A DNA stretch of 64,000 bases, taken from the NCBI RefSeq assembly GCF_013408795.1, contig NZ_JACCCC010000001.1:4650001-4714000 (forward strand), written 5' to 3'. A program made the translations under genes and the position numbers. The notes beneath the pieces were generated by a model that was not told where the DNA came from, searched no databases, and was given only the letters and a program-made list of their open reading frames with translations. The stretch is from Spinactinospora alkalitolerans (GTDB taxonomy: Bacteria; Actinomycetota; Actinomycetes; Streptosporangiales; Streptosporangiaceae). Positions 1-64,000 of this stretch are shown piece after piece. Position 1 is the stretch's first letter. Each line of letters opens with the position of its first letter.

Positions 1-200
1 GCGCCTGCGTCACCGGTTCGCACCACCACCACCTGGTCTGCCGCTCCTGCGGCAAGGCGGTGGAGATCGAAGGGCCCACGGTGGAGAAGTGGGCCGAGGC
101 CATGGCCTCCCAGCACGGGTTCGTGGAGCTCACGCACACCGTGGAGGTCTTCGGCACCTGCGCCGACTGCGCCGGGGCGCGAAAGGCGCGGCGGCGCTAG
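1..200 (+). CDS. zur: Zinc-uptake/Fur-family transcriptional regulator, C-terminal part (5' cut by window edge)
   Basis: The reading frame begins at base 3 and gives the last 65 residues of a Fur-family repressor. The His cluster followed by LVCRSCGK and the terminal CADC motif are the two CxxC pairs of the Fur dimerisation domain that hold structural zinc. Fur proteins repress metal uptake when metal-loaded. Zur rather than Fur is inferred from position: in Streptomyces the zinc regulator gene lies next to uppS and recO, as here. The DNA-binding half is outside the window. The stop codon TAG abuts the left end of a long palindrome, so the gene ends exactly where that element begins. Confidence 0.85.
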   Translation, partial: ACVTGSHHHHLVCRSCGKAVEIEGPTVEKWAEAMASQHGFVELTHTVEVFGTCADCAGARKARRR

Positions 201-471
201 ATCGTTGACGGGAGAGGGCGGGCCTGCTTCCAGGCCCTGCTGCAGTCCTGCGGGCCTGGTGGGGCTGTTGTCAGCGCGCAGCGTCCGGCGACGCGAAAGG
301 GCGCGGGACTCCCACTGCTCAAGGCCCCGGCCCCCAAGGCGGGAGACCGGCGGAGAAGGTGCGGCGCGACCTTTCGCGCCGCCACCGCCGGCGCGCTGAC
401 AGCGGCCTTCCCAGGTCACCAGGGGGAATGGAGGACCGCGACCACAGTCCTCCAACCCCCCGTCAACGATC
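200..471. repeat. Long nested imperfect palindrome (MITE-like or complex terminator) between zur and SGNH gene
   Basis: Three pairs of inverted blocks are arranged concentrically: 200-212 with 459-471 (13 bp, GATCGTTGACGGG and its complement), 269-279 with 391-401 (TGTCAGCGCGC), and 292-300 with 370-378 (CGCGAAAGG). Spacings match on both sides: 56 versus 57 bases between the first two blocks and 12 versus 12 between the next two. So the whole ~272 bp is one degenerate palindrome. A smaller hairpin, GGAGGAC...GTCCTCC, lies at 430-453. No ORF of note or clear target-site duplication is seen. It separates two convergent genes and could also act in transcription termination. Confidence 0.7.
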
Positions 472-481
472 CGGCCCTCCG

Positions 482-1285
482 TCAGCGCAGCCGCTCCAGG
501 TTCGGGCGCTTGGGGCCCAGCCCGTCGCCCGATGAGCGGCCGGTGAGGCGGCGGCCGATCCAGGGCACCAGGAACTCCCGGGCCCAATGCAGGTCCGCCT
601 GGCGCGCCGCGCGCCAGGCGAGCGGCGCCTCCAGCGGCCACGGCTCGTCCCAGCGCCCCTCCACCGGCACCCCGAGCACCTCGCAGGCCTTGAGCGCGAG
701 CCTGCGGTGCCCCTCGGGCGAGGGGTGCAGCCGATCCCGGTTCCAGGCCCGCCGGTCCTGGAAGAACCGCAGGTTCCACAGGTCGATGACGGAGCAGCCG
801 TGGGCGTCGGCGATGCCCCGCAGATGCATGGTGTAGGTGGCGATCTTGCCCCGCAGGTGCCGCATGACCGGCTGGAATCCGGTGTCGACGCCGGTGAGGA
901 CCACCACGTGGGCGCCGGTCCCGCGCAGTCGCGCGACCGCGTGCCCGAAGATCCGCGCCACCTGGTCGGGGTCGCCGCCCGGCCGGATGATGTCGTTGCC
1001 GCCGGCGCAGACGGTCACCGGGTCGGGGCGCAGCTCCACCGCGCGCGGCACCTGCTCGTCGACGATCTGGCGGATCAGCCTGCCGCGCACCGCGAGGTCG
1101 GCGTAGCGCACCTCGGCGGCGTGGTCGGCCAGGTGCTCGGCCAGCCGGTCGGCCCAGCCCCGGTACCGGCCCTGCGGCAGGCTCCCGCTGTCCGGATGGG
1201 GGTCGCCGAGGCCCTCCGTGAAGCTGTCACCGAGGGCCACGTAGGAGACGTCGGCACTGCCCTGACCGATGCGAAAGCCGCTCAC
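482..1285 (-). CDS. SGNH/GDSL hydrolase (paralogue A)
   Basis: The 267-residue protein is a putative esterase or lipase of the SGNH fold. The catalytic Ser block GDSFTEG is near residue 19, the GGND block (CAGGNDIIRP) lies around residue 93, and the Asp/His block DRLHPSPEGH is near residue 183, so the catalytic residues are present. No signal peptide is visible and the start is GTG, suggesting a cytoplasmic enzyme. It is clearly paralogous to the next upstream gene, including the shared ending GRRLTGRSSGD. It is probably the last gene of the recO–uppS transcription unit. The natural substrate is unknown. Confidence 0.85.
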   Translation of the reverse strand: MSGFRIGQGSADVSYVALGDSFTEGLGDPHPDSGSLPQGRYRGWADRLAEHLADHAAEVRYADLAVRGRLIRQIVDEQVPRAVELRPDPVTVCAGGNDIIRPGGDPDQVARIFGHAVARLRGTGAHVVVLTGVDTGFQPVMRHLRGKIATYTMHLRGIADAHGCSVIDLWNLRFFQDRRAWNRDRLHPSPEGHRRLALKACEVLGVPVEGRWDEPWPLEAPLAWRAARQADLHWAREFLVPWIGRRLTGRSSGDGLGPKRPNLERLR

Positions 1286-1392
1286 TGTAGACGATGATGC
1301 ACGCCGAATCCATGGTTACTCGACAGCAGGTTCGGGGATTCCGGCCTTTTGTAGCGCGGGTCACGCGGGAGCTCCCGGCGTGCGCTCCCGGA

Positions 1393-2211
1393 TCAGCGCC
1401 GGATCTCCTCCGCCGGCCGCTCGACCTTCTCCAGATCGGGCCGCTTGGCCGTCACGGTGTCACCGGAGGAGCGGCCGGTCAGCCGGCGGCCGACCCACGG
1501 CGCGAGGAAGGACCTGGCCCACTGCACGTCATCGCGGCGGGCCGCGCGCCAGCTCGGCGCCGTCGCGGGCGGCCACGGCTCGTCCCAGCGCCCCTCCGCC
1601 GGCACCCCGAGCGTCTCGCACGCCTTCAGCGCGACCCTGCGGTGCCCCTCGGGGGACATGTGCAGCCGGTCGGTGTCCCAGGCCCGCACATCGGTCAGCA
1701 CGTCCATCGACCACTGGTCGACCACGTGGCAGCCGTGGCGGTCGGCGATCGAGCGGATGCCCATGAAGTACCGGGCGAACGTGCCGATCAGGGCGCGCAT
1801 GTAGCCGGTGGTGAAGTTCACGCCGGTGAACAGTACGACCTCGCAGCCGGCCTCGCGCAGCCGGCGGACGCCGTGCTCCAGGACGCGTGCGAGCCTGTCG
1901 GGGTCGGCGCCGGGGCGCAGCAGGTCGTTGCCGCCCGCGCTGAAGGTCACCAGGTCGGGGCGCACCTCCAGCACCCGCGGAAGCTGGTCCGACATGACCT
2001 GGCGCAGCAGCTTGCCGCGCACCGCGAGGTTGGCGTAGCGCACCTCGGCGACGTTGTCGGCCAGGTGCTCGGCGAAGCGGTCGGCCCAGCCGCGGAACTC
2101 CCCGTGGCGGCCCGCGGCCTCAGCGGGGTAGGGGTCGCCGACCCCCTCGGTGAAGCTGTCGCCGATCGCCATGTAGGAGAGCGTGGCGCGGTTCAGATCG
2201 ATTGCACTCAT
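1393..2211 (-). CDS. SGNH/GDSL hydrolase (paralogue B)
   Basis: A 272-residue SGNH hydrolase with block I GDSFTEG (near residue 18), block III SAGGNDLLRP and block V DRLHMSPEGH, so the Ser/Asp/His triad and oxyanion-hole residues are all present. It is close in length and sequence to the downstream gene, and the pair looks like a tandem duplication. It starts 55 bases after the uppS stop on the same strand. No secretion signal is seen. Family members are esterases, lipases or deacetylases; the substrate cannot be read from sequence. Confidence 0.87.
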   Translation of the reverse strand: MSAIDLNRATLSYMAIGDSFTEGVGDPYPAEAAGRHGEFRGWADRFAEHLADNVAEVRYANLAVRGKLLRQVMSDQLPRVLEVRPDLVTFSAGGNDLLRPGADPDRLARVLEHGVRRLREAGCEVVLFTGVNFTTGYMRALIGTFARYFMGIRSIADRHGCHVVDQWSMDVLTDVRAWDTDRLHMSPEGHRRVALKACETLGVPAEGRWDEPWPPATAPSWRAARRDDVQWARSFLAPWVGRRLTGRSSGDTVTAKRPDLEKVERPAEEIRR

Positions 2212-2266
2212 GGACGTCCCGTTCCTCTTCCTCGTTCACGCGCGGTCGCGCGCCCTGTCCCCTCGC

Positions 2267-3109
2267 TCACCCCTCCTGCGGGTGCTCCGCCGGGGCCGGT
2301 TCGACCGGATTGGGCACGGCGCCCCCGTAGCGGCGGTCGCGGCTGGCGAAGACCTCGCACGCGTGCCACAGGTGGCGGCGGTCGAAGTCGGGCCAGAGCG
2401 TGTCGAGGAAGACGAACTCGGCGTAGGCGGACTGCCAGAGCAGGAAGTTGGAGAAGCGCTGCTCGCCCGAGGAGCGCACGAACAGGTCGACATCGGGGAT
2501 GTCGGGTTCGTCCAGGTACTTGGCGAGCGTGGACTCGGTGACCCTGTCCGGGTTGATCCGGCCGGCGGCGGCCGCGCGGGCGACCTCGGCCGCGGCGTCG
2601 GCGATCTCGGCCCGGCCGCCGTAGTTCACGCAGAACTGCAGGGTGAGCCGGGTGTTGTGCTTGGTGAGCTCCTCGGCCTCCTCCAGCTCCTTGATGACGC
2701 TCTTCCACAGCCGACCGCGCCGCCCGGCCCAGCGCACCCTGACTCCGCGGGCGTGCAGCTCGTCGCGGCGGCGCCGGATGACCTCGCGGTTGAAGCCCAT
2801 GAGGAAGCGGACCTCCTCGGGCGAGCGCTTCCAGTTCTCGGTGGAGAAGGCGTAGGCCGACAGGTAGGGGACGCCGAGCTCCAGCGCCCCTTCCAGGACG
2901 TCGAACAGGGAGCTCTCCCCGGCCCGGTGCCCGTCGGTGCGCGGCAGCCCCCGCTCCTTGGCCCAGCGGCCGTTGCCGTCCATGACGATGGCCACGTGCC
3001 GGGGCACCAGCTCGCGCGGCAGCTCGGGCGGCCGCGCGCCGCTGGGATGCGGCACCGGCGGCGCGTACTGCCGGGAGGACTTCGCTGAGAGAGGGTTGTA
3101 CAGGCTCAC
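2267..3109 (-). CDS. uppS: Isoprenyl transferase (undecaprenyl/polyprenyl diphosphate synthase)
   Basis: Cis-prenyltransferase that condenses isopentenyl diphosphate onto allylic diphosphates to make the lipid carrier of cell-wall synthesis. The 280-residue protein has the signature [16 protein letters not shown] with the catalytic Asp, then HRAG, the STENW segment, and the C-terminal [20 protein letters not shown] motif that binds the diphosphate and dimer partner. The chosen GTG start overlaps the recO stop in GTGA, giving translational coupling; the frame stays open far upstream but only inside recO. A Pro-rich stretch of about 35 residues precedes the core domain. Confidence 0.95.
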
Positions 3110-3837
3110 GCACGCTCCACATGGCGCAATGATCGGATTCCGTTTTCCAGGTGCCACTGCAGGTAGGCGGCGACCAGGCCGCTGCACTCGCTGCGGTGCC
3201 GCCCCTCGCTGGCGTCGGCCCCGGCCCAGTCGCCGCGCAGCAGCGCCAGCATCAGCCGCACCGTCTCCGGCGCGGGGCTCGCCGATCCCGCGGGCCGGCA
3301 CACCGAGCACACCGTACCCCCGGCGTGTACCGCGAAGCTGCGGTGGGCCCCGTGCGAGCCGCAGCGCGCGCACTCCTGGAGCGCGGGTGCGTAGCCGGCG
3401 ACCGAGAGCGAGCGCAGCAGGTAGGCGTCGAGAACCAGCCGGGGGTCGTGGTCGTTCTCCCCCAGCGTGCGCAGCCCTCCGATGAGCAGCAGGAACTGCC
3501 GCAGGGCCGGGTCCTTCTCCACGATGACGATCTTCTCGGCGGTCTCCAGCATCGCCGTGCCCGCCGTGTAGCGCGGGTAGTCGGTGACGATCGGCGCGCC
3601 ATAGGCCCGCAGGGTGTCGGCCTGGGTGATCACGTCCAGCGTGCGGCCGGTGTAGAGCTGGAGGTCGACGTGGGTGAAGGGTTCCAGCCGGGCGCCGAAG
3701 CGGGACTTCGTGCGCCGAACGCCCTTGCCGACCGCGCGGACCAGCCCGGTGCGCCGGGTCAGCAGGGTCACGATGCGGTCGGCCTCCCCCAGCTTCTGGG
3801 TGCGAAGGACGACGCCCTCGTCGCGGTAGAGGCTCAC
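3106..3837 (-). CDS. recO: DNA repair protein RecO
   Basis: RecO helps RecR load RecA onto gapped DNA in the RecFOR pathway. The 243-residue reading starts at GTG ([20 protein letters not shown]), which opens the N-terminal OB-fold. The middle is helical and a zinc-finger pair CARCG...CSVCR sits near residues 150-180. An in-frame ATG 120 bases further upstream would add a basic, Pro/Arg-rich extension with no family counterpart, so the GTG start is preferred. The stop overlaps the uppS start. Confidence 0.93.
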
Positions 3838-4120
3838 GTCCCCATTGTCCCCGATCGCGCGCTCGCGGGCGAACCCCGGGCGGCGCCGACCGATGTCCGA
3901 TGATCGGGGCCACGCAGGGGGTCGGCTGCCGCGGTGCGCGCACGCCGCCGACGGCACAGCGGATCCGGGCCCTGAGACCCCGCTTCGCCCCGCGAACGCA
4001 GCAGTCGGAGCTCGGCGAGCCGACCAGGCAGATCACCGGTTGATAACGCCTTTTGCCGCGTTTTGGTCTACTATCACGCGCCAATGGCACATTCCACAGC
4101 ACCGATTGGGGGCACCACGG
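3838..4120. promoter_or_regulatory. Divergent intergenic region between recO and the CAP-domain gene
   Basis: This 283 bp gap must hold the promoters for both divergent genes. An A/T-rich stretch around 4039-4080 contains a possible -10 box TACTAT at 4069-4074 for the plus-strand gene, but no well-spaced -35 was found. Bases 3909-3962 form one copy of a repeat that recurs at 16310-16350. Confidence 0.4.
3909..3962 (+). repeat. Dispersed intergenic repeat, copy 1
   Basis: The segment starting GGCCAC and running through GTCGGCTGCCGC, GTGCGCG and CAGCGG matches 16310-16350 in the same order, with only substitutions and small gaps. Neither copy lies inside a recognised gene. It may be a REP-like element. 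Confidence 0.45.
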
Positions 4121-5011
4121 ATGCCACGCGGTAATGGGAACCACCGAAGGTCGAAGGCCGGCAGGGCCCGCGGCGGGGACGACCGCCGCGGTTCGCGCCG
4201 CAGGGCGGCGCCGGCCCCGGCACGGTGGCCCCGGCCGGCCATCGGTGCGGTCGCGGCCGTGCCCGTGGGCCTCGGTCTGGCGGCGGCCCTGATCCTCGCC
4301 TCGCCGCCCTCCGGCGACATCGAGCAGCAGGCCGACGACCTGAACGCGGTCGCCCCCGACGAGGCGCTGCCCCCCACCGGCTTCTTCCCCGACTCCTCCC
4401 CCGCCGAGAGCACGGCCTCCCCGGCCCCCGCTCCCCCGCCCGAGAGCGACCCCGGTGCCACCGGCGGCGGCGAGGCCACCGGCGGCACCGAGCTCCGGGC
4501 CGAGGCGAGCCCCGAGCAGAGCGAGCGCCCCTCCGACGATTCCGACGATTCCGACGACTCCGGGTCCGGCGGCGGGGACTCCGACGGCGGCGGACCGGGC
4601 GGCGGCTCCGGCTCCGGTCCGGGATCCGGCGGTGACGGCGGCGCGAGCGCCCTGGCCGCCCAGGTCGTCGACCTCACCAACGCCGAACGCGCCGACGCGG
4701 GCTGCGCACCGCTGCGGATCGAGGAGCGGCTCGTCACCGCCTCGCGGTCCCACAGCGACGACATGGCGGCGCGGGACTACATGGCGCACGAAAGCCCCGA
4801 GGGCGAAGGACCGGGCGAGCGCGCGGCCGAGGCCGGCTACGACGCCTGGTCCGGCGAGAACGTCGCCGCGGGCTACTCCTCGGCCGAGGCCGTCATGGAG
4901 GGCTGGATGAACAGCCCCGGCCACCGCAGGAACATCCTCGACTGCGACAGCCGCGCGATCGGCGTCGCCGAGACCGACGGCTACTGGACCCAGATGTTCG
5001 GCAGGAAGTGA
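4121..5011 (+). CDS. Membrane-anchored or secreted CAP (SCP/PR1)-domain protein
   Basis: The 296-residue protein has a very basic N-terminus (about 45 residues, Arg-rich), one hydrophobic segment at about 46-66, and a low-complexity Pro/Gly/Ser/Asp linker with SDD repeats to about residue 170. A C-terminal CAP domain follows. Recognisable CAP features are [31 protein letters not shown], the GENVA motif and [11 protein letters not shown], ending GYWTQMF. Bacterial CAP proteins act outside the membrane, but their activity is mostly undefined. ATG at 4121 is chosen because upstream in-frame sequence overlaps the promoter region. It is monocistronic, divergent from recO and convergent with leuA. 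Confidence 0.85.
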
Positions 5012-5014
5012 ACT

Positions 5015-5077
5015 CGCCGATCTTGACCTTGTCGGGCCTGAAAACGCTGCGATAACCCGACAAGGTCAAGATCGGCG
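5015..5077. terminator. Bidirectional terminator between CAP gene and leuA
   Basis: A perfect 22 bp inverted repeat pairs 5015-5036 with 5056-5077, leaving a 19-base A-containing loop. It begins three bases after the CAP stop codon and ends 17 bases before the leuA stop, so it can end transcripts from both sides. A degenerate relative of its right arm occurs at 52141-52157. Confidence 0.85.
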
Positions 5078-5094
5078 GAAATGCGGCTGTCGCC

Positions 5095-6888
<1,794 letters not shown>

Positions 6889-6890
<2 letters not shown>

Positions 6891-6945
6891 ATCGGCCCCC
6901 GCCGCGGCCGCTAAGAAGGAGCAGCTCGCGCAGCATAACGTTCAT
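6889..6945 (-). CDS. leuL: leuA leader peptide
   Basis: A short ORF of 18 codons, MNVMLRELLLLSGRGGGR, ends 81 bases before leuA. Five of its residues are leucine, four in a run, and two of them use CTT, a rare codon in this GC-rich genome. This fits a sensor of charged tRNA-Leu whose stalling switches the downstream hairpin. Translation could start at the first ATG (6945) or at the internal ATG (6936). Leader peptides upstream of leuA are known in actinobacteria; function here is inferred. Confidence 0.75.
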
Positions 6946-7077
6946 CACCGTAGCAGACCCTGAAACCGGTCCGTGACCTGCCCCGCTCGCCGGACGGGAA
7001 AAGCGGGTGAAGAGAGCGGGAACGAGAGACGCCGCGGCGGCCGCACCGACCCGCCGCGGCGTTCTCCCGCGGTGCGG

Positions 7078-8247
7078 CTACCGCGCGTCGGCGGCCGGTC
7101 CGCGCACGGCGTCGGCCAGCGCGGCGGGGAGCCCGTCCGCCTTCTCGATCGGGCGGGCGGCCAGCACGTCGGCGATCTGCGCACCGGTCAGGCCGAAGGT
7201 GCTCAGGGCCGCGTCGGCCTGCGCCCGCGGCAGCGCGTTCAGCCAGCGCAGCCACAGCGCGCAGCGGCCGTCGGCGGAGGGGGTGCCCACGGCCCTGAAG
7301 CGTGCCAGGCCCCCGTCGGGGTAGACGTCCAGTCGCAGCCTGGTGGCCGGCCGGGGGGTCTGCACGACGAATCGGTGCCGGGTGTCGGGCAGCAGGTCGG
7401 TGCGCTCGAGGAGGGTGAACCACGCGCCCTCGTCGGCGGGGTCGGAGGCGGTCTCGTCGCATCCGGTCACCCGCGCCGCGCCCGGGGCGTTGAACAGGAA
7501 GTAGCTGGTGTCGAGCTCCAGCATCCGGACCTCGCCGCAGCCGGCCAGCGCGAACTCCACCCAGTCGTTGCCGCCGTCGCGGCGGCGGGCGTTCTCCCAG
7601 CCCTCGCCCATGATGCGGGCGCGCCCGGGCGAGATGAGGTTGGCCGGCGAGGAGTAGAACTCGTTGCTGCACCCGACGACGCGGCCGCCGTTCTCCAGCG
7701 CGGCCAGGTCGAGGCCGCCGGTGACGAGGAGGCGGGGGTCGACGACGGCCTCGCCGTGCACCCTGAAGCGGGCGATGCCGCCGTCGGGGTACATGGTGAG
7801 CCGCACGTGGGTGTAGCGGTGCGGGTCGGTGACGGCGAACGGGTTGGCGGCGTGGCCGCTGACCGGCGACCTCGGCACGATCGTGGTCCACTCGGCTTCG
7901 TTGAGCTGCTCCACCGTCGGGTGGCCCTCGAAGCCGGCCGCCTCCACCGAGACCTCCGGCGGGTAGTTGCCCTTGAACCACGCGGTGTCGACGACCACGC
8001 CGTGGACGACACCGGGCGCGCCCAGCCGGACGACGGCCCAGTCGTGGCCGGGAGTCCTCCGCCTGCGGGTCTCCCACCCGTCGTAGACCTTGCCCTTGTG
8101 CCCGAAGTCCGACTCGTCGAACAGCGGGGCCGTCGGCTTGATGAGGTTCTCGCGCTCGGCGAAGGACTCATCGTTGGCGTAGACGACGGCGCCGCCGAGG
8201 GAGCGGACGGCGAGATCGGGGAAACGGAGGAACTCCTGGTCGGTCAC
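7078..8247 (-). CDS. alc: Allantoicase
   Basis: Hydrolyses allantoate to ureidoglycolate and urea. The 389-residue protein consists of two allantoicase repeats, roughly residues 15-170 and 195-345. Each has the family pattern of a DGWETRRRR or GWENARRRDGGNDW segment, then a Tyr/Phe-rich strand and a YPDGG(I/L)ARFR motif. It is the last gene of the minus-strand unit hyi–glxR–gcl–alc. No recognised ureidoglycolate lyase follows it, so the next step is not accounted for here. Confidence 0.93.
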   Translation of the reverse strand: MTDQEFLRFPDLAVRSLGGAVVYANDESFAERENLIKPTAPLFDESDFGHKGKVYDGWETRRRRTPGHDWAVVRLGAPGVVHGVVVDTAWFKGNYPPEVSVEAAGFEGHPTVEQLNEAEWTTIVPRSPVSGHAANPFAVTDPHRYTHVRLTMYPDGGIARFRVHGEAVVDPRLLVTGGLDLAALENGGRVVGCSNEFYSSPANLISPGRARIMGEGWENARRRDGGNDWVEFALAGCGEVRMLELDTSYFLFNAPGAARVTGCDETASDPADEGAWFTLLERTDLLPDTRHRFVVQTPRPATRLRLDVYPDGGLARFRAVGTPSADGRCALWLRWLNALPRAQADAALSTFGLTGAQIADVLAARPIEKADGLPAALADAVRGPAADAR

Positions 8248-8331
8248 GAACTCTCTCTCCTTGTGGAAGGGAATGACCGGGGCGGCGGCCGCCGCCCCGG
8301 TTCCTGGGCGCGGCCCGGCCGGGGCGACCGG

Positions 8332-10053
8332 CTAGGCCGCGGGCTCGCCGGGGAGCGGCTCGAACTCCTTGACGGCGTCGATGGAGGGGCCGTGCGGCGT
8401 GTTGGCCTCCCGCTCGATCATGATCTCGACCAGCACCGGCCGCGAGGTCGCCTGGGCCTGCTTGCGCGCCCACTCCAGCGTCTCGCGGATCTGCGCCGGG
8501 TCGAGGACGCGGCGGCCGGAGCAGCCGTAGGCCTCCATGATCTTGACGTTGTCCGAGCCGAACTCGTCGTAGTGGATGTCGACCTCGAAGTTCATGTCGA
8601 ACGGGATCTCCGCTTGACGGATGAGGCCGAGGTACTCGTTGTTCAGCATGATGAGGACGTAGGGAACGTTGTACTGCGCCGCGACGGCCAGTTCCTCCAC
8701 CATGTACTGGAAACTGTAGTCGCCGACGATACCGACGACCTCGGCGTCGGGCTCGGTGGCCTTCAGCGCCTTCTTGACGCCGATCGCGGCCGGGATCTCC
8801 CAGCCGAGCGGGCCGGCCTGGCCGCAGATCTGGTAGTGCCGCGGCAGGGAGGCCTTCTGGTGCTGGCCGCCCCAGATCTGGTACAGGCCGATCGCGGTCA
8901 CGAAGTAGGTGTCGGCGTCGAAGACCTCGTTGATCTCCTTGTACACCCGCGGGGCCTTGATCGGGGCCGAGTCGAAGTCCTCGCGCCGGGTCAGCGTGGC
9001 GCGCAGCTCCTGGATCCGGGAGACCCACGTGCCCGCTTCCCGCCCGGCGCCGCGCCGCTTGGCCGCGTCGAGCAGCGCCCGCAGGAAGCGCCTGGTGTCG
9101 GAGACGATGCCGAGGTCGGGCTGGAAGACCTTGCCGATCTGGGTGGGCTCGATGTCGACGTGGATGAACTTGCGCTCACCGCGGTAGACGTCGAGGGTGC
9201 CGGTGTGCCGGTCGCCGAAGCGGGCGCCCAGCGCCAGCACCAGGTCCGACTCCAGGAACGAGGCGTTGCCGTAGCGCTGCGAGGTCTGGATGCCGGCCAT
9301 GCCGGAGTACAGGGCGTGGTCCTCGTCGATGGAGCCCTTGCCCATGAGCGTGACCTGCACCGGGATCTGCAGGTACTCGGCCAGCTCGACGAGCTCCTCG
9401 TGCGCCCCGCCGGTGATCACGCCGCCGCCGGACAGCAGTAGCGGGCGCTCGGCCGCCAGCAGCATGTCCAGGGCGCGCTCGACGCGCGGCAGGTGCGGCT
9501 CGACTGCGGGGACGGGCAGCGGCGCGTCGATGCCGGAGTCCCACTCGATGATCTCCTTCTGCACGTCCAGCGGCAGGTCGATCAGGACCGGGCCGGGACG
9601 GCCGGAGCGGGCGATGCGGAACGCCTCGCGGAAGATCCACGGGGCCTGCGCGGCCTCCTTGACCTGCACCGCCCACTTGGTGACCGGCTTGGCGATATCC
9701 ACGATGTCGACGGCCTGGAACGCCTCCTGGTGCAGCTTGGTGCTGACCGCCTGGCCGGTGATGCAGATGATCGGGATCGAGTCGGCGATCGCGGTGTAGA
9801 GGCCGGTGATCATGTTGGTGCCGGCCGGGCCTGAGGTGCCGACCGCGACGCCGACGTTGCCCGTGGTCCGGGCCCAGCCGTCGGCCATGTGGGTGGCGCC
9901 CTCTTCGTGCCGGACGATGAGGTGTTCGATGCCGCTGCCCTGCAGGGCGGCGTAGAACGGCAGGATGGCGGCCCCGGGGCAGCCGAAGATCGTGTCGACG
10001 CCTTCGGAGCGCAGCACGTCGACGACGGCGCGCATGGCGGGTATCTGTACCAT
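8332..10053 (-). CDS. gcl: Glyoxylate carboligase (tartronate-semialdehyde synthase), with Glu at the unusual active-site position
   Basis: A ThDP-dependent enzyme that joins two glyoxylates into tartronate semialdehyde plus CO2. The 573-residue protein has the Pyr domain (GCPGAAILPFY, GTSGPAGTNMITG), a central FAD-type domain, and the ThDP/Mg motif GDYSFQYMVEELAVAAQ ending in NN, then LGLIRQAE as in Gcl. In E. coli Gcl the canonical catalytic Glu is replaced by Val51 (HVEG). Here the motif is HEEG, with Glu50 at that place, so an acetolactate-synthase-like activity cannot be excluded. Flanking hyi and glxR strongly favour Gcl. ATG at 10053 is chosen; the upstream in-frame ATG adds 22 Pro-rich residues. 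Confidence 0.88.
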   Translation of the reverse strand: MVQIPAMRAVVDVLRSEGVDTIFGCPGAAILPFYAALQGSGIEHLIVRHEEGATHMADGWARTTGNVGVAVGTSGPAGTNMITGLYTAIADSIPIICITGQAVSTKLHQEAFQAVDIVDIAKPVTKWAVQVKEAAQAPWIFREAFRIARSGRPGPVLIDLPLDVQKEIIEWDSGIDAPLPVPAVEPHLPRVERALDMLLAAERPLLLSGGGVITGGAHEELVELAEYLQIPVQVTLMGKGSIDEDHALYSGMAGIQTSQRYGNASFLESDLVLALGARFGDRHTGTLDVYRGERKFIHVDIEPTQIGKVFQPDLGIVSDTRRFLRALLDAAKRRGAGREAGTWVSRIQELRATLTRREDFDSAPIKAPRVYKEINEVFDADTYFVTAIGLYQIWGGQHQKASLPRHYQICGQAGPLGWEIPAAIGVKKALKATEPDAEVVGIVGDYSFQYMVEELAVAAQYNVPYVLIMLNNEYLGLIRQAEIPFDMNFEVDIHYDEFGSDNVKIMEAYGCSGRRVLDPAQIRETLEWARKQAQATSRPVLVEIMIEREANTPHGPSIDAVKEFEPLPGEPAA

Positions 10054-10194
10054 TTGGGGAAACCCTTCAGTGCTAGGGGGTTGGGGGACCGCCGGCGGGC
10101 TCTTGGGTGCGGCCAACACCCAGGCGATCCGGCCCTGACGCTAAGCGCGAGCGCCGGACGCCGTGCCCGCTGGCGGAAACCCGTTGCTTCGCCG

Positions 10195-11085
10195 CTACCG
10201 CTCCCCGGCGGAGAGCTGCTCCACGATCTTGAGCAGTGCGGAGTGGTCGAGTCCGCCGTGGCCCTGGGCCTTGAGCGCGCCCACGAACTGCGCCACGAGC
10301 GCGCCCAGCGGGATCGCGACGCCGGCCTCGCGGGCCGCGGTCGTCACGATCTTCATGTCCTTGTCGTGCAGGGCGATCCGGAAGCCCGGCTCGAACCGCC
10401 GGTGGCGCATCGCCTCGCCCTTGCGGGTCATGACGGTGCTGCCGGCCAGTCCGCCGTTGAGGACCTCCAGCCCGGCCTCGGTGTCGACGCCGTGCGCCTC
10501 AAGGAAGACCAGCGCCTCGGCGACGAGCTGGATGTTGCCCGCCACGATGAGCTGGTTGGCCGCCTTCACCGTCTGGCCGGCGCCCGAGGGGCCGACGTGC
10601 ACCGGGGTCGTGCCGAGCACGTCGAAGACCGGCCTGGCGGTCGCGAAGTCGGCCGTGTCGCCGCCGACCATGATGGACAGCTTCGCCTCGACGGCACCGG
10701 CCTCGCCGCCGCTGACCGGGGCGTCGAGGACCCGGAAGCCGCGCTTCGCGCCCTCTTCGGAGACCGTGCGGGCGACGTCGGGGCGGATGGTGCTCATGTC
10801 GATGACGAGGGCCCCGGACGCCGCGTTGGCGAACACGCCGTCCTCGCCGAGGAGAACGGCCTCGACGTCCGGGGAGTCGGGGACCATCGTGATGACGGCG
10901 TCGGCGCCGCCGACCGCCTCGGCGATGGAGCCCGCGGCCTTGCCGCCCTCGGCGGCCAGCCGCTGGGTCCTTTCGGCTTCGAGGGTGTAGCCGGTGACCT
11001 CGAAGCCGGCCTTGACGAGGTTGATCGCCATGGGCAGGCCCATGATGCCGAGGCCGACGAAGGCGATGCTGCGCACCTGGGTCAT
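10195..11085 (-). CDS. glxR: Tartronate semialdehyde reductase (2-hydroxy-3-oxopropionate reductase)
   Basis: Reduces tartronate semialdehyde to D-glycerate with NAD(P)H. The 296-residue beta-hydroxyacid dehydrogenase has an N-terminal Rossmann motif GLGIMGLPMA, the substrate loop APVSGGEAGA near residue 120, and the catalytic Lys in the segment VKAANQL near residue 170. It lies between hyi and gcl on one strand and so completes the glyoxylate-to-glycerate route. Confidence 0.93.
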   Translation of the reverse strand: MTQVRSIAFVGLGIMGLPMAINLVKAGFEVTGYTLEAERTQRLAAEGGKAAGSIAEAVGGADAVITMVPDSPDVEAVLLGEDGVFANAASGALVIDMSTIRPDVARTVSEEGAKRGFRVLDAPVSGGEAGAVEAKLSIMVGGDTADFATARPVFDVLGTTPVHVGPSGAGQTVKAANQLIVAGNIQLVAEALVFLEAHGVDTEAGLEVLNGGLAGSTVMTRKGEAMRHRRFEPGFRIALHDKDMKIVTTAAREAGVAIPLGALVAQFVGALKAQGHGGLDHSALLKIVEQLSAGER

Positions 11086-11123
11086 TGAACGTCCTTTCCT
11101 GGTTGCTGTTGCGGCGGTCGGGC

Positions 11124-11924
11124 TCAGCGCCCGATCCAGCCGAAGCTCTCGGTGGTGGGCACGGTCGGCTTGTACTCCAGGCCCACGTAGCCCGCGTATC
11201 CCTTGGACTGGGCCGCGGCCAGGAGCTCGGGCAGCGGCAGCCCGCCGGTTCCGGGCTCGCCGCGGCCGGGGGCGTCGGCGATCTGGATGTGGCCGAACTC
11301 CGCGGCGTGCCGCTCGACCACCGCGGCGACGTCGTCGCCGTTGACCGCCAGGTGGAAGAAGTCGGCGAGCAGCGCGACGTTGTCGGCGCCGTTGCGCCTG
11401 GCCGCGGCCACGATCTCCAGGCCCTCGGCCGCGGTCGTGAGCGGGTAGCCGGACGCGCCGCTGACCGGTTCGATCAGGACGGTGCCGCCGATGGCGTCGA
11501 CCGCCTTCGCTGCCGCGGTGATGCTCTCCAGCGCCACCCGGTCGGATTCGGCCGGGTCGACGCCCTCCTCGCGCAGGCCGTAGAGGGCGTTGAAGCCCTT
11601 GGTCCCCAGGCGGCGGCCGATCTCGACGACGACGTCGATGTTGTCGCGGAACTCTCCCGCCCGCGACGGCGAGGACAGCACGCCGCGGTCACCGGCCGGC
11701 ATGTCGCCGGCGAAGAAGTTCAGGCCGCTGAGCTCGACCCCGGCGTCGGTGACGGCCCGGACGAAGGCGTCGACATCGGCGTCGTCGGGGACCGGGCGGG
11801 TGAACGGCCACCAGAACTCGACGGCGTCGAATCCGGCGGCGCGCGCCGCGGCCGGGCGTTCGAGCAGGGGCAGCTCGGTGAAGAGCAGCGAGCAGTTCAC
11901 CGTGTAGCGCAGTGAGTGGCCCAT
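11124..11924 (-). CDS. hyi: Hydroxypyruvate isomerase
   Basis: Interconverts hydroxypyruvate and tartronate semialdehyde. The 266-residue protein is an AP-endonuclease-2-type TIM barrel with conserved metal ligands in VLIEPVS, LLADFFHLAV, HIQIADAPGR(G)EPGTG and VGLEYKP. The start at 11924 is fixed by AAGGAGG seven bases upstream; the open frame beyond it runs into the promoter region. It is the first gene of the hyi–glxR–gcl–alc unit, whose promoter region carries two TTC-N8-GAA sites. Confidence 0.92.
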   Translation of the reverse strand: MGHSLRYTVNCSLLFTELPLLERPAAARAAGFDAVEFWWPFTRPVPDDADVDAFVRAVTDAGVELSGLNFFAGDMPAGDRGVLSSPSRAGEFRDNIDVVVEIGRRLGTKGFNALYGLREEGVDPAESDRVALESITAAAKAVDAIGGTVLIEPVSGASGYPLTTAAEGLEIVAAARRNGADNVALLADFFHLAVNGDDVAAVVERHAAEFGHIQIADAPGRGEPGTGGLPLPELLAAAQSKGYAGYVGLEYKPTVPTTESFGWIGR

Positions 11925-11982
11925 GGACCCGCCTCCTTCCTCCCCGTCGCGTCGGGCGATCGCACCCCCGACACGGGAAGAT

Positions 11983-12017
11983 TTCTCAATGTGGAATCTA
12001 CTTTTCACTTGAAGGAA
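11983..12017. promoter_or_regulatory. Two candidate IclR/AllR operators upstream of hyi
   Basis: TTCTCAATGTGGAA (11983-11996) and TTCACTTGAAGGAA (12004-12017) both fit TTC-N8-GAA and are offset by 21 bases, two helical turns. They lie 59-93 bases upstream of the hyi start in an unusually A/T-rich patch. Confidence 0.5.
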
Positions 12018-12233
12018 TCAGCTCCGAGTTTGCGCCCGGTCGCCGAGCTTGTCAACCGCTCCGTCGGATCTCGTCCGGCCCGCCCCCACCGGACCCGGGC
12101 CATCGGCGGATCCGCATCGGCCACCGGCGCGCGGGGCGGGGCCCCGCGAGTGCGGGGAGGCGGACCCGGGAATCCTTCTCCTCGACGGATGCGCACCGGG
12201 CCGACCCGATGTGAATTCATCCCGCCGAGGGTG

Positions 12234-12264
12234 TTGACAGGCAACCGAGCCGCCGGTCTACAGT
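12234..12264 (+). promoter_or_regulatory. Promoter of the uric-acid operon
   Basis: TTGACA at 12234-12239 is followed after 19 bases by TACAGT at 12259-12264, a good sigma70/HrdB-type match. Predicted initiation near 12271 is just upstream of the operator at 12284. Confidence 0.6.
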
Positions 12265-12283
12265 CCGTAATACAAAACCAAGT

Positions 12284-12298
12284 TTCTGCACTACGAAA
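12284..12298. promoter_or_regulatory. Candidate AllR operator upstream of OHCU decarboxylase
   Basis: TTCTGCACTACGAAA is an imperfect palindrome and matches 13 of 15 bases of the site read on the minus strand at 19581-19595. It begins 20 bases downstream of the -10 box, where a bound repressor would block elongation. Confidence 0.65.
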
Positions 12299-12440
12299 TT
12301 CGGTTGTCCCGCAGGGATACTCCGCGAAAACGCGGACGCCGCCCATTGGCACGGGCCGCACAGCCACCTCCCGACGGCCCCGTCCGGGACCGGGGACGCG
12401 CGCCCGCCGATCCCGGGGACACCGCCCGTCTGGAGAGCAC

Positions 12441-12977
12441 ATGTCCGACAGCACCCGCGCCGGAGCGGTCACCGATTCCGGGCTCGCGCGGATCAACGCG
12501 CTGGACGCCGAAGCGTTCCGCACCGAGTTCACCCAGTGCCTCGACATCGACCGCTGGGTGAACGCCCTGGAGAGCGGGCGCCCCTTCGGCACCCGGCGGG
12601 AACTGCTCGACGCCGCCGACGCCCGCGCCCGCGAGATCACCGACGCGGAGGTGGCCGAAGCCCTGGCGCGCCACCCGCGGATCGGCGAGCGCGCGCGGGG
12701 CAGGGGCACCGAGGCCGCCTGGTCGCGCGGCGAGCAGGCCGGGATGGACAGCGCGCAGGACGAGGTCCAGGAGGCCATGCGCGCCGGCAACGCCGAGTAC
12801 GAGCGCCGCTTCGGACAGATCTACCTGGTGTGCGCGAGCGGCCGCTCCAGCGAGGAGCTGCTGGCCGACCTCAGGGGCCGGCTGGACAACGACCCGGGCA
12901 CCGAGGCCCGGATCGTCGCCGAGGAACTCCGCAAGATCGCGCTGCTGCGCGTTGGAAAGGTGCTCGACGCGTCATGA
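12441..12977 (+). CDS. uraD: 2-oxo-4-hydroxy-4-carboxy-5-ureidoimidazoline (OHCU) decarboxylase
   Basis: Catalyses the last step from urate to (S)-allantoin. The 178-residue, mainly helical protein has the family's LARHPRIGE motif with the catalytic His, followed by SRGEQAGM and the YLVCASGRSSEELL segment. ATG at 12441 is preceded by GGAG about six bases away; earlier in-frame starts lie in the promoter region. The stop overlaps the next start (ATGA), indicating coupled translation with HIU hydrolase. Confidence 0.93.
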   Translation: MSDSTRAGAVTDSGLARINALDAEAFRTEFTQCLDIDRWVNALESGRPFGTRRELLDAADARAREITDAEVAEALARHPRIGERARGRGTEAAWSRGEQAGMDSAQDEVQEAMRAGNAEYERRFGQIYLVCASGRSSEELLADLRGRLDNDPGTEARIVAEELRKIALLRVGKVLDAS

Positions 12978-13324
12978 CGACACCCAGCCACGTGACGACG
13001 CACGTCCTGGACGCCGCCCTCGGGCGGCCGGCCGCAGGGGTCCCCGTGGTCCTGGAGGCCGCCGGCGCCGAAAAGGCCTCGTGGAGGCCGGTGGCGAGCG
13101 GTACCACCAACGACGACGGGCGCGTCCCCGACCTCGGCCCCGAACGGCTGTCCGCCGGGGTCTACCGCGTCACCTTCGACACGGCGGACTACTTCGAACG
13201 CACCGGCCAGCGGGGCTTCTACCCCGAGGTCACCGTGGTCTTCGAGATCGCGGACGAGGACGCGCACTACCACGTGCCGCTGCTGCTCAGCCCGTTCGCC
13301 TTCTCCACCTACCGGGGCAGCTAG
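12974..13324 (+). CDS. uraH: 5-hydroxyisourate hydrolase
   Basis: A transthyretin-like enzyme that opens 5-hydroxyisourate, the uricase product, to OHCU. The 116-residue protein is full length, with the active-site His in THVLDAALGRPA, Arg in NDDGRV, and the diagnostic C-terminal YRGS tetrapeptide. It sits between OHCU decarboxylase (4-base overlap) and uricase, the usual set for three-step urate oxidation. Confidence 0.95.
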   Translation: MTTPSHVTTHVLDAALGRPAAGVPVVLEAAGAEKASWRPVASGTTNDDGRVPDLGPERLSAGVYRVTFDTADYFERTGQRGFYPEVTVVFEIADEDAHYHVPLLLSPFAFSTYRGS

Positions 13325-13477
13325 CCCTCTCCGGCTCCACCACCGAGTGCGTGATAGGTCCTTCCGCTGTCAGCGGTCCTCCCTCGGGCGCACCCGTCCG
13401 GGCCGTCAGGTCCGGCCCCGGGCGGAAAACTCCGCAGTACCGACAGAACCGTTCACCACCCAAGGAGTTGACCCGAA

Positions 13478-14371
13478 ATGGCGATCCGTCTCGGAGACAA
13501 CCAGTACGGCAAGGCCGAGGTGCGCCTGGTCCGCATCAACCGCGACAGCGACGTCCACACCATCAAGGACGTGAACGTCACCTCCCAGCTGCGCGGCGAC
13601 TTCGAAGCGGTGCACACCGAGGGCGACAACGGCAACTGCGTGGCGACCGACACCCAGAAGAACACCGTCTACGCGTTCGCCAGGAGGTACGGCGTCGGCG
13701 CGATCGAGGACTTCGCGCTGCGCCTGGCCCGGTACCACGTCGACACCTTCGACCAGGTACACGGCGCCCGCCAGGAGATCGAGGAGTACTCCTGGAACCG
13801 GATCGACACCGCCGCGGGCCCGCACGACCACTCCTTCGTCCGCCGGGGCGGGGAGACCCGCACCACCGTCGTCACCAAGGACGGCGACCGGGAGTGGGTC
13901 GTCTCCGGCTTCGAGGGCCTGACCGTCCTGAAGTCGACCGGCTCGGAGTTCCACGGCTACCCCAAGACCGAGTACACCACGCTGAAGGAGACCACGGACC
14001 GGATCCTGGCCACCGACGTCAAGGCCCGCTGGCGCTACATCGGCACCGACCTCGACTGGGACAAGACCTACGCCTCCATCACCTCGATCATGCTGGAGGC
14101 CTTCGCCGAGACCCACAGCCTCGCGCTGCAGCAGACGCTGTACCGGATGGGCGAGGCCGTACTGGAGGCCCACCCCGAGGTGGCCGAGGTCAGGTTCTCG
14201 ATGCCGAACAACCACCACTTCCTGGTGGACCTCTCCCCGTTCGACCTGGACAACCCCAACGAGGTCTTCTTCGCGGCCGACCGGCCCTACGGCAAGATCG
14301 AGGCGACCGTCCTGCGCGACGACGCCCCCGAGCCCGGCCGGGCCTGGGAGACCGTTCCGGGCTTCATCTGA
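13478..14371 (+). CDS. uox: Uricase (urate oxidase)
   Basis: Cofactor-free oxidation of urate to 5-hydroxyisourate with H2O2 release. The 297-residue protein has both T-fold halves. The catalytic Lys is in YGKAEVRLVRI, the Thr-Asp pair in ATDTQKNTVYAFA, the family block IEEYSWNRI follows, and the conserved His is in PNNHHFLVDLSPFDL. ATG is preceded by AAGGAG about 11 bases upstream. No peroxisome-type tail is present, as expected for bacteria. A 153 bp gap separates it from uraH; no separate promoter was clear. Confidence 0.95.
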   Translation: MAIRLGDNQYGKAEVRLVRINRDSDVHTIKDVNVTSQLRGDFEAVHTEGDNGNCVATDTQKNTVYAFARRYGVGAIEDFALRLARYHVDTFDQVHGARQEIEEYSWNRIDTAAGPHDHSFVRRGGETRTTVVTKDGDREWVVSGFEGLTVLKSTGSEFHGYPKTEYTTLKETTDRILATDVKARWRYIGTDLDWDKTYASITSIMLEAFAETHSLALQQTLYRMGEAVLEAHPEVAEVRFSMPNNHHFLVDLSPFDLDNPNEVFFAADRPYGKIEATVLRDDAPEPGRAWETVPGFI

Positions 14372-14656
14372 GAAACGGACGCTCCACGAGCACCGCGGGC
14401 GCCCGCTCCGCCATGCGCCGGCGCCCGCCGCCTCGCTCCCGCCGGTACCGCCTCCGGCGGCGCGACCGACCCCTGACCGCGCCGCCGCCGGTCACCCACC
14501 TCACGACCTCCGCCCGGGACGCGGCAGCCGGCCCGGGCGGACCGTCAGCACCGTACGGCTGACGGCCGCAGCGGTCCCGATACGCGGAAGGGACCGCACC
14601 CGACACAACACGGACGGCCGACCGCGATCGGGAGTGAGTACCGCCGCGAGCCGGCC

Positions 14657-16216
14657 ATGACCTCAAGGGGCTGGAAACTGGCCATGAGATTCCGCAAGAG
14701 CGCGAACAGTGCCTCGGCCACAACAGACGCCACCGACAACGCTGCGAGCCGTCCGGAGGACGAGAAGCTCCCCCCGAAACTGCTGCTGCTCTACGGGCTG
14801 CAGCACATCCTCACCATGTACGCCGGCGCCGTCGCCCCCGCCCTGGTCATCGGCGCCGCCGCCGGACTGGACGGGGGCGACCTCGGCGTCCTGGTCAGCG
14901 GCGCCCTGCTGGTCGCCGGCATCGCGACCCTGCTGCAGACGATCGGCGTCCTGCGCGTCGGCGCGCAGATGCCCATCGTCGTGGGATCGTCGTTCGTCCC
15001 GGTCAGCGCCATGACCGCCATCGCGACCGACCAGGGAATGCCGGTGGTGTTCGGCGCCTCCCTCGTCGGCGGGGTCTTCGCCTTCCTGCTGACCCCGTTC
15101 TTCGGTCAGCTCATCCGCTTCTTCCCGCCGGTGGTGACGGGCAGCCTGATCACCGTCATCGGCCTGTCGCTGATGCCGGTCGCCGCCGGATGGGTGATCA
15201 ACGGCGCCGAGGGCGGCGTACCGGCCCTGGGCGACCTCGGGCTGGCCGGCGCCACCCTCGCCTTGGTGCTGCTCTTCTCCCGGGTGCTGCCCGGCCTGCT
15301 CAGCCGCATCTCGATCCTGCTGGGTCTGATCGCCGGCACCCTGCTGGCCATCCCGTTCGGCAAGGCCGACTTCAGCCAGATCGGCGCGGGCGCGGTGTTC
15401 TCGGTCGGCTCCCCGCTGCACTTCGGCGGCTTCCAATTCGAGACCGCGGCGATCCTGACGATGTGCGTGGTCATGCTGGTGGTCCTCACCGAGGGCGCCT
15501 CGCACATCATCGCCGTCGGCGAGATCATCGGCACCAAGGTCGACAGCAAGCGCATCGCCGCCGGACTGCGCGCCGACGTGAGCGCCTCCATCGTCGGCCC
15601 GATCTTCAACAGCACGCCGGGGAGCTCGTTCGCGCAGAACATCGGCCTGATCGCGCTGACCAGGGTCAAGAGCCGCTACGTCGTGGCCACGGGCGCGGGG
15701 ATGCTCATCGTCCTGGGCCTCTTCCCCGTCCTGGGCCGACTCGTCGCCGCGATCCCGATGCCGGTGCTCGGCGGCGCGGGCCTGGTGCTCTTCGGCACCG
15801 TCGCGGCCAGCGGCATCCGCACCCTGGGCAAGGTCGACTTCGACGACAACCTCAACCTGATCATCGTCGCCACGTCGCTGGGCTTCGGGATCATCCCGCT
15901 GGCCGTGCCGGCCTTCTACGACGGCTTCCCCGACTGGCTCGCGCTGATCCTGCACTCCGGCATCGTCGGCGCCGCGATCGTCGCGATCGTGCTCAACATC
16001 TGCTTCAACATCATCGGCGGCGGGCGCTACGAGGAGGGGCCGTCGGTCTTCGCCGCGGCGCCCACCCTGGACCGCGACTACCCCGAATCCGCGGCCGAAC
16101 CCGGCTCCGCCCCCCGGGAGGAGGAGTCCCCGCAGGTGCCCGTCCAGGCACCCTCCGGGGAGGACGCGCCGGCCGGCGCCGAGAGCGACGACCGCCTCGC
16201 ACCCCGGCACGACTGA
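14657..16216 (+). CDS. NCS2-family urate/xanthine permease
   Basis: A 519-residue membrane protein with 12-14 hydrophobic segments and the NCS2 core. It has the QHILTMYAGAVAPALV stretch in the first helix, the E-containing TEGASHIIAVGEIIG segment, and the signature SFAQNIGLIALTRVKSRYV (Q-N-x-G). Close to UacT/PucJ-type urate and xanthine transporters; exact substrate is inferred from the adjacent uricase. The charged Pro/Glu-rich C-terminal tail is cytoplasmic. The start is uncertain: ATG at 14657 or 14684, neither with a strong RBS. The 285 bp gap before it holds a CCGTCAGC/GCTGACGG hairpin at 14542-14565. Confidence 0.9.
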   Translation: MTSRGWKLAMRFRKSANSASATTDATDNAASRPEDEKLPPKLLLLYGLQHILTMYAGAVAPALVIGAAAGLDGGDLGVLVSGALLVAGIATLLQTIGVLRVGAQMPIVVGSSFVPVSAMTAIATDQGMPVVFGASLVGGVFAFLLTPFFGQLIRFFPPVVTGSLITVIGLSLMPVAAGWVINGAEGGVPALGDLGLAGATLALVLLFSRVLPGLLSRISILLGLIAGTLLAIPFGKADFSQIGAGAVFSVGSPLHFGGFQFETAAILTMCVVMLVVLTEGASHIIAVGEIIGTKVDSKRIAAGLRADVSASIVGPIFNSTPGSSFAQNIGLIALTRVKSRYVVATGAGMLIVLGLFPVLGRLVAAIPMPVLGGAGLVLFGTVAASGIRTLGKVDFDDNLNLIIVATSLGFGIIPLAVPAFYDGFPDWLALILHSGIVGAAIVAIVLNICFNIIGGGRYEEGPSVFAAAPTLDRDYPESAAEPGSAPREEESPQVPVQAPSGEDAPAGAESDDRLAPRHD

Positions 16217-16235
16217 GGGTCCCATCGAAGATGCA

Positions 16236-16266
16236 CGCCCCGGGCGCATGTGGCGCGCCCGGGGCG
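16236..16266 (+). terminator. Terminator after permease gene
   Basis: CGCCCCGGGCGC (16236-16247) pairs perfectly with 16255-16266 over 12 bp with a 7-base loop, 19 bases after the permease stop. No strong T-run follows. Confidence 0.7.
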
Positions 16267-16309
16267 CTTCGCCTCCCCGCAGTCGCCCCTTGAACGGGTG
16301 GCCACAGGG

Positions 16310-16350
16310 GTCGGCTGCCGCAGTGCGCGTAGCGCCGGCGGCGCAGCGGG
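16310..16350 (+). repeat. Dispersed intergenic repeat, copy 2
   Basis: Shares GGCCAC, GGTCGGCTGCCGC, GTGCGCG and CAGCGG in order with 3909-3962. Confidence 0.45.
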
Positions 16351-16521
16351 CCCGCGCGCATTTTCGGAGAAGCACCGCAGAACGGACACCTTGTGCGCCC
16401 GCCCGGGTCCACTGCCGCCCTTGGTGCCGCTTCCCAGGACGCCCGCCGCCCGGCAGCGAACAAGGCCGCACGGCAGGCCCTTGGCCACCGGACCGACCGC
16501 ACCCCGGCGCTCCCGCTGGCG

Positions 16522-17877
16522 TCAGGAGGAGCGGCGCAGCAGGCGGCCCCCGGGGTGGGCGGGGTCGACCGGCTCGCCGCGCAGCCAGGTCCGGCGGACG
16601 GCGCCCTTGAGCTCGAGGCCGTCGTAGGCGCTCACCCGGTTCCTGTGCTGCAGCGCCGCGACGTCGACGCGGACGGTCTCCTCCGGAGCCACGACCGCGA
16701 AGTCGGCGTCGTTGCCGGCGACCAGGCCGCCCTTGCCCGCGACGCCGGCGATCTCGGCCGGGCGGCGCGACATCCAGCGCACCATGTCGGCCAGGGTGAA
16801 GCCCCGGGCCGCGGCCTCGGTCCAGACGGCGGAGAACCCCACCTGCAGCCCGGACACCCCGCCCCACGCGGTCCCGAAGTCACCGGTGTCGAGGGTCTTG
16901 AGGTCCGGCGTGCTGGGCGAGTGGTCGCTGACCACGCAGTCGATGAGCCCGTCGGCCAGCGCCTGCCACAGGGCGGCGCGGTTGGCCTCGCCGCGGATCG
17001 GCGGGCAGCACTTGAACTGCGTGGCGCCCGCCGGGACCTGCTCCGCGACGATCGTCAGGTAGTGCGGGCAGGTCTCCACCGTGAGCGGGACCCCGTCGGC
17101 CTTGGCCTCGGCGATCAGGGGCAGCGCCGTGGCGCTGGACAGGTGCAGGATGTGCGACCGGGTCCCGGTGCGCCGCGCCGTCTCGATCACCAGGGCGATC
17201 GCCGCGTGCTCCGCTTCGTCCGGACGCGAGGCGAGGAACGACGCGTACTCGCGGCCCCGGGCCGCCGGCGCGCCGTCGAGCACGCCGGGGTCCTCGGCGT
17301 GCACGATGATCAGCCCGCCGAAGGCGCCGATGGCCGCGGCGGCGGTGCCGAACTCATCGGGCGCCAGGTGGCCGAACTCCTCGACGCCCGAGGGCGAGAG
17401 GAACGCCTTGAAGCCCTGGACGCCCTCGTCGTGCAGCGCCTTGAGCTCCCCGGTCGTGCCGGGGCGGCTGTTCTCGGGTACGGCGCCGCCCCAGAAGCCG
17501 ACGTCGACGGCGACCTGGTCGCGCGCGGCGTCGCGCTTGGCCGCCAGCCCCTTGACCGTCGTGGTGGGCGGCACGCTGTTCAGCGGCATGTCCACGATGG
17601 TGGTCACGCCGCCGGCCGCGGCCGCGCGGGTGGCGCTGGCGAACCCCTCCCATTCGGTGCGGCCGGGCTCGTTGACGTGCACGTGGCTGTCCACCAGGCC
17701 CGGCAGCAGCACCTCGTCGTCGCTGAGCTCCACGGTGCGCGCCGCGTCGAGGCGCGCACCGTGGTCGGCGATCTCGGCGATGCGCCCCTCGCGCACCGCC
17801 ACGCTGACGCCGCGCTCCCCCTCGGGCGTGATGGCGCGCCGGGCGCGCAGCACAAGATCGAAAACCTGCTCCGTCAT
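16522..17877 (-). CDS. allB: Allantoinase
   Basis: A zinc amidohydrolase that opens allantoin to allantoate. The 451-residue protein has the metal motif [17 protein letters not shown], the carboxylated-Lys block [10 protein letters not shown], His ligands in IIVHAEDP and HILHLSSA, and the Asp of VSDHSPS. The first HVNEPGR block and [10 protein letters not shown] are characteristic of allantoinases rather than dihydropyrimidinases. ATG at 17877 is preceded by GAGAGAG. It lies downstream of the CitE-like aldolase with a 179 bp gap, probably in one unit. Confidence 0.94.
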
Positions 17878-18056
17878 CTCTCTCGATTCACTCTCGTCGT
17901 CCACACCCGGCCGGGCGGAGATGGCGGACCCCCGCCCGGCCGGGTTGACTTGAAGCAAGGGGTTCCTCCCGGAAACCCCCGCTCCGGCCTGCCCGGAGAC
18001 CGCCGTCGGCGCCGAGCCGCGTGCGCGGGCTCCGGCGCCGGGGGCGGTCGGCGCCC

Positions 18057-19355
18057 CTATCCGACTCTGCGGTTGGCGAAGCCCTCCAGGACCGCCCACT
18101 CCACGCCCGTGGCCTCGGCGACCTCGGCGTCGTCGAGCGCGCCGCAGTGGCGGCCGCGCACCAGCGCCGAGGCCAGCGCCTGGGCGGTCGCGGGCTCGTC
18201 CATGACCGCGCCGCCCGCCGCGGCGAGGTAGGCCTTCAGCCGCGCGGCCGCGGGGGCGAACGCCTCGCGGTAGAAGGCGTAGGTGGCCAGGTAGCGGGTC
18301 GGCAACTGGTGCGGGTGCAGGTCCCAACCCTGGTAGTAGGCGCGCTCCAGGGAGCGGCGCACGAGCCGGGCGTGCAGTCCCCACGCCTCGTGCACCTGCT
18401 CGGCCGAGCCGACCGGCAGCACGTTGGTGGAGCCGTCGGACAGCCACACCCCGGTTCCGGCCGCGGCCAGTTGCATGACGGCCTTGGCGTGGTCGGCCAC
18501 CGGGTGCGCCATGCTCTGGAAGGCCGCGGTGACCCCGCAGGCCGCGCTGTAGTCGTAGGTCCCGTAGTGCAGGGCGGTGACCCGGCCCGCACCCGCGCGC
18601 ATCATCTGCGCGACCGCGGCGGTGCCGTCAGGGGCCATGACCGACTGCGGCGTCTCGATCTGGAGCTCGAACTCCAGCGCGCCGTCGGCCAGGCCCAGCC
18701 GCCGCTCCAACTGCTCGGTGACCCAGACCATCGCCTCGACCTGCTGCACGGAGGTGATCTTGGGCAGCGTGAGGACGAGGCCCTCCGGGACGGCGCCGGC
18801 CCGCTCCAGGAGGATTTCGAGGAACATGGTGAGGCTGCGCAGGCCGCGGCGCCGACCGGCTGCCTCCATGCCCTTCATCCGGATGCCGAAGTAGGGCGGC
18901 GCGACGCCGTCGGCGAGGTCGGCGCACAGTGCCTCGGTCGCCGAGACGAGATCCGCGTCCTCCTGCGCGTCGGACCGCCCGCTGTAGCCGTCCTCCAGGT
19001 CGATGCGCAGGTCCTCGACGGGTTCGCGGCGCAGCTTGTCCAGCACCCGCGGGAGGCACTCGGCCACCGCGGCCTCCTCCAGCCCGGTGGCGGCGGCCAG
19101 CGTCGCCGCGTCTCCGGCGAACTCCTTCACCGACCGGACCGCCCGCTCGCCCCACTCCCCGGCGATGCCCCGGTGGACCTGGTCGGCGGGGACGTAGACG
19201 GTGTGGACCGGCTGGCGCAGCCCCCGGTCGCCGGGGTACTGCCGAAGCAACCGGGCGTCCGCATCGGCGAGCCGCGCGTCCAGGGCGTCGGCCAACTCCG
19301 TCAGGCCGCTTCCGGCCACGCCGGTCCCGGCGTCCGAGGATTCCTGCACACCCAC
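18057..19355 (-). CDS. CitE/HpcH-type aldolase-like protein (DUF6986-like) in the allantoin locus
   Basis: A 432-residue TIM-barrel protein of the HpcH/HpaI–CitE superfamily. Visible family motifs are DLEDGYSGR (near residue 125), [15 protein letters not shown] with the metal-binding Glu, and [13 protein letters not shown] with the second metal Asp. It is longer than typical CitE because of a helical N-terminal region and a C-terminal extension. The GTG start at 19355 has AAAGGG six bases upstream. Co-directional with allantoinase and divergent from the IclR regulator, it probably acts in glyoxylate or ureidoglycolate metabolism. The reaction is not known to me; the DUF6986 assignment is from memory of actinobacterial annotations. 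Confidence 0.75.
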
Positions 19356-19428
19356 TGGCAACCCTTTCCGTTCCGATCCGGTTCGAGGCGGAGATCGCGG
19401 GATCACCGAAAAACTCGACCAGAAAACT

Positions 19429-19463
19429 TTTATATAGCGGACACTAACTTCTACAATCCGGAA
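19429..19463 (-). promoter_or_regulatory. Promoter of the aldolase–allantoinase unit with overlapping operator-like site
   Basis: Read on the minus strand, TTGTAG (19456-19451) and TATAAA (19434-19429) are separated by 16 bases. The plus-strand sequence TTCTACAATCCGGAA (19449-19463), a one-base-longer relative of the TTC-N8-GAA site, overlaps the -35 box. Confidence 0.55.
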
Positions 19464-19580
19464 CAGGCAAGGGGGAGTGGCAGAGAGGAGCGGCAGAGGC
19501 GGGACACGAGGAGCCGGAGAACGGGGACGCGCGGAGCCCGGGCCGAGAGGTCGGTCCGGATACGGTTGGCGACAGCGGCT

Positions 19581-19595
19581 TTTCGTATCGCAGAA
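19581..19595. promoter_or_regulatory. Candidate AllR operator upstream of the IclR gene
   Basis: TTTCGTATCGCAGAA, on the minus strand TTCTGCGATACGAAA, differs from the site at 12284-12298 only at its two central bases. It lies about 56 bases before the regulator start, consistent with autoregulation. Confidence 0.65.
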
Positions 19596-19650
19596 TGAGA
19601 ACTCCGAACTTCGGTGACCGCCGACCGGAGCGATCAGTCGGAGCGGTCAC

Positions 19651-20487
19651 GTGATGGGAGTTGGACCTTTGGCAACGTCACAGACAGCGGTCGGAAGCAC
19701 CGGCGCTGACGACATCGCCGCGGAACCGGAGAACCGAGGACGGCCCGGCGGCGTGCAGTCCCTCGACCGGGCGTTCGCCCTGCTCGAGATCATGGCCGAC
19801 GCCGGAGGGGAGATCTCGCTGAGCCAGCTCGCGAGCTCCTCCGGCCTGCCCCTGCCCACCATCCACCGGATCATCCGCACACTGCTGGGCAACGGCTACG
19901 TCCGCCAGCTCCCCTCCCGCCGCTACGCCCTGGGCCCCCGGCTGATCGGGCTGGGCGAGAGCGCGTCGCGGATGCTCGGCACGTGGGCGCGCCCGCACCT
20001 GGCCCAGCTCGTGGACGACCTCGGCGAGACCGCGAACCTCGCCATGCTCGACGGCGACAAGGTGGTCTACGTCGCCCAGGTCCCCTCACCGCACGCCATG
20101 CGGATGTTCACCGAGGTCGGCCGGCGGGTGCTGCCGCACTCCGCCGGCGTGGGCAAGGCGCTGCTGGCCCAGCTGCCCGAGAACGAGGCCCTGGCGACCG
20201 TGCGCCGCACCGGCATGCCGGCCGCCACCGACCGCACGCTCACCACCCCGGACTCCTTCGCCGCGGAACTGGCGCGCATCCGCGAGCAGGGCTACGCCAT
20301 CGACGACGGCGAGCAGGAGATCGGCGTGCGCTGCCTGGCCGTTCCGGTGCTCGGCGGCCCCGCCATGATGGCGGTGTCCATCTCGGGCCCCGAGTCGCGG
20401 ATGAGCTGGGAGTTCGTGGAACAGGCCGCACCGATCGTGCAGCGCACGGCGGTCAGTCTGGCCGGCGACCTCAACCACCAGAACTAG
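19651..20487 (+). CDS. allR: IclR-family transcriptional regulator (AllR-type)
   Basis: A 278-residue IclR protein. The N-terminal winged helix-turn-helix (about residues 35-95) includes VQSLDRAFALLEIM and LPLPTIHRIIRTLLGNGYV. The C-terminal effector domain has RRVLPHSAGVGKALLAQLPE, YAIDDGEQEIGVRCLAVPV and a terminal helix. IclR-type AllR proteins repress allantoin genes and are known to respond to intermediates such as allantoate, glyoxylate or ureidoglycolate. Divergent placement from the aldolase–allantoinase unit supports that role. The start is ambiguous: GTG 19651, ATG 19654 or a later TTG. Confidence 0.85.
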   Translation: MMGVGPLATSQTAVGSTGADDIAAEPENRGRPGGVQSLDRAFALLEIMADAGGEISLSQLASSSGLPLPTIHRIIRTLLGNGYVRQLPSRRYALGPRLIGLGESASRMLGTWARPHLAQLVDDLGETANLAMLDGDKVVYVAQVPSPHAMRMFTEVGRRVLPHSAGVGKALLAQLPENEALATVRRTGMPAATDRTLTTPDSFAAELARIREQGYAIDDGEQEIGVRCLAVPVLGGPAMMAVSISGPESRMSWEFVEQAAPIVQRTAVSLAGDLNHQN

Positions 20488-20735
20488 CGCGAGGACCGCC
20501 GCAGGACATAAGTCCGCGGTGACTGGGCGATCCTCGCGCGTGGCCGAAGGCCCATCAAGGGATCGCCCCGGCGCCGCGTCATCCCCGCCTCCGCTCTGTG
20601 TGCCAGACCGAAACCACGGTGTCGATCTGCGCCCCCGGACGTCCCGTGCGTCACTTCCGTCTTCGGGCCGAGGCTGGAGCTCACCCCGAGATCGGCGGTG
20701 ACGGGCTCGGCGCATCGGCGGTGCGGGCGCCCCGG

Positions 20736-21719
20736 TCAGACCTGCTGGTCGAAGCCGAGCCTGCGGAGCTGCTTGGGGTCGCGCTGCCAGTCCTTGGCCA
20801 CCCGCACCCGCAGGTCCAGATAGACCCGGCTGCCCAGCAGCGCCTCGATCTGCTTGCGGGCGCGGGAGCCGACGTCGCGCAGCCGGGCGCCCTTGGCGCC
20901 GATCACGATGGCCTTCTGGCTGGGGCGCTCCACGTAGAGCGAGGCGTAGATGTCGATGAGCTCCCTGCCCGGCGCGGCGTCCCCCCGCTGGGCCATCTCC
21001 TCGACCACCACGGCGATCGAGTGCGGAAGCTCGTCGCGCACGCCCTCCAGCGACGCCTCCCGGATGAGCTCGGCGACCAGCATCTCGTCGGGCTCGTCGG
21101 TGAGGTCGCCGTCGGGGTAGAGCGGCGGCCCCTCGGGCAGGTGGCCGCAGAGCACATCGGCGACGGTGTCGAGCTGGTAGTCCCCGTTCGCCGAGACCGG
21201 CACGATGTCGGCCCACTCGCCCAACCGGGAGACCGCCAGCAGCTGCTCGGTCACCTGCTCGCGATCCGCGGTGTCGGTCTTGGTGACGATCGCGACGACC
21301 GGGGTGTCCTTCTGCGCGGCGAGCTCGCGGGCGATGTAGGTGTCGCCGCGCCCGATGGGCTCGTTCGCCGGGACGCAGAACCCGATCACGTCGACCTCGA
21401 CCAGCGTGGAGCGCACCAGGCTGTCCAGCCGCTCTCCCAGAAGCGTGCGCGGTTTGTGCAGCCCCGGGGTGTCGACGATGATCAACTGGGCGTCCTCGCG
21501 GTGCACGATGCCCCGCACGGTGCGCCGCGTGGTCTGGGGGCGGTTGCTGGTGATCGCCACCTTCTGCCCCACCAGCGCGTTCATCAGCGTCGACTTGCCC
21601 ACATTGGGACGTCCGACGAAGCAGGCGAACCCGCTGCGGAAGCCCTCCGGGTAGGAGGGCATCGGCAGCGGCACCCGCAGCTTCTCGAGATCGAGGTCGT
21701 CCATCAGTCCATAGTCCAT
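20736..21719 (-). CDS. era: GTPase Era
   Basis: A ribosome-assembly GTPase that binds the 16S rRNA 3' end. The 327-residue protein has G1 GRPNVGKST, the G2 region with TTRRTVRG, G3 DTPGL, G4 TKTD and G5 VSANG. A C-terminal KH domain contains KAIVIGAKGARLRDVGSRAR. Last gene of the phoH–ybeY–corC–cda–era series. An in-frame Met five residues later is an alternative start. The 248 bp between it and the IclR gene shows no gene. Confidence 0.96.
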   Translation of the reverse strand: MDYGLMDDLDLEKLRVPLPMPSYPEGFRSGFACFVGRPNVGKSTLMNALVGQKVAITSNRPQTTRRTVRGIVHREDAQLIIVDTPGLHKPRTLLGERLDSLVRSTLVEVDVIGFCVPANEPIGRGDTYIARELAAQKDTPVVAIVTKTDTADREQVTEQLLAVSRLGEWADIVPVSANGDYQLDTVADVLCGHLPEGPPLYPDGDLTDEPDEMLVAELIREASLEGVRDELPHSIAVVVEEMAQRGDAAPGRELIDIYASLYVERPSQKAIVIGAKGARLRDVGSRARKQIEALLGSRVYLDLRVRVAKDWQRDPKQLRRLGFDQQV

Positions 21720-21799
21720 GTCTTCGGCGCCGGCCCCGCCCCTCCCCGGCCCGAACCGGACGGAACGGCGCCGATGAGGGCGGGATCGGCGGGGGAACG

Positions 21800-22156
21800 T
21801 CAGTCGCGCGCGATGCTCGTGGGCGTGCCGTCGGGCGCCGCGAGCAGCACGACGCCGGTCTTGAGCTCACGGGCCGCGGCGAGGTCGGCCGCCGCCGGCC
21901 GGTCGGCCTCGGTGACGACGACGGCCGCCTCCAGCGCGGTCGCACCGCTGGAGACTGCGGCGGCCACGGCGGCCTGCAGCGCGGTCAGCTCCAGAGCGCT
22001 CAGCGCCACGGTGGTGGCGACGTAGGTGCGACCGGTCTCATCGCGCACCGCGGCGCCTTCGGCCGCGGCGTTGCGCGCTCGCGAGGAACGGGCCAGCGTG
22101 ATGAGCTTGGCGTCCTCGTGATCGATGTCCTCGATCCGCGGGGTCGGGTCGGTCAC
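21800..22156 (-). CDS. Cytidine-deaminase-like protein lacking the zinc motifs
   Basis: A 118-residue protein at the place where actinobacteria carry a cytidine-deaminase-family gene next to era. The fold pattern is recognisable, with an N-terminal helix and then GRTYVATTVALSALELTALQAAVAAAVSSGA where deaminases read C/HAE. The catalytic HAE/CAE and PCxxC zinc ligands are absent, and the protein contains no cysteine. It is probably not a deaminase; a structural or regulatory role is possible. Placed between corC and era with gaps of 42 and 80 bases. Confidence 0.7.
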   Translation of the reverse strand: MTDPTPRIEDIDHEDAKLITLARSSRARNAAAEGAAVRDETGRTYVATTVALSALELTALQAAVAAAVSSGATALEAAVVVTEADRPAAADLAAARELKTGVVLLAAPDGTPTSIARD

Positions 22157-22198
22157 GTCGGTTCTCTCCTTGGCTGGTTGCGGTGGCGGTCGGCGCGG

Positions 22199-23620
22199 TC
22201 AGGACTGGATCCGGCCGGAGTCGTGCTGCTCCGCCTGGACCGGCGCCTTCTCCACCAGGACCGTCGCGGTCTGGTTGCGGCGGCCCGAAGGGTCCTCGGC
22301 GGTGAGCCGGAGACCGGCGTAGCAGGCCTGGGAGCCGGTGATCGGCACGCGGCCCAGCGCGTAGGCCAGCAGGCCGCCGACGGTCTCGACGTCGGTGACG
22401 TCGATCTCCACGTCGAACAGCTCGGCGAGCTCGCCCAGCGGCAGCCGCGCGGTCACGCGCGCCCGGTGGTCGCCGAGGCGCTCGATCGGCGGCACCTCGT
22501 CGTCGTACTCGTCGGTGATCTCGCCGACGATCTCCTCCACGATGTCCTCGATGGTCACCAGGCCGGCGGTGCCGCCGTACTCGTCGATCACGACGGCCAC
22601 GTGGATCCGCTGCCGCTGCATGTCCCGCAGCAGCTCGTCGATGGGCTTGGAGTCGGGGACGTAGGTCGCCGCGCGCATGATGTCGCGGACCGTGCGGTTC
22701 TCGTCGGGCGCCTCGCTCCCGCCGTCCTCGGCCGTCCTGGCCGTCCACTCGTCGCGCAGCCTGGCCACGACATCCTTGAGGTAGACGATGCCCACGACGT
22801 CGTCCTCGTCCTCCCCCGCGACCGGAATCCGGGAGAAGCCGCTGCGCAGCGCTATGGAGAGCGCGTCGTCGACACCGGCGCCGTGGTCGATGAACACGAT
22901 GTCGGTGCGCGGGACCATGACCTCGCGCACCGAGGTGTCGTCGAGCTTGAACACCGAGTGGATCATCTGACGCTCTTCGGGGTGGATCGCGTGCCCCTGC
23001 TCGGCGAGGTCGACGAGGTAGCGCAGCTCGTCCTCACTGGTGAACGGCCCCTCCCGGTCGCCCTTGGCGCGCGGCGTGAACGCCTGGCCGAGCAGGACCA
23101 GCAGTTGGGCCAGCGGCCCGAGCACCAGCGTCACCGCGTGGACGATGGTGGTACTGGCCATCGCGACCGCGGCGGGGAACTGCCGGCCGAGGATGCGCGG
23201 GGTGACGCCGATCAGCACGTAGTTGACCGGGATCATCACGGCCGCGGCCAGTAGGACCGCCGGCCAGCCGAAGCCGAGCCAGTCGATGAGCCCGACCACC
23301 AGGGCCAGCGCCGCCAGCACCTCGCAGGTGACCCGCAGCAGCAGGACCATGTTGAGGTAGCGGGCGGGATCGGCGGCGATGACCTCCAGGCGACGCACCC
23401 AGCGCTGCTCGCCGCGGCCGATGAGCTCGGCCACGCCCGTGCGCGAGGCCCGGGTCAGCGCGACCTCCGCGCTCACGAAGAAGGCGGCGAACAGGGAGAG
23501 CAGGACCGCGCAGCCGAACGCGATCCCCAGTTCCGCGGCCTCCCGACCGCTGACGAACAGCGGGTCCATGGCGAACGGAGCCGGGATCGAACCGGCTAAA
23601 CCGGCATGGTCGGAGCTCAT
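22199..23620 (-). CDS. CNNM/CorC-family transporter-associated protein (hemolysin-like)
   Basis: A 473-residue membrane protein. The N-terminal DUF21/CNNM domain has four hydrophobic segments within about residues 28-185. A pair of CBS domains (about 205-345) follows, with REVMVPRTDIVFID and VVIDEYGGTAGLVTIEDIVEEIVGE split around the linker, and then a CorC/HlyC domain. CNNM proteins are linked to Mg2+ or Co2+ efflux. The start overlaps the ybeY stop (ATGA), so translation is coupled. Confidence 0.92.
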   Translation of the reverse strand: MSSDHAGLAGSIPAPFAMDPLFVSGREAAELGIAFGCAVLLSLFAAFFVSAEVALTRASRTGVAELIGRGEQRWVRRLEVIAADPARYLNMVLLLRVTCEVLAALALVVGLIDWLGFGWPAVLLAAAVMIPVNYVLIGVTPRILGRQFPAAVAMASTTIVHAVTLVLGPLAQLLVLLGQAFTPRAKGDREGPFTSEDELRYLVDLAEQGHAIHPEERQMIHSVFKLDDTSVREVMVPRTDIVFIDHGAGVDDALSIALRSGFSRIPVAGEDEDDVVGIVYLKDVVARLRDEWTARTAEDGGSEAPDENRTVRDIMRAATYVPDSKPIDELLRDMQRQRIHVAVVIDEYGGTAGLVTIEDIVEEIVGEITDEYDDEVPPIERLGDHRARVTARLPLGELAELFDVEIDVTDVETVGGLLAYALGRVPITGSQACYAGLRLTAEDPSGRRNQTATVLVEKAPVQAEQHDSGRIQS

Positions 23621-24114
23621 CGGGCCGTGTCTTCCCTGTCGTCAGCCGGTCGGGGCTCCTTCTCCAGGTCGTGCCGCCATGCGGCGAGCAGTTCGCCCTG
23701 GAGCCCGAACATCTCCTTGTGCTCGTCCGGCTCGGCGTGGTCGTAGCCGAGCAGGTGCAGGATGCCGTGCGTGCACAGCAGGTCGATCTCGTCCTGCTCG
23801 CCGTGCCCCGCCTTCTCGGCCTGCCGGGCGGCCACCTGCGGACAGATGATCACGTCACCGAGCATGCCGGGGTCGGAGGTGCGCCCCGGGCCCCCGGGGC
23901 GCAGCTCGTCCATGGGGAACGACAGCACGTCGGTCGGCCCGGGCTCGTCCATCCACCGCACGTGCAGCTCGGTCATCGGCTCCTCGTCGACGAGCACGAT
24001 GGACAGCTCCGCCAGCGGGTGGATCCGCATGGCGTCGAGCACGAAGCGGGCCAGCCGGGCCAGCCGCATCTCGTCCGCGGAGACGCCGGACTCGTTCGCG
24101 ACGTCGATACTCAT
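23617..24114 (-). CDS. ybeY: Endoribonuclease YbeY
   Basis: A zinc-dependent RNase for 16S rRNA 3' maturation and ribosome quality control. The 165-residue protein has the diagnostic HGILHLLGYDH metal motif near residue 115 and the upstream GPTDVLSFPMDE block. ATG at 24114 is chosen because the open frame further upstream lies inside phoH. It sits between phoH and corC, the standard order. Confidence 0.95.
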   Translation of the reverse strand: MSIDVANESGVSADEMRLARLARFVLDAMRIHPLAELSIVLVDEEPMTELHVRWMDEPGPTDVLSFPMDELRPGGPGRTSDPGMLGDVIICPQVAARQAEKAGHGEQDEIDLLCTHGILHLLGYDHAEPDEHKEMFGLQGELLAAWRHDLEKEPRPADDREDTAR

Positions 24115-24157
24115 TGCTAAGCGCGCCTCATCTGTTGTTCGGTACCGGCCGCGCCGG

Positions 24158-25210
<1,053 letters not shown>

Positions 25211-25338
25211 GATGTGGCCTTGCGGCCGTAACGTCCCTGCCTTTCGCGGTCTGAAGGTAATCACGAGTACAGCGTTGACTGTGCAGATTCTATCAAGTCG
25301 GCCCTGGTCGACCCGAGGACTTTTCGGGCCCGCACAGG

Positions 25339-25553
25339 TGCGGCGCCTCCCAGGGGCGACCCCCTTCGACCCCCGAGCGCATCCCCGCCCGCTCTACCCC
25401 GGAGGCCACTCCAATCCGCGCCCGCCGAGCACGTGCCCGTGCAGATGCGGCGCCTCCCAGGGGGCGACCCCCTTCGACCCCCGAGCGCACCCCCGCCCGC
25501 TCTACCCCGGAGGCCACTCCAATCCGCGCCCGCCGAGCACGTGCCCGTGCAGA
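25339..25553. repeat. Tandem duplication of the 3' end of the HIT gene and its flank
   Basis: Two near-identical copies, 25339-25445 (107 bp) and 25446-25553 (108 bp), differ by a one-base indel and a substitution. Copy 2 includes the last 52 bases of the HIT coding sequence with its stop; copy 1 carries the same 52 bases as non-coding sequence. Short CAGATG/TGCGG homology marks the junctions. Confidence 0.9.
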
Positions 25554-25858
25554 TGGAACACCGTCTGGCCTGCGTCGGCCCCGGTGTTGAACACCAGCCG
25601 GTAGCCGCCCTCGGCGACGCCGCCGGCCTCGGCGATCTCATGGGCCTCGCGGGCGATCTCGTCGAGCAGGCCCTCCCCGGCCGCGCCGGCGGCCGCGGCG
25701 GTGGGGTAGTGGTCGCGCGGGATGATCAGCACGTGGACGGGGGCCTGCGGGTTGATGTCGCGGAAGGCGAGCGTGCGCTCCCCCTCGCGGACGATGTCGG
25801 CGGGCACCTTCCCCGCGGCGATCTTGCAGAACAGGCAGTCGGGTTCGCTGACGGCCAC
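25502..25858 (-). CDS. HIT-family nucleotide-binding protein (HINT-like)
   Basis: A purine nucleoside phosphoramidase-type HIT protein, 118 residues. CLFCKIAAGKVPA with a Cys pair stands at the N-terminus, HVLIIPRDHY in the middle, and the histidine triad HLHGHVLGG near the C-terminus. The start is set by GGAGG: GTG at 25858 is seven bases from it, whereas the upstream ATG (25864) is only one base away. The last 17 codons are repeated downstream by a tandem duplication. Confidence 0.93.
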   Translation of the reverse strand: MAVSEPDCLFCKIAAGKVPADIVREGERTLAFRDINPQAPVHVLIIPRDHYPTAAAAGAAGEGLLDEIAREAHEIAEAGGVAEGGYRLVFNTGADAGQTVFHLHGHVLGGRGLEWPPG

Positions 25859-25864
25859 CGGCAT

Positions 25865-26206
25865 TCCTCCATCGCGCGCTTCAGTGTGGACCTCCCACCA
25901 TGATGCCCCAGAGACCTGGTGTCGTCTCCCGGGAAACCCGGGGGCGAAGTTGCGGTTTCCGGGTGTGCTCAGGAAGGGCTTTCTTCTACGGTGGGAAGGG
26001 GCGACCGCTTTCGCCCGGTGGCCCGCTCGTGAGGTTTTCCGGGCGCCGCCGTTGGAAGGGCTTTACCCTTCGGGGGCCGAAAGATCTCGGCGATGCGGTC
26101 TATTGTGGGAGTTTGCGTGACTTCTCCCACGCGATCCCGTTTTCGGGGGAGGACCGCGCCGCACGGCGGACGCCATGGGGTGGCACACGCACTGGAGGAG
26201 GTCGCG
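25865..26206. promoter_or_regulatory. Divergent intergenic region between HIT and sigma-factor genes
   Basis: No gene is supported here. Small inverted repeats occur (GAAGGG/CCCTTC at 26055-26071) and a possible -10 box TATTGT at 26101-26106 faces the sigma gene; no convincing -35 was found. The open frame upstream of the sigma start is not thought to be translated because the strong RBS lies at 26194. Confidence 0.35.
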
Positions 26207-26848
26207 GTGGCTTTCTCCCGGATGAATCGTCGGACAGCCGAGCTGAGCGAGAAGAACGGTATGCCCTTTCGTAAACCCGGCGACAAGGGCGCGCGTCCTA
26301 CCGACGTGACTGAAACCATGGTGGCGGGTGCCTCCGCGGCGACGGTGACGGTCGAGTGGGACGCCGACCAGGCGGTGACGCAGCTTTACGCCGCGCACTA
26401 CCGGCCCCTGGTGCGGCTCGCCACACTCCTCGTCCGTGACTTCGCGACCGCCGAAGAAGTCGTGCAGGACGCCTTCGTCGCGATGCACGGGGCCTGGCGG
26501 CGGCTGAGGGATCCCAACAAGGCGCTCTCCTACCTGCGCCAGTCGGTGGTCAACCGGGCGCGCTCGGTCCTGCGCCACCGCGCCGTGGTGGAGAAGCACG
26601 CACCCAAGGCGCTCCCCGACGCCCCCAGCGCCGAGCACGGCGCCCTGGGCGAGCTGGAGCGCGCCGCCGTCATCGAGGCGTTGCGTACACTCCCCACACG
26701 ACAGCGGGAAGCCATCGTGCTGCGGTACTACGGGGATTTCTCCGAGGCTCAGATCGCCGACGCAATGGGGATCAGCCGCGGCGCAGTCAAGAGCCACACG
26801 GCGCGCGGGATCTCCGCGCTCCGCTCGGTTCTGGAGCAGACGACATGA
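26207..26848 (+). CDS. SigE-family ECF RNA polymerase sigma factor
   Basis: A 213-residue extracytoplasmic-function sigma factor. Region 2 spans about residues 55-120 (LYAAHYRPLVRLATLLV, AEEVVQDAFVAMHGAW, SYLRQSVVNRARS). Region 4 spans about 155-205 (LRTLPTRQREAIVLRYYGDFSEAQIADAMGI, SRGAVKSHTARG). The GTG start at 26207 has GGAGGAGG five bases upstream; ATG at 26221 is out of frame. The first ~50 residues are polar and extra relative to most members. Its stop overlaps the next gene (ATGA), so the membrane protein is a likely regulator. It lies between HIT and rsmE, genes that are closer neighbours in other actinobacteria. Confidence 0.9.
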   Translation: MAFSRMNRRTAELSEKNGMPFRKPGDKGARPTDVTETMVAGASAATVTVEWDADQAVTQLYAAHYRPLVRLATLLVRDFATAEEVVQDAFVAMHGAWRRLRDPNKALSYLRQSVVNRARSVLRHRAVVEKHAPKALPDAPSAEHGALGELERAAVIEALRTLPTRQREAIVLRYYGDFSEAQIADAMGISRGAVKSHTARGISALRSVLEQTT

Positions 26849-27567
26849 CCGAACCATTCGACGACCGCTTCGAGGAACGGCTGCGCGCCGCCATGAGCGC
26901 CGAGGCCGACTCGGTGCAGCCGTCGCCCGACGCGCTGGACCGCATCCGCACGCGCACGGAGCGCAACCGGATGCCCTGGTTCGGGTTGACCTGGCTGCGT
27001 CCCGCCGTCGCCGTCGCGGCGGCGGCGCTGATCGTCGGCTCCGTCCTGCTGGGCACCCCGCAGATCCGCGACCAGGTGCTGCCCGACTCCATGACCGCCG
27101 CGTCGGAGTCGCAGGAGACCGGATCCAACGGCGACCACGCCGACGACACCTTCGACGGTCCCGTCGCCCCGGAGACCGAGACCGACCAGGAGCGGGACCG
27201 GCCGAGCCGGGAGGGCGCCCAATCCCCCTCCCCCGAGCCCGGCCCCAGCGGTTCCGACGATGCCGCGGGCATGACGACGGCGTGCACGCCCCCGCAGCAG
27301 GACCCGACGCCGGGCGAAGCCCGGACCCTCGAGGAGTCCGAGGAGGAGGCCGCCCCCGCGGAGTCGTGCGCGCCCTCGCCCGATCCGACCGATCCGGGAG
27401 CCCCGTCCCCCGGCGACGACGACCAGACCGGCGACGGGGACGACGGCGGCCGCGGCGACGGGGACGGCGACGACTCCGCCCCGGACCCGGAGGACACCCC
27501 CGAACCCGAGCCCGAGCCCACGGACGGCGGCGAGGAGCAGCCCTCGACGAGCGACCAGACGCAGTAG
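26845..27567 (+). CDS. Single-pass membrane protein, candidate anti-sigma partner
   Basis: A 240-residue protein. A cytoplasmic N-terminal helical part has the form RFEERLRAAMSAEADSV and PSPDALDRIRTRTE, followed by one transmembrane segment at about residues 52-72. A long acidic Pro/Glu/Asp/Gly-rich extracytoplasmic tail contains two cysteines. No zinc-type anti-sigma HxxxCxxC motif is seen. Translational coupling to the ECF sigma gene and the topology suggest control of that sigma factor; this is inference, not homology. Confidence 0.65.
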   Translation: MTEPFDDRFEERLRAAMSAEADSVQPSPDALDRIRTRTERNRMPWFGLTWLRPAVAVAAAALIVGSVLLGTPQIRDQVLPDSMTAASESQETGSNGDHADDTFDGPVAPETETDQERDRPSREGAQSPSPEPGPSGSDDAAGMTTACTPPQQDPTPGEARTLEESEEEAAPAESCAPSPDPTDPGAPSPGDDDQTGDGDDGGRGDGDGDDSAPDPEDTPEPEPEPTDGGEEQPSTSDQTQ

Positions 27568-27618
27568 GGCCCGAGCGGCGCGGCGCCTTCGTCGGTGATG
27601 GCGGACGGGGCGCGGCGG

Positions 27619-28365
27619 CTACCAGCGTCCGCAGCGGGCCTGCAGGACGGCCAGGGCCGCGACGCCCGCCGTGGAGGTGCGCAGCACGGTCGGCCCGAGC
27701 AGCGCCCGGACCGCGCCGGCCGCGTCGAACGCCGCGAGTTCGGCGTCGGTGAAGCCGCCCTCGGGCCCGACGACCACGACGATCCCGCCCTCGGTCCGCG
27801 CCGGATCGGCCGGCAGCGCGACGCCGGACAGCCGCTCGGCGGCCTCCTCGTGCAGCACGATCCCCAGCGCCGCGGCGGACAGCAGCTCCGCGACGGCGGG
27901 TGTGCCGGCGAGCTCGGCGACCTCGGGCACCCGGCTGCGCCGGGCCTGCTTGGCCGCCTCGCGCGCCGTCGCCCGCCACTTGCGCAGCGATTTGGCGGCC
28001 CGTTCCGGCCTCCACCGGGTGACGCAGCGATCGGCCGCCCACGGCACGACCGCGTCCACCCCGGCCTCGGTCATGACCTCCACGGCCAGCTCGCCGCGGT
28101 CGCCCTTGGGCAGCGCCTGCACGACGGTGATGCGCGGCGCTGGCGCCGGCTCGCTGTGCCGCTCCTGGACCGCGCAGACCACGGTGTCCCTGCCCACCTC
28201 GGTGACGACACACCGGGCGCGGGTCCCCGCGCCGTCGGCCAGGTGCACGACCTCGCCCTCGGTGAGTCTGCGGACCGTCGCGGCGTGACGCCCTTCAGGC
28301 CCGGAGAGCACCACCCGGTCGGAGTCGAGCTGCCCCGGCTCGGCCAGGAAGACCGGGGGCGTCAC
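27619..28365 (-). CDS. rsmE: 16S rRNA (uracil-1498-N3)-methyltransferase RsmE
   Basis: A SPOUT methyltransferase of the 30S subunit. The 248-residue protein has the N-terminal PUA-like domain (LSGPEGRHAATVRRLTEGE), a central LPKGDRGELAVEVMTEAGVD and the C-terminal trefoil knot VVVGPEGGFTDAELAAF, then LGPTVLRTSTAGVAAL. GTG start. It is downstream of dnaJ, with a strong hairpin in between. Confidence 0.95.
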   Translation of the reverse strand: MTPPVFLAEPGQLDSDRVVLSGPEGRHAATVRRLTEGEVVHLADGAGTRARCVVTEVGRDTVVCAVQERHSEPAPAPRITVVQALPKGDRGELAVEVMTEAGVDAVVPWAADRCVTRWRPERAAKSLRKWRATAREAAKQARRSRVPEVAELAGTPAVAELLSAAALGIVLHEEAAERLSGVALPADPARTEGGIVVVVGPEGGFTDAELAAFDAAGAVRALLGPTVLRTSTAGVAALAVLQARCGRW

Positions 28366-28453
28366 GGGAGCCGGACCGCTGCGGGACCGGCTCCGGCATC
28401 GGCGGAGCGCGGGAACGGCGAGACCCGGGTCACGGGACCCCTTTCATGGCGAA

Positions 28454-28486
28454 GGCCGGGCCCCGCCCGCGGGGCGGGACCCGGCC
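28454..28486 (-). terminator. Terminator after dnaJ
   Basis: Bases 28454-28468 pair with 28472-28486 (15 positions, one mismatch, 3-base loop) 17 bases past the dnaJ stop on the minus strand. A very stable GC stem. Confidence 0.7.
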
Positions 28487-28502
28487 GCGGTGGACGGCGT
28501 GG

Positions 28503-29654
28503 TCAGCGGGTGCTGTTGAAGGCGCCGCGCAGCCGGGAGAAGAAGTTGCCGTGCCCCGGGCTGAACCTGCCCGGAGGGTGGTCCTCCCCGCGCAGCTCCG
28601 CGAACTTGCGCAGCAGGGCCTCCTGCTCCTCGTCGAGCTTGCCCGGCGTTTCGACCGTGACGTGGATCATCAGGTCGCCGCGGCCCGGCTCGTTGAGGTG
28701 CCGGCTGCCCCGGCCGTCGAGGGTGATGACGTGCCCGGAGTTGGTCCCCGGCCGCAGGTCGACCTCCTCGTTGCCGTCGAGCGTCTCGATGGTCAGCGAG
28801 GCGCCCAGCGCGGCGGCCGTCATCGGCACGGTGACGGTGCAGTGCAGGTCGTCGCCGCGGCGCTCGAAGATCGGGTGCGGGCGCTGCACGATCTCCAGGA
28901 AGATGTCGCCGCGCGGCCCGCCGTTCGGACCGACCTCGCCTTCGCCGGCGAGCTGGATCTGGGTGCCGTCCTCGACACCGGCCGGAATCTGGACCTTGCG
29001 GGTGACCTTCTCGCGCACGCGGCCCTCGCCGGCGCAGTCCGGGCAGGGATTCCTGATGACGCTGCCCTGGCCGGCGCACTGCGGGCAGGGGCGGGTCGTC
29101 ATGACCTGCCCCAGGAAGGAGCGCGTGACCTGGGAGACCTCACCGCGGCCCGCGCACATGTCGCAGGTCTCGCGGTGGCTGCCCTTGGCCGTGCCCTCGC
29201 CCTGGCAGGTGTCGCACAGCACGGCGGTGGGGAACGTCACGTCCTTGGTGACGCCGAACGCGGTCTCGGAGAGGTCCATTTCGATGCGGACCTTGATGCT
29301 GCGTCCCCGGCGGACCCGGTCGCGCGGGCCGCGCCCGCCGCCCGGCTGGCCGCCGCCGAAGAAGGCGTTCATGATGTCGTCGAACGGGAAGCCCGCACCG
29401 CCGAATCCGCCCGCACCGCCGGCACCGCCGCCACCGGGCGCGAACGGGTCGGCGCCCATGTCGAACATCCGGCGCTTCTCCGCGTCGGAGAGGACCTCGT
29501 AGGCCTGGGTGACCTCTTTGAAGCGCTCCTGCGTGACAGGATCGGGGTTGATGTCCGGATGCAGTTCTCGCGCGAGCCGGCGGTATGCCTTCTTGATCTC
29601 GTCCTGGGTCGCTTCGCGGCGAACCCCGAGGATCTCGTAATAATCTCTGGCCAC
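28503..29654 (-). CDS. dnaJ: Chaperone DnaJ (DnaJ2 type)
   Basis: An Hsp40 co-chaperone for DnaK. The 383-residue protein has a J domain (residues 1-65) with [15 protein letters not shown] carrying HPD. A short Gly-rich region follows, then four zinc CxxCxGxG repeats ([32 protein letters not shown]) and two C-terminal substrate domains. The GTG start directly follows the hrcA stop TAA with no gap. This is the hrcA-linked second DnaJ of actinobacteria. Confidence 0.96.
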
Positions 29655-30668
29655 TTACTGCCCCGCCAAGATTTGACCGACGTATCTTGCCACTGCGCGT
29701 ACCGCTCCCATCGTTCCTGGGTAGTCCATTCGGGTCGGGCCGACCACCCCGAGTTTGGCCAGCGACTGGTCGCCGATTCCGTAACCGGCGGACACGATCG
29801 AGGTGGTGTGCAGCCCCTCGTGAGAGTTCTCCGCGCCGATGCGCACCGTGAGCATAGAGGGGTCGCCCACCTCCCCCAGCAAACGGATGAGGACGACGTT
29901 TTCTTCCAAGGCCTCCAGTACGCCACGCAGGCTAGCGGAGAATCCCATCGCGGCGAGATTCGCGGTGCCGCCGAGGACGACCTTCTCCTCGTGCTTCTCC
30001 ACGAGGCTCTCCAGCAGCACCGAGAGCACCGAGGCCGCCATCGGGCGCTCCTGGACGGGCAGCAGGAGCGGCACGCCCGACACCGCCCTGGGGACGTCGT
30101 TGAGCCACTTGCCGACGAGCGCCTGGTTCAGCACAGTGCGCAGGTTCTCGACGGAGGACTCGGTGACCTGCTCCATGCCGTCGATGACCCGCTGCTCCAC
30201 GCGGCCGGTGTCGGTGATCAGGACCATCATCACGCGCTGCGGGCCCAGCGGCACGAGTTCGACGTGCTGGACCGACGACCGCGTGAGCGAGGGGTACTGC
30301 ACGATGGCGACCTGGCGCGTCAGCTGGGCCAGCAGCCGCACGGTGCGGGCCACGATCTCGTCGAGGTCGACCGCCCCGGACAGGAACGTCTCGATCGCGC
30401 GGCGCTCCGCCACCGACAGCGGCTTGACCGTGGACAGCCGGTCGACGAACAGGCGGTAGCCCTTGTCGGTGGGGACCCGGCCGGCGCTGGTGTGCGGCTG
30501 GGCGATGTAGCCCTCCTCTTCGAGGGCGACCATGTCGTTGCGGATCGTCGCCGGCGAGACACCGAGACTGTGCCGGTCGACCAGCGTCTTGGATCCCACG
30601 GGCTCGTTCGTGGACACGTAGTCCTCGACGATGGCACGCAGCACCGCCAGTTTCCGGTCGTCGAGCAC
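29655..30668 (-). CDS. hrcA: Heat-inducible transcription repressor HrcA
   Basis: A repressor that binds CIRCE elements of chaperone operons. The 337-residue protein has an N-terminal winged helix ([27 protein letters not shown]-type helix reading [12 protein letters not shown]) and the [14 protein letters not shown] block. The C-terminal GAF-like domain is present. GTG at 30668 is chosen from GGAGG seven bases upstream; another in-frame GTG at 30686 lies within the CIRCE arm. A degenerate CIRCE immediately upstream implies autoregulation of hrcA–dnaJ. Confidence 0.95.
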
Positions 30669-30679
30669 GCGCTCACCTC

Positions 30680-30706
30680 CTGGCACTCCGTGGTCTTAAG
30701 TGCTAA
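30680..30706 (-). promoter_or_regulatory. CIRCE element upstream of hrcA
   Basis: On the minus strand TTAGCACTT-N9-GAGTGCCAG matches the consensus TTAGCACTC-N9-GAGTGCTAA at 8 of 9 and 7 of 9 arm positions. TAGAAT, a good -10 box, overlaps its 5' edge (minus strand from about 30710). Confidence 0.85.
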
Positions 30707-30938
30707 TTCTATGTCGCCCCGCCAAGTCGGCCCCCAACCGGTGAACGACGTGCGGCGGGTGTCCGCCGAGATCACGGGCGAGTCCGCCGCCCGGCCACCC
30801 CGCCGGCGGTCGGCCGATCCTCTCATGTCCGGGTCACAACGCGAGGTCGGAGCGGTCGCCGGCGCCCGGAGCGCCTTCGGCGACACGCCGACGGCCGATC
30901 CGGGACGCGACCCCGGCGCACCGCTACAATCCGGGCCC

Positions 30939-31781
30939 GTGCGCACCAACTCCGGCAAGAGATACGACGAGGACGTGCTCGCGGGCGACTGGCGCCGCCC
31001 CCGCAAGGGGCAGGTCCCGACGGTCCCCGCCGAGCACGGGCTCGTCCTGGAGTCCGCGGACGAGGGGTTCTGCGGCGCGGTCGTCACCTGGGACCGCAGC
31101 ACCGTCACGCTGGAGGACCGCAAGGGCCGGCGCCGGGTGTTCGACCTCGCCCCGGCGGCCTTCCTCGTCGACGGCGCGCCCGTCACCGTCGTGCGCCCCG
31201 CGGCGGCACCGGCCACCGGGCGGCCGCGCAGCGCCTCCGGTTCCATCGCGGTACGGGATCTGCGGTCCCGGGTCGCCAGGGAGAGCCGGATCTACGTCGA
31301 GGGCGTGCACGACGCCGAGCTCGTGGAGCGGGTCTGGGGGCACGACCTGCGCGTGGAGGGCGTGGTCGTGGAGTACCTGGAGGGCGTCGACCACCTCCCC
31401 GAGGTCGTCGAGGAATTCGGTCCCGGGCCGGAGCGGCGGCTCGGCGTGCTGGTGGACCACCTCGTGCCCGGGTCCAAGGAGAGCCGGATCGCCGAGCGCG
31501 CGGCCTCCCCGCACGTGCTCGTCGTCGGCCACCCGTTCGTCGACGTGTGGGCCGCGGTGAAGCCCTCGGCCGTCGGCATCGCCTCGTGGCCGGAGGTGCC
31601 GCGGGGAGTGCCGTGGAAGGAGGGCGTGCTCGACGCCCTCGGCTGGCGGATGGAGCCGGGCGACGCCTGGCGGCGCATCCTGGACTCGGTCCGGACCTAC
31701 GCGGATCTGGAACCGGAGCTCCTGGGGCGCGTCGAAGAACTGATCGACTTCGTCACCGTCCCGCAGCCGGCCGGGGACTAG
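30939..31781 (+). CDS. DUF3097 family protein
   Basis: A conserved actinobacterial protein, 280 residues, usually found near hrcA. An N-terminal beta-rich portion (about 1-95) is followed by a Toprim-like pattern: IYVEGVHDAELVERVWG, GVVVEYLEGVDHL, LGVLVDHLVPGSKESR, and then VLVVGHPFVDVWAAV. Toprim domains cut or join nucleic acid, but the match is by eye only. The GTG start lies eight bases after a -10-like TACAAT (30925-30930), suggesting a leaderless transcript. Function unknown. Confidence 0.8.
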   Translation: MRTNSGKRYDEDVLAGDWRRPRKGQVPTVPAEHGLVLESADEGFCGAVVTWDRSTVTLEDRKGRRRVFDLAPAAFLVDGAPVTVVRPAAAPATGRPRSASGSIAVRDLRSRVARESRIYVEGVHDAELVERVWGHDLRVEGVVVEYLEGVDHLPEVVEEFGPGPERRLGVLVDHLVPGSKESRIAERAASPHVLVVGHPFVDVWAAVKPSAVGIASWPEVPRGVPWKEGVLDALGWRMEPGDAWRRILDSVRTYADLEPELLGRVEELIDFVTVPQPAGD

Positions 31782-31881
31782 GCTCAGGGGCAGGACCGCG
31801 CAGTGACCGCGCCCGACGTTGCCAGGAAGGCCCGGCGCGGATGTCCGGCCCATCGCAATCGGCACACAGCCAGAGGAAACC

Positions 31882-33291
31882 ATGAGCGAGACACCGCCCA
31901 ACCACCCTCCGCCCCAGGACCCGTCCTCGGACGGTCGGCCAGGGTACGGCCAGGCGCCCTCGGACGGTCGGCCGGACCACGGGCAGGCGGACACCGGCGG
32001 ACAGCCCGGCCCGGGTCGATCGCCGTCCGGGGGCCAGCCCGCGTACGGCGATCAGCCCGGCTACGGGGAGCAGCCCCAGCAGCCCGGCTACGCCCACCCC
32101 TCGGGCGACCAGCAGCCTTACGGCGGGCAGGGCTACGGCCAGCAGGCTTACGGCCAACAGCCGGGCTACACCCAGCCCTCGGGCGAGCAGCAGCCCCACC
32201 CCCAGCAGCCTTACGGACAGCCTCAGGGCTCCTCCGGCGGTCAGCCGACCTACGGCGCCCACCCCGGATACGCCCAGCAGCCCCAGCAGGGATACGGCCA
32301 ACAGCCCGGCTACGCCCACCCCTCCGGTGACCAGCAGCCTTACGGCGGGCAGGGCTACGGCCAGCAGGCTTACGGCCAACAGCCGGGCTACACCCAGCCC
32401 TCGGGCGAGCAGCAGCCCCACCCCCAGCAGCCTTACGGACAGCCTCAGGGCTCCTCCGGCGGTCAGCCGACCTACGGCGCCCACCCCGGATACGCCCAGC
32501 AGCCCCAGCAGGGATACGGCCAACAGCCCGGCTACGCCCACCCCTCGGGCGACCAGCAGCCCTACAGTCAGCAGGCTTACGGCCAGCAGCCCGGATACGC
32601 CCAGCCCAGCGGCGCCCACCCCGGATACGCCCAGCAGCCCCAGCAGGGATACGGCCAACAGCCCGGCTACGCCCACCCCTCGGGCGACCAGCAGCCTTAC
32701 GGCGGGCAGGGCTACGGCCAGCAGGCTTACGGCCAACAGCCGGGCTACGCCCAGCCCTCGGGCGAGCAGCAGCCCTATGCCCAGCCGCAGCCCGGCTACG
32801 CCGACCAGCCCCAGGCTCCCGGCCACCCCGGCGCCGAACAGCAGCCCTACGGCCAACAGGGGTACGCCCACCAGCCGGGCTACACCCAGCAGGGAGCGCC
32901 CGTCGGCCACCCGGGCCAGGCCCAGGGGTCCCCCGGCGGCTCCGACGACACCACGTGGTCGATGATCGCCCACCTGGCCGGCGTCATCATGGCGTGCGCC
33001 GGCTGGCTGCCCGCACTGATCGTCTACCTGGTCAAGAAGGAGCGGTCCCCCTACGTGCGGCACCACGCCTCCGAGGCGCTCAACTTCCAGTTGACGCTGC
33101 TGATCCCCTACATCATCAGTTGGGTGGTCTTCATCGCGCTGGGCGTGTTCGCACCGGACCTGTCGCGGATCGGCTCGGGTCTGATCAGCGTCGTGTGGCT
33201 GGCCTCCATCGTCTTCGGCGTCCTCGCCGCCGTCAACGTCAGCAAGGGCGGCTGGTACCGCTACCCGGTGGCGATCCGGATGGTCAAGTAG
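31882..33291 (+). CDS. DUF4870 membrane protein with long Tyr/Gln/Gly/Pro-rich repeat domain
   Basis: The 469-residue protein has about 350 residues of low-complexity sequence built from [17 protein letters not shown]-like units. A C-terminal DUF4870 membrane domain (about 355-469) follows, with [24 protein letters not shown], three hydrophobic segments and the closing [12 protein letters not shown] at 31882 follows GAGG. At DNA level two 222 bp units (32081-32302 and 32303-32524) are nearly identical, and further partial copies follow, so the repeat number probably varies. A paralogue lies 203 bp downstream. Function unknown. Confidence 0.85.
32081..32524 (+). repeat. Two tandem 222 bp coding repeats (74 residues each)
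   Basis: The phrase AGCCCGGCTACGCCCACC recurs at 32081, 32303 and 32525, exactly 222 bases apart. Units one and two are almost identical, while the third diverges after about 30 bases, and a fourth related stretch begins near 32659. All copies are in frame. Confidence 0.9.
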
Positions 33292-33494
33292 TCGGACCGA
33301 TCATGGAACCCCGGCGCCGGTGGGCCCGTCAGAGGAACGGGACGGGTCCGCCGGCGCTGTCGCGCGGCGACCGGCGCGGGTAGGTTGGGGACATCGGCAC
33401 GTCGCCGCATGGCCGCGCGGATCCGGCCGGACCACCGGACGTCGCCGACCGCACACATCCGTACCGGCCGTGCGGGCAGGAAGTCGAGGAGATC

Positions 33495-33998
33495 ATGAGC
33501 AACCCCTATCCCAATCCGCCCTATGACGGGCAGGACGGCCAGAGCGGCTACCCCGGCGGCTACGGCCCCGCGCCGGGCGCCGGCCCCTACAGCGGCGGGC
33601 AGCCGGGCTACGGGCAGCAGCCCCCGAACACGCAGCAGCCCGGGTACGGTCAGTTCGGCTACGGGCAGCAGCCCGGCCCCTCCGGCGACGACAACACCTT
33701 CGCGCTGCTGTCCCACCTGGGCGGGCTCCTCCTGGGGTTCGTCGCGCCACTGGTGGTCTTCCTGATCAAGAAGGACGAGTCGCCCTACGTCCGGCACCAC
33801 GCGGTCGAGGCGCTGAACTTCCAGATCACGATGTGCATCGGCTACGTCGTCTCCGGCGTCCTGTCGATCGTGCTGATCGGGCTCCTGCTGCTCCCGATCG
33901 TCTTCATCGTGTCCCTGGTCTTCTCGATCATGGCGACCATGGCGGCCAACCGGGGCGAGTGGTACTCCTACCCGTTCAACATCCGCATGGTGAAGTAG
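33495..33998 (+). CDS. DUF4870 membrane protein, short paralogue
   Basis: A 167-residue protein: a Tyr/Gly/Gln/Pro-rich N-terminus of about 65 residues, then DUF4870 with [36 protein letters not shown], two or three further hydrophobic segments and YPFNIRMVK at the end. The C-terminal half closely resembles the preceding gene. GAGGAG precedes the ATG. It ends nine bases from the convergent hemW stop. Confidence 0.88.
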   Translation: MSNPYPNPPYDGQDGQSGYPGGYGPAPGAGPYSGGQPGYGQQPPNTQQPGYGQFGYGQQPGPSGDDNTFALLSHLGGLLLGFVAPLVVFLIKKDESPYVRHHAVEALNFQITMCIGYVVSGVLSIVLIGLLLLPIVFIVSLVFSIMATMAANRGEWYSYPFNIRMVK

Positions 33999-34007
33999 CC
34001 GCCCGGC

Positions 34008-35258
34008 TCAGCTCAGGTCGCGCACGACCGCGTCGGCGAGCAGCCTGCCCCGCCGGGTGAGGACCGCCAGCCCTCGCGCGTGCGCGTCCGGGTCCAGCAG
34101 CCCGTCGGCGACGGCCCGGGCGGCGGCGGCCCGCCCGGATCCGTCGAGCAGGTCCAGCGGGCACCCGTCGGCGATACGCAGTTCCAGCATGATCCGCTCG
34201 AACCGGCGGTCCTCGTCGTCCAGCACCTCCCGGGCCTGCCCGGGCGCGCGCCCGTCGGCGAGCCGGGCGGCGTAGGCCGCCGGATGCTTGACGTTCCACC
34301 AGCGGGTGCCGCCGACGTGGCTGTGCGCGCCGGGGCCCACGCCCCACCAGTCGCCGCCGGTCCAGTAGAGCAGGTTGTGCCGGCTGCGGCCGGTCTCGTC
34401 GGCCGCCCAGTTCGAGACCTCGTACCAGTGCAGGCCCGCGGCCGTCAGCAGGTCGTCGGCCATCAGATAGCGGTCGGCCATGGCGTCGTCGTCGGGCGGG
34501 GCCAGCTCGCCGCGCCGAACCCGCGCCGCGAGCCGGGTGCCCTCCTCCACGATCAGGGAGTAGGCCGAGACGTGGTCGGGTCCCGCGGCGATCGCCGCCT
34601 GCAGGGATTCCTTCCAGTCGGCGTCGCTCTCCCCCGGCGTGCCGTAGATGAGGTCGAGGTTGACGTGGTCGAAGCCCGCCTCCCGGGCCCAGGCGACGCA
34701 GTCCTGCGGCCGCCCCGGCGTGTGGGCGCGGTCCAGGACCGAGAGCACGTGCGGCCGCGCGCTCTGCATCCCGAAGGAGACCCGGGTGAATCCGGCATCG
34801 CGCAACCGCAGGAGGTAGTCGCGGTCGACGGTTTCGGGGTTGGCCTCGGTCGTGACCTCGGCTCCGGGCTCCAGGCCGAACTCCGCGTCGATCGCCGAGA
34901 GGACGCGGCCCAGGTCCTGCGGGCTCAGCAGGGTCGGCGTGCCGCCGCCGACGAACACGGTGCGCACCGGCGCGTCCGCGGGGCCCAGCACCCGGCGGGC
35001 CAGCCCGATCTCGGCGGCGGCGAGGTCGGTGTAGGTCTCGCGGGAAGCGGTGGCGCCGCCGTCGCGGGAGCGCAGTTCCTCGGCGGTGTAGGTGTTGAAG
35101 TCGCAGTAGCCGCAGCGGGTGACGCAGAACGGCACGTGCACGTACACCCCTAACGGCCGCGCGCCCACCCCGGCCAGCGAACCGGCGGGCAGCGAGCCGT
35201 CGTCGGGCACGGGCTCCCCGCCCAAGGGGACAGAAGGCATGTTCCCAGTGTCGGTCAT
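34008..35258 (-). CDS. hemW: Radical SAM heme chaperone HemW
   Basis: HemW delivers heme to respiratory proteins; it is related to coproporphyrinogen dehydrogenase but lacks that activity. The 416-residue protein has CVTRCGYCDF (CxxxCxxC, 4Fe-4S), VFVGGGTPTLL, and the HemW-type HNLLYWTGGDWWGVGPGAHS motif. The start may be ATG 35258 or ATG 35240. It precedes lepA in many actinobacteria; here the MOSC and maltose genes intervene. Confidence 0.93.
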   Translation of the reverse strand: MTDTGNMPSVPLGGEPVPDDGSLPAGSLAGVGARPLGVYVHVPFCVTRCGYCDFNTYTAEELRSRDGGATASRETYTDLAAAEIGLARRVLGPADAPVRTVFVGGGTPTLLSPQDLGRVLSAIDAEFGLEPGAEVTTEANPETVDRDYLLRLRDAGFTRVSFGMQSARPHVLSVLDRAHTPGRPQDCVAWAREAGFDHVNLDLIYGTPGESDADWKESLQAAIAAGPDHVSAYSLIVEEGTRLAARVRRGELAPPDDDAMADRYLMADDLLTAAGLHWYEVSNWAADETGRSRHNLLYWTGGDWWGVGPGAHSHVGGTRWWNVKHPAAYAARLADGRAPGQAREVLDDEDRRFERIMLELRIADGCPLDLLDGSGRAAAARAVADGLLDPDAHARGLAVLTRRGRLLADAVVRDLS

Positions 35259-35439
35259 GGCGGGCACCCGATGGGACGTCCCCGACCGGGGACGGAGTCG
35301 CTGCATGGTGCCTCCGCCGACGGTGCCGCTGCTGTGCCGCCGCTGTGCGGCCCTGCCTGCTGCCGGGCGACGGTGCACACCGCCCCCGGCCCCAGGGGTC
35401 GTGAAGCCGTGGAAGGGACCCACACGACCGGCGCAGACA

Positions 35440-36093
35440 TCAGTGGTTGCGCGCGAGCTGCCGCTCCACCTGGTGCGCCGCGGTATCCCACTTGTGCGAG
35501 CGCCCGGGGATGTCGAGCACCCTGCGGAGCAGGTCGGCGTCGCGGTCGCGGGTCGCCCGGAACGCGGCGGTGAGGTCGATGCCGTGGCCGGGGCGGTGCT
35601 CGACCGTGACCGGGTCGCCGGCGCGGAGCTCGCCCTCCTCAAGGACCCGGAGATAGGCGCCGGTGCGGGCCTCGTCGGTGAACCGCCTGACCCACCCCTT
35701 CTCCGCCATCCAGTTGCGAAACACCGAGCAGGGCGTGCGCGGCAGGACGACCTCCAGCAGCACGGTGCCGATGCGCCAGCGCTCACCGATCAGCGCCCGG
35801 CTGACCTCGACGCCGCGGGTGGTGAGGTTCTCCCCGAACACGCCGTCGCGCAGGGGACGTCCGAGCCGCTGCTGCCACAGGTCGAGCTCTTCCCTGGCGT
35901 AGGCGTAGACGGCCTGGTCGGGCCCGCCGTGGTGGTCGGTGTCGACCTGCTCGTCGCCGTCGAGCCCGAGCGCGCGGACGGTGACCCCGCCGTCGACCGC
36001 CCGCTTGTCGATGGCGGTGCGCCCGAGCGGGTTGGCCCATTCGGCGTCCCTGCCCCGGCCGACGTTGACTGACTGCACGATCCCGGTCTCCAT
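35440..36093 (-). CDS. MOSC-domain protein (YiiM-like)
   Basis: A 217-residue stand-alone MOSC protein. It shows LDGDEQVDTDHHGGPDQAVYAYA, the GENLTTRGV segment, and the conserved Cys in LPRTPCSVFRNWM. MOSC domains carry sulfur or molybdenum-cofactor-linked chemistry; YiiM-type proteins reduce N-hydroxylated compounds with Moco. No partner reductase is adjacent. It is on the same strand as hemW with a 181 bp gap. Confidence 0.87.
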   Translation of the reverse strand: METGIVQSVNVGRGRDAEWANPLGRTAIDKRAVDGGVTVRALGLDGDEQVDTDHHGGPDQAVYAYAREELDLWQQRLGRPLRDGVFGENLTTRGVEVSRALIGERWRIGTVLLEVVLPRTPCSVFRNWMAEKGWVRRFTDEARTGAYLRVLEEGELRAGDPVTVEHRPGHGIDLTAAFRATRDRDADLLRRVLDIPGRSHKWDTAAHQVERQLARNH

Positions 36094-36160
36094 GGCAGAA
36101 AACTATGCCAGCGGGATCCGGAGGGAAAACCGGCGATCGCGCGGCCCGGCGCGGCCGCGG

Positions 36161-37195
36161 CTACCCGACCGGCGCCTTCTGGGACGCGCCGGAGCGGGCC
36201 GACCCGGTCGATCCCCGCATCACCAGCTCCGGGTCGAACATGTACTCGGTGCGGGATGCGGCGTGCCCGGCGATCTCGTCGCACAGCGCCCGCACCGCCG
36301 CCAGCGCCATCGACTGGATGGGCTGGCGCACAGTGGTCAGGGGCGGGTCGGTGAACGCGATGAGCTGGGAGTCGTCGTAGCCGACCACCGAGAAGTCGCC
36401 CGGGACCGACAGCCCGCGCTGGCGGGCGGCTCGGACGGCGCCGAGCGCCATCAGGTCGGAGCCGCACACGACGGCGGTGGCGCCGCGGTCGATCAGCCGG
36501 CCGGCCGCGGCGTGCCCGCCCTCGACGCCGAAGAGGGACAGCTCCACCAGGTCCTCGTCCACGGACAGGCCGTTGGCCGCCATCGCGGCGCGGTAGCCTT
36601 CGAGTTTGCGCCGCACCGGCACGTAGCGCTGCGGACCGCTGGTGAAGCCGATCCCGGTGTGGCCGAGCGCGGCGAGGTGGTTCACCGCGAGTCGGCTGGC
36701 GGCGCGGTCGTCGCAGGAGACGAACGCCGCCGGGACGTCCTCGGCGTACCCGTTGACCAGGACGATCGGCAGCCTGCGGGCGAGCAGCGCCCGGTAGCGG
36801 TCGTGGCCGGCCGTGGTGTCGGCGTGCAGCCCCGAAACGAATACGATGCCCGAGACGTTGCGCTCCAGCAGCATTTCGACGTACTCGTCCTCGGCGATGC
36901 CCCCGGGTGTCTGGGTGCACAGGACGGGGGTGTAGCCGTGCTGGGCGAGCGCCCCCTCGGCGGCCTGGGCGAACATCGGGAATATCGGGTTCTCCAGCTC
37001 CGGGACCACCATCCCGACGAGTCCGGCCGAGCGCTGGCGCAGCCGGGCCGGGCGTTCGTAGCCCAGGACGTCGAGGGCGGTCAGCACGGCCTTGCGGGTG
37101 TCGGCGCCCACTCCGGGCTTGTCGTTGAGCACCCGGGAAACCGTTGCCTCGCTCACGCCGGCCTGGCGGGCGATGTCGGTTAGTCGTGGACCCAT
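36161..37195 (-). CDS. LacI-family transcriptional regulator of the maltose/alpha-glucoside cluster
   Basis: A 344-residue LacI-type repressor. The N-terminal HTH reads LTDIARQAGVSEATVSRVLND with the hinge helix after it, then a periplasmic-binding-protein-like effector domain (from about residue 60, GLVGMVVPELENPIFPMF). Divergent from the GH13 glucosidase and followed there by the sugar ABC genes, it is probably the local maltose or alpha-glucoside repressor. A palindrome CTTGCGCAAG lies in the shared promoter region. Confidence 0.92.
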   Translation of the reverse strand: MGPRLTDIARQAGVSEATVSRVLNDKPGVGADTRKAVLTALDVLGYERPARLRQRSAGLVGMVVPELENPIFPMFAQAAEGALAQHGYTPVLCTQTPGGIAEDEYVEMLLERNVSGIVFVSGLHADTTAGHDRYRALLARRLPIVLVNGYAEDVPAAFVSCDDRAASRLAVNHLAALGHTGIGFTSGPQRYVPVRRKLEGYRAAMAANGLSVDEDLVELSLFGVEGGHAAAGRLIDRGATAVVCGSDLMALGAVRAARQRGLSVPGDFSVVGYDDSQLIAFTDPPLTTVRQPIQSMALAAVRALCDEIAGHAASRTEYMFDPELVMRGSTGSARSGASQKAPVG

Positions 37196-37243
37196 GAGAG
37201 CACTCTAATGGAGAAAACCGGCACACGATTGAAAGAACTAGGT

Positions 37244-37262
37244 AATCTTGCGCAAGTAATTT
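37244..37262. promoter_or_regulatory. Candidate LacI-family operator between regulator and glucosidase genes
   Basis: CTTGCGCAAG (37247-37256) is a perfect palindrome with A/T flanks. Its right half GCAAGTAATT is nearly repeated as GCAAGAAATT at 39054-39063 upstream of the binding-protein gene. Confidence 0.6.
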
Positions 37263-37302
37263 CAGCCTGTCGTCATCGCTCAGGCGATACGGAGGGAATC
37301 CC

Positions 37303-38931
37303 ATGCAGTTGACCCCCGAGCCCGACACCGCAGCTCCCAGCGCCCGCCGAGGATGGTGGCGCGACGCGGTGATCTACCAGGTCTACGTGCGCAGCTTCGC
37401 CGACTCCAACGGCGACGGAGAGGGCGACCTGCCCGGCATCCGGCAGCGGCTGCCCAAGCTGGCCGCGTTGGGCGTCGACGCCGTCTGGCTCACCCCTTTC
37501 TACGTGTCCCCGCTCGCCGACGGCGGCTACGACGTGGCGGACTACCGCGACGTCGATCCGCGGTTCGGCACTCTCGCCGACTTCGACGAGCTGCTGGAGT
37601 CGGCCCACGACCTGGGCCTGCGGGTGATCATCGACATCGTCCCCAACCACACCTCTTCGGCGCACCGCTGGTTCCGCGAGGCCGTCGAGGCGGGCCCCGG
37701 CTCCCCGGAGCGGCGGCGCTACGTGTTCCGCCCCGGCAAGGGGCCCGACGGCGACGAGCCGCCGAACAACTGGAAGTCGATCTTCGGCGGCGCCGCGTGG
37801 ACCCGGCTGAAGCGCCCGGACGGCACCCCCGAGGAGTGGTACCTGCACCTGTTCGACGCCGAGCAGCCCGATCTCGACTGGACCAGCCCGGAGGTGCGCG
37901 ACGAGTTCGACGACGTGCTGCGGTTCTGGCTGGACCGGGGCGTGGACGGCTTCCGCATCGACGTGGCCCACGGCATGGTCAAGGACCCCTCGCTGCCCGA
38001 CATCGCCGAGGGCCAGGAGGCCGGCCTGCTCGACGGGCACACCCGGCTGCCCTACTTCGACCAGGACGGCGTGCACGAGATCTACCGGCACTGGCGCGCG
38101 CTCCTGGACGGCTACGACGACCGGGCCATGGTCGCCGAGGCCTGGGTGGAGGACGCCCAGCGGGTGGCGCGCTACCTGCGGCCCGACGAGCTGCACCAGG
38201 CGTTCAACTTCGAGTACCTGACCGCCCCGTGGCGCAGCGCCGGGCTGCGCACCGTCATCGAGGGCTCGCTGGCCGCCAACGCCGCGGTGGGAGCACCCAC
38301 GACCTGGGTGCTGTCCAACCACGACGTGGTCCGCCACGTCACCCGGTTCGGCGGCGGGGAGGCGGGGCTGCGCCGGGCCGGGGCCGCCACGCTGCTCATG
38401 CTGGCCCTGCCCGGCTCGGTCTACCTCTACCAGGGCGAGGAGCTCGGCCTCCCCGAGGTCACCGACCTGCCCGAGGAGTCGCTGCAGGACCCGACCTGGG
38501 AGCGCTCCGGCCGCACCGAGCGGGGCAGGGACGGATGCCGGGTGCCGCTGCCCTGGGAGGGCGCTGAGCCGCCGTTCGGCTTCGGTCCGGCCGGCAGCGA
38601 GCCGTGGCTGCCGGTTCCGGCGCAGTGGCGGACGCTGACCCGCGCCGCCCAGGAGGCCGACCCCGGTTCGACGCTGTCGCTCTACACCGAGGCGCTGCGA
38701 CTCCGGCGCGAGCTGGACGCCCTCGGTGACGGCACGCTGACCTGGCTGGACTCCCCCGCCGAGACCCTGGTCTTCCGGCGCGACCCCGGGTTCGTCTGCG
38801 CGGTCAACCTCGGTTCCGAGGAGGTGCGGTTGCCGTTGAGCGGGGAGGTCCTGCTCGCCGGCGCCGGGGTGGAGGCGCGCGACGGCGTGCTCGTGCTGCC
38901 GCCCGACACCGCCGCGTGGCTGCGCGACTGA
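37303..38931 (+). CDS. GH13 alpha-glucosidase
   Basis: A 542-residue cytoplasmic glycoside hydrolase (no signal peptide) that should release glucose from imported maltose or related alpha-glucosides. The GH13 regions are visible: DIVPNHTS, GFRIDVAHGM with the nucleophile Asp, VAEAWV with the acid/base Glu, and LSNHDVVRH with the transition-state Asp. The QVYVRSFADSNGDGEGDLPGI start is typical of oligo-1,6-/alpha-glucosidase subfamilies, and QGEELGLPE closes the barrel. A strong terminator follows, so the transporter genes have their own promoter. Confidence 0.93.
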   Translation: MQLTPEPDTAAPSARRGWWRDAVIYQVYVRSFADSNGDGEGDLPGIRQRLPKLAALGVDAVWLTPFYVSPLADGGYDVADYRDVDPRFGTLADFDELLESAHDLGLRVIIDIVPNHTSSAHRWFREAVEAGPGSPERRRYVFRPGKGPDGDEPPNNWKSIFGGAAWTRLKRPDGTPEEWYLHLFDAEQPDLDWTSPEVRDEFDDVLRFWLDRGVDGFRIDVAHGMVKDPSLPDIAEGQEAGLLDGHTRLPYFDQDGVHEIYRHWRALLDGYDDRAMVAEAWVEDAQRVARYLRPDELHQAFNFEYLTAPWRSAGLRTVIEGSLAANAAVGAPTTWVLSNHDVVRHVTRFGGGEAGLRRAGAATLLMLALPGSVYLYQGEELGLPEVTDLPEESLQDPTWERSGRTERGRDGCRVPLPWEGAEPPFGFGPAGSEPWLPVPAQWRTLTRAAQEADPGSTLSLYTEALRLRRELDALGDGTLTWLDSPAETLVFRRDPGFVCAVNLGSEEVRLPLSGEVLLAGAGVEARDGVLVLPPDTAAWLRD

Positions 38932-38946
38932 CCTCGGCTCCTTCTC

Positions 38947-38980
38947 ACGGCCCGGACGCTCCCCGAGGCGTCCGGGCCGT
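38947..38980 (+). terminator. Terminator after GH13 gene
   Basis: A 13 bp perfect stem pairs 38947-38959 with 38968-38980, loop of 8, 15 bases after the stop codon. Confidence 0.8.
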
Positions 38981-39032
38981 TCGCCGTTACGGGAAGGTTT
39001 CCGCGAGATCGCCGCCTCCTTTCGGAAAGTTT

Positions 39033-39071
39033 TTGGAAGGGCTTCCAATGCCTGCAAGAAATTGCTAGCGT
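39033..39071 (+). promoter_or_regulatory. Promoter and operator of the sugar ABC operon
   Basis: TTCCAA (39043-39048) and TAGCGT (39066-39071) are 17 bases apart. A palindrome TTGGAA-N4-TTCCAA (39033-39048) covers the -35 box. CTGCAAG (39052-39058) in the spacer resembles the site at 37247. This would suit repression by the LacI-type regulator. Confidence 0.6.
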
Positions 39072-39142
39072 CGCGGCACCACCCACGGAGCCGTGTCCGC
39101 GCAGGGGACGCCGCCACGGCCGTGTGCCCCCGAAGGAGAAGA

Positions 39143-40387
39143 ATGAAGATCCGTAGCGCGAGCGTGTTCACGGGCGCCGCGGCCCTCACGCTGCTCGCAA
39201 CCGCCTGCGGCGGTGGCGACACCGGCGGGGAGACCCAAGCGGCGGCCGAGGACGCCATGGTCATCTGGGCCGACGACGAGCGCACCGACGTCCTGCTGCC
39301 CTTCGCCGAGGAGTTCGGCGATGCCCACGGCGTGGAGGTCGAGGTCCAGGCAGTGCCGAACGACGAGCTGCAGTCCAGCTTCGTCACCGCGCACCAGGCG
39401 GGCTCCGGGCCCGATATCGTGGTCGGCGCGCACGACTGGACCGGCAACTTCGTACAGAACGGCGCGATCGACCCGATCCAGCTTCCCCAGGACACGGTCG
39501 AGGCGTTCGCCCCGACGGCCATCGAGGCCGTGACCTACAACGACCAGCTCTACGGCGTCCCCTACGCCATGGAGAACCTGGTGCTGATCCGCAACACCGA
39601 CCTGGCCCCCGAGGAACCGGCCAGCGTCGAGGAGATGGTCGAGGCCGGCACCGGGCTGCGCGACGCCGGCGACGTCGAGGAGATCATGGGGCTGCAGGTC
39701 GGCCAGGTCGGCGACCCCTACCACATCCACCCCTTCTACACCTCGGCCGGCGGCTACCTGTTCGGCAGGGACGACAACGGCGATTACGACCCCACCGACC
39801 TCGGCGTCGGCACCGATGAGTCGATCGCCGCCTTCGAGCGGATCGCCGAGCTCGGCGAGGAGGGCAGCGGCGCGCTGAAGCGCTCCATCGACGACCAGAA
39901 CGTCGCCTCGCTGTTCAACGACGGCAGGACCGCCTACTTCGTCACCGGCCCGTGGTCGCTCCCCGACATCAGGACGGCCGGGATCCCCTACGAGATCAGC
40001 GCGGTCCCCGGTTTCGAGGGCGGCGAGGAGGCGCGCCCGTTCGTCAGCGTGCAGACCTTCTACGTCGCGGCCGGCGGCGCCAACAAGGTGCTGGCCCAGG
40101 AGTTCGTGACCAACTACGTGGCCAAGCCCGAGCTCGCCGTCGCCCTCTATGAGTCCGACCCCCGCCCGCCGGCGCTCACCGCCGCGCTGGAGCAGATCGG
40201 CGAGGACGACCCGGACCTGGCGAAGGTGGTCGCCGCCGGGGAGAACGGCGACCCGCTCCCGGCCATCCCGCAGATGGCGGCCATCTGGGACCCCTTCGGC
40301 AAGGCCGAGGCCTCGGTCATCGGCGGGGCCGACCCCGAGGAGACCGTCACGGCCGCCGGGGAGACCATCGCGGACCAGATCGGCTGA
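39143..40387 (+). CDS. malE: Maltose-type ABC transporter substrate-binding lipoprotein
   Basis: A 414-residue cluster-1 sugar-binding protein. The signal peptide ends in the lipobox LLATAC with the lipidated Cys near residue 20, so it is anchored outside the membrane. Motifs such as YGVPYAMENLVLIRN, IDDQNVASLFNDGRTAYFVTGPWSL and AAIWDPFGKAEASVIGG match MalE. GAAGGAG precedes ATG. First gene of a three-gene operon with malF and malG; no ATPase gene is linked. Confidence 0.93.
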   Translation: MKIRSASVFTGAAALTLLATACGGGDTGGETQAAAEDAMVIWADDERTDVLLPFAEEFGDAHGVEVEVQAVPNDELQSSFVTAHQAGSGPDIVVGAHDWTGNFVQNGAIDPIQLPQDTVEAFAPTAIEAVTYNDQLYGVPYAMENLVLIRNTDLAPEEPASVEEMVEAGTGLRDAGDVEEIMGLQVGQVGDPYHIHPFYTSAGGYLFGRDDNGDYDPTDLGVGTDESIAAFERIAELGEEGSGALKRSIDDQNVASLFNDGRTAYFVTGPWSLPDIRTAGIPYEISAVPGFEGGEEARPFVSVQTFYVAAGGANKVLAQEFVTNYVAKPELAVALYESDPRPPALTAALEQIGEDDPDLAKVVAAGENGDPLPAIPQMAAIWDPFGKAEASVIGGADPEETVTAAGETIADQIG

Positions 40388-40390
40388 CCC

Positions 40391-42007
40391 GTGGCACCCA
40401 ATCGACGCGGTACCGCGGGCGCCCCGGGAGGGGCGCCCGCGCCCCCTCCCCTCCCCGGCGGCTCCCTCGTCCGGAACGGCTCGCCGGCCGGGCAGCTCGT
40501 CAAGATCGCCGTGCTCGGCCTGGCCGCCGCCCTCGCGCTGTGGGCGGCCTTTCCGCTGTACGCCGCCGGGAACTGGATCGGGATCTCGGTGGTGGCCGGC
40601 GTCACCGCCCTGATCTTCTACGTCTACCTCTCCCCTCGGCGCGTCCCGGTCAAGTACCTGCTGCCCGGCACGCTCCTGCTCATCGCGTTCCAGATCCTGC
40701 CGGTGCTCTTCACCGTCAGCACCTCGGTCACGAACTTCGGGGACGGGCACCGCGGGAGCAAGGAGGAGGCGATCGCCTCGATCGAGGCCGCCTCGGTCGA
40801 GCGCTCGGCCGACTCGGTGGACTACGCGCTCAGCGTCGCCGCGGTCGGCGACCCCGCGGGCGGGGAGCTGGTCTTCCTGCTCACCGCGCCCGACGGGACC
40901 TCCTACGCCGGCGACGCCGAGGGCCTGACCGAGCTGGCGCCCGGCGATGCCACGGTCAGCACCGCGGGCAGGATCACCGAGGCCGAGGGCTACGTCGTGC
41001 TCACGGCCGCCGAGGTCAGCGCGCGCGGCGAGGAGATCGCGGCGTTCGCGGTGCCCACCGGCGGCGGATCGGGCATCCGCTCCAGCGGGCTGTCCGCCGC
41101 CTACGAGGGCTCGGCGACCCGCGCCTACGACGAGGAGTGCGACTGCATCACCGACTCCGCGAGCGGCGCCGTCTTCACCGCCGACGACGAGCGCGGCGTC
41201 TTCGTCGACGAGGCCGGTCAGCGGCTCCCCCAGGGGTGGCAGGTCGACGTCGGGTGGAGCAACTTCACCAAGGTCCTCACCGACCCGTCGGTGAACGCGT
41301 CCTTCTTCGGCATCCTGGCCTGGAACATCGCCTTCGCCGCCGGAACGGTCCTGCTGGTCTTCGTCGTCGGGCTGGCCCTGGCGCTGGTCATGCACGTCCA
41401 GGGGCTGCGCGGCCGGACGGCCTACCGGATCCTGCTGGTGCTGCCCTATGCGATGCCGTCGTTCGCGATGTTCCTGCTGTGGCGCGACATGTTCAACGCC
41501 GACTTCGGCCTGGTCAACCGGATGTTCGGCCTCGACGTCGACTGGCTGGGCGATCCGTGGACCGCCCGGGCCGCGCTGCTCCTGGTCAACATGTGGCTCG
41601 GCTACCCCTACCTGTTCCTCGTGGCCACCGGCGCGCTGCAGTCCATCCCCCGCGAGCTCGTGCAGGCGGCCCGGATCGACGGTGCGGGCGCCTGGCAGGC
41701 GTTCCGGCACGTCACGCTGCCGCTGCTGATGGTCGCGATGACGCCGATCCTGGTCTCGACGTTCGCGTTCAACTTCAACAACTTCAACGCCGTCTACCTG
41801 ATGACCGAAGGCGGCCCGTTCCCGCCCGGCAACCCCATGGCGGGGGCGACCGACCTGCTCATCACCTACACCTACCGGCTGGCGTTCGGCGGCCAGGGGG
41901 CGCAGTACGGCTACGCGGCGGCGGTGTCGGTGTTCATCTTCCTCATCGTGGCGCTGATCTCCCTGGTGAGCCTGAGGCAGAGCAGATCCCTGGAAGAGGT
42001 GCACTGA
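40391..42007 (+). CDS. malF: Maltose-type ABC transporter permease MalF
   Basis: A 538-residue permease, long like E. coli MalF. Three hydrophobic segments lie in about residues 37-112, a large extracytoplasmic domain of about 180 residues follows, and then five core helices. The EAA-type loop reads QAARIDGAGAWQAFRHVTLPLL and contacts an ATPase. The extracytoplasmic domain contains a Cys pair (EECDCIT). GTG start three bases after the malE stop. Confidence 0.93.
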   Translation: MAPNRRGTAGAPGGAPAPPPLPGGSLVRNGSPAGQLVKIAVLGLAAALALWAAFPLYAAGNWIGISVVAGVTALIFYVYLSPRRVPVKYLLPGTLLLIAFQILPVLFTVSTSVTNFGDGHRGSKEEAIASIEAASVERSADSVDYALSVAAVGDPAGGELVFLLTAPDGTSYAGDAEGLTELAPGDATVSTAGRITEAEGYVVLTAAEVSARGEEIAAFAVPTGGGSGIRSSGLSAAYEGSATRAYDEECDCITDSASGAVFTADDERGVFVDEAGQRLPQGWQVDVGWSNFTKVLTDPSVNASFFGILAWNIAFAAGTVLLVFVVGLALALVMHVQGLRGRTAYRILLVLPYAMPSFAMFLLWRDMFNADFGLVNRMFGLDVDWLGDPWTARAALLLVNMWLGYPYLFLVATGALQSIPRELVQAARIDGAGAWQAFRHVTLPLLMVAMTPILVSTFAFNFNNFNAVYLMTEGGPFPPGNPMAGATDLLITYTYRLAFGGQGAQYGYAAAVSVFIFLIVALISLVSLRQSRSLEEVH

Positions 42008-42008
42008 A

Positions 42009-42878
42009 ATGGCGACGACAACGGGGAACCGCACGCTGCGCTGGGCGCGCCGGAGCGGATGGCGGCACCTGGTGATCTGGGTCGCGCTGGCCTTCGCACT
42101 GTTCCCGATCCTGTTCGTGGTGTCGGCCGCGCTGAACCCGCTGGGCACCCTCAGCACGAGCCAGTTGGTGCCCTCCGGATTCGGCCTGGACAACGCGGTC
42201 CGGCTGTTCCGCAACACCCCGTTCGGCGACTGGTACCTGAACTCGATCCTGATCGCGCTGGCCAACGCCGCGGCCACGGTGTTCCTGTCGGCCCTGGCGG
42301 CCTACGCCTTCAGCAGGTTCCGGTTCACCGGGCGGCGGGTCGGGCTGTTCGGACTGCTGCTGATCCAGATGTTCCCGCAGTTCCTGGCGATCGTGGCGAT
42401 CTATCTGATGTTCACGACGGTCACCGAGTACTGGCCGTCGATCGGCTTCGACACGCCATGGGGGCTGCTGCTGGTCTACCTGGGCGGGGCGCTGGGCGTG
42501 AACACGTGGCTGATGAAGGGCTTCTTCGACACGGTCCCGCGCGAACTGGACGAGTCGGCGCGGGTCGACGGGGCCAGCCACGCCCAGACGTTCTTCAGGA
42601 TCATGCTGCCCCTGGTGACCCCGGTGCTCGCGATCGTCGGCCTGCTGGTGTTCATCGCCACGATCAACGAGTTCCTGATCGCCAGCGTGTTCCTGCGCGA
42701 CCCGGAGGCCAAGACGGTCGCGCTGGGCCTGTACGGGATGATCTCCGGCGAGCGCGACGCCAACTTCGGCATGTTCGCCGTCGGCACGCTGCTCATCGCG
42801 CTCCCGACGATGGCGGTGTTCTGGTTCCTCCAGCGCTTCATCGCCGAGGGCCTGACCAGCGGCGCGGTCAAGGGCTGA
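42009..42878 (+). CDS. malG: Maltose-type ABC transporter permease MalG
   Basis: A 289-residue permease with six hydrophobic segments. The EAA loop reads DESARVDGASHAQTFFRIMLPLVTPVLA, and the tail FWFLQRFIAEGLTSGAVKG is characteristic of MalG. It starts one base after the malF stop, and pairs with MalF to form the channel. Confidence 0.94.
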   Translation: MATTTGNRTLRWARRSGWRHLVIWVALAFALFPILFVVSAALNPLGTLSTSQLVPSGFGLDNAVRLFRNTPFGDWYLNSILIALANAAATVFLSALAAYAFSRFRFTGRRVGLFGLLLIQMFPQFLAIVAIYLMFTTVTEYWPSIGFDTPWGLLLVYLGGALGVNTWLMKGFFDTVPRELDESARVDGASHAQTFFRIMLPLVTPVLAIVGLLVFIATINEFLIASVFLRDPEAKTVALGLYGMISGERDANFGMFAVGTLLIALPTMAVFWFLQRFIAEGLTSGAVKG

Positions 42879-42902
42879 GAGGCGGCCCCGCCGCGCCGGA
42901 GT

Positions 42903-42935
42903 CGGCGGGACCGCGCCGACCGGGCGGTCCCGCCG
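42903..42935. terminator. Bidirectional terminator between malG and lepA
   Basis: A 12 bp stem pairs 42903-42914 with 42924-42935 (9-base loop) in the 63 bp gap between the convergent stops. Confidence 0.8.
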
Positions 42936-42941
42936 GCGGCG

Positions 42942-44783
<1,842 letters not shown>

Positions 44784-44965
44784 CGTGGTCCGTTCACATT
44801 TCTCGAGGCGGGCATGGGGTGGGGCGCTGCGGCGGATGGCCGTCGGCGGTCCTGGATGGTGCCTCCATCGTCCCATGTCCCCCCGCGAAGGCGGTACTGC
44901 GGGAGAGAATGGCGCGTGCGGCACCTGTTCAAGGCTATGTGACACCGGAAGAGGCGGAGACATCG

Positions 44966-45967
44966 GTGAAGTGGCTGCTGAAACGGATCCTCGCAGGTCT
45001 TGGAGCCCTTCTCGTGGTGGCGGTGGGCGCGGGAACGCTGCTGGGCATGCAGTTCTCCGGCCCTAAGGCACCGTGGGCGGCGTCAACGGGGGACGACGCG
45101 GCGTGGCTGGGGAACGCCTGGGTCGACGGCTCCCGGGGCGGGGAGGAGTTCGCCGCGGCGCTGCCGCGCCTGCGGGCGGGCGGGTTCTCCGACCTCTACG
45201 TCCACGTCGGGGACATCGGCGCGGACGGGACGCTGGCCCCCGAGGGGTACGCGCGGGCGGGCGCGTTCCTGGACCGGGTGCGGCGGGAGCTGCCCGACGT
45301 GCGCGTGCTGGGCTGGATGAGCCACACGGCCGAAAGCTCCTCGCTCACCGAGGACCGCTTCGACGAGGACGCCAGGGCCGCGGCCGCCGCGGCGGCGGGC
45401 GAGGTCGCGGCCGCGGGCTTCGACGGGGTGCACTACGCGATCGCACCGGTCACCACCAACGACCCGTCACTGCCCGACCTGCTCGAACGCACCCGGGAGG
45501 CCATCGGCTCCGACCACCTGCTGTCCGTGGAGGCCCAGCCGGTGGAACTGATCCCCGGGCTGCGGCTGCCCGTGTTCCTGGTGGCGCGCGAGGAGAGGTT
45601 CTGGTCGGCCGGCTACCTGGAACGGATCGCCGAGGAGGCCGACGCGGTCGTGATCCGCGGCCACGGCACGGGGATGCCGCTGGAGTCGCTGTACGGCGGG
45701 TTCATGGTGCGCCAGACCCTCCTGGCCCTGCGGACCGTGCCCGAGGACGTGGCGGTGCGCATCGGGGCGCCCTCCTTCGACCACGAGGGGTGGGGCCCGG
45801 TCTCCTCGGCCGAGACCGTGGCCGCGGCCACCGAGGCGGTGCGGATCGGGCTGTCGGAGCACGGCGAGCGCAGGGAGGACTTCGGGATGGCGCTGTACGT
45901 CCTCGACGACACCAGCGAGGAGAACTGGGCCGCGTTCGAGGAGGGCTGGTCGGACCCGGCCCGCTGA
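44966..45967 (+). CDS. Membrane-anchored TIM-barrel-like protein, resembling glycoside-hydrolase 18 relatives
   Basis: The 333-residue reading starts at GTG ([16 protein letters not shown]), a Lys/Arg-flanked signal anchor ending near residue 28. The rest is an alternating alpha/beta pattern with [52 protein letters not shown] and [22 protein letters not shown] lies where GH18 enzymes have DGxDxDxE, but the acidic residues are missing. An ATG at 44909 would add 19 residues. Function unknown; extracytoplasmic carbohydrate binding is possible. Confidence 0.6.
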
Positions 45968-46001
45968 GACCGCCGGGGCCGCCGTGCGCGGACCTCGCAT
46001 G

Positions 46002-46031
46002 GTGCGAGCACTCGGAGGGGGAAGGCATAAT
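46002..46031 (+). promoter_or_regulatory. Candidate promoter of rpsT
   Basis: GTGCGA (46002-46007) and CATAAT (46026-46031) are 18 bases apart, implying a leader of about 150 bases. The leader has a CACACC/GGTGTG hairpin at 46081-46098. Confidence 0.4.
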
Positions 46032-46188
46032 GGAAGTCCGTGTCTCGGACGTTCCACGTTCCGTATGAGCCCTTCGGACTCACACCTGCGTCGGTGTGCC
46101 GCGGAACCAGGTCGTGGATCGGCTGCCCACGTCCGGCGTTCCCCGCGCGATCGGCGCACGATCTGACTTAACTGGAGCACGTTTTCGC

Positions 46189-46461
46189 ATGGCGAACATC
46201 AAGTCGCAGAAGAAGCGCAACCGGCAGAACGAGAAGGCCCGCGTGCGCAACAAGGCGGTCAAGTCGTCGCTGAAGACGGCCATCCGCAAGTTCCGCGTAG
46301 CCGCCGAGGCCGGGAACACCGAGCAGGCCGTCGTCCTGCAGCGGGCCGCCGCTCGCCAGCTCGACAAGGCCGCGAGCAAGGGCGTCATCCACAAGAACCA
46401 GGCCGCGAACCGCAAGAGCGCGATCGCTCGGCGCATGGAGAAGGTCCAGCAGGCCGCCTGA
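46189..46461 (+). CDS. rpsT: 30S ribosomal protein S20
   Basis: A 90-residue basic helical protein of the small subunit body. It opens [20 protein letters not shown] and contains the family's [20 protein letters not shown] near the C-terminus. Full length. GGAG is about 11 bases from ATG. Followed immediately by a strong terminator. Confidence 0.98.
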
Positions 46462-46480
46462 ACCGTGTGAGCCTGAACCG

Positions 46481-46516
46481 AAGGGCCGCCCTCTTCTCGA
46501 AAGAGGGCGGCCCTTC
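46481..46516 (+). terminator. rpsT terminator
   Basis: A perfect 15 bp stem pairs 46481-46495 with 46502-46516, loop CTCGAA, 19 bases after the stop; the strongest hairpin in this part. Confidence 0.9.
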
Positions 46517-46683
46517 GTCGTGTCCCGATGCCGCGAGGCCGGAGCGTCCGAGCCGATGACAGGGGTGGTGGCCATCCGGCCACCGGACTCCGGAACGGCG
46601 CCCTCCCCGGGGCCGGCGCAGGTTGTCCACAGGCGCGGAATTCGCTGCGACAGGGCGGGGCGGGCGTTCCTAGCGTGGCTTCC

Positions 46684-47919
46684 ATGCCACCTTTCCAGCG
46701 TTCCTCCCGCACGGCGGACGACACCGCGGCACGGCGCCTGCGCGCCCTGACCGAGTCCCTTGCGGCCGGGCTCCCGAGGACCGGGCCCGCGTCGCCGGTC
46801 GAGCCCCCGACGGCCGGATCCCCCGGCTCCCCTGCGGCCGCCCCCTCGGTCACCGAACCCCTGCCGGTCGCCTCCTCGGCGGCCGAGTCCCCGTCCGCCG
46901 CTCCCCCGACCACCGATCCCTCGTCCGCCGCTCCCTCATCGGCTTCCCGCTCCGCGGACGCTCCCTCGGCCGGCGGGCCCTCGGCCGACGTCAGGGGCGC
47001 CCCTGACGGCACCGGTCCCGTCGCCGTCGACCCGATCCCGGTGCCGCCCTACGCCGTGCCGGCGGACGGCGGGGCCGGGTCCGGCGGGCCTCGCGCGCGG
47101 CACCGCGCACCGCATCCGGCCGGAACAGGGGCGAGGGAGCGCCGACCGCGCCGCGCGCCGGATCCGCCGGCCCCTCCGGACGGCGCACCGCCCGGATACG
47201 TCGAGGTCTCGGACGATCCCCCGCGCACCGATCGGATCCACGCCCTGCTCGCCCGGTTCCTCCCGGCCATCGGCGACCGGCCGCGACTGGGCCGCACGGG
47301 GGTCCGCGCGCTGCTCGGCGTCTGCGTCGCCGCGGTGCTGGCCACCTGCTGGTTCATGCTGCACGCCCGGGCCGACCCCGAGCCGGCGCCCGCCCTGCGC
47401 GCCGGCAGCGGTCCCGCGGCCTCCGACGCGGGCGTCCAGGCGTCCTCCTCCCCGTCGCAGACCCCCGAGGGCGAGGTCACCGTGCACGTGGGAGGTGAGG
47501 TGGCGGAGCCCGGCGTCGTCACGCTGCCGACCGGGTCCCGGGTGGCCGACGCGATCGACGCGGCCGGCGGGATCAGGGACGGCACCGAGCCGGGGCTGCT
47601 CAACCTCGCCCGCCCGCTCGTCGACGGCGAGCAGGTCCTGGTCGGCGTGGCCCCCGCGCCGGACGCCGCCGGGGCCCGGGGCGGTGCCGTCCCCGGTCCC
47701 GGTGCGCCGTCCGGCGCTCCGATCGACCTCAACACCGCGACCCTCGAACAGCTCGACGCGCTCCCGGGCGTCGGTCCGGTGCTGGCGCAGCGCATCGTCG
47801 ACTTCCGCACCGCCAATGGCGGGTTCGCCTCGGTGGAGCAGCTACACGAGGTCTCGGGGATCGGCGAGCAGCGCTTCGCCGACCTCAACGGGCTGGTGCA
47901 CGTCGGAGGTGTCTCGTGA
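46684..47919 (+). CDS. comEA: ComEA-type DNA-binding competence protein
   Basis: A 411-residue protein. A long Pro/Ser/Ala-rich cytoplasmic N-terminus (to about 190) is followed by a transmembrane segment [20 protein letters not shown] near 215-235. An SLBB domain comes next ([18 protein letters not shown]), then two helix-hairpin-helix motifs ([34 protein letters not shown]). The C-terminal part binds incoming DNA outside the membrane. A TAGCGT -10 box seven bases before ATG suggests a leaderless mRNA. The N-terminal extension is much longer than in Bacillus ComEA. Confidence 0.93.
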
Positions 47920-50270
47920 GCTACCTGGGCACCGACGCCCCCGGAGTACGGGCTCCACTCGACCTCCGCCTGTGCGCACCGGCCGCGGGCACCTGGCTGG
48001 TCGTCCTGCTCCTGCTCGGCGGACCGCCCTGGACCGCGGCCGTGGTGGCCGCCGTGCTCGGCTGCGCCGCGCTGGTCCTGGCCCCGGCTCTGCGGCTGCC
48101 GCGCGGCGAGGCCGCCGCCGCGGCGGTGATCGCCGTACTGGTGTGCGGCGCCGCCGGTGCGCTGGCCGCGGGCGGCAGGCTCGCCGCGGTGCAGGCGTCA
48201 CCGGTCACCTCACTGGCCGAGCAGGAGCGCCGCGTCGACATGGAGGTCGTCATCAGCATGGACCCGCGGCCACGGGCGGGGCCCGCCCAGCCCGGCCGCG
48301 CCGAGTACGTCATCGAGGCCCGCAGCACGTGGGTCGTCGTCGACGGGACCCGGGTGCGCACCCGGGTCCCGGTGGTGCTGCTGGCCTCCGGCCCGCAGTG
48401 GCGGCGGCTGGTGCCGAGCCAGCGGGTCGTGCTGACCGGGAAGGCGCTCGCGCCCGGCACCGGCGGGCTCGTCTCCGCCCTGGTCGCGGTCCGCGGTCCG
48501 CCGCGCGAGGTCGGAGCGCCGTCCTGGGCGCACGCCCTGGCGGGCACGGCGCGCGCCCGGCTGCGCGAGGCGTGCGCGCCGCTGCCCCAGCCCGAGCGCG
48601 GCCTGCTCCCCGCGCTGGTGGTCGGTGACGTCTCGGAGCTCGATGCGCAGGCGAAGGAGGATTTCCAGGCCACCGGCATGACCCACCTGCTGACCGTCTC
48701 CGGTGCCAACCTCGCGGTGCTCACCGGTACCGCGCTGGGCCTGGCGCGCTTCTGCCGCCTGCCCACCTGGTGCGCCGTCGCGGCCGGCGGCGCGATGATC
48801 GCGGTCTTCGTGCTGGTGGCGCGGGCGGAACCGAGCGTGCTGCGGGCGGCCTTCATGGGGGTGATCGCGCTGGTCGCGCTGGCCCTGGGCCGCGAGCGCG
48901 CGGGCATCGCCGCCCTGGCCGCCTCAGTGGTGGGACTCCTGCTGTTCGATCCGGGGCTGGCCCGCTCCTACGGCTTCGCGCTGTCCGTGCTGGCCACGGG
49001 CGGGATCGTGGTGCTGGCACCGCGGTGGCGGGACCGCTGGTCGGCGCGGCTGCCCCGCTGGCTGGCCGAACCGGTCGCCGTGACCGTCGCCGCCCACGTG
49101 GCCTGCACCCCGGTGCTCACCGTGCTCTCCGCCGAGGTCAGTTGGGTCGCCGTGCCGGCCAATGTGCTCGCCGGCCCGATGGTGCCGGTGGCCACGGTGG
49201 GCGGGTTCGCCGTGGCGGGCGTGGCCGTGCTCTCCGTTCCGGCGGCCGGGTTCCTCGTCTGGGTCCCCGCTGCGGCGGTGACCTGGATCGGCGCGGTGGC
49301 CGACACGGGTGCGCGGATTCCGCACGGCGCGCTCCCCTGGCGCGCCGACCTGCTGGGCGCCCTGGGGCTCGCCGGCCTGGCGCTCCTCCTCCTGGCCGTC
49401 CGGGGCCGCCTCCGCAGGGCCCTGCTGGCGATCGCTGGGGCCGTGGCGGGCACCGCCGTGCTGGTGCAGTGCGCGGCACCGATGTGGCCGCCGGGCGGGT
49501 GGGCGCTGGTGGCCTGCGACGTGGGGCAGGGCGACGCCCTCGTGCTGTCGGCCGGCGACGGCCGCGCGGTCGTGGTGGACGCGGGCATCGATCCGGCGCC
49601 GGTGGACCGCTGCCTGCGCGACCTCGGGGTGCGCGAGGTGGCGCTGCTGGTTCTGACCCACGATGACGCCGACCACGTCGGCGGGGCCTCGGGGATCCTG
49701 CGCGACCGTGCGGTCCGGGCCGCGCTGGCCCCGTCCGGTTTCGGCTCGGGGCCGACCGGGCGGATGCTGGCCGCGGCCGGTGTCCCGCTGGAGGCGGGCG
49801 CGGCCGGGGACCGCTTCACCGTGGGCCCGTGGCACTTCGGCGTGCTGTGGCCGCCTCCGGGGACCGTGGCCGACTCCAACGACGCGAGCGTGGTGCTGCT
49901 CGCCCGCTGGAACCCGCCTCCGGAGTCCGCGGCCGCTCCGATGACGGTGCTGCTCACCGGTGACATCGAGGAGCCGGCCCAGCGCACCCTGCTGGGCGAG
50001 CCCGCCATCCGCGGCGTGGACGTGCTGAAGACCCCGCATCACGGCGCGCGGACCCAGGAGCCGGCGTTCCTGGCCGCCACCCGGCCGCGCGTCACCATCA
50101 CCTCGGTGGGCGCGGGCAATTCCTACGGCCACCCTGCACCCGGCACGTGGCGGATGCTGACGTCGCTGACCGAGGCCGGCTACCGCACCGACCTGCACGG
50201 CGACATCGCCGTCCTGCCGGGTCCGGCCGGGCCGGCCGTGGCGGCGCGCGGCCCGGAGGAGCACCGCTGA
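47916..50270 (+). CDS. comEC: ComEC/Rec2 DNA-uptake channel
   Basis: A 784-residue polytopic membrane protein. The N-terminal DUF4131 region is followed by the competence domain with about ten helices ([27 protein letters not shown]). A C-terminal metallo-beta-lactamase domain carries [11 protein letters not shown] and [10 protein letters not shown]. It forms the channel that passes single-stranded DNA in transformable bacteria; whether this host is competent is not known. The GTG start overlaps the comEA stop (GTGA). Confidence 0.94.
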
Positions 50271-50479
50271 CGAGGGCCGCGGAGGCCGCGCGGTGCGTCC
50301 GCGGGACGGTTCGGCCGTGCGGCCCCGTGGTCGGCCGGACGGCGGGTGGTCCCGCTCTGAAAGCAGCGGCGAAGGCGGGCAGGGATGAACGGGCGCACGG
50401 TGCCCGCCCTGCGGCGGTTCCAGGGAGGTGGAGCGGGAAGGCGCACACCGGTGTCCCCCGGGCATGGCATGCTGCATGC

Positions 50480-51451
50480 ATGGGCTCCACCTCTGTCTCC
50501 CTCCTGTCCGTCGTCGTGGGCGACGAGGAACTCCTCGTGGACCGTGCCGTGGCCGGGCTCGTGGCGGCGGCGCGCGCCGACGACCCCGAGGTGGACGTGC
50601 ACGACCTGGTGCCCGGCCAGGTGAGCGCCGGCAAGCTGGTGGAGGCGACCTCGCCGTCGCTGTTCGGTGAGCGCCGCGTGGTGGTCCTGCGCTCGGCCCA
50701 GGACCTGACCAAGGACCTGGCCGCCGAGGTCGTCACCTACCTGAAGGATCCGGCCGACGACGTGCTGCTGGTCCTGGTGCACGCCGGCGGCGCGAAGGGC
50801 AAGGCGCTGCTGGAGGCCGCGGTGAAGGCCGGCGCGACGCGGATCGACTGCGCCAAGCCCACCAAGGCCGCCGAGCGGATGGCCTTCATCAAGGACGAGT
50901 TCACCCGGGCCGACCGCCAGATCACCCGGGACGCCCAGCAGGCGCTGCTCGACGCGGTGGGCAACGACCTGCGCGAGCTGGCATCGGCGTGCACCCAGCT
51001 CATCGCCGACACCGAGGGCCGCGTCGACGAGAAGGCGGTCGCCCGCTACCACACGGGCAAGGCCGAGGCCTCGGGTTTCACGGTGGCCGACCGCGCCGTC
51101 GAGGGCAGGCTTCCCGAGGCGCTGGAGCAGTTGCGCTGGTCGCTCTCGGTGGGCACCGCCCCGGTGCTGATCAACAGCGCGCTGGCCGGTGCCGTGCGCG
51201 GACTGGCGGTGGCGGCCCAGCCTCCCCGCGGCGTGAGCGAGGCGGAGCTGGCCAAGCGCGCCAAGGTCCCGCCGTGGAAGCTCAAGACGCTGCGCCAGCA
51301 GGCCCGGGGCTGGACCCCGCAGGGCGTCGCCCACGCGCTCCAGGTGATCGCCGAGACCGATGCCCTGATCAAGGGCGCCGGCCGCGACCCGGCATACGCC
51401 TTGGAGCGCGCCGTCATCGAGATCGCCTCGGCCCGCGCTCGGCGGGGCTGA
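50480..51451 (+). CDS. holA: DNA polymerase III delta subunit
   Basis: A clamp-loader subunit that opens the beta ring. The 323-residue protein is a AAA+-like fold without a functional Walker A. Segments include VVVGDEELLVDRAV, LFGERRVVVLRSAQDLTKDL, NDLRELASACTQLIADTEG and the C-terminal collar domain (VPPWKLKTLRQQARGWT). ATG at 50480 is the only suitable start. The 209 bp upstream of it contains no gene. Confidence 0.94.
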   Translation: MGSTSVSLLSVVVGDEELLVDRAVAGLVAAARADDPEVDVHDLVPGQVSAGKLVEATSPSLFGERRVVVLRSAQDLTKDLAAEVVTYLKDPADDVLLVLVHAGGAKGKALLEAAVKAGATRIDCAKPTKAAERMAFIKDEFTRADRQITRDAQQALLDAVGNDLRELASACTQLIADTEGRVDEKAVARYHTGKAEASGFTVADRAVEGRLPEALEQLRWSLSVGTAPVLINSALAGAVRGLAVAAQPPRGVSEAELAKRAKVPPWKLKTLRQQARGWTPQGVAHALQVIAETDALIKGAGRDPAYALERAVIEIASARARRG

Positions 51452-51546
51452 CCGCCGAGCGCGGGCCGCGCCGGCGGTTCCCGCCGCCGCCCGCGTCTCC
51501 GGTGCCGTCGGCGCCGGTCCTCCTCCCCGGTGCCGCGGGGAGGTTC

Positions 51547-52092
51547 TCAGCGGTGCAGCCGGTCCAGCAGGTCCGGCGGGGCCGTCCGCGCCGCCCGATC
51601 GCGGTAGTGGGCCAGTTCGTCGCCGGTCAGGAGTTCGCGGCCCGAACCGGAGGTGCCGCGGCGGAGGAACGCGGCGCTGTCCTTGAGGATCCCCGAGGTA
51701 TCGGAGGTGAGCTCGTGGGCGCGGGACCGCATGCCGGTGAACGTGGCGGCCTCCACCGGTACCGGCCACGCATCCTCCGGCGCCTCGGCGTCGAGCAGCA
51801 GGGCGAGCCTGCGCATCTCGCCCTCCAGATCGTTCTTCAGGTCGTCGTAGTGCACCAGGACGACGTTGTGCCGGTCGCGCCGGGCCCACGCGTCCGCGAG
51901 GTGCCACATCAAGCCCGGCAGGGAGTCCATCTGCTCGAAGCGCGACGCCTCCCCGTCGATCCAGCCGAGCAGCCACTCGCGAACCGGCGGCCTCGGTGCG
52001 CCGGGCCCGTCGGGCTCCGGCCGGCCCGTGAGCCGGCGGACCCGTTCGCGGTCGATGTTGTCGCCCTGCTCGAGTCTTGACCTCAAGTCCAA
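51547..52092 (-). pseudogene. Sulfotransferase, C-terminal remnant
   Basis: The open frame encodes 181 residues matching the C-terminal half of PAPS sulfotransferases: VVLVHYDDLKNDLEGEMRRLALLLD, ATFTGMRSRAHE and a closing RRGTSGSGRELLTGDELAHY segment. The N-terminal PAPS-binding loop (PKSGTTW type) and catalytic His are missing, the only 5' start is a TTG, and the frame runs into a repeat-like stretch at 52075-52157. It is best read as a gene truncated at its 5' end and probably not functional. Confidence 0.75.
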
Positions 52093-52157
52093 ATCAAGGG
52101 GGTCTTGTGACCTCAGTCCCAGGGGCCGAGGTCAAAATCCAAGGTCGAGATCGGCGG
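52075..52157. repeat. Degenerate inverted-repeat stretch related to the 5 kb terminator
   Basis: TCTTGACCTCAA (52075-52086) and AAGGTCGAGATCGGCGG (52141-52157) resemble the two arms of the inverted repeat at 5015-5077. Between them a GACCTC...GAGGTC hairpin occupies 52110-52133. It sits between hutI and the broken sulfotransferase. Confidence 0.5.
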
Positions 52158-52189
52158 GAAGAGGGATCCCGGGGTCGGGGCCGGCCGCG

Positions 52190-53398
52190 TCAGCGAATCG
52201 ATTCGCCGCCGTGCCAGACGCGCAGGGCCTTCAGGCCGTAGGCCCAGGCGAACGCGCCCTCGTGGTCGGCGTCCCACTGGACCATGTCGGCGTAGCGGCC
52301 CGGCGCGAGCACGCCGCGGTCGGTCGCGCCCAGCGCGATCGCGCCGCCGACGGTGGCGGCGCGCAGGGCCTCCAGCACGCTCATGTTGAACATCGCGATG
52401 GCCATGCACACGGCCAGCGGCATCAGGGTGGAGCCCGACTGGGCCGGGTTGTGGTCGGTGCCCAGCGCGATCGGGACGCCGTGGTCCAGCAGCGCCCGCA
52501 CCGGCGGGGTGCGGCGCTCGTGCAGCGACGAGGTGGGGCAGATGACGACGGGCGTACTCGATTTGGCCAGCGCCAGCACGTCGTCCTCGTCGGTGTCGTG
52601 CAGCAGGTCGACCGAGGAGCACTGCAGGTCGGCGGCCATCCGCACGGCGCCGTGCCGCGGTTTGGCGCAGGCGTGCATCCGCGTCTGCAGGCCCGCCGCG
52701 CGCCCCGTGGACAGCAGCCGGCGCGCGTCATCGGGGGTGAACTGCTGGCTGTCGCAGTAGACGTCGACTCCGTCCGCCCCGGCCTGCGCGGCGTCGCTCA
52801 GCCATGAACCGACCGCGTCGACGTAGTCGCGCGGCCGACCGAAGTACTCCGGCGGCACGGCGTGCGCGGCGAAGAAGGTCACGTGCAGCCGGGGCATCCC
52901 CGGCTCCTCCTCCAGCGCGCGCAGCAGCCGGACGTCGGCCAGCTCGCCGTCGCGGGTGAGGTGGTAGCCGGTCTTGGCCTCGACCGTGGTGGTCCCCGAC
53001 AGCAGCCAGTGCCGCAGCCGCTCCCGTACGCCGTTGCACAGGGTCCACGGGTCGGTTCCCCTGGTCACCGTCACGGTGGAGGCGACGCCGCCGCCCGCGG
53101 CGGTGATCTCCGAGTTCGACGCGCCGCTGGCCCGCATGGCGACCTCGGCGTAGCGGTTGCCCGCGTAGACCGGGTGGGTGTGGGCGTCGATCAGTCCGGG
53201 GGTGACCAGGCCGCCGCCGAGGTTCTCCACCTCGTTGACGTCGACGATGTCGTCGATGACGCCCGGGAGGCTCTGCGGAAGCTCGGAGGCCGGGCCCACC
53301 CAGGCGACCCGGTCGTGCTGCAGAATCATCGCGGCGTTGCTGAGCAGGTCGGTTCCCGTCCACAGTCGCCCGATGTTCGTCAGCAGTCGTACCGTCAT
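52190..53398 (-). CDS. hutI: Imidazolonepropionase
   Basis: The third enzyme of histidine degradation, hydrolysing imidazolone-5-propionate to formiminoglutamate. The 402-residue amidohydrolase has the metal motif LIDAHTHPVYAGNR, the AKTGYHL segment, HVTFFAAHAVPPE, and GTDHNPAQSGS with the catalytic Asp. No other hut gene is in the window, so it is unlinked to its pathway here. Confidence 0.92.
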   Translation of the reverse strand: MTVRLLTNIGRLWTGTDLLSNAAMILQHDRVAWVGPASELPQSLPGVIDDIVDVNEVENLGGGLVTPGLIDAHTHPVYAGNRYAEVAMRASGASNSEITAAGGGVASTVTVTRGTDPWTLCNGVRERLRHWLLSGTTTVEAKTGYHLTRDGELADVRLLRALEEEPGMPRLHVTFFAAHAVPPEYFGRPRDYVDAVGSWLSDAAQAGADGVDVYCDSQQFTPDDARRLLSTGRAAGLQTRMHACAKPRHGAVRMAADLQCSSVDLLHDTDEDDVLALAKSSTPVVICPTSSLHERRTPPVRALLDHGVPIALGTDHNPAQSGSTLMPLAVCMAIAMFNMSVLEALRAATVGGAIALGATDRGVLAPGRYADMVQWDADHEGAFAWAYGLKALRVWHGGESIR

Positions 53399-53619
53399 CG
53401 TCTCACCGCTCGCCCGCCCACGTCGTCACGGCCGCCACGCCACGGGCAGGGCGGCACGCCGGATTCCGCAGACAGTCATTCCACGACCTCGTCTTCAGAT
53501 GGTCTGGCCCGGAGAAAAATCGTTCGCGGCCGGGGAGCCCGCGAGGCACGATCCCGCGCCAGTGAAGGAAACCGTAGTTCATTCGCCAACGCGATGTATA
53601 GCTCTTGCGACCAAACAGC

Positions 53620-53653
53620 CAACGGCGGAACACCCACCGGTGTTCCGCCGTTG
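53620..53653 (-). terminator. Terminator after hflX
   Basis: A perfect 15 bp stem pairs 53620-53634 with 53639-53653 around a 4-base loop, 12 bases past the hflX stop on the minus strand. Confidence 0.9.
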
Positions 53654-53665
53654 CGGCCGAAATCG

Positions 53666-55168
53666 CTACCCCACGGGGACGGCGAACTCGCCCAACTGGT
53701 TGGCCAGCATCTTGGGCACCCAGGCGTGCAGGGCGGTGCCCTCTCCAGTGTGCTCCTCGGCGACGATGCGGCCCTCCTCGTAGACGCGCGACACCAGGTC
53801 CCCGCGCTCGTAGGGCAGCACGACCCGGACCTCGCGGTCCAGCAGCGGCAGCGACTCCGAGACCGCACGGATCAGCGCGTCGACGCCCGCGCCGGTGCGC
53901 GCGGAGACCTCGACGGCGCCCGGCTCCTTGGTGCGCAGCTGCTTGAGCACGGTGGGGTCGGCCGCGTCGGTCTTGTTGACGATGACGAGTTCGGGGACGT
54001 CCTGGGCGCCGATCTCGGCGAACACCTCGCGCACCGAGGCGAGCTGCTGCTCGGGGTCGGGGTGCGAACCGTCGACCACGTGCAGGATCAGGTCGGCGTC
54101 GGTGACCTCCTCCAGCGTGGAGCGGAACGCCTCGACCAACTGGTGCGGCAGGTGCCGGACGAAGCCGACGGTGTCGCTGAGTGTGAACGCCCGGCCGTCG
54201 GGGGTCCGCGCCTGGCGCACGGTCGGGTCCAGCGTGGCGAACAGCGCGTTCTCCACCAGGACGCCGGCGCCGGTGAGCCGGTTGAGCAGGCTCGACTTCC
54301 CGGCGTTGGTGTAGCCGGCGATCGCGACGGCCGGCACCTGGCGGGTGCGGCGCTGGTCGCGCTTGACGTCGCGCGCGGTGGCCAACTGCGCGAGCTGGCG
54401 GCGCAGTTTGGCCATCTTGCTGTTGATGCGGCGGCGGTCGGTCTCGATCTTGGTCTCACCGGGACCGCGCAGGCCCACGCCGCCGTTGCCGCCGCCGGCG
54501 CGGCCGCCGGCCTGCCGGGACAGCGAGTCGCCCCAGCCGCGCAGGCGCGGCAGCAGGTAGGTGAGCTGCGCGAGCTCCACCTGCGCCTTGCCCTCCCTGC
54601 TGCGGGCGTGCTGGGCGAAGATGTCCAGGATCAGCGCGGTGCGGTCGATGACCTTGACCTTGACGACGTCCTCCAGTTGGCGCAACTGGCCGGGCGTCAG
54701 CTCACCGTCGCAGATGACGGTGTCGGCGCCGGTGCTCTCCACGATGTCGCGCAGCTCCGCGGCCTTGCCGCGGCCGACGTAGGTCGCCGGGTCGGGCTTG
54801 GGCCTGCGCTGCGTGACGCCTTCCAGCACCACGGCACCGGCGGTCTCGGCGAGCTGCTTGAGCTCGACGAGGGAGTTGTCGGCGTCGAGCTGGGTTCCGC
54901 TGGTCCACACGCCGATGAGGACGACGCGCTCCAGGCGCAGCGATCGGTACTCGACCTCGGTGACGTCGGCGAGTTCGGTGGAGAGGCCGGCCACCCGGCG
55001 CAGCGCGTGGCGGTCCTGCAGTTCGAGCTCGCCCTGTTCGGGAATGTGGTCATCACGGCGGGGCTCGGTGGCGGGGACCGCGTCGACATCTGTGTCGTCG
55101 ACGACGATCGCGTCGCGGCCGACGCCGTCGAAGGGATCGTGTTCGTTGAAAGCAGTAGTCATATCCAT
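53666..55168 (-). CDS. hflX: GTPase HflX
   Basis: A ribosome-splitting GTPase active under stress. The 500-residue protein has an acidic N-terminal extension of about 75 residues, the HflX domain (GVTQRRPKPDPATYVGRGK, LTYLLPRLRGWG, GPGETKIETDRR), then the G domain with GYTNAGKSSLLN, DTVGFVRHLPHQLVEAF and NKTD. The start could be ATG 55168 or 55162. Monocistronic, with its own terminator. Confidence 0.95.
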   Translation of the reverse strand: MDMTTAFNEHDPFDGVGRDAIVVDDTDVDAVPATEPRRDDHIPEQGELELQDRHALRRVAGLSTELADVTEVEYRSLRLERVVLIGVWTSGTQLDADNSLVELKQLAETAGAVVLEGVTQRRPKPDPATYVGRGKAAELRDIVESTGADTVICDGELTPGQLRQLEDVVKVKVIDRTALILDIFAQHARSREGKAQVELAQLTYLLPRLRGWGDSLSRQAGGRAGGGNGGVGLRGPGETKIETDRRRINSKMAKLRRQLAQLATARDVKRDQRRTRQVPAVAIAGYTNAGKSSLLNRLTGAGVLVENALFATLDPTVRQARTPDGRAFTLSDTVGFVRHLPHQLVEAFRSTLEEVTDADLILHVVDGSHPDPEQQLASVREVFAEIGAQDVPELVIVNKTDAADPTVLKQLRTKEPGAVEVSARTGAGVDALIRAVSESLPLLDREVRVVLPYERGDLVSRVYEEGRIVAEEHTGEGTALHAWVPKMLANQLGEFAVPVG

Positions 55169-55385
55169 CCAGAGTCAACGCGGAAACACCGCGGGTTCTT
55201 CCCTGAGATGGTCCCACGCCAACCGCCGGACGGCACGGTGTTTTTCACCGCCCGCCGTCCCGCACCCCACCGTTCACCCCGGCCGTCGTGCCGACCAAGT
55301 CTCAAAAATCCCGCAACTTCTTCGGCAAAAAGACGGCTTCTTCCGATGTGACGAAATCCTCGGGGACTGTGAGACGGTCACAACA

Positions 55386-55414
55386 TTGACCATGATCGCA
55401 CACAAGGGTAGCGT
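55386..55414 (+). promoter_or_regulatory. Promoter of aceB
   Basis: TTGACC (55386-55391), 17-base spacer, TAGCGT (55409-55414): a near-ideal actinobacterial housekeeping promoter with initiation predicted near 55421. Confidence 0.7.
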
Positions 55415-55439
55415 CATATTCCACATAACAAAAGCTTTT

Positions 55440-55453
55440 TTCGCTATGCGGAA
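55440..55453. promoter_or_regulatory. Candidate AllR operator in the aceB leader
   Basis: TTCGCTATGCGGAA fits TTC-N8-GAA and, on the minus strand, matches 10 of 14 bases of the site at 12284-12297. It overlaps the GGAAGG ribosome-binding site (55450-55455), so bound protein would block the start of the message. Confidence 0.55.
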
Positions 55454-55464
55454 GGTATGGATTC

Positions 55465-57069
55465 ATGGGCGCCACCACCGGGGTCGAGGTCATCGGCCCG
55501 CGACACGAGCGGTACGACGAGATCCTGACCGACGACGCTCTCGCGTTCGTCGCCGGCCTGCACCGCGCCTTCGAGAGCCGGCGCCGGGAGCTGCTCGCCG
55601 CGCGCAAGCGCCGCCAGGAGGAGATCTCCGCAGGAGCCGACCTGGACTTCCTGCCGGAGACCAGGAACGTCCGGGAGGATCCGAGCTGGCGGGTCGCCCC
55701 GCCCGCTCCCGGCATCGTCGATCGCCGCGTGGAGATCACCGGCCCCACCGACCGCAAGATGACGATCAACGCCCTCAACTCCGGCGCGAAGGTGTGGCTG
55801 GCCGACTTCGAGGACGCCAACACCCCGCTGTGGGAGAACATGATCGGCGGCCAGCTCAACCTGCGCGACGCGCTGGACCGCGCGGTCGACTTCAGCACCC
55901 CCGAGGGCAAGAGCTACGCGCTCAAGGACGACTCCGAGCTCGCCACCATCGTCGTGCGCCCCCGCGGCTGGCACCTCGACGAGAAGCACATCCTGGTCGA
56001 CGGCGAGCGGACCTCCGGCGGCATCGTCGACTTCGCGCTGTACTTCTTCCACTGCGCGCGGCGCCAGCTCGCCAAGGGCAAGGGCCCCTACTTCTACCTG
56101 CCCAAGATGCAGAGCCACCTCGAGGCCCGGCTGTGGAACGACATCTTCGTGCACGCCCAGGAGGCGCTCGGCATCGAGCGCGGCACCATCCGCGCCACGG
56201 TCCTGATCGAGACCATCCCGGCCGCGTTCGAGATGGAGGAGATCCTCTACGAACTGCGCGAGCACTCCGCCGGCCTGAACGCCGGGCGCTGGGACTACCT
56301 GTTCAGCATCATCAAGACGCACCGCACCCGCGGCCGCGACTTCCTGCTGCCCGAGCGCAACGCGGTCACCATGACCGCACCCTTCATGCGGGCCTACACC
56401 GAACTGCTGGTCAGCACCTGCCACCGGCGCGGCGCGCACGCGATCGGCGGCATGGCCGCGTTCATCCCCAGCCGCCGCGACCCCGAGGTCAACAAGACCG
56501 CGCTGGCCAAGGTCCGCGACGACAAGGCGCGCGAGTCCGGTGACGGCTTCGACGGCTCCTGGGTCGCCCACCCCGACCTCGTCCCGGTCGCCCGCGAGAT
56601 CTTCGACGGCGTCCTGGGCGAGCGGCCCAACCAGATCGACCGGCTCCGCGACGACGTCGCCGTCAAGGCCGAGGAGCTGCTCGCGGTCAGCGACGCCGAG
56701 GGCGGCATCACCGAGGGCGGCCTGCGCAGCAACGTCAACGTCGGCCTGCAGTACCTGGCCGCGTGGCTGGGCGGCAACGGCGCGGTCGCGATCCACAACC
56801 TGATGGAGGACGCCGCCACCGCGGAGATCTCCCGTTCCCAGATCTGGCAGTGGCTGCACAACGACGTCACCCTCGACGACGGCCCGAAGGTCACCCCGGA
56901 GCTGGTCGAACGCGTCATCGACGACGAGCTCGCCTCGATCCGCGAGACCGCGGGACAGGCGTTCGACGCCGCGCTCTTCGAGCGGGCCACGGAGCTGTTC
57001 AAGGAGGTCGCGCTGGCCGACGAGTACGCCGACTTCCTGACGCTGCCGGCCTATGAGCGGATGCCCTGA
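55465..57069 (+). CDS. aceB: Malate synthase A
   Basis: Condenses glyoxylate with acetyl-CoA to malate. The 534-residue, single-chain type A enzyme has a TIM barrel with [57 protein letters not shown], and [12 protein letters not shown]; the catalytic Asp lies in the C-terminal plug ([14 protein letters not shown]). In S. coelicolor a malate synthase gene is tied to allantoin metabolism. The operator-like site upstream suggests the same here. It heads a plus-strand series with glcDEF. Confidence 0.96.
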
Positions 57070-57118
57070 CCCGAGACCGGGCTCCGCGGCCGCCGCATCG
57101 CGCGCGGTGCGGCCGTTA

Positions 57119-57138
57119 TCCCGCCCTCCCGGGCGGGA
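57119..57138 (+). terminator. Hairpin between aceB and glcD
   Basis: TCCCGCCC (57119-57126) pairs with GGGCGGGA (57131-57138), 4-base loop, no T-run. It may attenuate or end the aceB transcript, but glcD follows on the same strand. Confidence 0.5.
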
Positions 57139-57205
57139 AGGACGGTCTCACCGCGCCTTTTCCACAGGCACGGCCAGGCCACACGATTGGGGAGGGCGAG
57201 CCCCC

Positions 57206-58675
57206 ATGTCCGCACCGGTCGACCTCGGCGCGCTGGTTCCGCACCTGCGCGCCGTCTGCGGTGACGACGGCGTCATCACCGACGCCGCCCGTCGCCGCAC
57301 CTACGAGAGCGACGGCATCACCTACCACGCGGCCGTGCCCGGTGTCGTGGTGCTGCCCACCACCGCCGAGCAGGTGGCCGCCGTCGTGCGGCTGTGCGCG
57401 GAGCGGGGCGTGCCGTTCGTGCCGCGCGGTTCGGGCACCGGCCTGTCCGCGGGTGCGCTGCCGCGGCCCGACGGCGTCCTGATCGTCACCTCCCGCATGC
57501 GCCGCATCCTGGAGGTCGACATCGACGCCCAGCGCGCCGTGGTCGAACCGGGCGTGTTCAACCTGGACGTCACCAGGGCCGCGGCCCCGCACGGCTACTA
57601 CTACGCCCCCGACCCCTCCAGCCAGCAGGTCTGCTCCGTGGGCGGCAACATCGCGGAGAACTCCGGCGGGGCGCACTGCCTGAAGTACGGCTTCACCGTC
57701 AACCACGTCCTCGGCCTGGAGGTCGTCACGCCGCAGGGGGAGATCGTCGAGCTGGGCGGCAAGGCCGCCGACGCGCCCGGCTACGACCTGATCGGCGCGT
57801 TCATCGGCTCCGAGGGGACCCTGGGCATCGCCACCAAGATCACCGTGCGGCTGCTGCGCGCCCCGGAGAAGGTGAGCACGATGCTCGCGGCGTTCGACTC
57901 CATGGACGCCGGGGGGCAGGCGGTCTCGGCGATCATCGGCGCCGGGATGCTGCCGGCGGCGATCGAGATGATGGACGCGCTGGCGATCGAGGCCGCGGAG
58001 GCGGCGGTGCGCTGCGACTACCCGGAGGGCGCCGGGGCCGTGCTGATCGTGGAGCTCGACGGATCGGCCCACGACGTCGACGCCCAGTTCGACGCGGTGA
58101 CGGCGCTGTGCAGGCGGGCCGGGGCCTTCGAGATCCGCACGGCCAGCGACGCGGCCGAGCGCGCGCGCATCTGGAAGGGCCGCAAGTCGGCGTTCGCCGC
58201 GGTGGGCCGGATCAGCCCCGCCTACATCGTGCAGGACGGGGTGGTGCCCCGCACGGCGCTGCCGGAGGTGCTCGCGCGGATCGCCGAACTGTCGGCCCGG
58301 TCCGGCATCCGGGTGGCCAACGTGTTCCACGCCGGCGACGGCAACCTGCACCCGCTGGTGCTGTTCGACGACGCCGATCCGGGCGCCGCCGAGCGCGCCG
58401 CCGAGGTCTCCGGGGCGATCCTGGACCTGTGCGTCGAGGCGGGCGGCTCCATCACCGGCGAGCACGGCGTGGGCGTGGACAAGGCCTGCCACATGCCGGA
58501 GATGTTCACGCCGGCCGACCTGGAGACGATGGACCGCTTCCGCCGCGCGTTCGACCCCGACGGCATCGCCAACCCCGAGAAGCTGCTGCCCACGCCGCGC
58601 CTGTGCGGGGAGCGGCCGGGCGTCCGCACGCAGGAGCACCCGCTGGTCGCCTCGGGCGAGGCCGAGCTGTTCTGA
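57206..58675 (+). CDS. glcD: Glycolate oxidase subunit GlcD
   Basis: The FAD subunit that oxidises glycolate (or lactate) to glyoxylate. The 489-residue protein has the PCMH-type FAD domain (VPFVPRGSGTGLSAGA, SVGGNIAENSGGAHCLKYG, GSEGTLGIATKITVRLL) and a C-terminal cap domain with NVFHAGDGNLHPLVLF and GSITGEHGVGVDK. ATG at 57206 sits ten bases after GGAGGG. It starts the glcDEF unit. Confidence 0.95.
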   Translation: MSAPVDLGALVPHLRAVCGDDGVITDAARRRTYESDGITYHAAVPGVVVLPTTAEQVAAVVRLCAERGVPFVPRGSGTGLSAGALPRPDGVLIVTSRMRRILEVDIDAQRAVVEPGVFNLDVTRAAAPHGYYYAPDPSSQQVCSVGGNIAENSGGAHCLKYGFTVNHVLGLEVVTPQGEIVELGGKAADAPGYDLIGAFIGSEGTLGIATKITVRLLRAPEKVSTMLAAFDSMDAGGQAVSAIIGAGMLPAAIEMMDALAIEAAEAAVRCDYPEGAGAVLIVELDGSAHDVDAQFDAVTALCRRAGAFEIRTASDAAERARIWKGRKSAFAAVGRISPAYIVQDGVVPRTALPEVLARIAELSARSGIRVANVFHAGDGNLHPLVLFDDADPGAAERAAEVSGAILDLCVEAGGSITGEHGVGVDKACHMPEMFTPADLETMDRFRRAFDPDGIANPEKLLPTPRLCGERPGVRTQEHPLVASGEAELF

Positions 58676-58706
58676 CCCGGCACGTCATGCGAAGGAGCGT
58701 GGACGG

Positions 58707-59987
58707 ATGAGCGAGGTGACGAGCGGACCCGCGGTCCCCCGGCAGGGAGGGGGAGCCGAGGCGCTCACCGATGACCTGCGCCGGTCCGGGGCGCGACCGC
58801 GGCCGGGCACGGCGGCCGACACCGTGGGCGGGGCCGTCCCCGGCCACGTGGCCGCGCCCCCCGACGCCGCGGCGGCCGCGGACCTGCTGGCCGCCGCCGC
58901 CGACCACGGGCTCACCGTGGCCGCGCGCGGCCACGGGACCAAGGCCGACTGGGGCGGCCGGCTGCGCGGCTGCGACCTGCTGGTCGACACCGGTGCCCTG
59001 ACCGGGATCGAGCACGCGGCCGGCGACCTGGTGGTCCGCGCGGGCGCGGGCGTGGCCCTGGACGACCTCGGCACGGTGCTGGCCGAGGCGGACCAGCGGC
59101 TGACGGTGGACCACGTGGTGCCCGGTTCGACGGTCGGCGGCGTGGTGGCGACGGGGCTGTCGGGGCCGCGCCGGTTCCTGCACGGCCCGGTCCGCGACCT
59201 GATCATCGGCATGTCGGTGGTGCGTGCCGACGGCGTCGCCGCCAAGTCCGGCGGCGTGGTGGTGAAGAACGTCGCAGGCTATGACCTGGCGAAGCTGCAC
59301 ACCGGCGCGTTCGGCACCCTCGGCCTGATCACCTCGGTGACGTTCCGGCTGCATCCGGTCCCGCCGGCCGTGCGCATCGTGCGGGCCGCGACCGCAGACC
59401 CCGCCGCGGCGGGCGCGTGGCTGCGGGCGGTCCTGCACTCCCAGGCGTCCCCGGCGGCCGTCGAGCTCGACTGGCCCGCCGAGGGACCGCTGACGCTGCA
59501 GGTGCTGCTGGAGGGCGCGAGCGGGGGGATCGACTCCCGCACGGCGGAGATCGCCTCACTGCTGGACCGTGCGCACTCCGACGACGCGGTGCCGCGGGAG
59601 TGGGGCTCGCTGCCCGGCGACCCCGGCGACACCCTGGTCAAGGTCGCCGTTCCGATCTCGCGGGTGCTCGGTGCCGCCGCCGCGCTGCGCTCGGCGGGCG
59701 AGGCGGCGGCGGTACCGGTCGGGATCCGGGGATCGGCCGGCTGCGGCGTGCTGTACGCCGCGCTGCCGGCCGGGGCCGATCCCGGCGACGTCGCTCGGCT
59801 GCTCGCCCGCGCCAGGAGCGAGGTGGCCGACGGATCGGTGACCGTCGTCCGCGCGGCGCCCCCGATCCACGACAGCGGCGTCGACCTGTGGGGCGAGGTC
59901 CCCGGGCTGGCGCTGATGCGTGCGATCAAGGACCGTTTCGACCCCGGCGGCCGCATGTCCCCGGGCCGTTTGACGGATGGGATCTGA
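58707..59987 (+). CDS. glcE: Glycolate oxidase subunit GlcE
   Basis: A second FAD-binding subunit, 426 residues. The PCMH-type domain shows AARGHGTKADWGG, DHVVPGSTVGGVVATGLSGPRR, GGVVVKNVAGYDLAKLHTGAFGTLGLI and a short C-terminal part ending RFDPGGRMSPGR. It is shorter in the cap than GlcD, as usual. 31 bases after glcD; glcF begins six bases after its stop. Confidence 0.94.
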   Translation: MSEVTSGPAVPRQGGGAEALTDDLRRSGARPRPGTAADTVGGAVPGHVAAPPDAAAAADLLAAAADHGLTVAARGHGTKADWGGRLRGCDLLVDTGALTGIEHAAGDLVVRAGAGVALDDLGTVLAEADQRLTVDHVVPGSTVGGVVATGLSGPRRFLHGPVRDLIIGMSVVRADGVAAKSGGVVVKNVAGYDLAKLHTGAFGTLGLITSVTFRLHPVPPAVRIVRAATADPAAAGAWLRAVLHSQASPAAVELDWPAEGPLTLQVLLEGASGGIDSRTAEIASLLDRAHSDDAVPREWGSLPGDPGDTLVKVAVPISRVLGAAAALRSAGEAAAVPVGIRGSAGCGVLYAALPAGADPGDVARLLARARSEVADGSVTVVRAAPPIHDSGVDLWGEVPGLALMRAIKDRFDPGGRMSPGRLTDGI

Positions 59988-59993
59988 GGAACA

Positions 59994-61343
59994 GTGACCG
60001 ACATCTCACCGCCGCCTCCCTCCGACGGGACCGGCGGGACCGACGGGACCGAGCCGCAGGCCCGCTCCTTCGGCGACCTGCTCGACGACTGCGTGCACTG
60101 CGGGTTCTGCCTGCCGAGCTGCCCCACCTACGTGCTGTGGGGGGAGGAGATGGACTCCCCGCGCGGGCGGATCCACCTCATGGCCCAGGCGCACGAGGAC
60201 GTGCTCACCGACAGCGCGGTCCAGCACTTCGATCAATGCCTGGGCTGCCTGGCGTGCGTGAGCGCCTGCCCCTCCGGGGTGCGCTACGACTCCCTGATCG
60301 AGACCACCAGGGCCAAGGTGGAGCGGGAGCACGAGCGCGGTGTCGGCGAGCGGCTGCTGCGCGCGGCGGTCTTCGCGCTGTTCCCCCACCGCGGGCGGTT
60401 GGAACTGCTGCGCGGACCGCTGCGCGCCTACCAGGCGAGCGGCGCGTCGGCGCTGGTCCGCCGCAGCGGCGTGCTGGACCGCCTCTCGCCGACGCTGGCG
60501 ACGATGGAGCGGGTCGCGCCGCCGATACGCCGGACGCCGGCCCTGCCCGAACTGGTGCCCGCCGTGGGTCGGCGGCGCGCGGTCGTGGGGATGCTCACCG
60601 GATGCGTGCAGGGCGCGTTCTTCCCGCACGTCAACACCGCGACCGCCCGGGTGCTCGCCAGCGAGGGCGCCGACGTGGTCGTCCCGCCCTCCCAGGGGTG
60701 CTGCGGGGCGCTGTCGGCGCACTCGGGCCGCGCCGAGGAGGCCGCCCGCTTCGCCCGCGCGACGATCGAGGCCTTCGAGCGGGCCGGTGTGGAGGCGATC
60801 GTGGTCAACTCCGCCGGGTGCGGCAGCACGATGAAGCACTACGGCCAGGTGCTCGCCGAGGTGTCGGCCGGGCGGGAGTGGGAGCGGCGCGCCGAGGCCC
60901 TCGGCGCGAAGGTCGTGGACCTCACCGAGTTCCTCACGGAGCTGGGCCCGGTGGCCGAGCGCCGTCCCCTGCCGCTGCGCGCCGCCTACCACGACGCCTG
61001 CCACCTCTCGCACGGCCAGGGCGTCACGCGCCAACCGCGCGAGCTGCTGCGCGACATCCCCGGCCTGGAGGTCGCCGACCTGCCCAACGCCGACATCTGC
61101 TGCGGCTCGGCCGGCGTGTACAACCTGTTCCAGCCCGAGGCGGCCCGCGAACTGGGCGAGCGCAAGAGCGCCGACGTGCGCTCCACCGACGCCGAGCTGC
61201 TGGTGGCCGGCAACCCCGGCTGCTCCCTGCAGATCGCCTCGGCGATGGAGCGCGGCGGCCGCACCATCGCGGTCGCCCACACCGCCCAGGTCCTGGACGC
61301 ATCGATCCGGGGGCTGCCGCCGTCGGCGCTGCTCGGCGGCTGA
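59994..61343 (+). CDS. glcF: Glycolate oxidase iron-sulfur subunit GlcF
   Basis: The electron-transfer subunit, 449 residues. Two N-terminal 4Fe-4S clusters are present (CVHCGFCLPSCP and CLGCLACVSACP). Two CCG domains follow, with GCVQGAFFPHVN, QGCCGALSAHSG and HDACHLSHGQG and the NADICCGSAGVYN block. With GlcD and GlcE it forms a membrane-associated complex that passes electrons to quinone. GTG start. The enzyme supplies glyoxylate to malate synthase upstream. Confidence 0.95.
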   Translation: MTDISPPPPSDGTGGTDGTEPQARSFGDLLDDCVHCGFCLPSCPTYVLWGEEMDSPRGRIHLMAQAHEDVLTDSAVQHFDQCLGCLACVSACPSGVRYDSLIETTRAKVEREHERGVGERLLRAAVFALFPHRGRLELLRGPLRAYQASGASALVRRSGVLDRLSPTLATMERVAPPIRRTPALPELVPAVGRRRAVVGMLTGCVQGAFFPHVNTATARVLASEGADVVVPPSQGCCGALSAHSGRAEEAARFARATIEAFERAGVEAIVVNSAGCGSTMKHYGQVLAEVSAGREWERRAEALGAKVVDLTEFLTELGPVAERRPLPLRAAYHDACHLSHGQGVTRQPRELLRDIPGLEVADLPNADICCGSAGVYNLFQPEAARELGERKSADVRSTDAELLVAGNPGCSLQIASAMERGGRTIAVAHTAQVLDASIRGLPPSALLGG

Positions 61344-61386
61344 ACCGCCGACCGGGGCCCGCGTCCTTTCCGGCCGGGCGCCGGTC

Positions 61387-63093
61387 TCAGCCGGTGAAGC
61401 CGATGTCGGCGTAGTCGAGCCTGCCGAAGCCGGGGGCGCCGATGTTGGCGAGGGAGCCGCGCACCGCGACCAGTTCCGGGCGCTGGTAGAGCGGGAGGGT
61501 GTGGCCGGCCTCCCAGAGCAGGCGGTCGGCCTCGTTGATGTGCTCGATCGCCTCGGAGGGGTCCAGGCTCTCCATGGCATCGGTCATGGCCGCGTCGATC
61601 TCGGGCGAGCCGATGCGGCCGACGTTGCCGCGCCACTGGGGCGCTTCTTCGTCGTCGACGGTGGCGTCCGACCACTGCAGCAGGGACTGCGAGACCGGGA
61701 AGCCGCTGCCGTTGTTGACGAAGGAGACCATGTCGTAGTTGCCCGGCACGATGTAGTCGCTGAACAGATGGTCGCCGGGCACACTCTCGATCTCGACCCC
61801 GATCCCGACCTCGCCCAGCATCGCCTGCACCAGCTCGGCCTCGTTGAGCGCCGGGGCGTAGCCCTGAGGCACGGTGAAGCGGAGGGCGAGCGGTTCCCCG
61901 TCCTTGGTCCGCACGGCGTCGGCGCCTTCGCCCTCCAGCGCCCAGCCGGCCTCCTCCAGCAGTTCGGCCGCGCGCTCGGGGTCGTGCTCCCCCCAGGCGC
62001 CGCTGTTGTCCGCGTAGCCCTCCTGGTTGGCGAGCAGGAAGTGGTTGTCGAGCACGTTGGGCGACCAGTTCATGGCGCTGAACGCCGACTCGGCGATGGC
62101 CCGCCGGTCGATGGCGAGGAAGATCGCGTGCCGGACGTCGACGTCGGAGAGACCGGGGCTCTGCCCGTTGAGCGTGATGTGCCGGTAGTCGGGGGCGAGG
62201 GCCGCGCGGATCTCCCCGTCGGAGGCGCCGCTGATCCGCTCGTAGGAGCCGGGGTCGATGGGCATCGTGTAGACGTCGATGCCGCCGTCCAGGAAGGCGG
62301 CGTCCAGCGCCTCGGGGGCCAGCGAGCGGTAGATGATCCGGTCGAGTCTGGCCGGCGCGCCCCACCAGTCGTCGTTGCGGACCAGGGTGATCGTCTGGGC
62401 GGTGCGGTCGATGCCGCCGACCTCGAAGGGGCCGGCCGTCACCGGTATGTCGCCGGCGTAGCCCTCGTTGAAGCCCTCCGGGGTTTCGGTGTAGTCGGCG
62501 GGCAGCAGCAGGCGGAACAGCGAGGCGTAGTCGGCGAAGGGCCGCTCGAAGGTGATGACCACCTCGAACTCGCTGCGGCCCGGGGAGACGTCGGAGATCC
62601 GCTCGTATCCGGCCTCGCCGAGGATCTGGTGGCCGGAGTTCTCACCGGCCAGCGCACCGACCATGGCCGCGTAGTCGTACCAGGTGATCGGGTCGCCGGT
62701 GGACCAGCGCGCGTCGGGGTTGAGCCGCAGCGTCACGGTCTGCTCCGGCTCGGTCTGCACGGCGACCTCCTCGACGTAGTCGGGGTCGGGGTGGGCCTGT
62801 CCCTCGGCGTCGGTGCGGAACGGGGAGGGCAGCAGCCCGTCGAGCACGGTCTCGACGGTCCCCAGGTTGCCGTTGGCGTGGTGCGGGTTCCACTGGCCGG
62901 GGAACTCGTTGATGCCCCACCGCAGCGTGCCGCCGTCGGCGAGGTCCTCCCTGGCGACCGGCTTGGTCGCCGAGGGCGGCAGATCGGTGAGATCGGACTG
63001 GGGATGCGTCTGCGCGTCGCTCTGGCATCCGGTCGCGGCGACGGCCACTGCCAATGCCGAAACCCAGGCGAGGCACCTCCGGACATTGCCCAC
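61387..63093 (-). CDS. Dipeptide/oligopeptide-type ABC substrate-binding lipoprotein
   Basis: A family-5 solute-binding protein of about 568 residues. The signal peptide ends AVAATGC, with the lipidated Cys near residue 23. Family motifs include GGTLRWGINEFPGQWNPHHANG, ETVLDGLLPSPF, VTLRLNPDARWSTGDPITWYDY and VDVRHAIFLAIDRRAIA. GTG at 63093 is chosen; an in-frame GTG two codons earlier is possible. The permease gene lies upstream on the same strand, 203 bases away, with an A/T-rich stretch at 63195-63232 that probably holds a separate promoter. Confidence 0.9.
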   Translation of the reverse strand: MGNVRRCLAWVSALAVAVAATGCQSDAQTHPQSDLTDLPPSATKPVAREDLADGGTLRWGINEFPGQWNPHHANGNLGTVETVLDGLLPSPFRTDAEGQAHPDPDYVEEVAVQTEPEQTVTLRLNPDARWSTGDPITWYDYAAMVGALAGENSGHQILGEAGYERISDVSPGRSEFEVVITFERPFADYASLFRLLLPADYTETPEGFNEGYAGDIPVTAGPFEVGGIDRTAQTITLVRNDDWWGAPARLDRIIYRSLAPEALDAAFLDGGIDVYTMPIDPGSYERISGASDGEIRAALAPDYRHITLNGQSPGLSDVDVRHAIFLAIDRRAIAESAFSAMNWSPNVLDNHFLLANQEGYADNSGAWGEHDPERAAELLEEAGWALEGEGADAVRTKDGEPLALRFTVPQGYAPALNEAELVQAMLGEVGIGVEIESVPGDHLFSDYIVPGNYDMVSFVNNGSGFPVSQSLLQWSDATVDDEEAPQWRGNVGRIGSPEIDAAMTDAMESLDPSEAIEHINEADRLLWEAGHTLPLYQRPELVAVRGSLANIGAPGFGRLDYADIGFTG

Positions 63094-63296
63094 TCGCACC
63101 CGTCCCCCAATGCTGTGGTGCCTCCGGCGATGTACCGGCCACGGAGGACGTGGCCGGGCACCGGCCCGAGGGTAACGCGTCGCGATCAGCCGACCTAAAC
63201 GCACTATTGGAACAATTGGGAAATAATACTGTGCCCGCGGACGCCCGGAGGAGGATGCGTGCACCGAATCGGCCCGGATTTCGGCTGCGCGCCGGG

Positions 63297-64000
63297 CTAA
63301 CCGACGCGTATCCGCGGATCGAGCAGGTAGTGCGCCACATCCACGACCAGCGCGGCCGCGACCACGCACAGCGCGCTGAAGCAGCAGACCGCCGTGACCG
63401 CGTTGACGTCACCCCGGCCGACCGAGTCGAGCAGGAACTCCCCCACGCCGTGCCAGCCGAACACCTTCTCGGTGAAGACGGCCCCGGTGAAGAGCGCGGC
63501 GAAGGAGTAGCCGAAGTAGGTGACCGCGGGGATCAGCGCCGTTCGCAGGGCGTGCCTGACGAGAGCGGCGCGGCGGGTGAGCCCCTTGGCCCGGGCGGTA
63601 CGCACGAAGTCGGCGCCGACCTGGTCGAGCATGAGGTTTCGCTGGTAGCGACTGTAGATGGCGATCTGCGGCAGCGCCAGGGTCAACGTCGGCAGGACCA
63701 GATGCTGGGCTCGATTGGCCAGTCCGGCCCAGAACCCGTCGGTCAGTCCCGGGGTGAACTCCCCGGTCGTGCGGAACACGTCGACCCCGGCGGCCTGATT
63801 GGCCCACAGCGCGGCGGTCTGCAGCGACACCGCGATGACCACGGTCGGGATCGAGATCACCGCGATCGCACCGACCGCGGAGACCCGGTCCACCGCGCCG
63901 CGTTGACGGCTGCCCGCCCACGCCCCCAGCAGTATCCCGGTGACGCTGCCCGCGGTGACGCCGATGGCCAGCAGCCGCAGGCTCACCCCGACGCGCCGAA
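63297..64000 (-). CDS. Dipeptide/oligopeptide ABC transporter permease (DppB type), 5' cut by window edge
   Basis: The visible 234 residues cover most of a BPD-type permease: hydrophobic segments, the PTLTLALPQIAIYSRYQRNLMLD stretch before the EAA loop RTARAKGLTRRAALVRHALRTALIPAVTYFG, and the closing GRGDVNAV...DVAHYLLDPRIRVG typical of DppB. The frame continues off the right edge, so the N-terminal helix is missing. It is probably expressed before the binding-protein gene. Confidence 0.9.
   Translation of the reverse strand, partial: RRVGVSLRLLAIGVTAGSVTGILLGAWAGSRQRGAVDRVSAVGAIAVISIPTVVIAVSLQTAALWANQAAGVDVFRTTGEFTPGLTDGFWAGLANRAQHLVLPTLTLALPQIAIYSRYQRNLMLDQVGADFVRTARAKGLTRRAALVRHALRTALIPAVTYFGYSFAALFTGAVFTEKVFGWHGVGEFLLDSVGRGDVNAVTAVCCFSALCVVAAALVVDVAHYLLDPRIRVG

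Follow-up and report, generated by a model that had tools for sequence, protein, structure and literature searches.

The DUF6986 gene and its purine gene neighbourhood

We analysed a 64,000-nucleotide stretch of DNA from Spinactinospora alkalitolerans (the window), in which a gene of the DUF6986 family lies among genes for purine breakdown (Table 1). As the first-pass annotation had described, the gene is co-directional with allantoinase, lying 179 bp upstream of allB on the same strand, and is divergent from an IclR regulator gene on the opposite strand. The genes of the window can be assigned to the steps from urate to allantoate and ureidoglycolate, and to those from glyoxylate to glycerate or malate. 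From urate onwards, the only step without an assigned window gene is the conversion of ureidoglycolate to glyoxylate, and DUF6986 is the sole protein of unknown function among the named purine genes of the window. The alc, gcl, glxR and hyi genes (7078–11924), which had not been mentioned in the earlier description of the gene, lie in the same window. At 482–2211 on the minus strand, two adjacent GDSL-lipase-family ORFs resemble a tandem duplication.

Table 1. Features of the window and, in the last line, of a second genome
Feature	Position	Strand	Basis and remarks
DUF6986 (PF22484) protein, proposed (S)-ureidoglycolate lyase	18057–19355	-	family match, context, fold; 432 aa
allB allantoinase, downstream of the DUF6986 gene	16522–17877	-	TIGR03178, 545 bits; start read from sequence
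IclR-family regulator (AllR-like), divergent	19651–20487	+	IclR_C and HTH_IclR
alc allantoicase, product ureidoglycolate and urea	7078–8247	-	PF03561, 300 bits
gcl glyoxylate carboligase (ORF to 10119)	8332–10056	-	NF008431, 897 bits
glxR tartronate semialdehyde reductase	10195–11085	-	TIGR01505, 369 bits
hyi hydroxypyruvate isomerase (ORF to 12008)	11124–11924	-	TIGR03234, 254 bits, under the 353-bit cut-off
OHCU decarboxylase (uraD)	12441–12977	+	PF09349, 152 bits
HIU hydrolase (transthyretin-like)	12974–13324	+	PF00576, 129 bits
Uricase	13478–14371	+	TIGR03383, 358 bits
Xanthine/purine permease	14657–16216	+	TIGR03173, 463 bits
aceB malate synthase A, predicted same regulon	55465–57069	+	TIGR01344, 804 bits
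GlcD-type FAD-linked oxidase, ORF overlaps aceB end	57053–58675	+	NF008408, 557 bits, below its cut-off
Operator-like site, DUF6986 promoter	19449–19463		20.8 bits; pattern-choice alignment included the window
Operator-like site, IclR side of the divergent region	19581–19595		22.2 bits; pattern-choice alignment included the window
Two operator-like sites 5′ of the OHCU decarboxylase operon	12263–12298		17.9 and 18.6 bits
Two operator-like sites 5′ of malate synthase	55419–55453		20.7 and 21.2 bits
Weaker operator-like site 5′ of hyi-glxR-gcl-alc	11982–11996		15.2 bits, within the random range (maximum 16.2)
DUF6986 fragment of genome G153	C1:235264–235554 (in L135)		in-frame stop in match

The reading frame present in the window encodes a product of 432 amino acids. 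The same frame can be extended to a GTG at 19406; a GGAAAGG just 5′ of the GTG at 19355 favours the shorter start. The product is a full-length member of PF22484 (DUF6986), matching over residues 29–430 with 625.6 bits against a cut-off of 27 (E 4.4e-188). Its score for HpcH_HpaI (PF03328) is 21.5 bits, under the cut-off of 25, and three divergent DUF6986 relatives likewise stay under this cut-off at 23.4–24.9 bits. Among NCBIfam models, the haloarchaeal malyl-CoA lyase gave a weak match (24.8 bits, cut-off 500), and the malate synthase models TIGR01344 and TIGR01345 were absent from the matches at E up to 0.01. Searches of PDB sequences with the single DUF6986 sequence and with a 34-sequence profile returned no match. 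PF04115, the AllA family, matched neither the window protein (E up to 0.01) nor any protein of its own genome (E up to 0.001); AllA-family membership was rejected on this result together with the predicted fold, a TIM barrel and not a cupin. Three of five relatives from a plasmid collection are annotated as "aldolase/citrate lyase family protein", and the other two records are unannotated there.

Alignment of the IclR/DUF6986 intergenic region from Nocardiopsidaceae relatives revealed two conserved 15-bp blocks resembling inverted repeats. A 15-bp weight matrix was built from 33 sites of 17 other loci, and the random maximum in 30 simulated windows was 16.2 bits. Six sites in the window score at least 17.9 bits (19581, 19449, 55439, 55419, 12284 and 12263); because the window's IclR/DUF6986 region was part of the alignment used to choose the motif pattern, the scores of the two sites there are not independent, whereas those of the other four are. 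The operator-like site that had been reported at the DUF6986 promoter is thus a copy of a conserved motif, scoring above the random best with a pattern whose alignment included the window. Two strong copies stand before the genes for malate synthase A and a GlcD-type oxidase (55419–58675), ~35 kb from the IclR gene, and the regulon therefore seems to reach this region. The predicted regulon would include malate synthase and, through the weaker site and its position, the Gcl route. With the two standard sinks for glyoxylate in the predicted regulon, the case for DUF6986 as a glyoxylate-condensing enzyme is weakened. From position and conservation, we infer that the IclR regulator acts at the motif sites. 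The characterised sites of E. coli AllR and IclR are likewise A/T-rich palindromes, according to the available portion of PMC8222616.

Predicted fold and conserved residues

To model the protein, we used AlphaFold2 on a 34-sequence alignment, and the best model reached a pLDDT of 89.6 and a pTM of 0.87 (the five models ranged from 89.6 to 74.6). The four best Foldseek matches of this model are malyl-CoA lyases. By VIA-align, the model superimposes on 6kin_F with a Z of 26.8 (302 residues, rmsd 3.2 Å), on 4l9y_A with a Z of 26.6 (291 residues, 2.7 Å), on human CLYBL with a Z of 25.9 and on malate synthase A (3CV2) with a Z of 23.6, and the alignment reaches the C-terminal lid. No cupin is found among the 50 VIA rows listed. 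The predicted model has the TIM barrel with C-terminal lid that is a feature of the CitE-like/malyl-CoA-lyase superfamily. Thus, the label "CitE/HpcH-like" given in the first-pass annotation holds at the superfamily level, where it agrees with the structure matches, and fails at the family level, where the protein belongs to a Pfam family of its own and stays below the HpcH_HpaI cut-off.

A profile alignment by hhalign to the five CitE paralogues of the same genome (prob 97.6) pairs the conserved residues of the paralogues with D119/E121/D122, R159, E234, D268 and D386 of DUF6986 (432-aa numbering). The residue set of the superfamily is therefore complete in DUF6986, comprising the metal-binding Glu and Asp, the D-x-E-D motif, the catalytic Arg and the lid Asp. 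No substitution occurs at any of the seven positions in 132 of 132 aligned rows, which represent 126 distinct sequences with identities as low as 35%; this includes E234 and D268, the metal-binding pair whose retention had been pointed out before. The 132 rows include the window and five added plasmid-collection sequences; of 134 loci with a match, 8 were excluded, two as copies of the window's own gene and six as partial or split matches. In malyl-CoA lyase, the catalytic set is Asp42/Glu44/Asp45, Arg76, Glu141, Asp168 and the lid residue Asp299, as given in the accessible part of PMC3832036, and its correspondence with the DUF6986 residues was drawn by motif rather than by direct alignment with that protein.

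Conservation does not extend to the K-A end of a loop segment that occurs in all five CitE paralogues of the genome; in DUF6986, "KA" is found within this stretch in 5 of 132 rows. We take this end of the loop to have a CoA-binding role in the paralogues. Its loss in DUF6986 would be compatible with a loss of CoA binding.

Distribution and gene context of the family

In order to follow the family across its class, we searched 168 genomes for six families and later for two malate synthase models. Because CitE paralogues exceed the 27-bit Pfam cut-off, which 112 of the 168 genomes pass, DUF6986 was scored as present at E below 1e-90, a threshold set after viewing the list (weakest kept 3.0e-98, next 2.2e-25). 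The next match is a fragment in genome G153, which was scored as lacking DUF6986. For AllE and AllB, only matches above the curated cut-offs entered the counts, which leaves out weak matches in 25 and 99 genomes, respectively. By these measures DUF6986 occurs in 56 genomes, Alc in 50 and AllE in 9, and Alc and AllE are never found together in any of the 168.

Among the 59 genomes with Alc or AllE (hereafter producers, of ureidoglycolate), 55 carry DUF6986, versus 1 of the 109 with neither (Fisher 2.8e-38, a guide only, since the 168 genomes are related and P overstates their independence). At the genus level the figures are 27 of 29 producer genera and 0 of 56 others, and all nine AllE genomes have DUF6986. 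The sole DUF6986 genome without a producer enzyme is G152, a fragmented draft (850 contigs, 93% complete). G152 is also the only genome with DUF6986 among the 11 that have AllB over cut-off and neither Alc nor AllE, and mere linkage to allantoinase was rejected on this count. The family thus follows ureidoglycolate formation and not allantoinase. Ten genomes (G026, G030, G045, G063, G078, G104, G138, G146, G148 and G156) have allantoinase over cut-off and lack allantoicase, AllE (over cut-off) and DUF6986; allantoate must take another route in these.

Nine genera include both producers and non-producers; in seven, the genomes with DUF6986 are precisely the producers. The two exceptions are g10, with three producers that lack DUF6986, and g68, where the draft G152 has DUF6986 and no producer enzyme. 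Genome G153 has no alc and belongs to a genus with DUF6986 in 11 of 11 producers; it holds only the short fragment listed in Table 1, and the fragment together with the missing allantoicase looks like correlated loss.

Co-occurrence with ureidoglycolate lyase families had been put forward as a check in the first-pass annotation, and the comparison favours DUF6986, since AllA (PF04115) matches only 3 of the 168 genomes. Of these, G115 is a clear match, and the weak matches G100 and G129 both also have DUF6986. The clear AllA gene of G115 (L133, C1:799345–799764) has xanthine-dehydrogenase-like genes next to it, and this genome holds no Alc, no AllE over cut-off and no DUF6986. Four of the 50 allantoicase genomes (G003, G049, G159 and G017) match neither DUF6986 nor AllA, and another route thus exists in these four. 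Inspection of their allantoicase neighbours yielded no obvious substitute for DUF6986. In the three g10 genomes G003, G049 and G159 (L128, L129 and L131), where not every neighbouring gene was scanned in each genome, allantoicase is accompanied by a PuuE-type allantoinase, an Asp/Glu/hydantoin racemase-family gene and a purine/allantoin-type permease, with no DUF6986.

Named neighbours were compared in the best 80 of 525 DUF6986 loci, a set biased to close relatives. The named proteins in these 80 loci are uricase (55), AllB (50), AllE (38), malic enzyme (27), Gcl (25), AceB (17) and Alc (13). Within 400 bp or less, the nearest downstream named neighbour is AllE in 23, AllB in 20, uricase in 16 and Hyi in 1, and the nearest upstream is malic enzyme in 19, AceB in 17 and IclR in 17. 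Loci contain Gcl only, AceB only or both, and either Alc or AllE (L084 alone has both). DUF6986 is the constant element while the enzymes before and after it change.

In 30 of these best 80 loci neither Alc nor AllE is found in the flanks; 17 of the 29 genomes searched have Alc elsewhere (L107 was left out). When the flanks were extended for four of the 12 remaining loci, an AllB-AllE pair was found just beyond in L087, L072 and L090, and in L088 neither AllB nor AllE was seen as such, the only trace being a 26% AllB-like match. Five loci, L075, L080, L101 and L107 (Streptomyces/Kitasatospora) and L104, showed no named protein near DUF6986 in flanks of which some are short. Malic enzyme stands upstream of DUF6986 or of an AceB-DUF6986 pair in L070, L071, L088, L108, L112, L116 and others, and that of L108, the only one scanned, has a sub-threshold ACT-domain match.

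Additionally, five divergent members come from plasmid-collection records. In Tsukamurella, DUF6986 and AllE overlap by 4 bp, and in Nocardia farcinica the matches to DUF6986, Alc and PuuE are 53 and 17 bases apart. The neighbours of the Paenarthrobacter member are a PuuE-like deacetylase, 46% to a PuuE, and an NCS1 permease; around the Nonomuraea member, none of the other named proteins was matched within 5 kb. In Gordonia, DUF6986 is located 143 bp upstream of the urease genes gamma-beta-alpha-F-G-D, which fits a urea-releasing enzyme as a single case; UreC gave no match in the available DNA of the 80 named loci (best 80 of 525), and urease near DUF6986 was seen only in Gordonia.

Because of the pathway hole, the genome distribution, the gene context, the conserved regulatory site, the predicted fold and the residue conservation, we propose with good confidence that DUF6986 is an enzyme of the CitE/malyl-CoA-lyase fold that breaks (S)-ureidoglycolate down into urea and glyoxylate (EC 4.3.2.3). 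Two reactions had been suggested in the first-pass annotation. Cleavage of ureidoglycolate is the one that the distribution among producers and the gene context support well, while aldol use of glyoxylate sits poorly with the 45 of 100 malate-synthase genomes (A or G) that are without DUF6986.

It is unlikely that DUF6986 consumes glyoxylate, by condensation with an acyl-CoA or a 2-oxoacid in the manner of a malate synthase or an aldolase. Such a role would suit the fold and residues, which are those of glyoxylate-binding lyases, and the upstream AceB and malic enzyme genes noted above in the best 80 of 525 loci, as malic enzyme would use the product. However, malate synthase A or G is over cut-off in 55 of the 56 DUF6986 genomes (the exception is G093), and each of the 20 genomes whose locus holds malic enzyme without AceB encodes an AceB at another place. 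The family also co-occurs with Gcl, the K-A loop end is not conserved, and the ureidoglycolate step would stay empty. Replacement of malate synthase by DUF6986 was rejected, as 55 of the 56 genomes already hold the A or G form.

We also regard it as quite improbable that ureidoglycolate opens spontaneously or through another enzyme (an M20 amidohydrolase or AllD-type dehydrogenase), with DUF6986 in an accessory role such as clearing a toxic glyoxylate or hydroxypyruvate by-product. The window's own genome does encode two M20 amidohydrolases, one of which exceeds the cut-off of the NCBIfam "allantoate amidohydrolase" model, and three Ldh_2 dehydrogenases that could in principle act on ureidoglycolate, and the four allantoicase genomes named above manage without both DUF6986 and AllA. 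Yet no M20 or Ldh_2 gene lies within the window, no more than 17 of the 59 producers carry an Ldh_2 above its cut-off (M20 was counted in the own genome only), and an accessory role would not lead one to expect DUF6986 close to Alc as well as AllE, or next to urease in Gordonia. In genome G000, which already has allantoicase, an M20 hydrolase (L158, C1:1947319–1948476) scores 635 bits against a cut-off of 372 for the NCBIfam model "allantoate amidohydrolase".

Action on ureidoglycolate with no release of urea, as an ammonia-releasing amidohydrolase or by glyoxylyl transfer to another acceptor, is highly improbable: the context pins the substrate better than the products and urease is adjacent in one case only, but the predicted fold is a lyase/aldolase scaffold and the Gordonia member beside a urease operon fits urea as product.

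Proposed reaction and comparison with known enzymes

As a ureidoglycolate lyase, DUF6986 would act between allantoicase (or AllE) and glyoxylate use by Gcl or malate synthase. Ureidoglycolate is an aza-analogue of a malyl compound, with NH for CH2 next to the carbonyl, and a malyl-CoA-lyase scaffold could therefore accept it. By CIP analysis, (S)-ureidoglycolate corresponds in space to an (R)-malyl compound, whereas L-malyl-CoA has the opposite configuration. The way it binds must thus be unlike that seen in malyl-CoA lyase. In the mechanism we envisage, Mg2+ bound to E234 and D268, and to waters on E121 and D122, would chelate the carboxylate and hydroxyl of ureidoglycolate, and R159, oriented by D119, would aid ionisation of the hydroxyl and stabilise the alkoxide. 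The C-N bond would then break in a retro-aldol-like elimination, with the ureide nitrogen in the role of the acetyl-CoA enolate carbon, and D386 on the C-terminal lid, from the neighbouring subunit by analogy, could protonate the leaving urea. For malyl-CoA lyase, the accessible part of PMC3832036 proposes deprotonation of the hydroxyl near Mg2+/Arg, breakage of the C-C bond and proton transfer from the lid Asp to the enolate. The same machinery could expel urea in place of the enolate, and DUF6986 would be CoA-free and Mg2+-dependent. The substrate, reaction, metal, mechanism and stereochemistry are those that we infer for the family.

On balance, it appears likely that DUF6986 is a malyl-CoA-lyase scaffold turned C-N lyase, with the CoA site lost, and that the family, which has no relation to AllA, makes purine catabolism complete in many actinomycetes. 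If so, a function would be given to a Pfam family of unknown function found in 56 of 168 sampled genomes of the class, and actinobacterial purine-nitrogen recycling, in which AllA is a rarity (3 of 168), would no longer have a gap at ureidoglycolate. A late purine-breakdown step of many soil actinobacteria would be carried out by a fold not known for ureidoglycolate cleavage, and a C-C lyase superfamily would have evolved C-N cleavage through the replacement of the enolate carbon with a ureide nitrogen.

The term "DUF6986" had no match in the open-licence literature searched (CC0/CC BY/CC BY-SA), a search that may miss subscription journals. Among the matches listed from this literature, in titles and the starts of abstracts, no aldolase-type protein is assigned to ureidoglycolate. 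Another actinobacterial allantoate route, via a carbamoyltransferase, is described in PMC4016543, whose available portion does not mention aldolases.

In the part of PMC3793230 that was available, EC 4.3.2.3 is the nickel-dependent cupin AllA/DAL3, EC 3.5.3.19 is UAH, and a Burkholderia "UGL" is disputed. AllA/DAL3 (PF04115) has the same reaction and pathway position as proposed for DUF6986; in contrast to this cupin, DUF6986 is a predicted TIM barrel with a lid and has no PF04115 match. DUF6986 is thus at most an analogue of AllA and not homologous to it. UAH and AllD, the other known ureidoglycolate-using enzymes in that portion of PMC3793230, belong to families different from DUF6986, and their relatives in the own genome (M20 and Ldh_2) lie outside the window.

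Malate synthase A (TIGR01344) has the same fold family and glyoxylate chemistry as DUF6986, but its model gives no match to DUF6986 at E up to 0.01 and a true AceB is separately encoded in the window. The closest likeness is to the malyl-CoA lyase/CitE-like enzymes (PDB 4L9Y, 4L80 and 6KIN; CLYBL 5VXC), with which DUF6986 shares the fold including the C-terminal lid (Z 25.9–26.8) and all seven catalytic positions. It differs from these structures in sequence, with about 14–19% identity and a Pfam family of its own, and relative to the CitE paralogue profile it carries ~42 extra residues between residues 44 and 123. Lastly, malyl-CoA lyase breaks a C-C bond, whereas DUF6986, in which the K-A loop end is not conserved, would cleave a C-N bond and do so without CoA.
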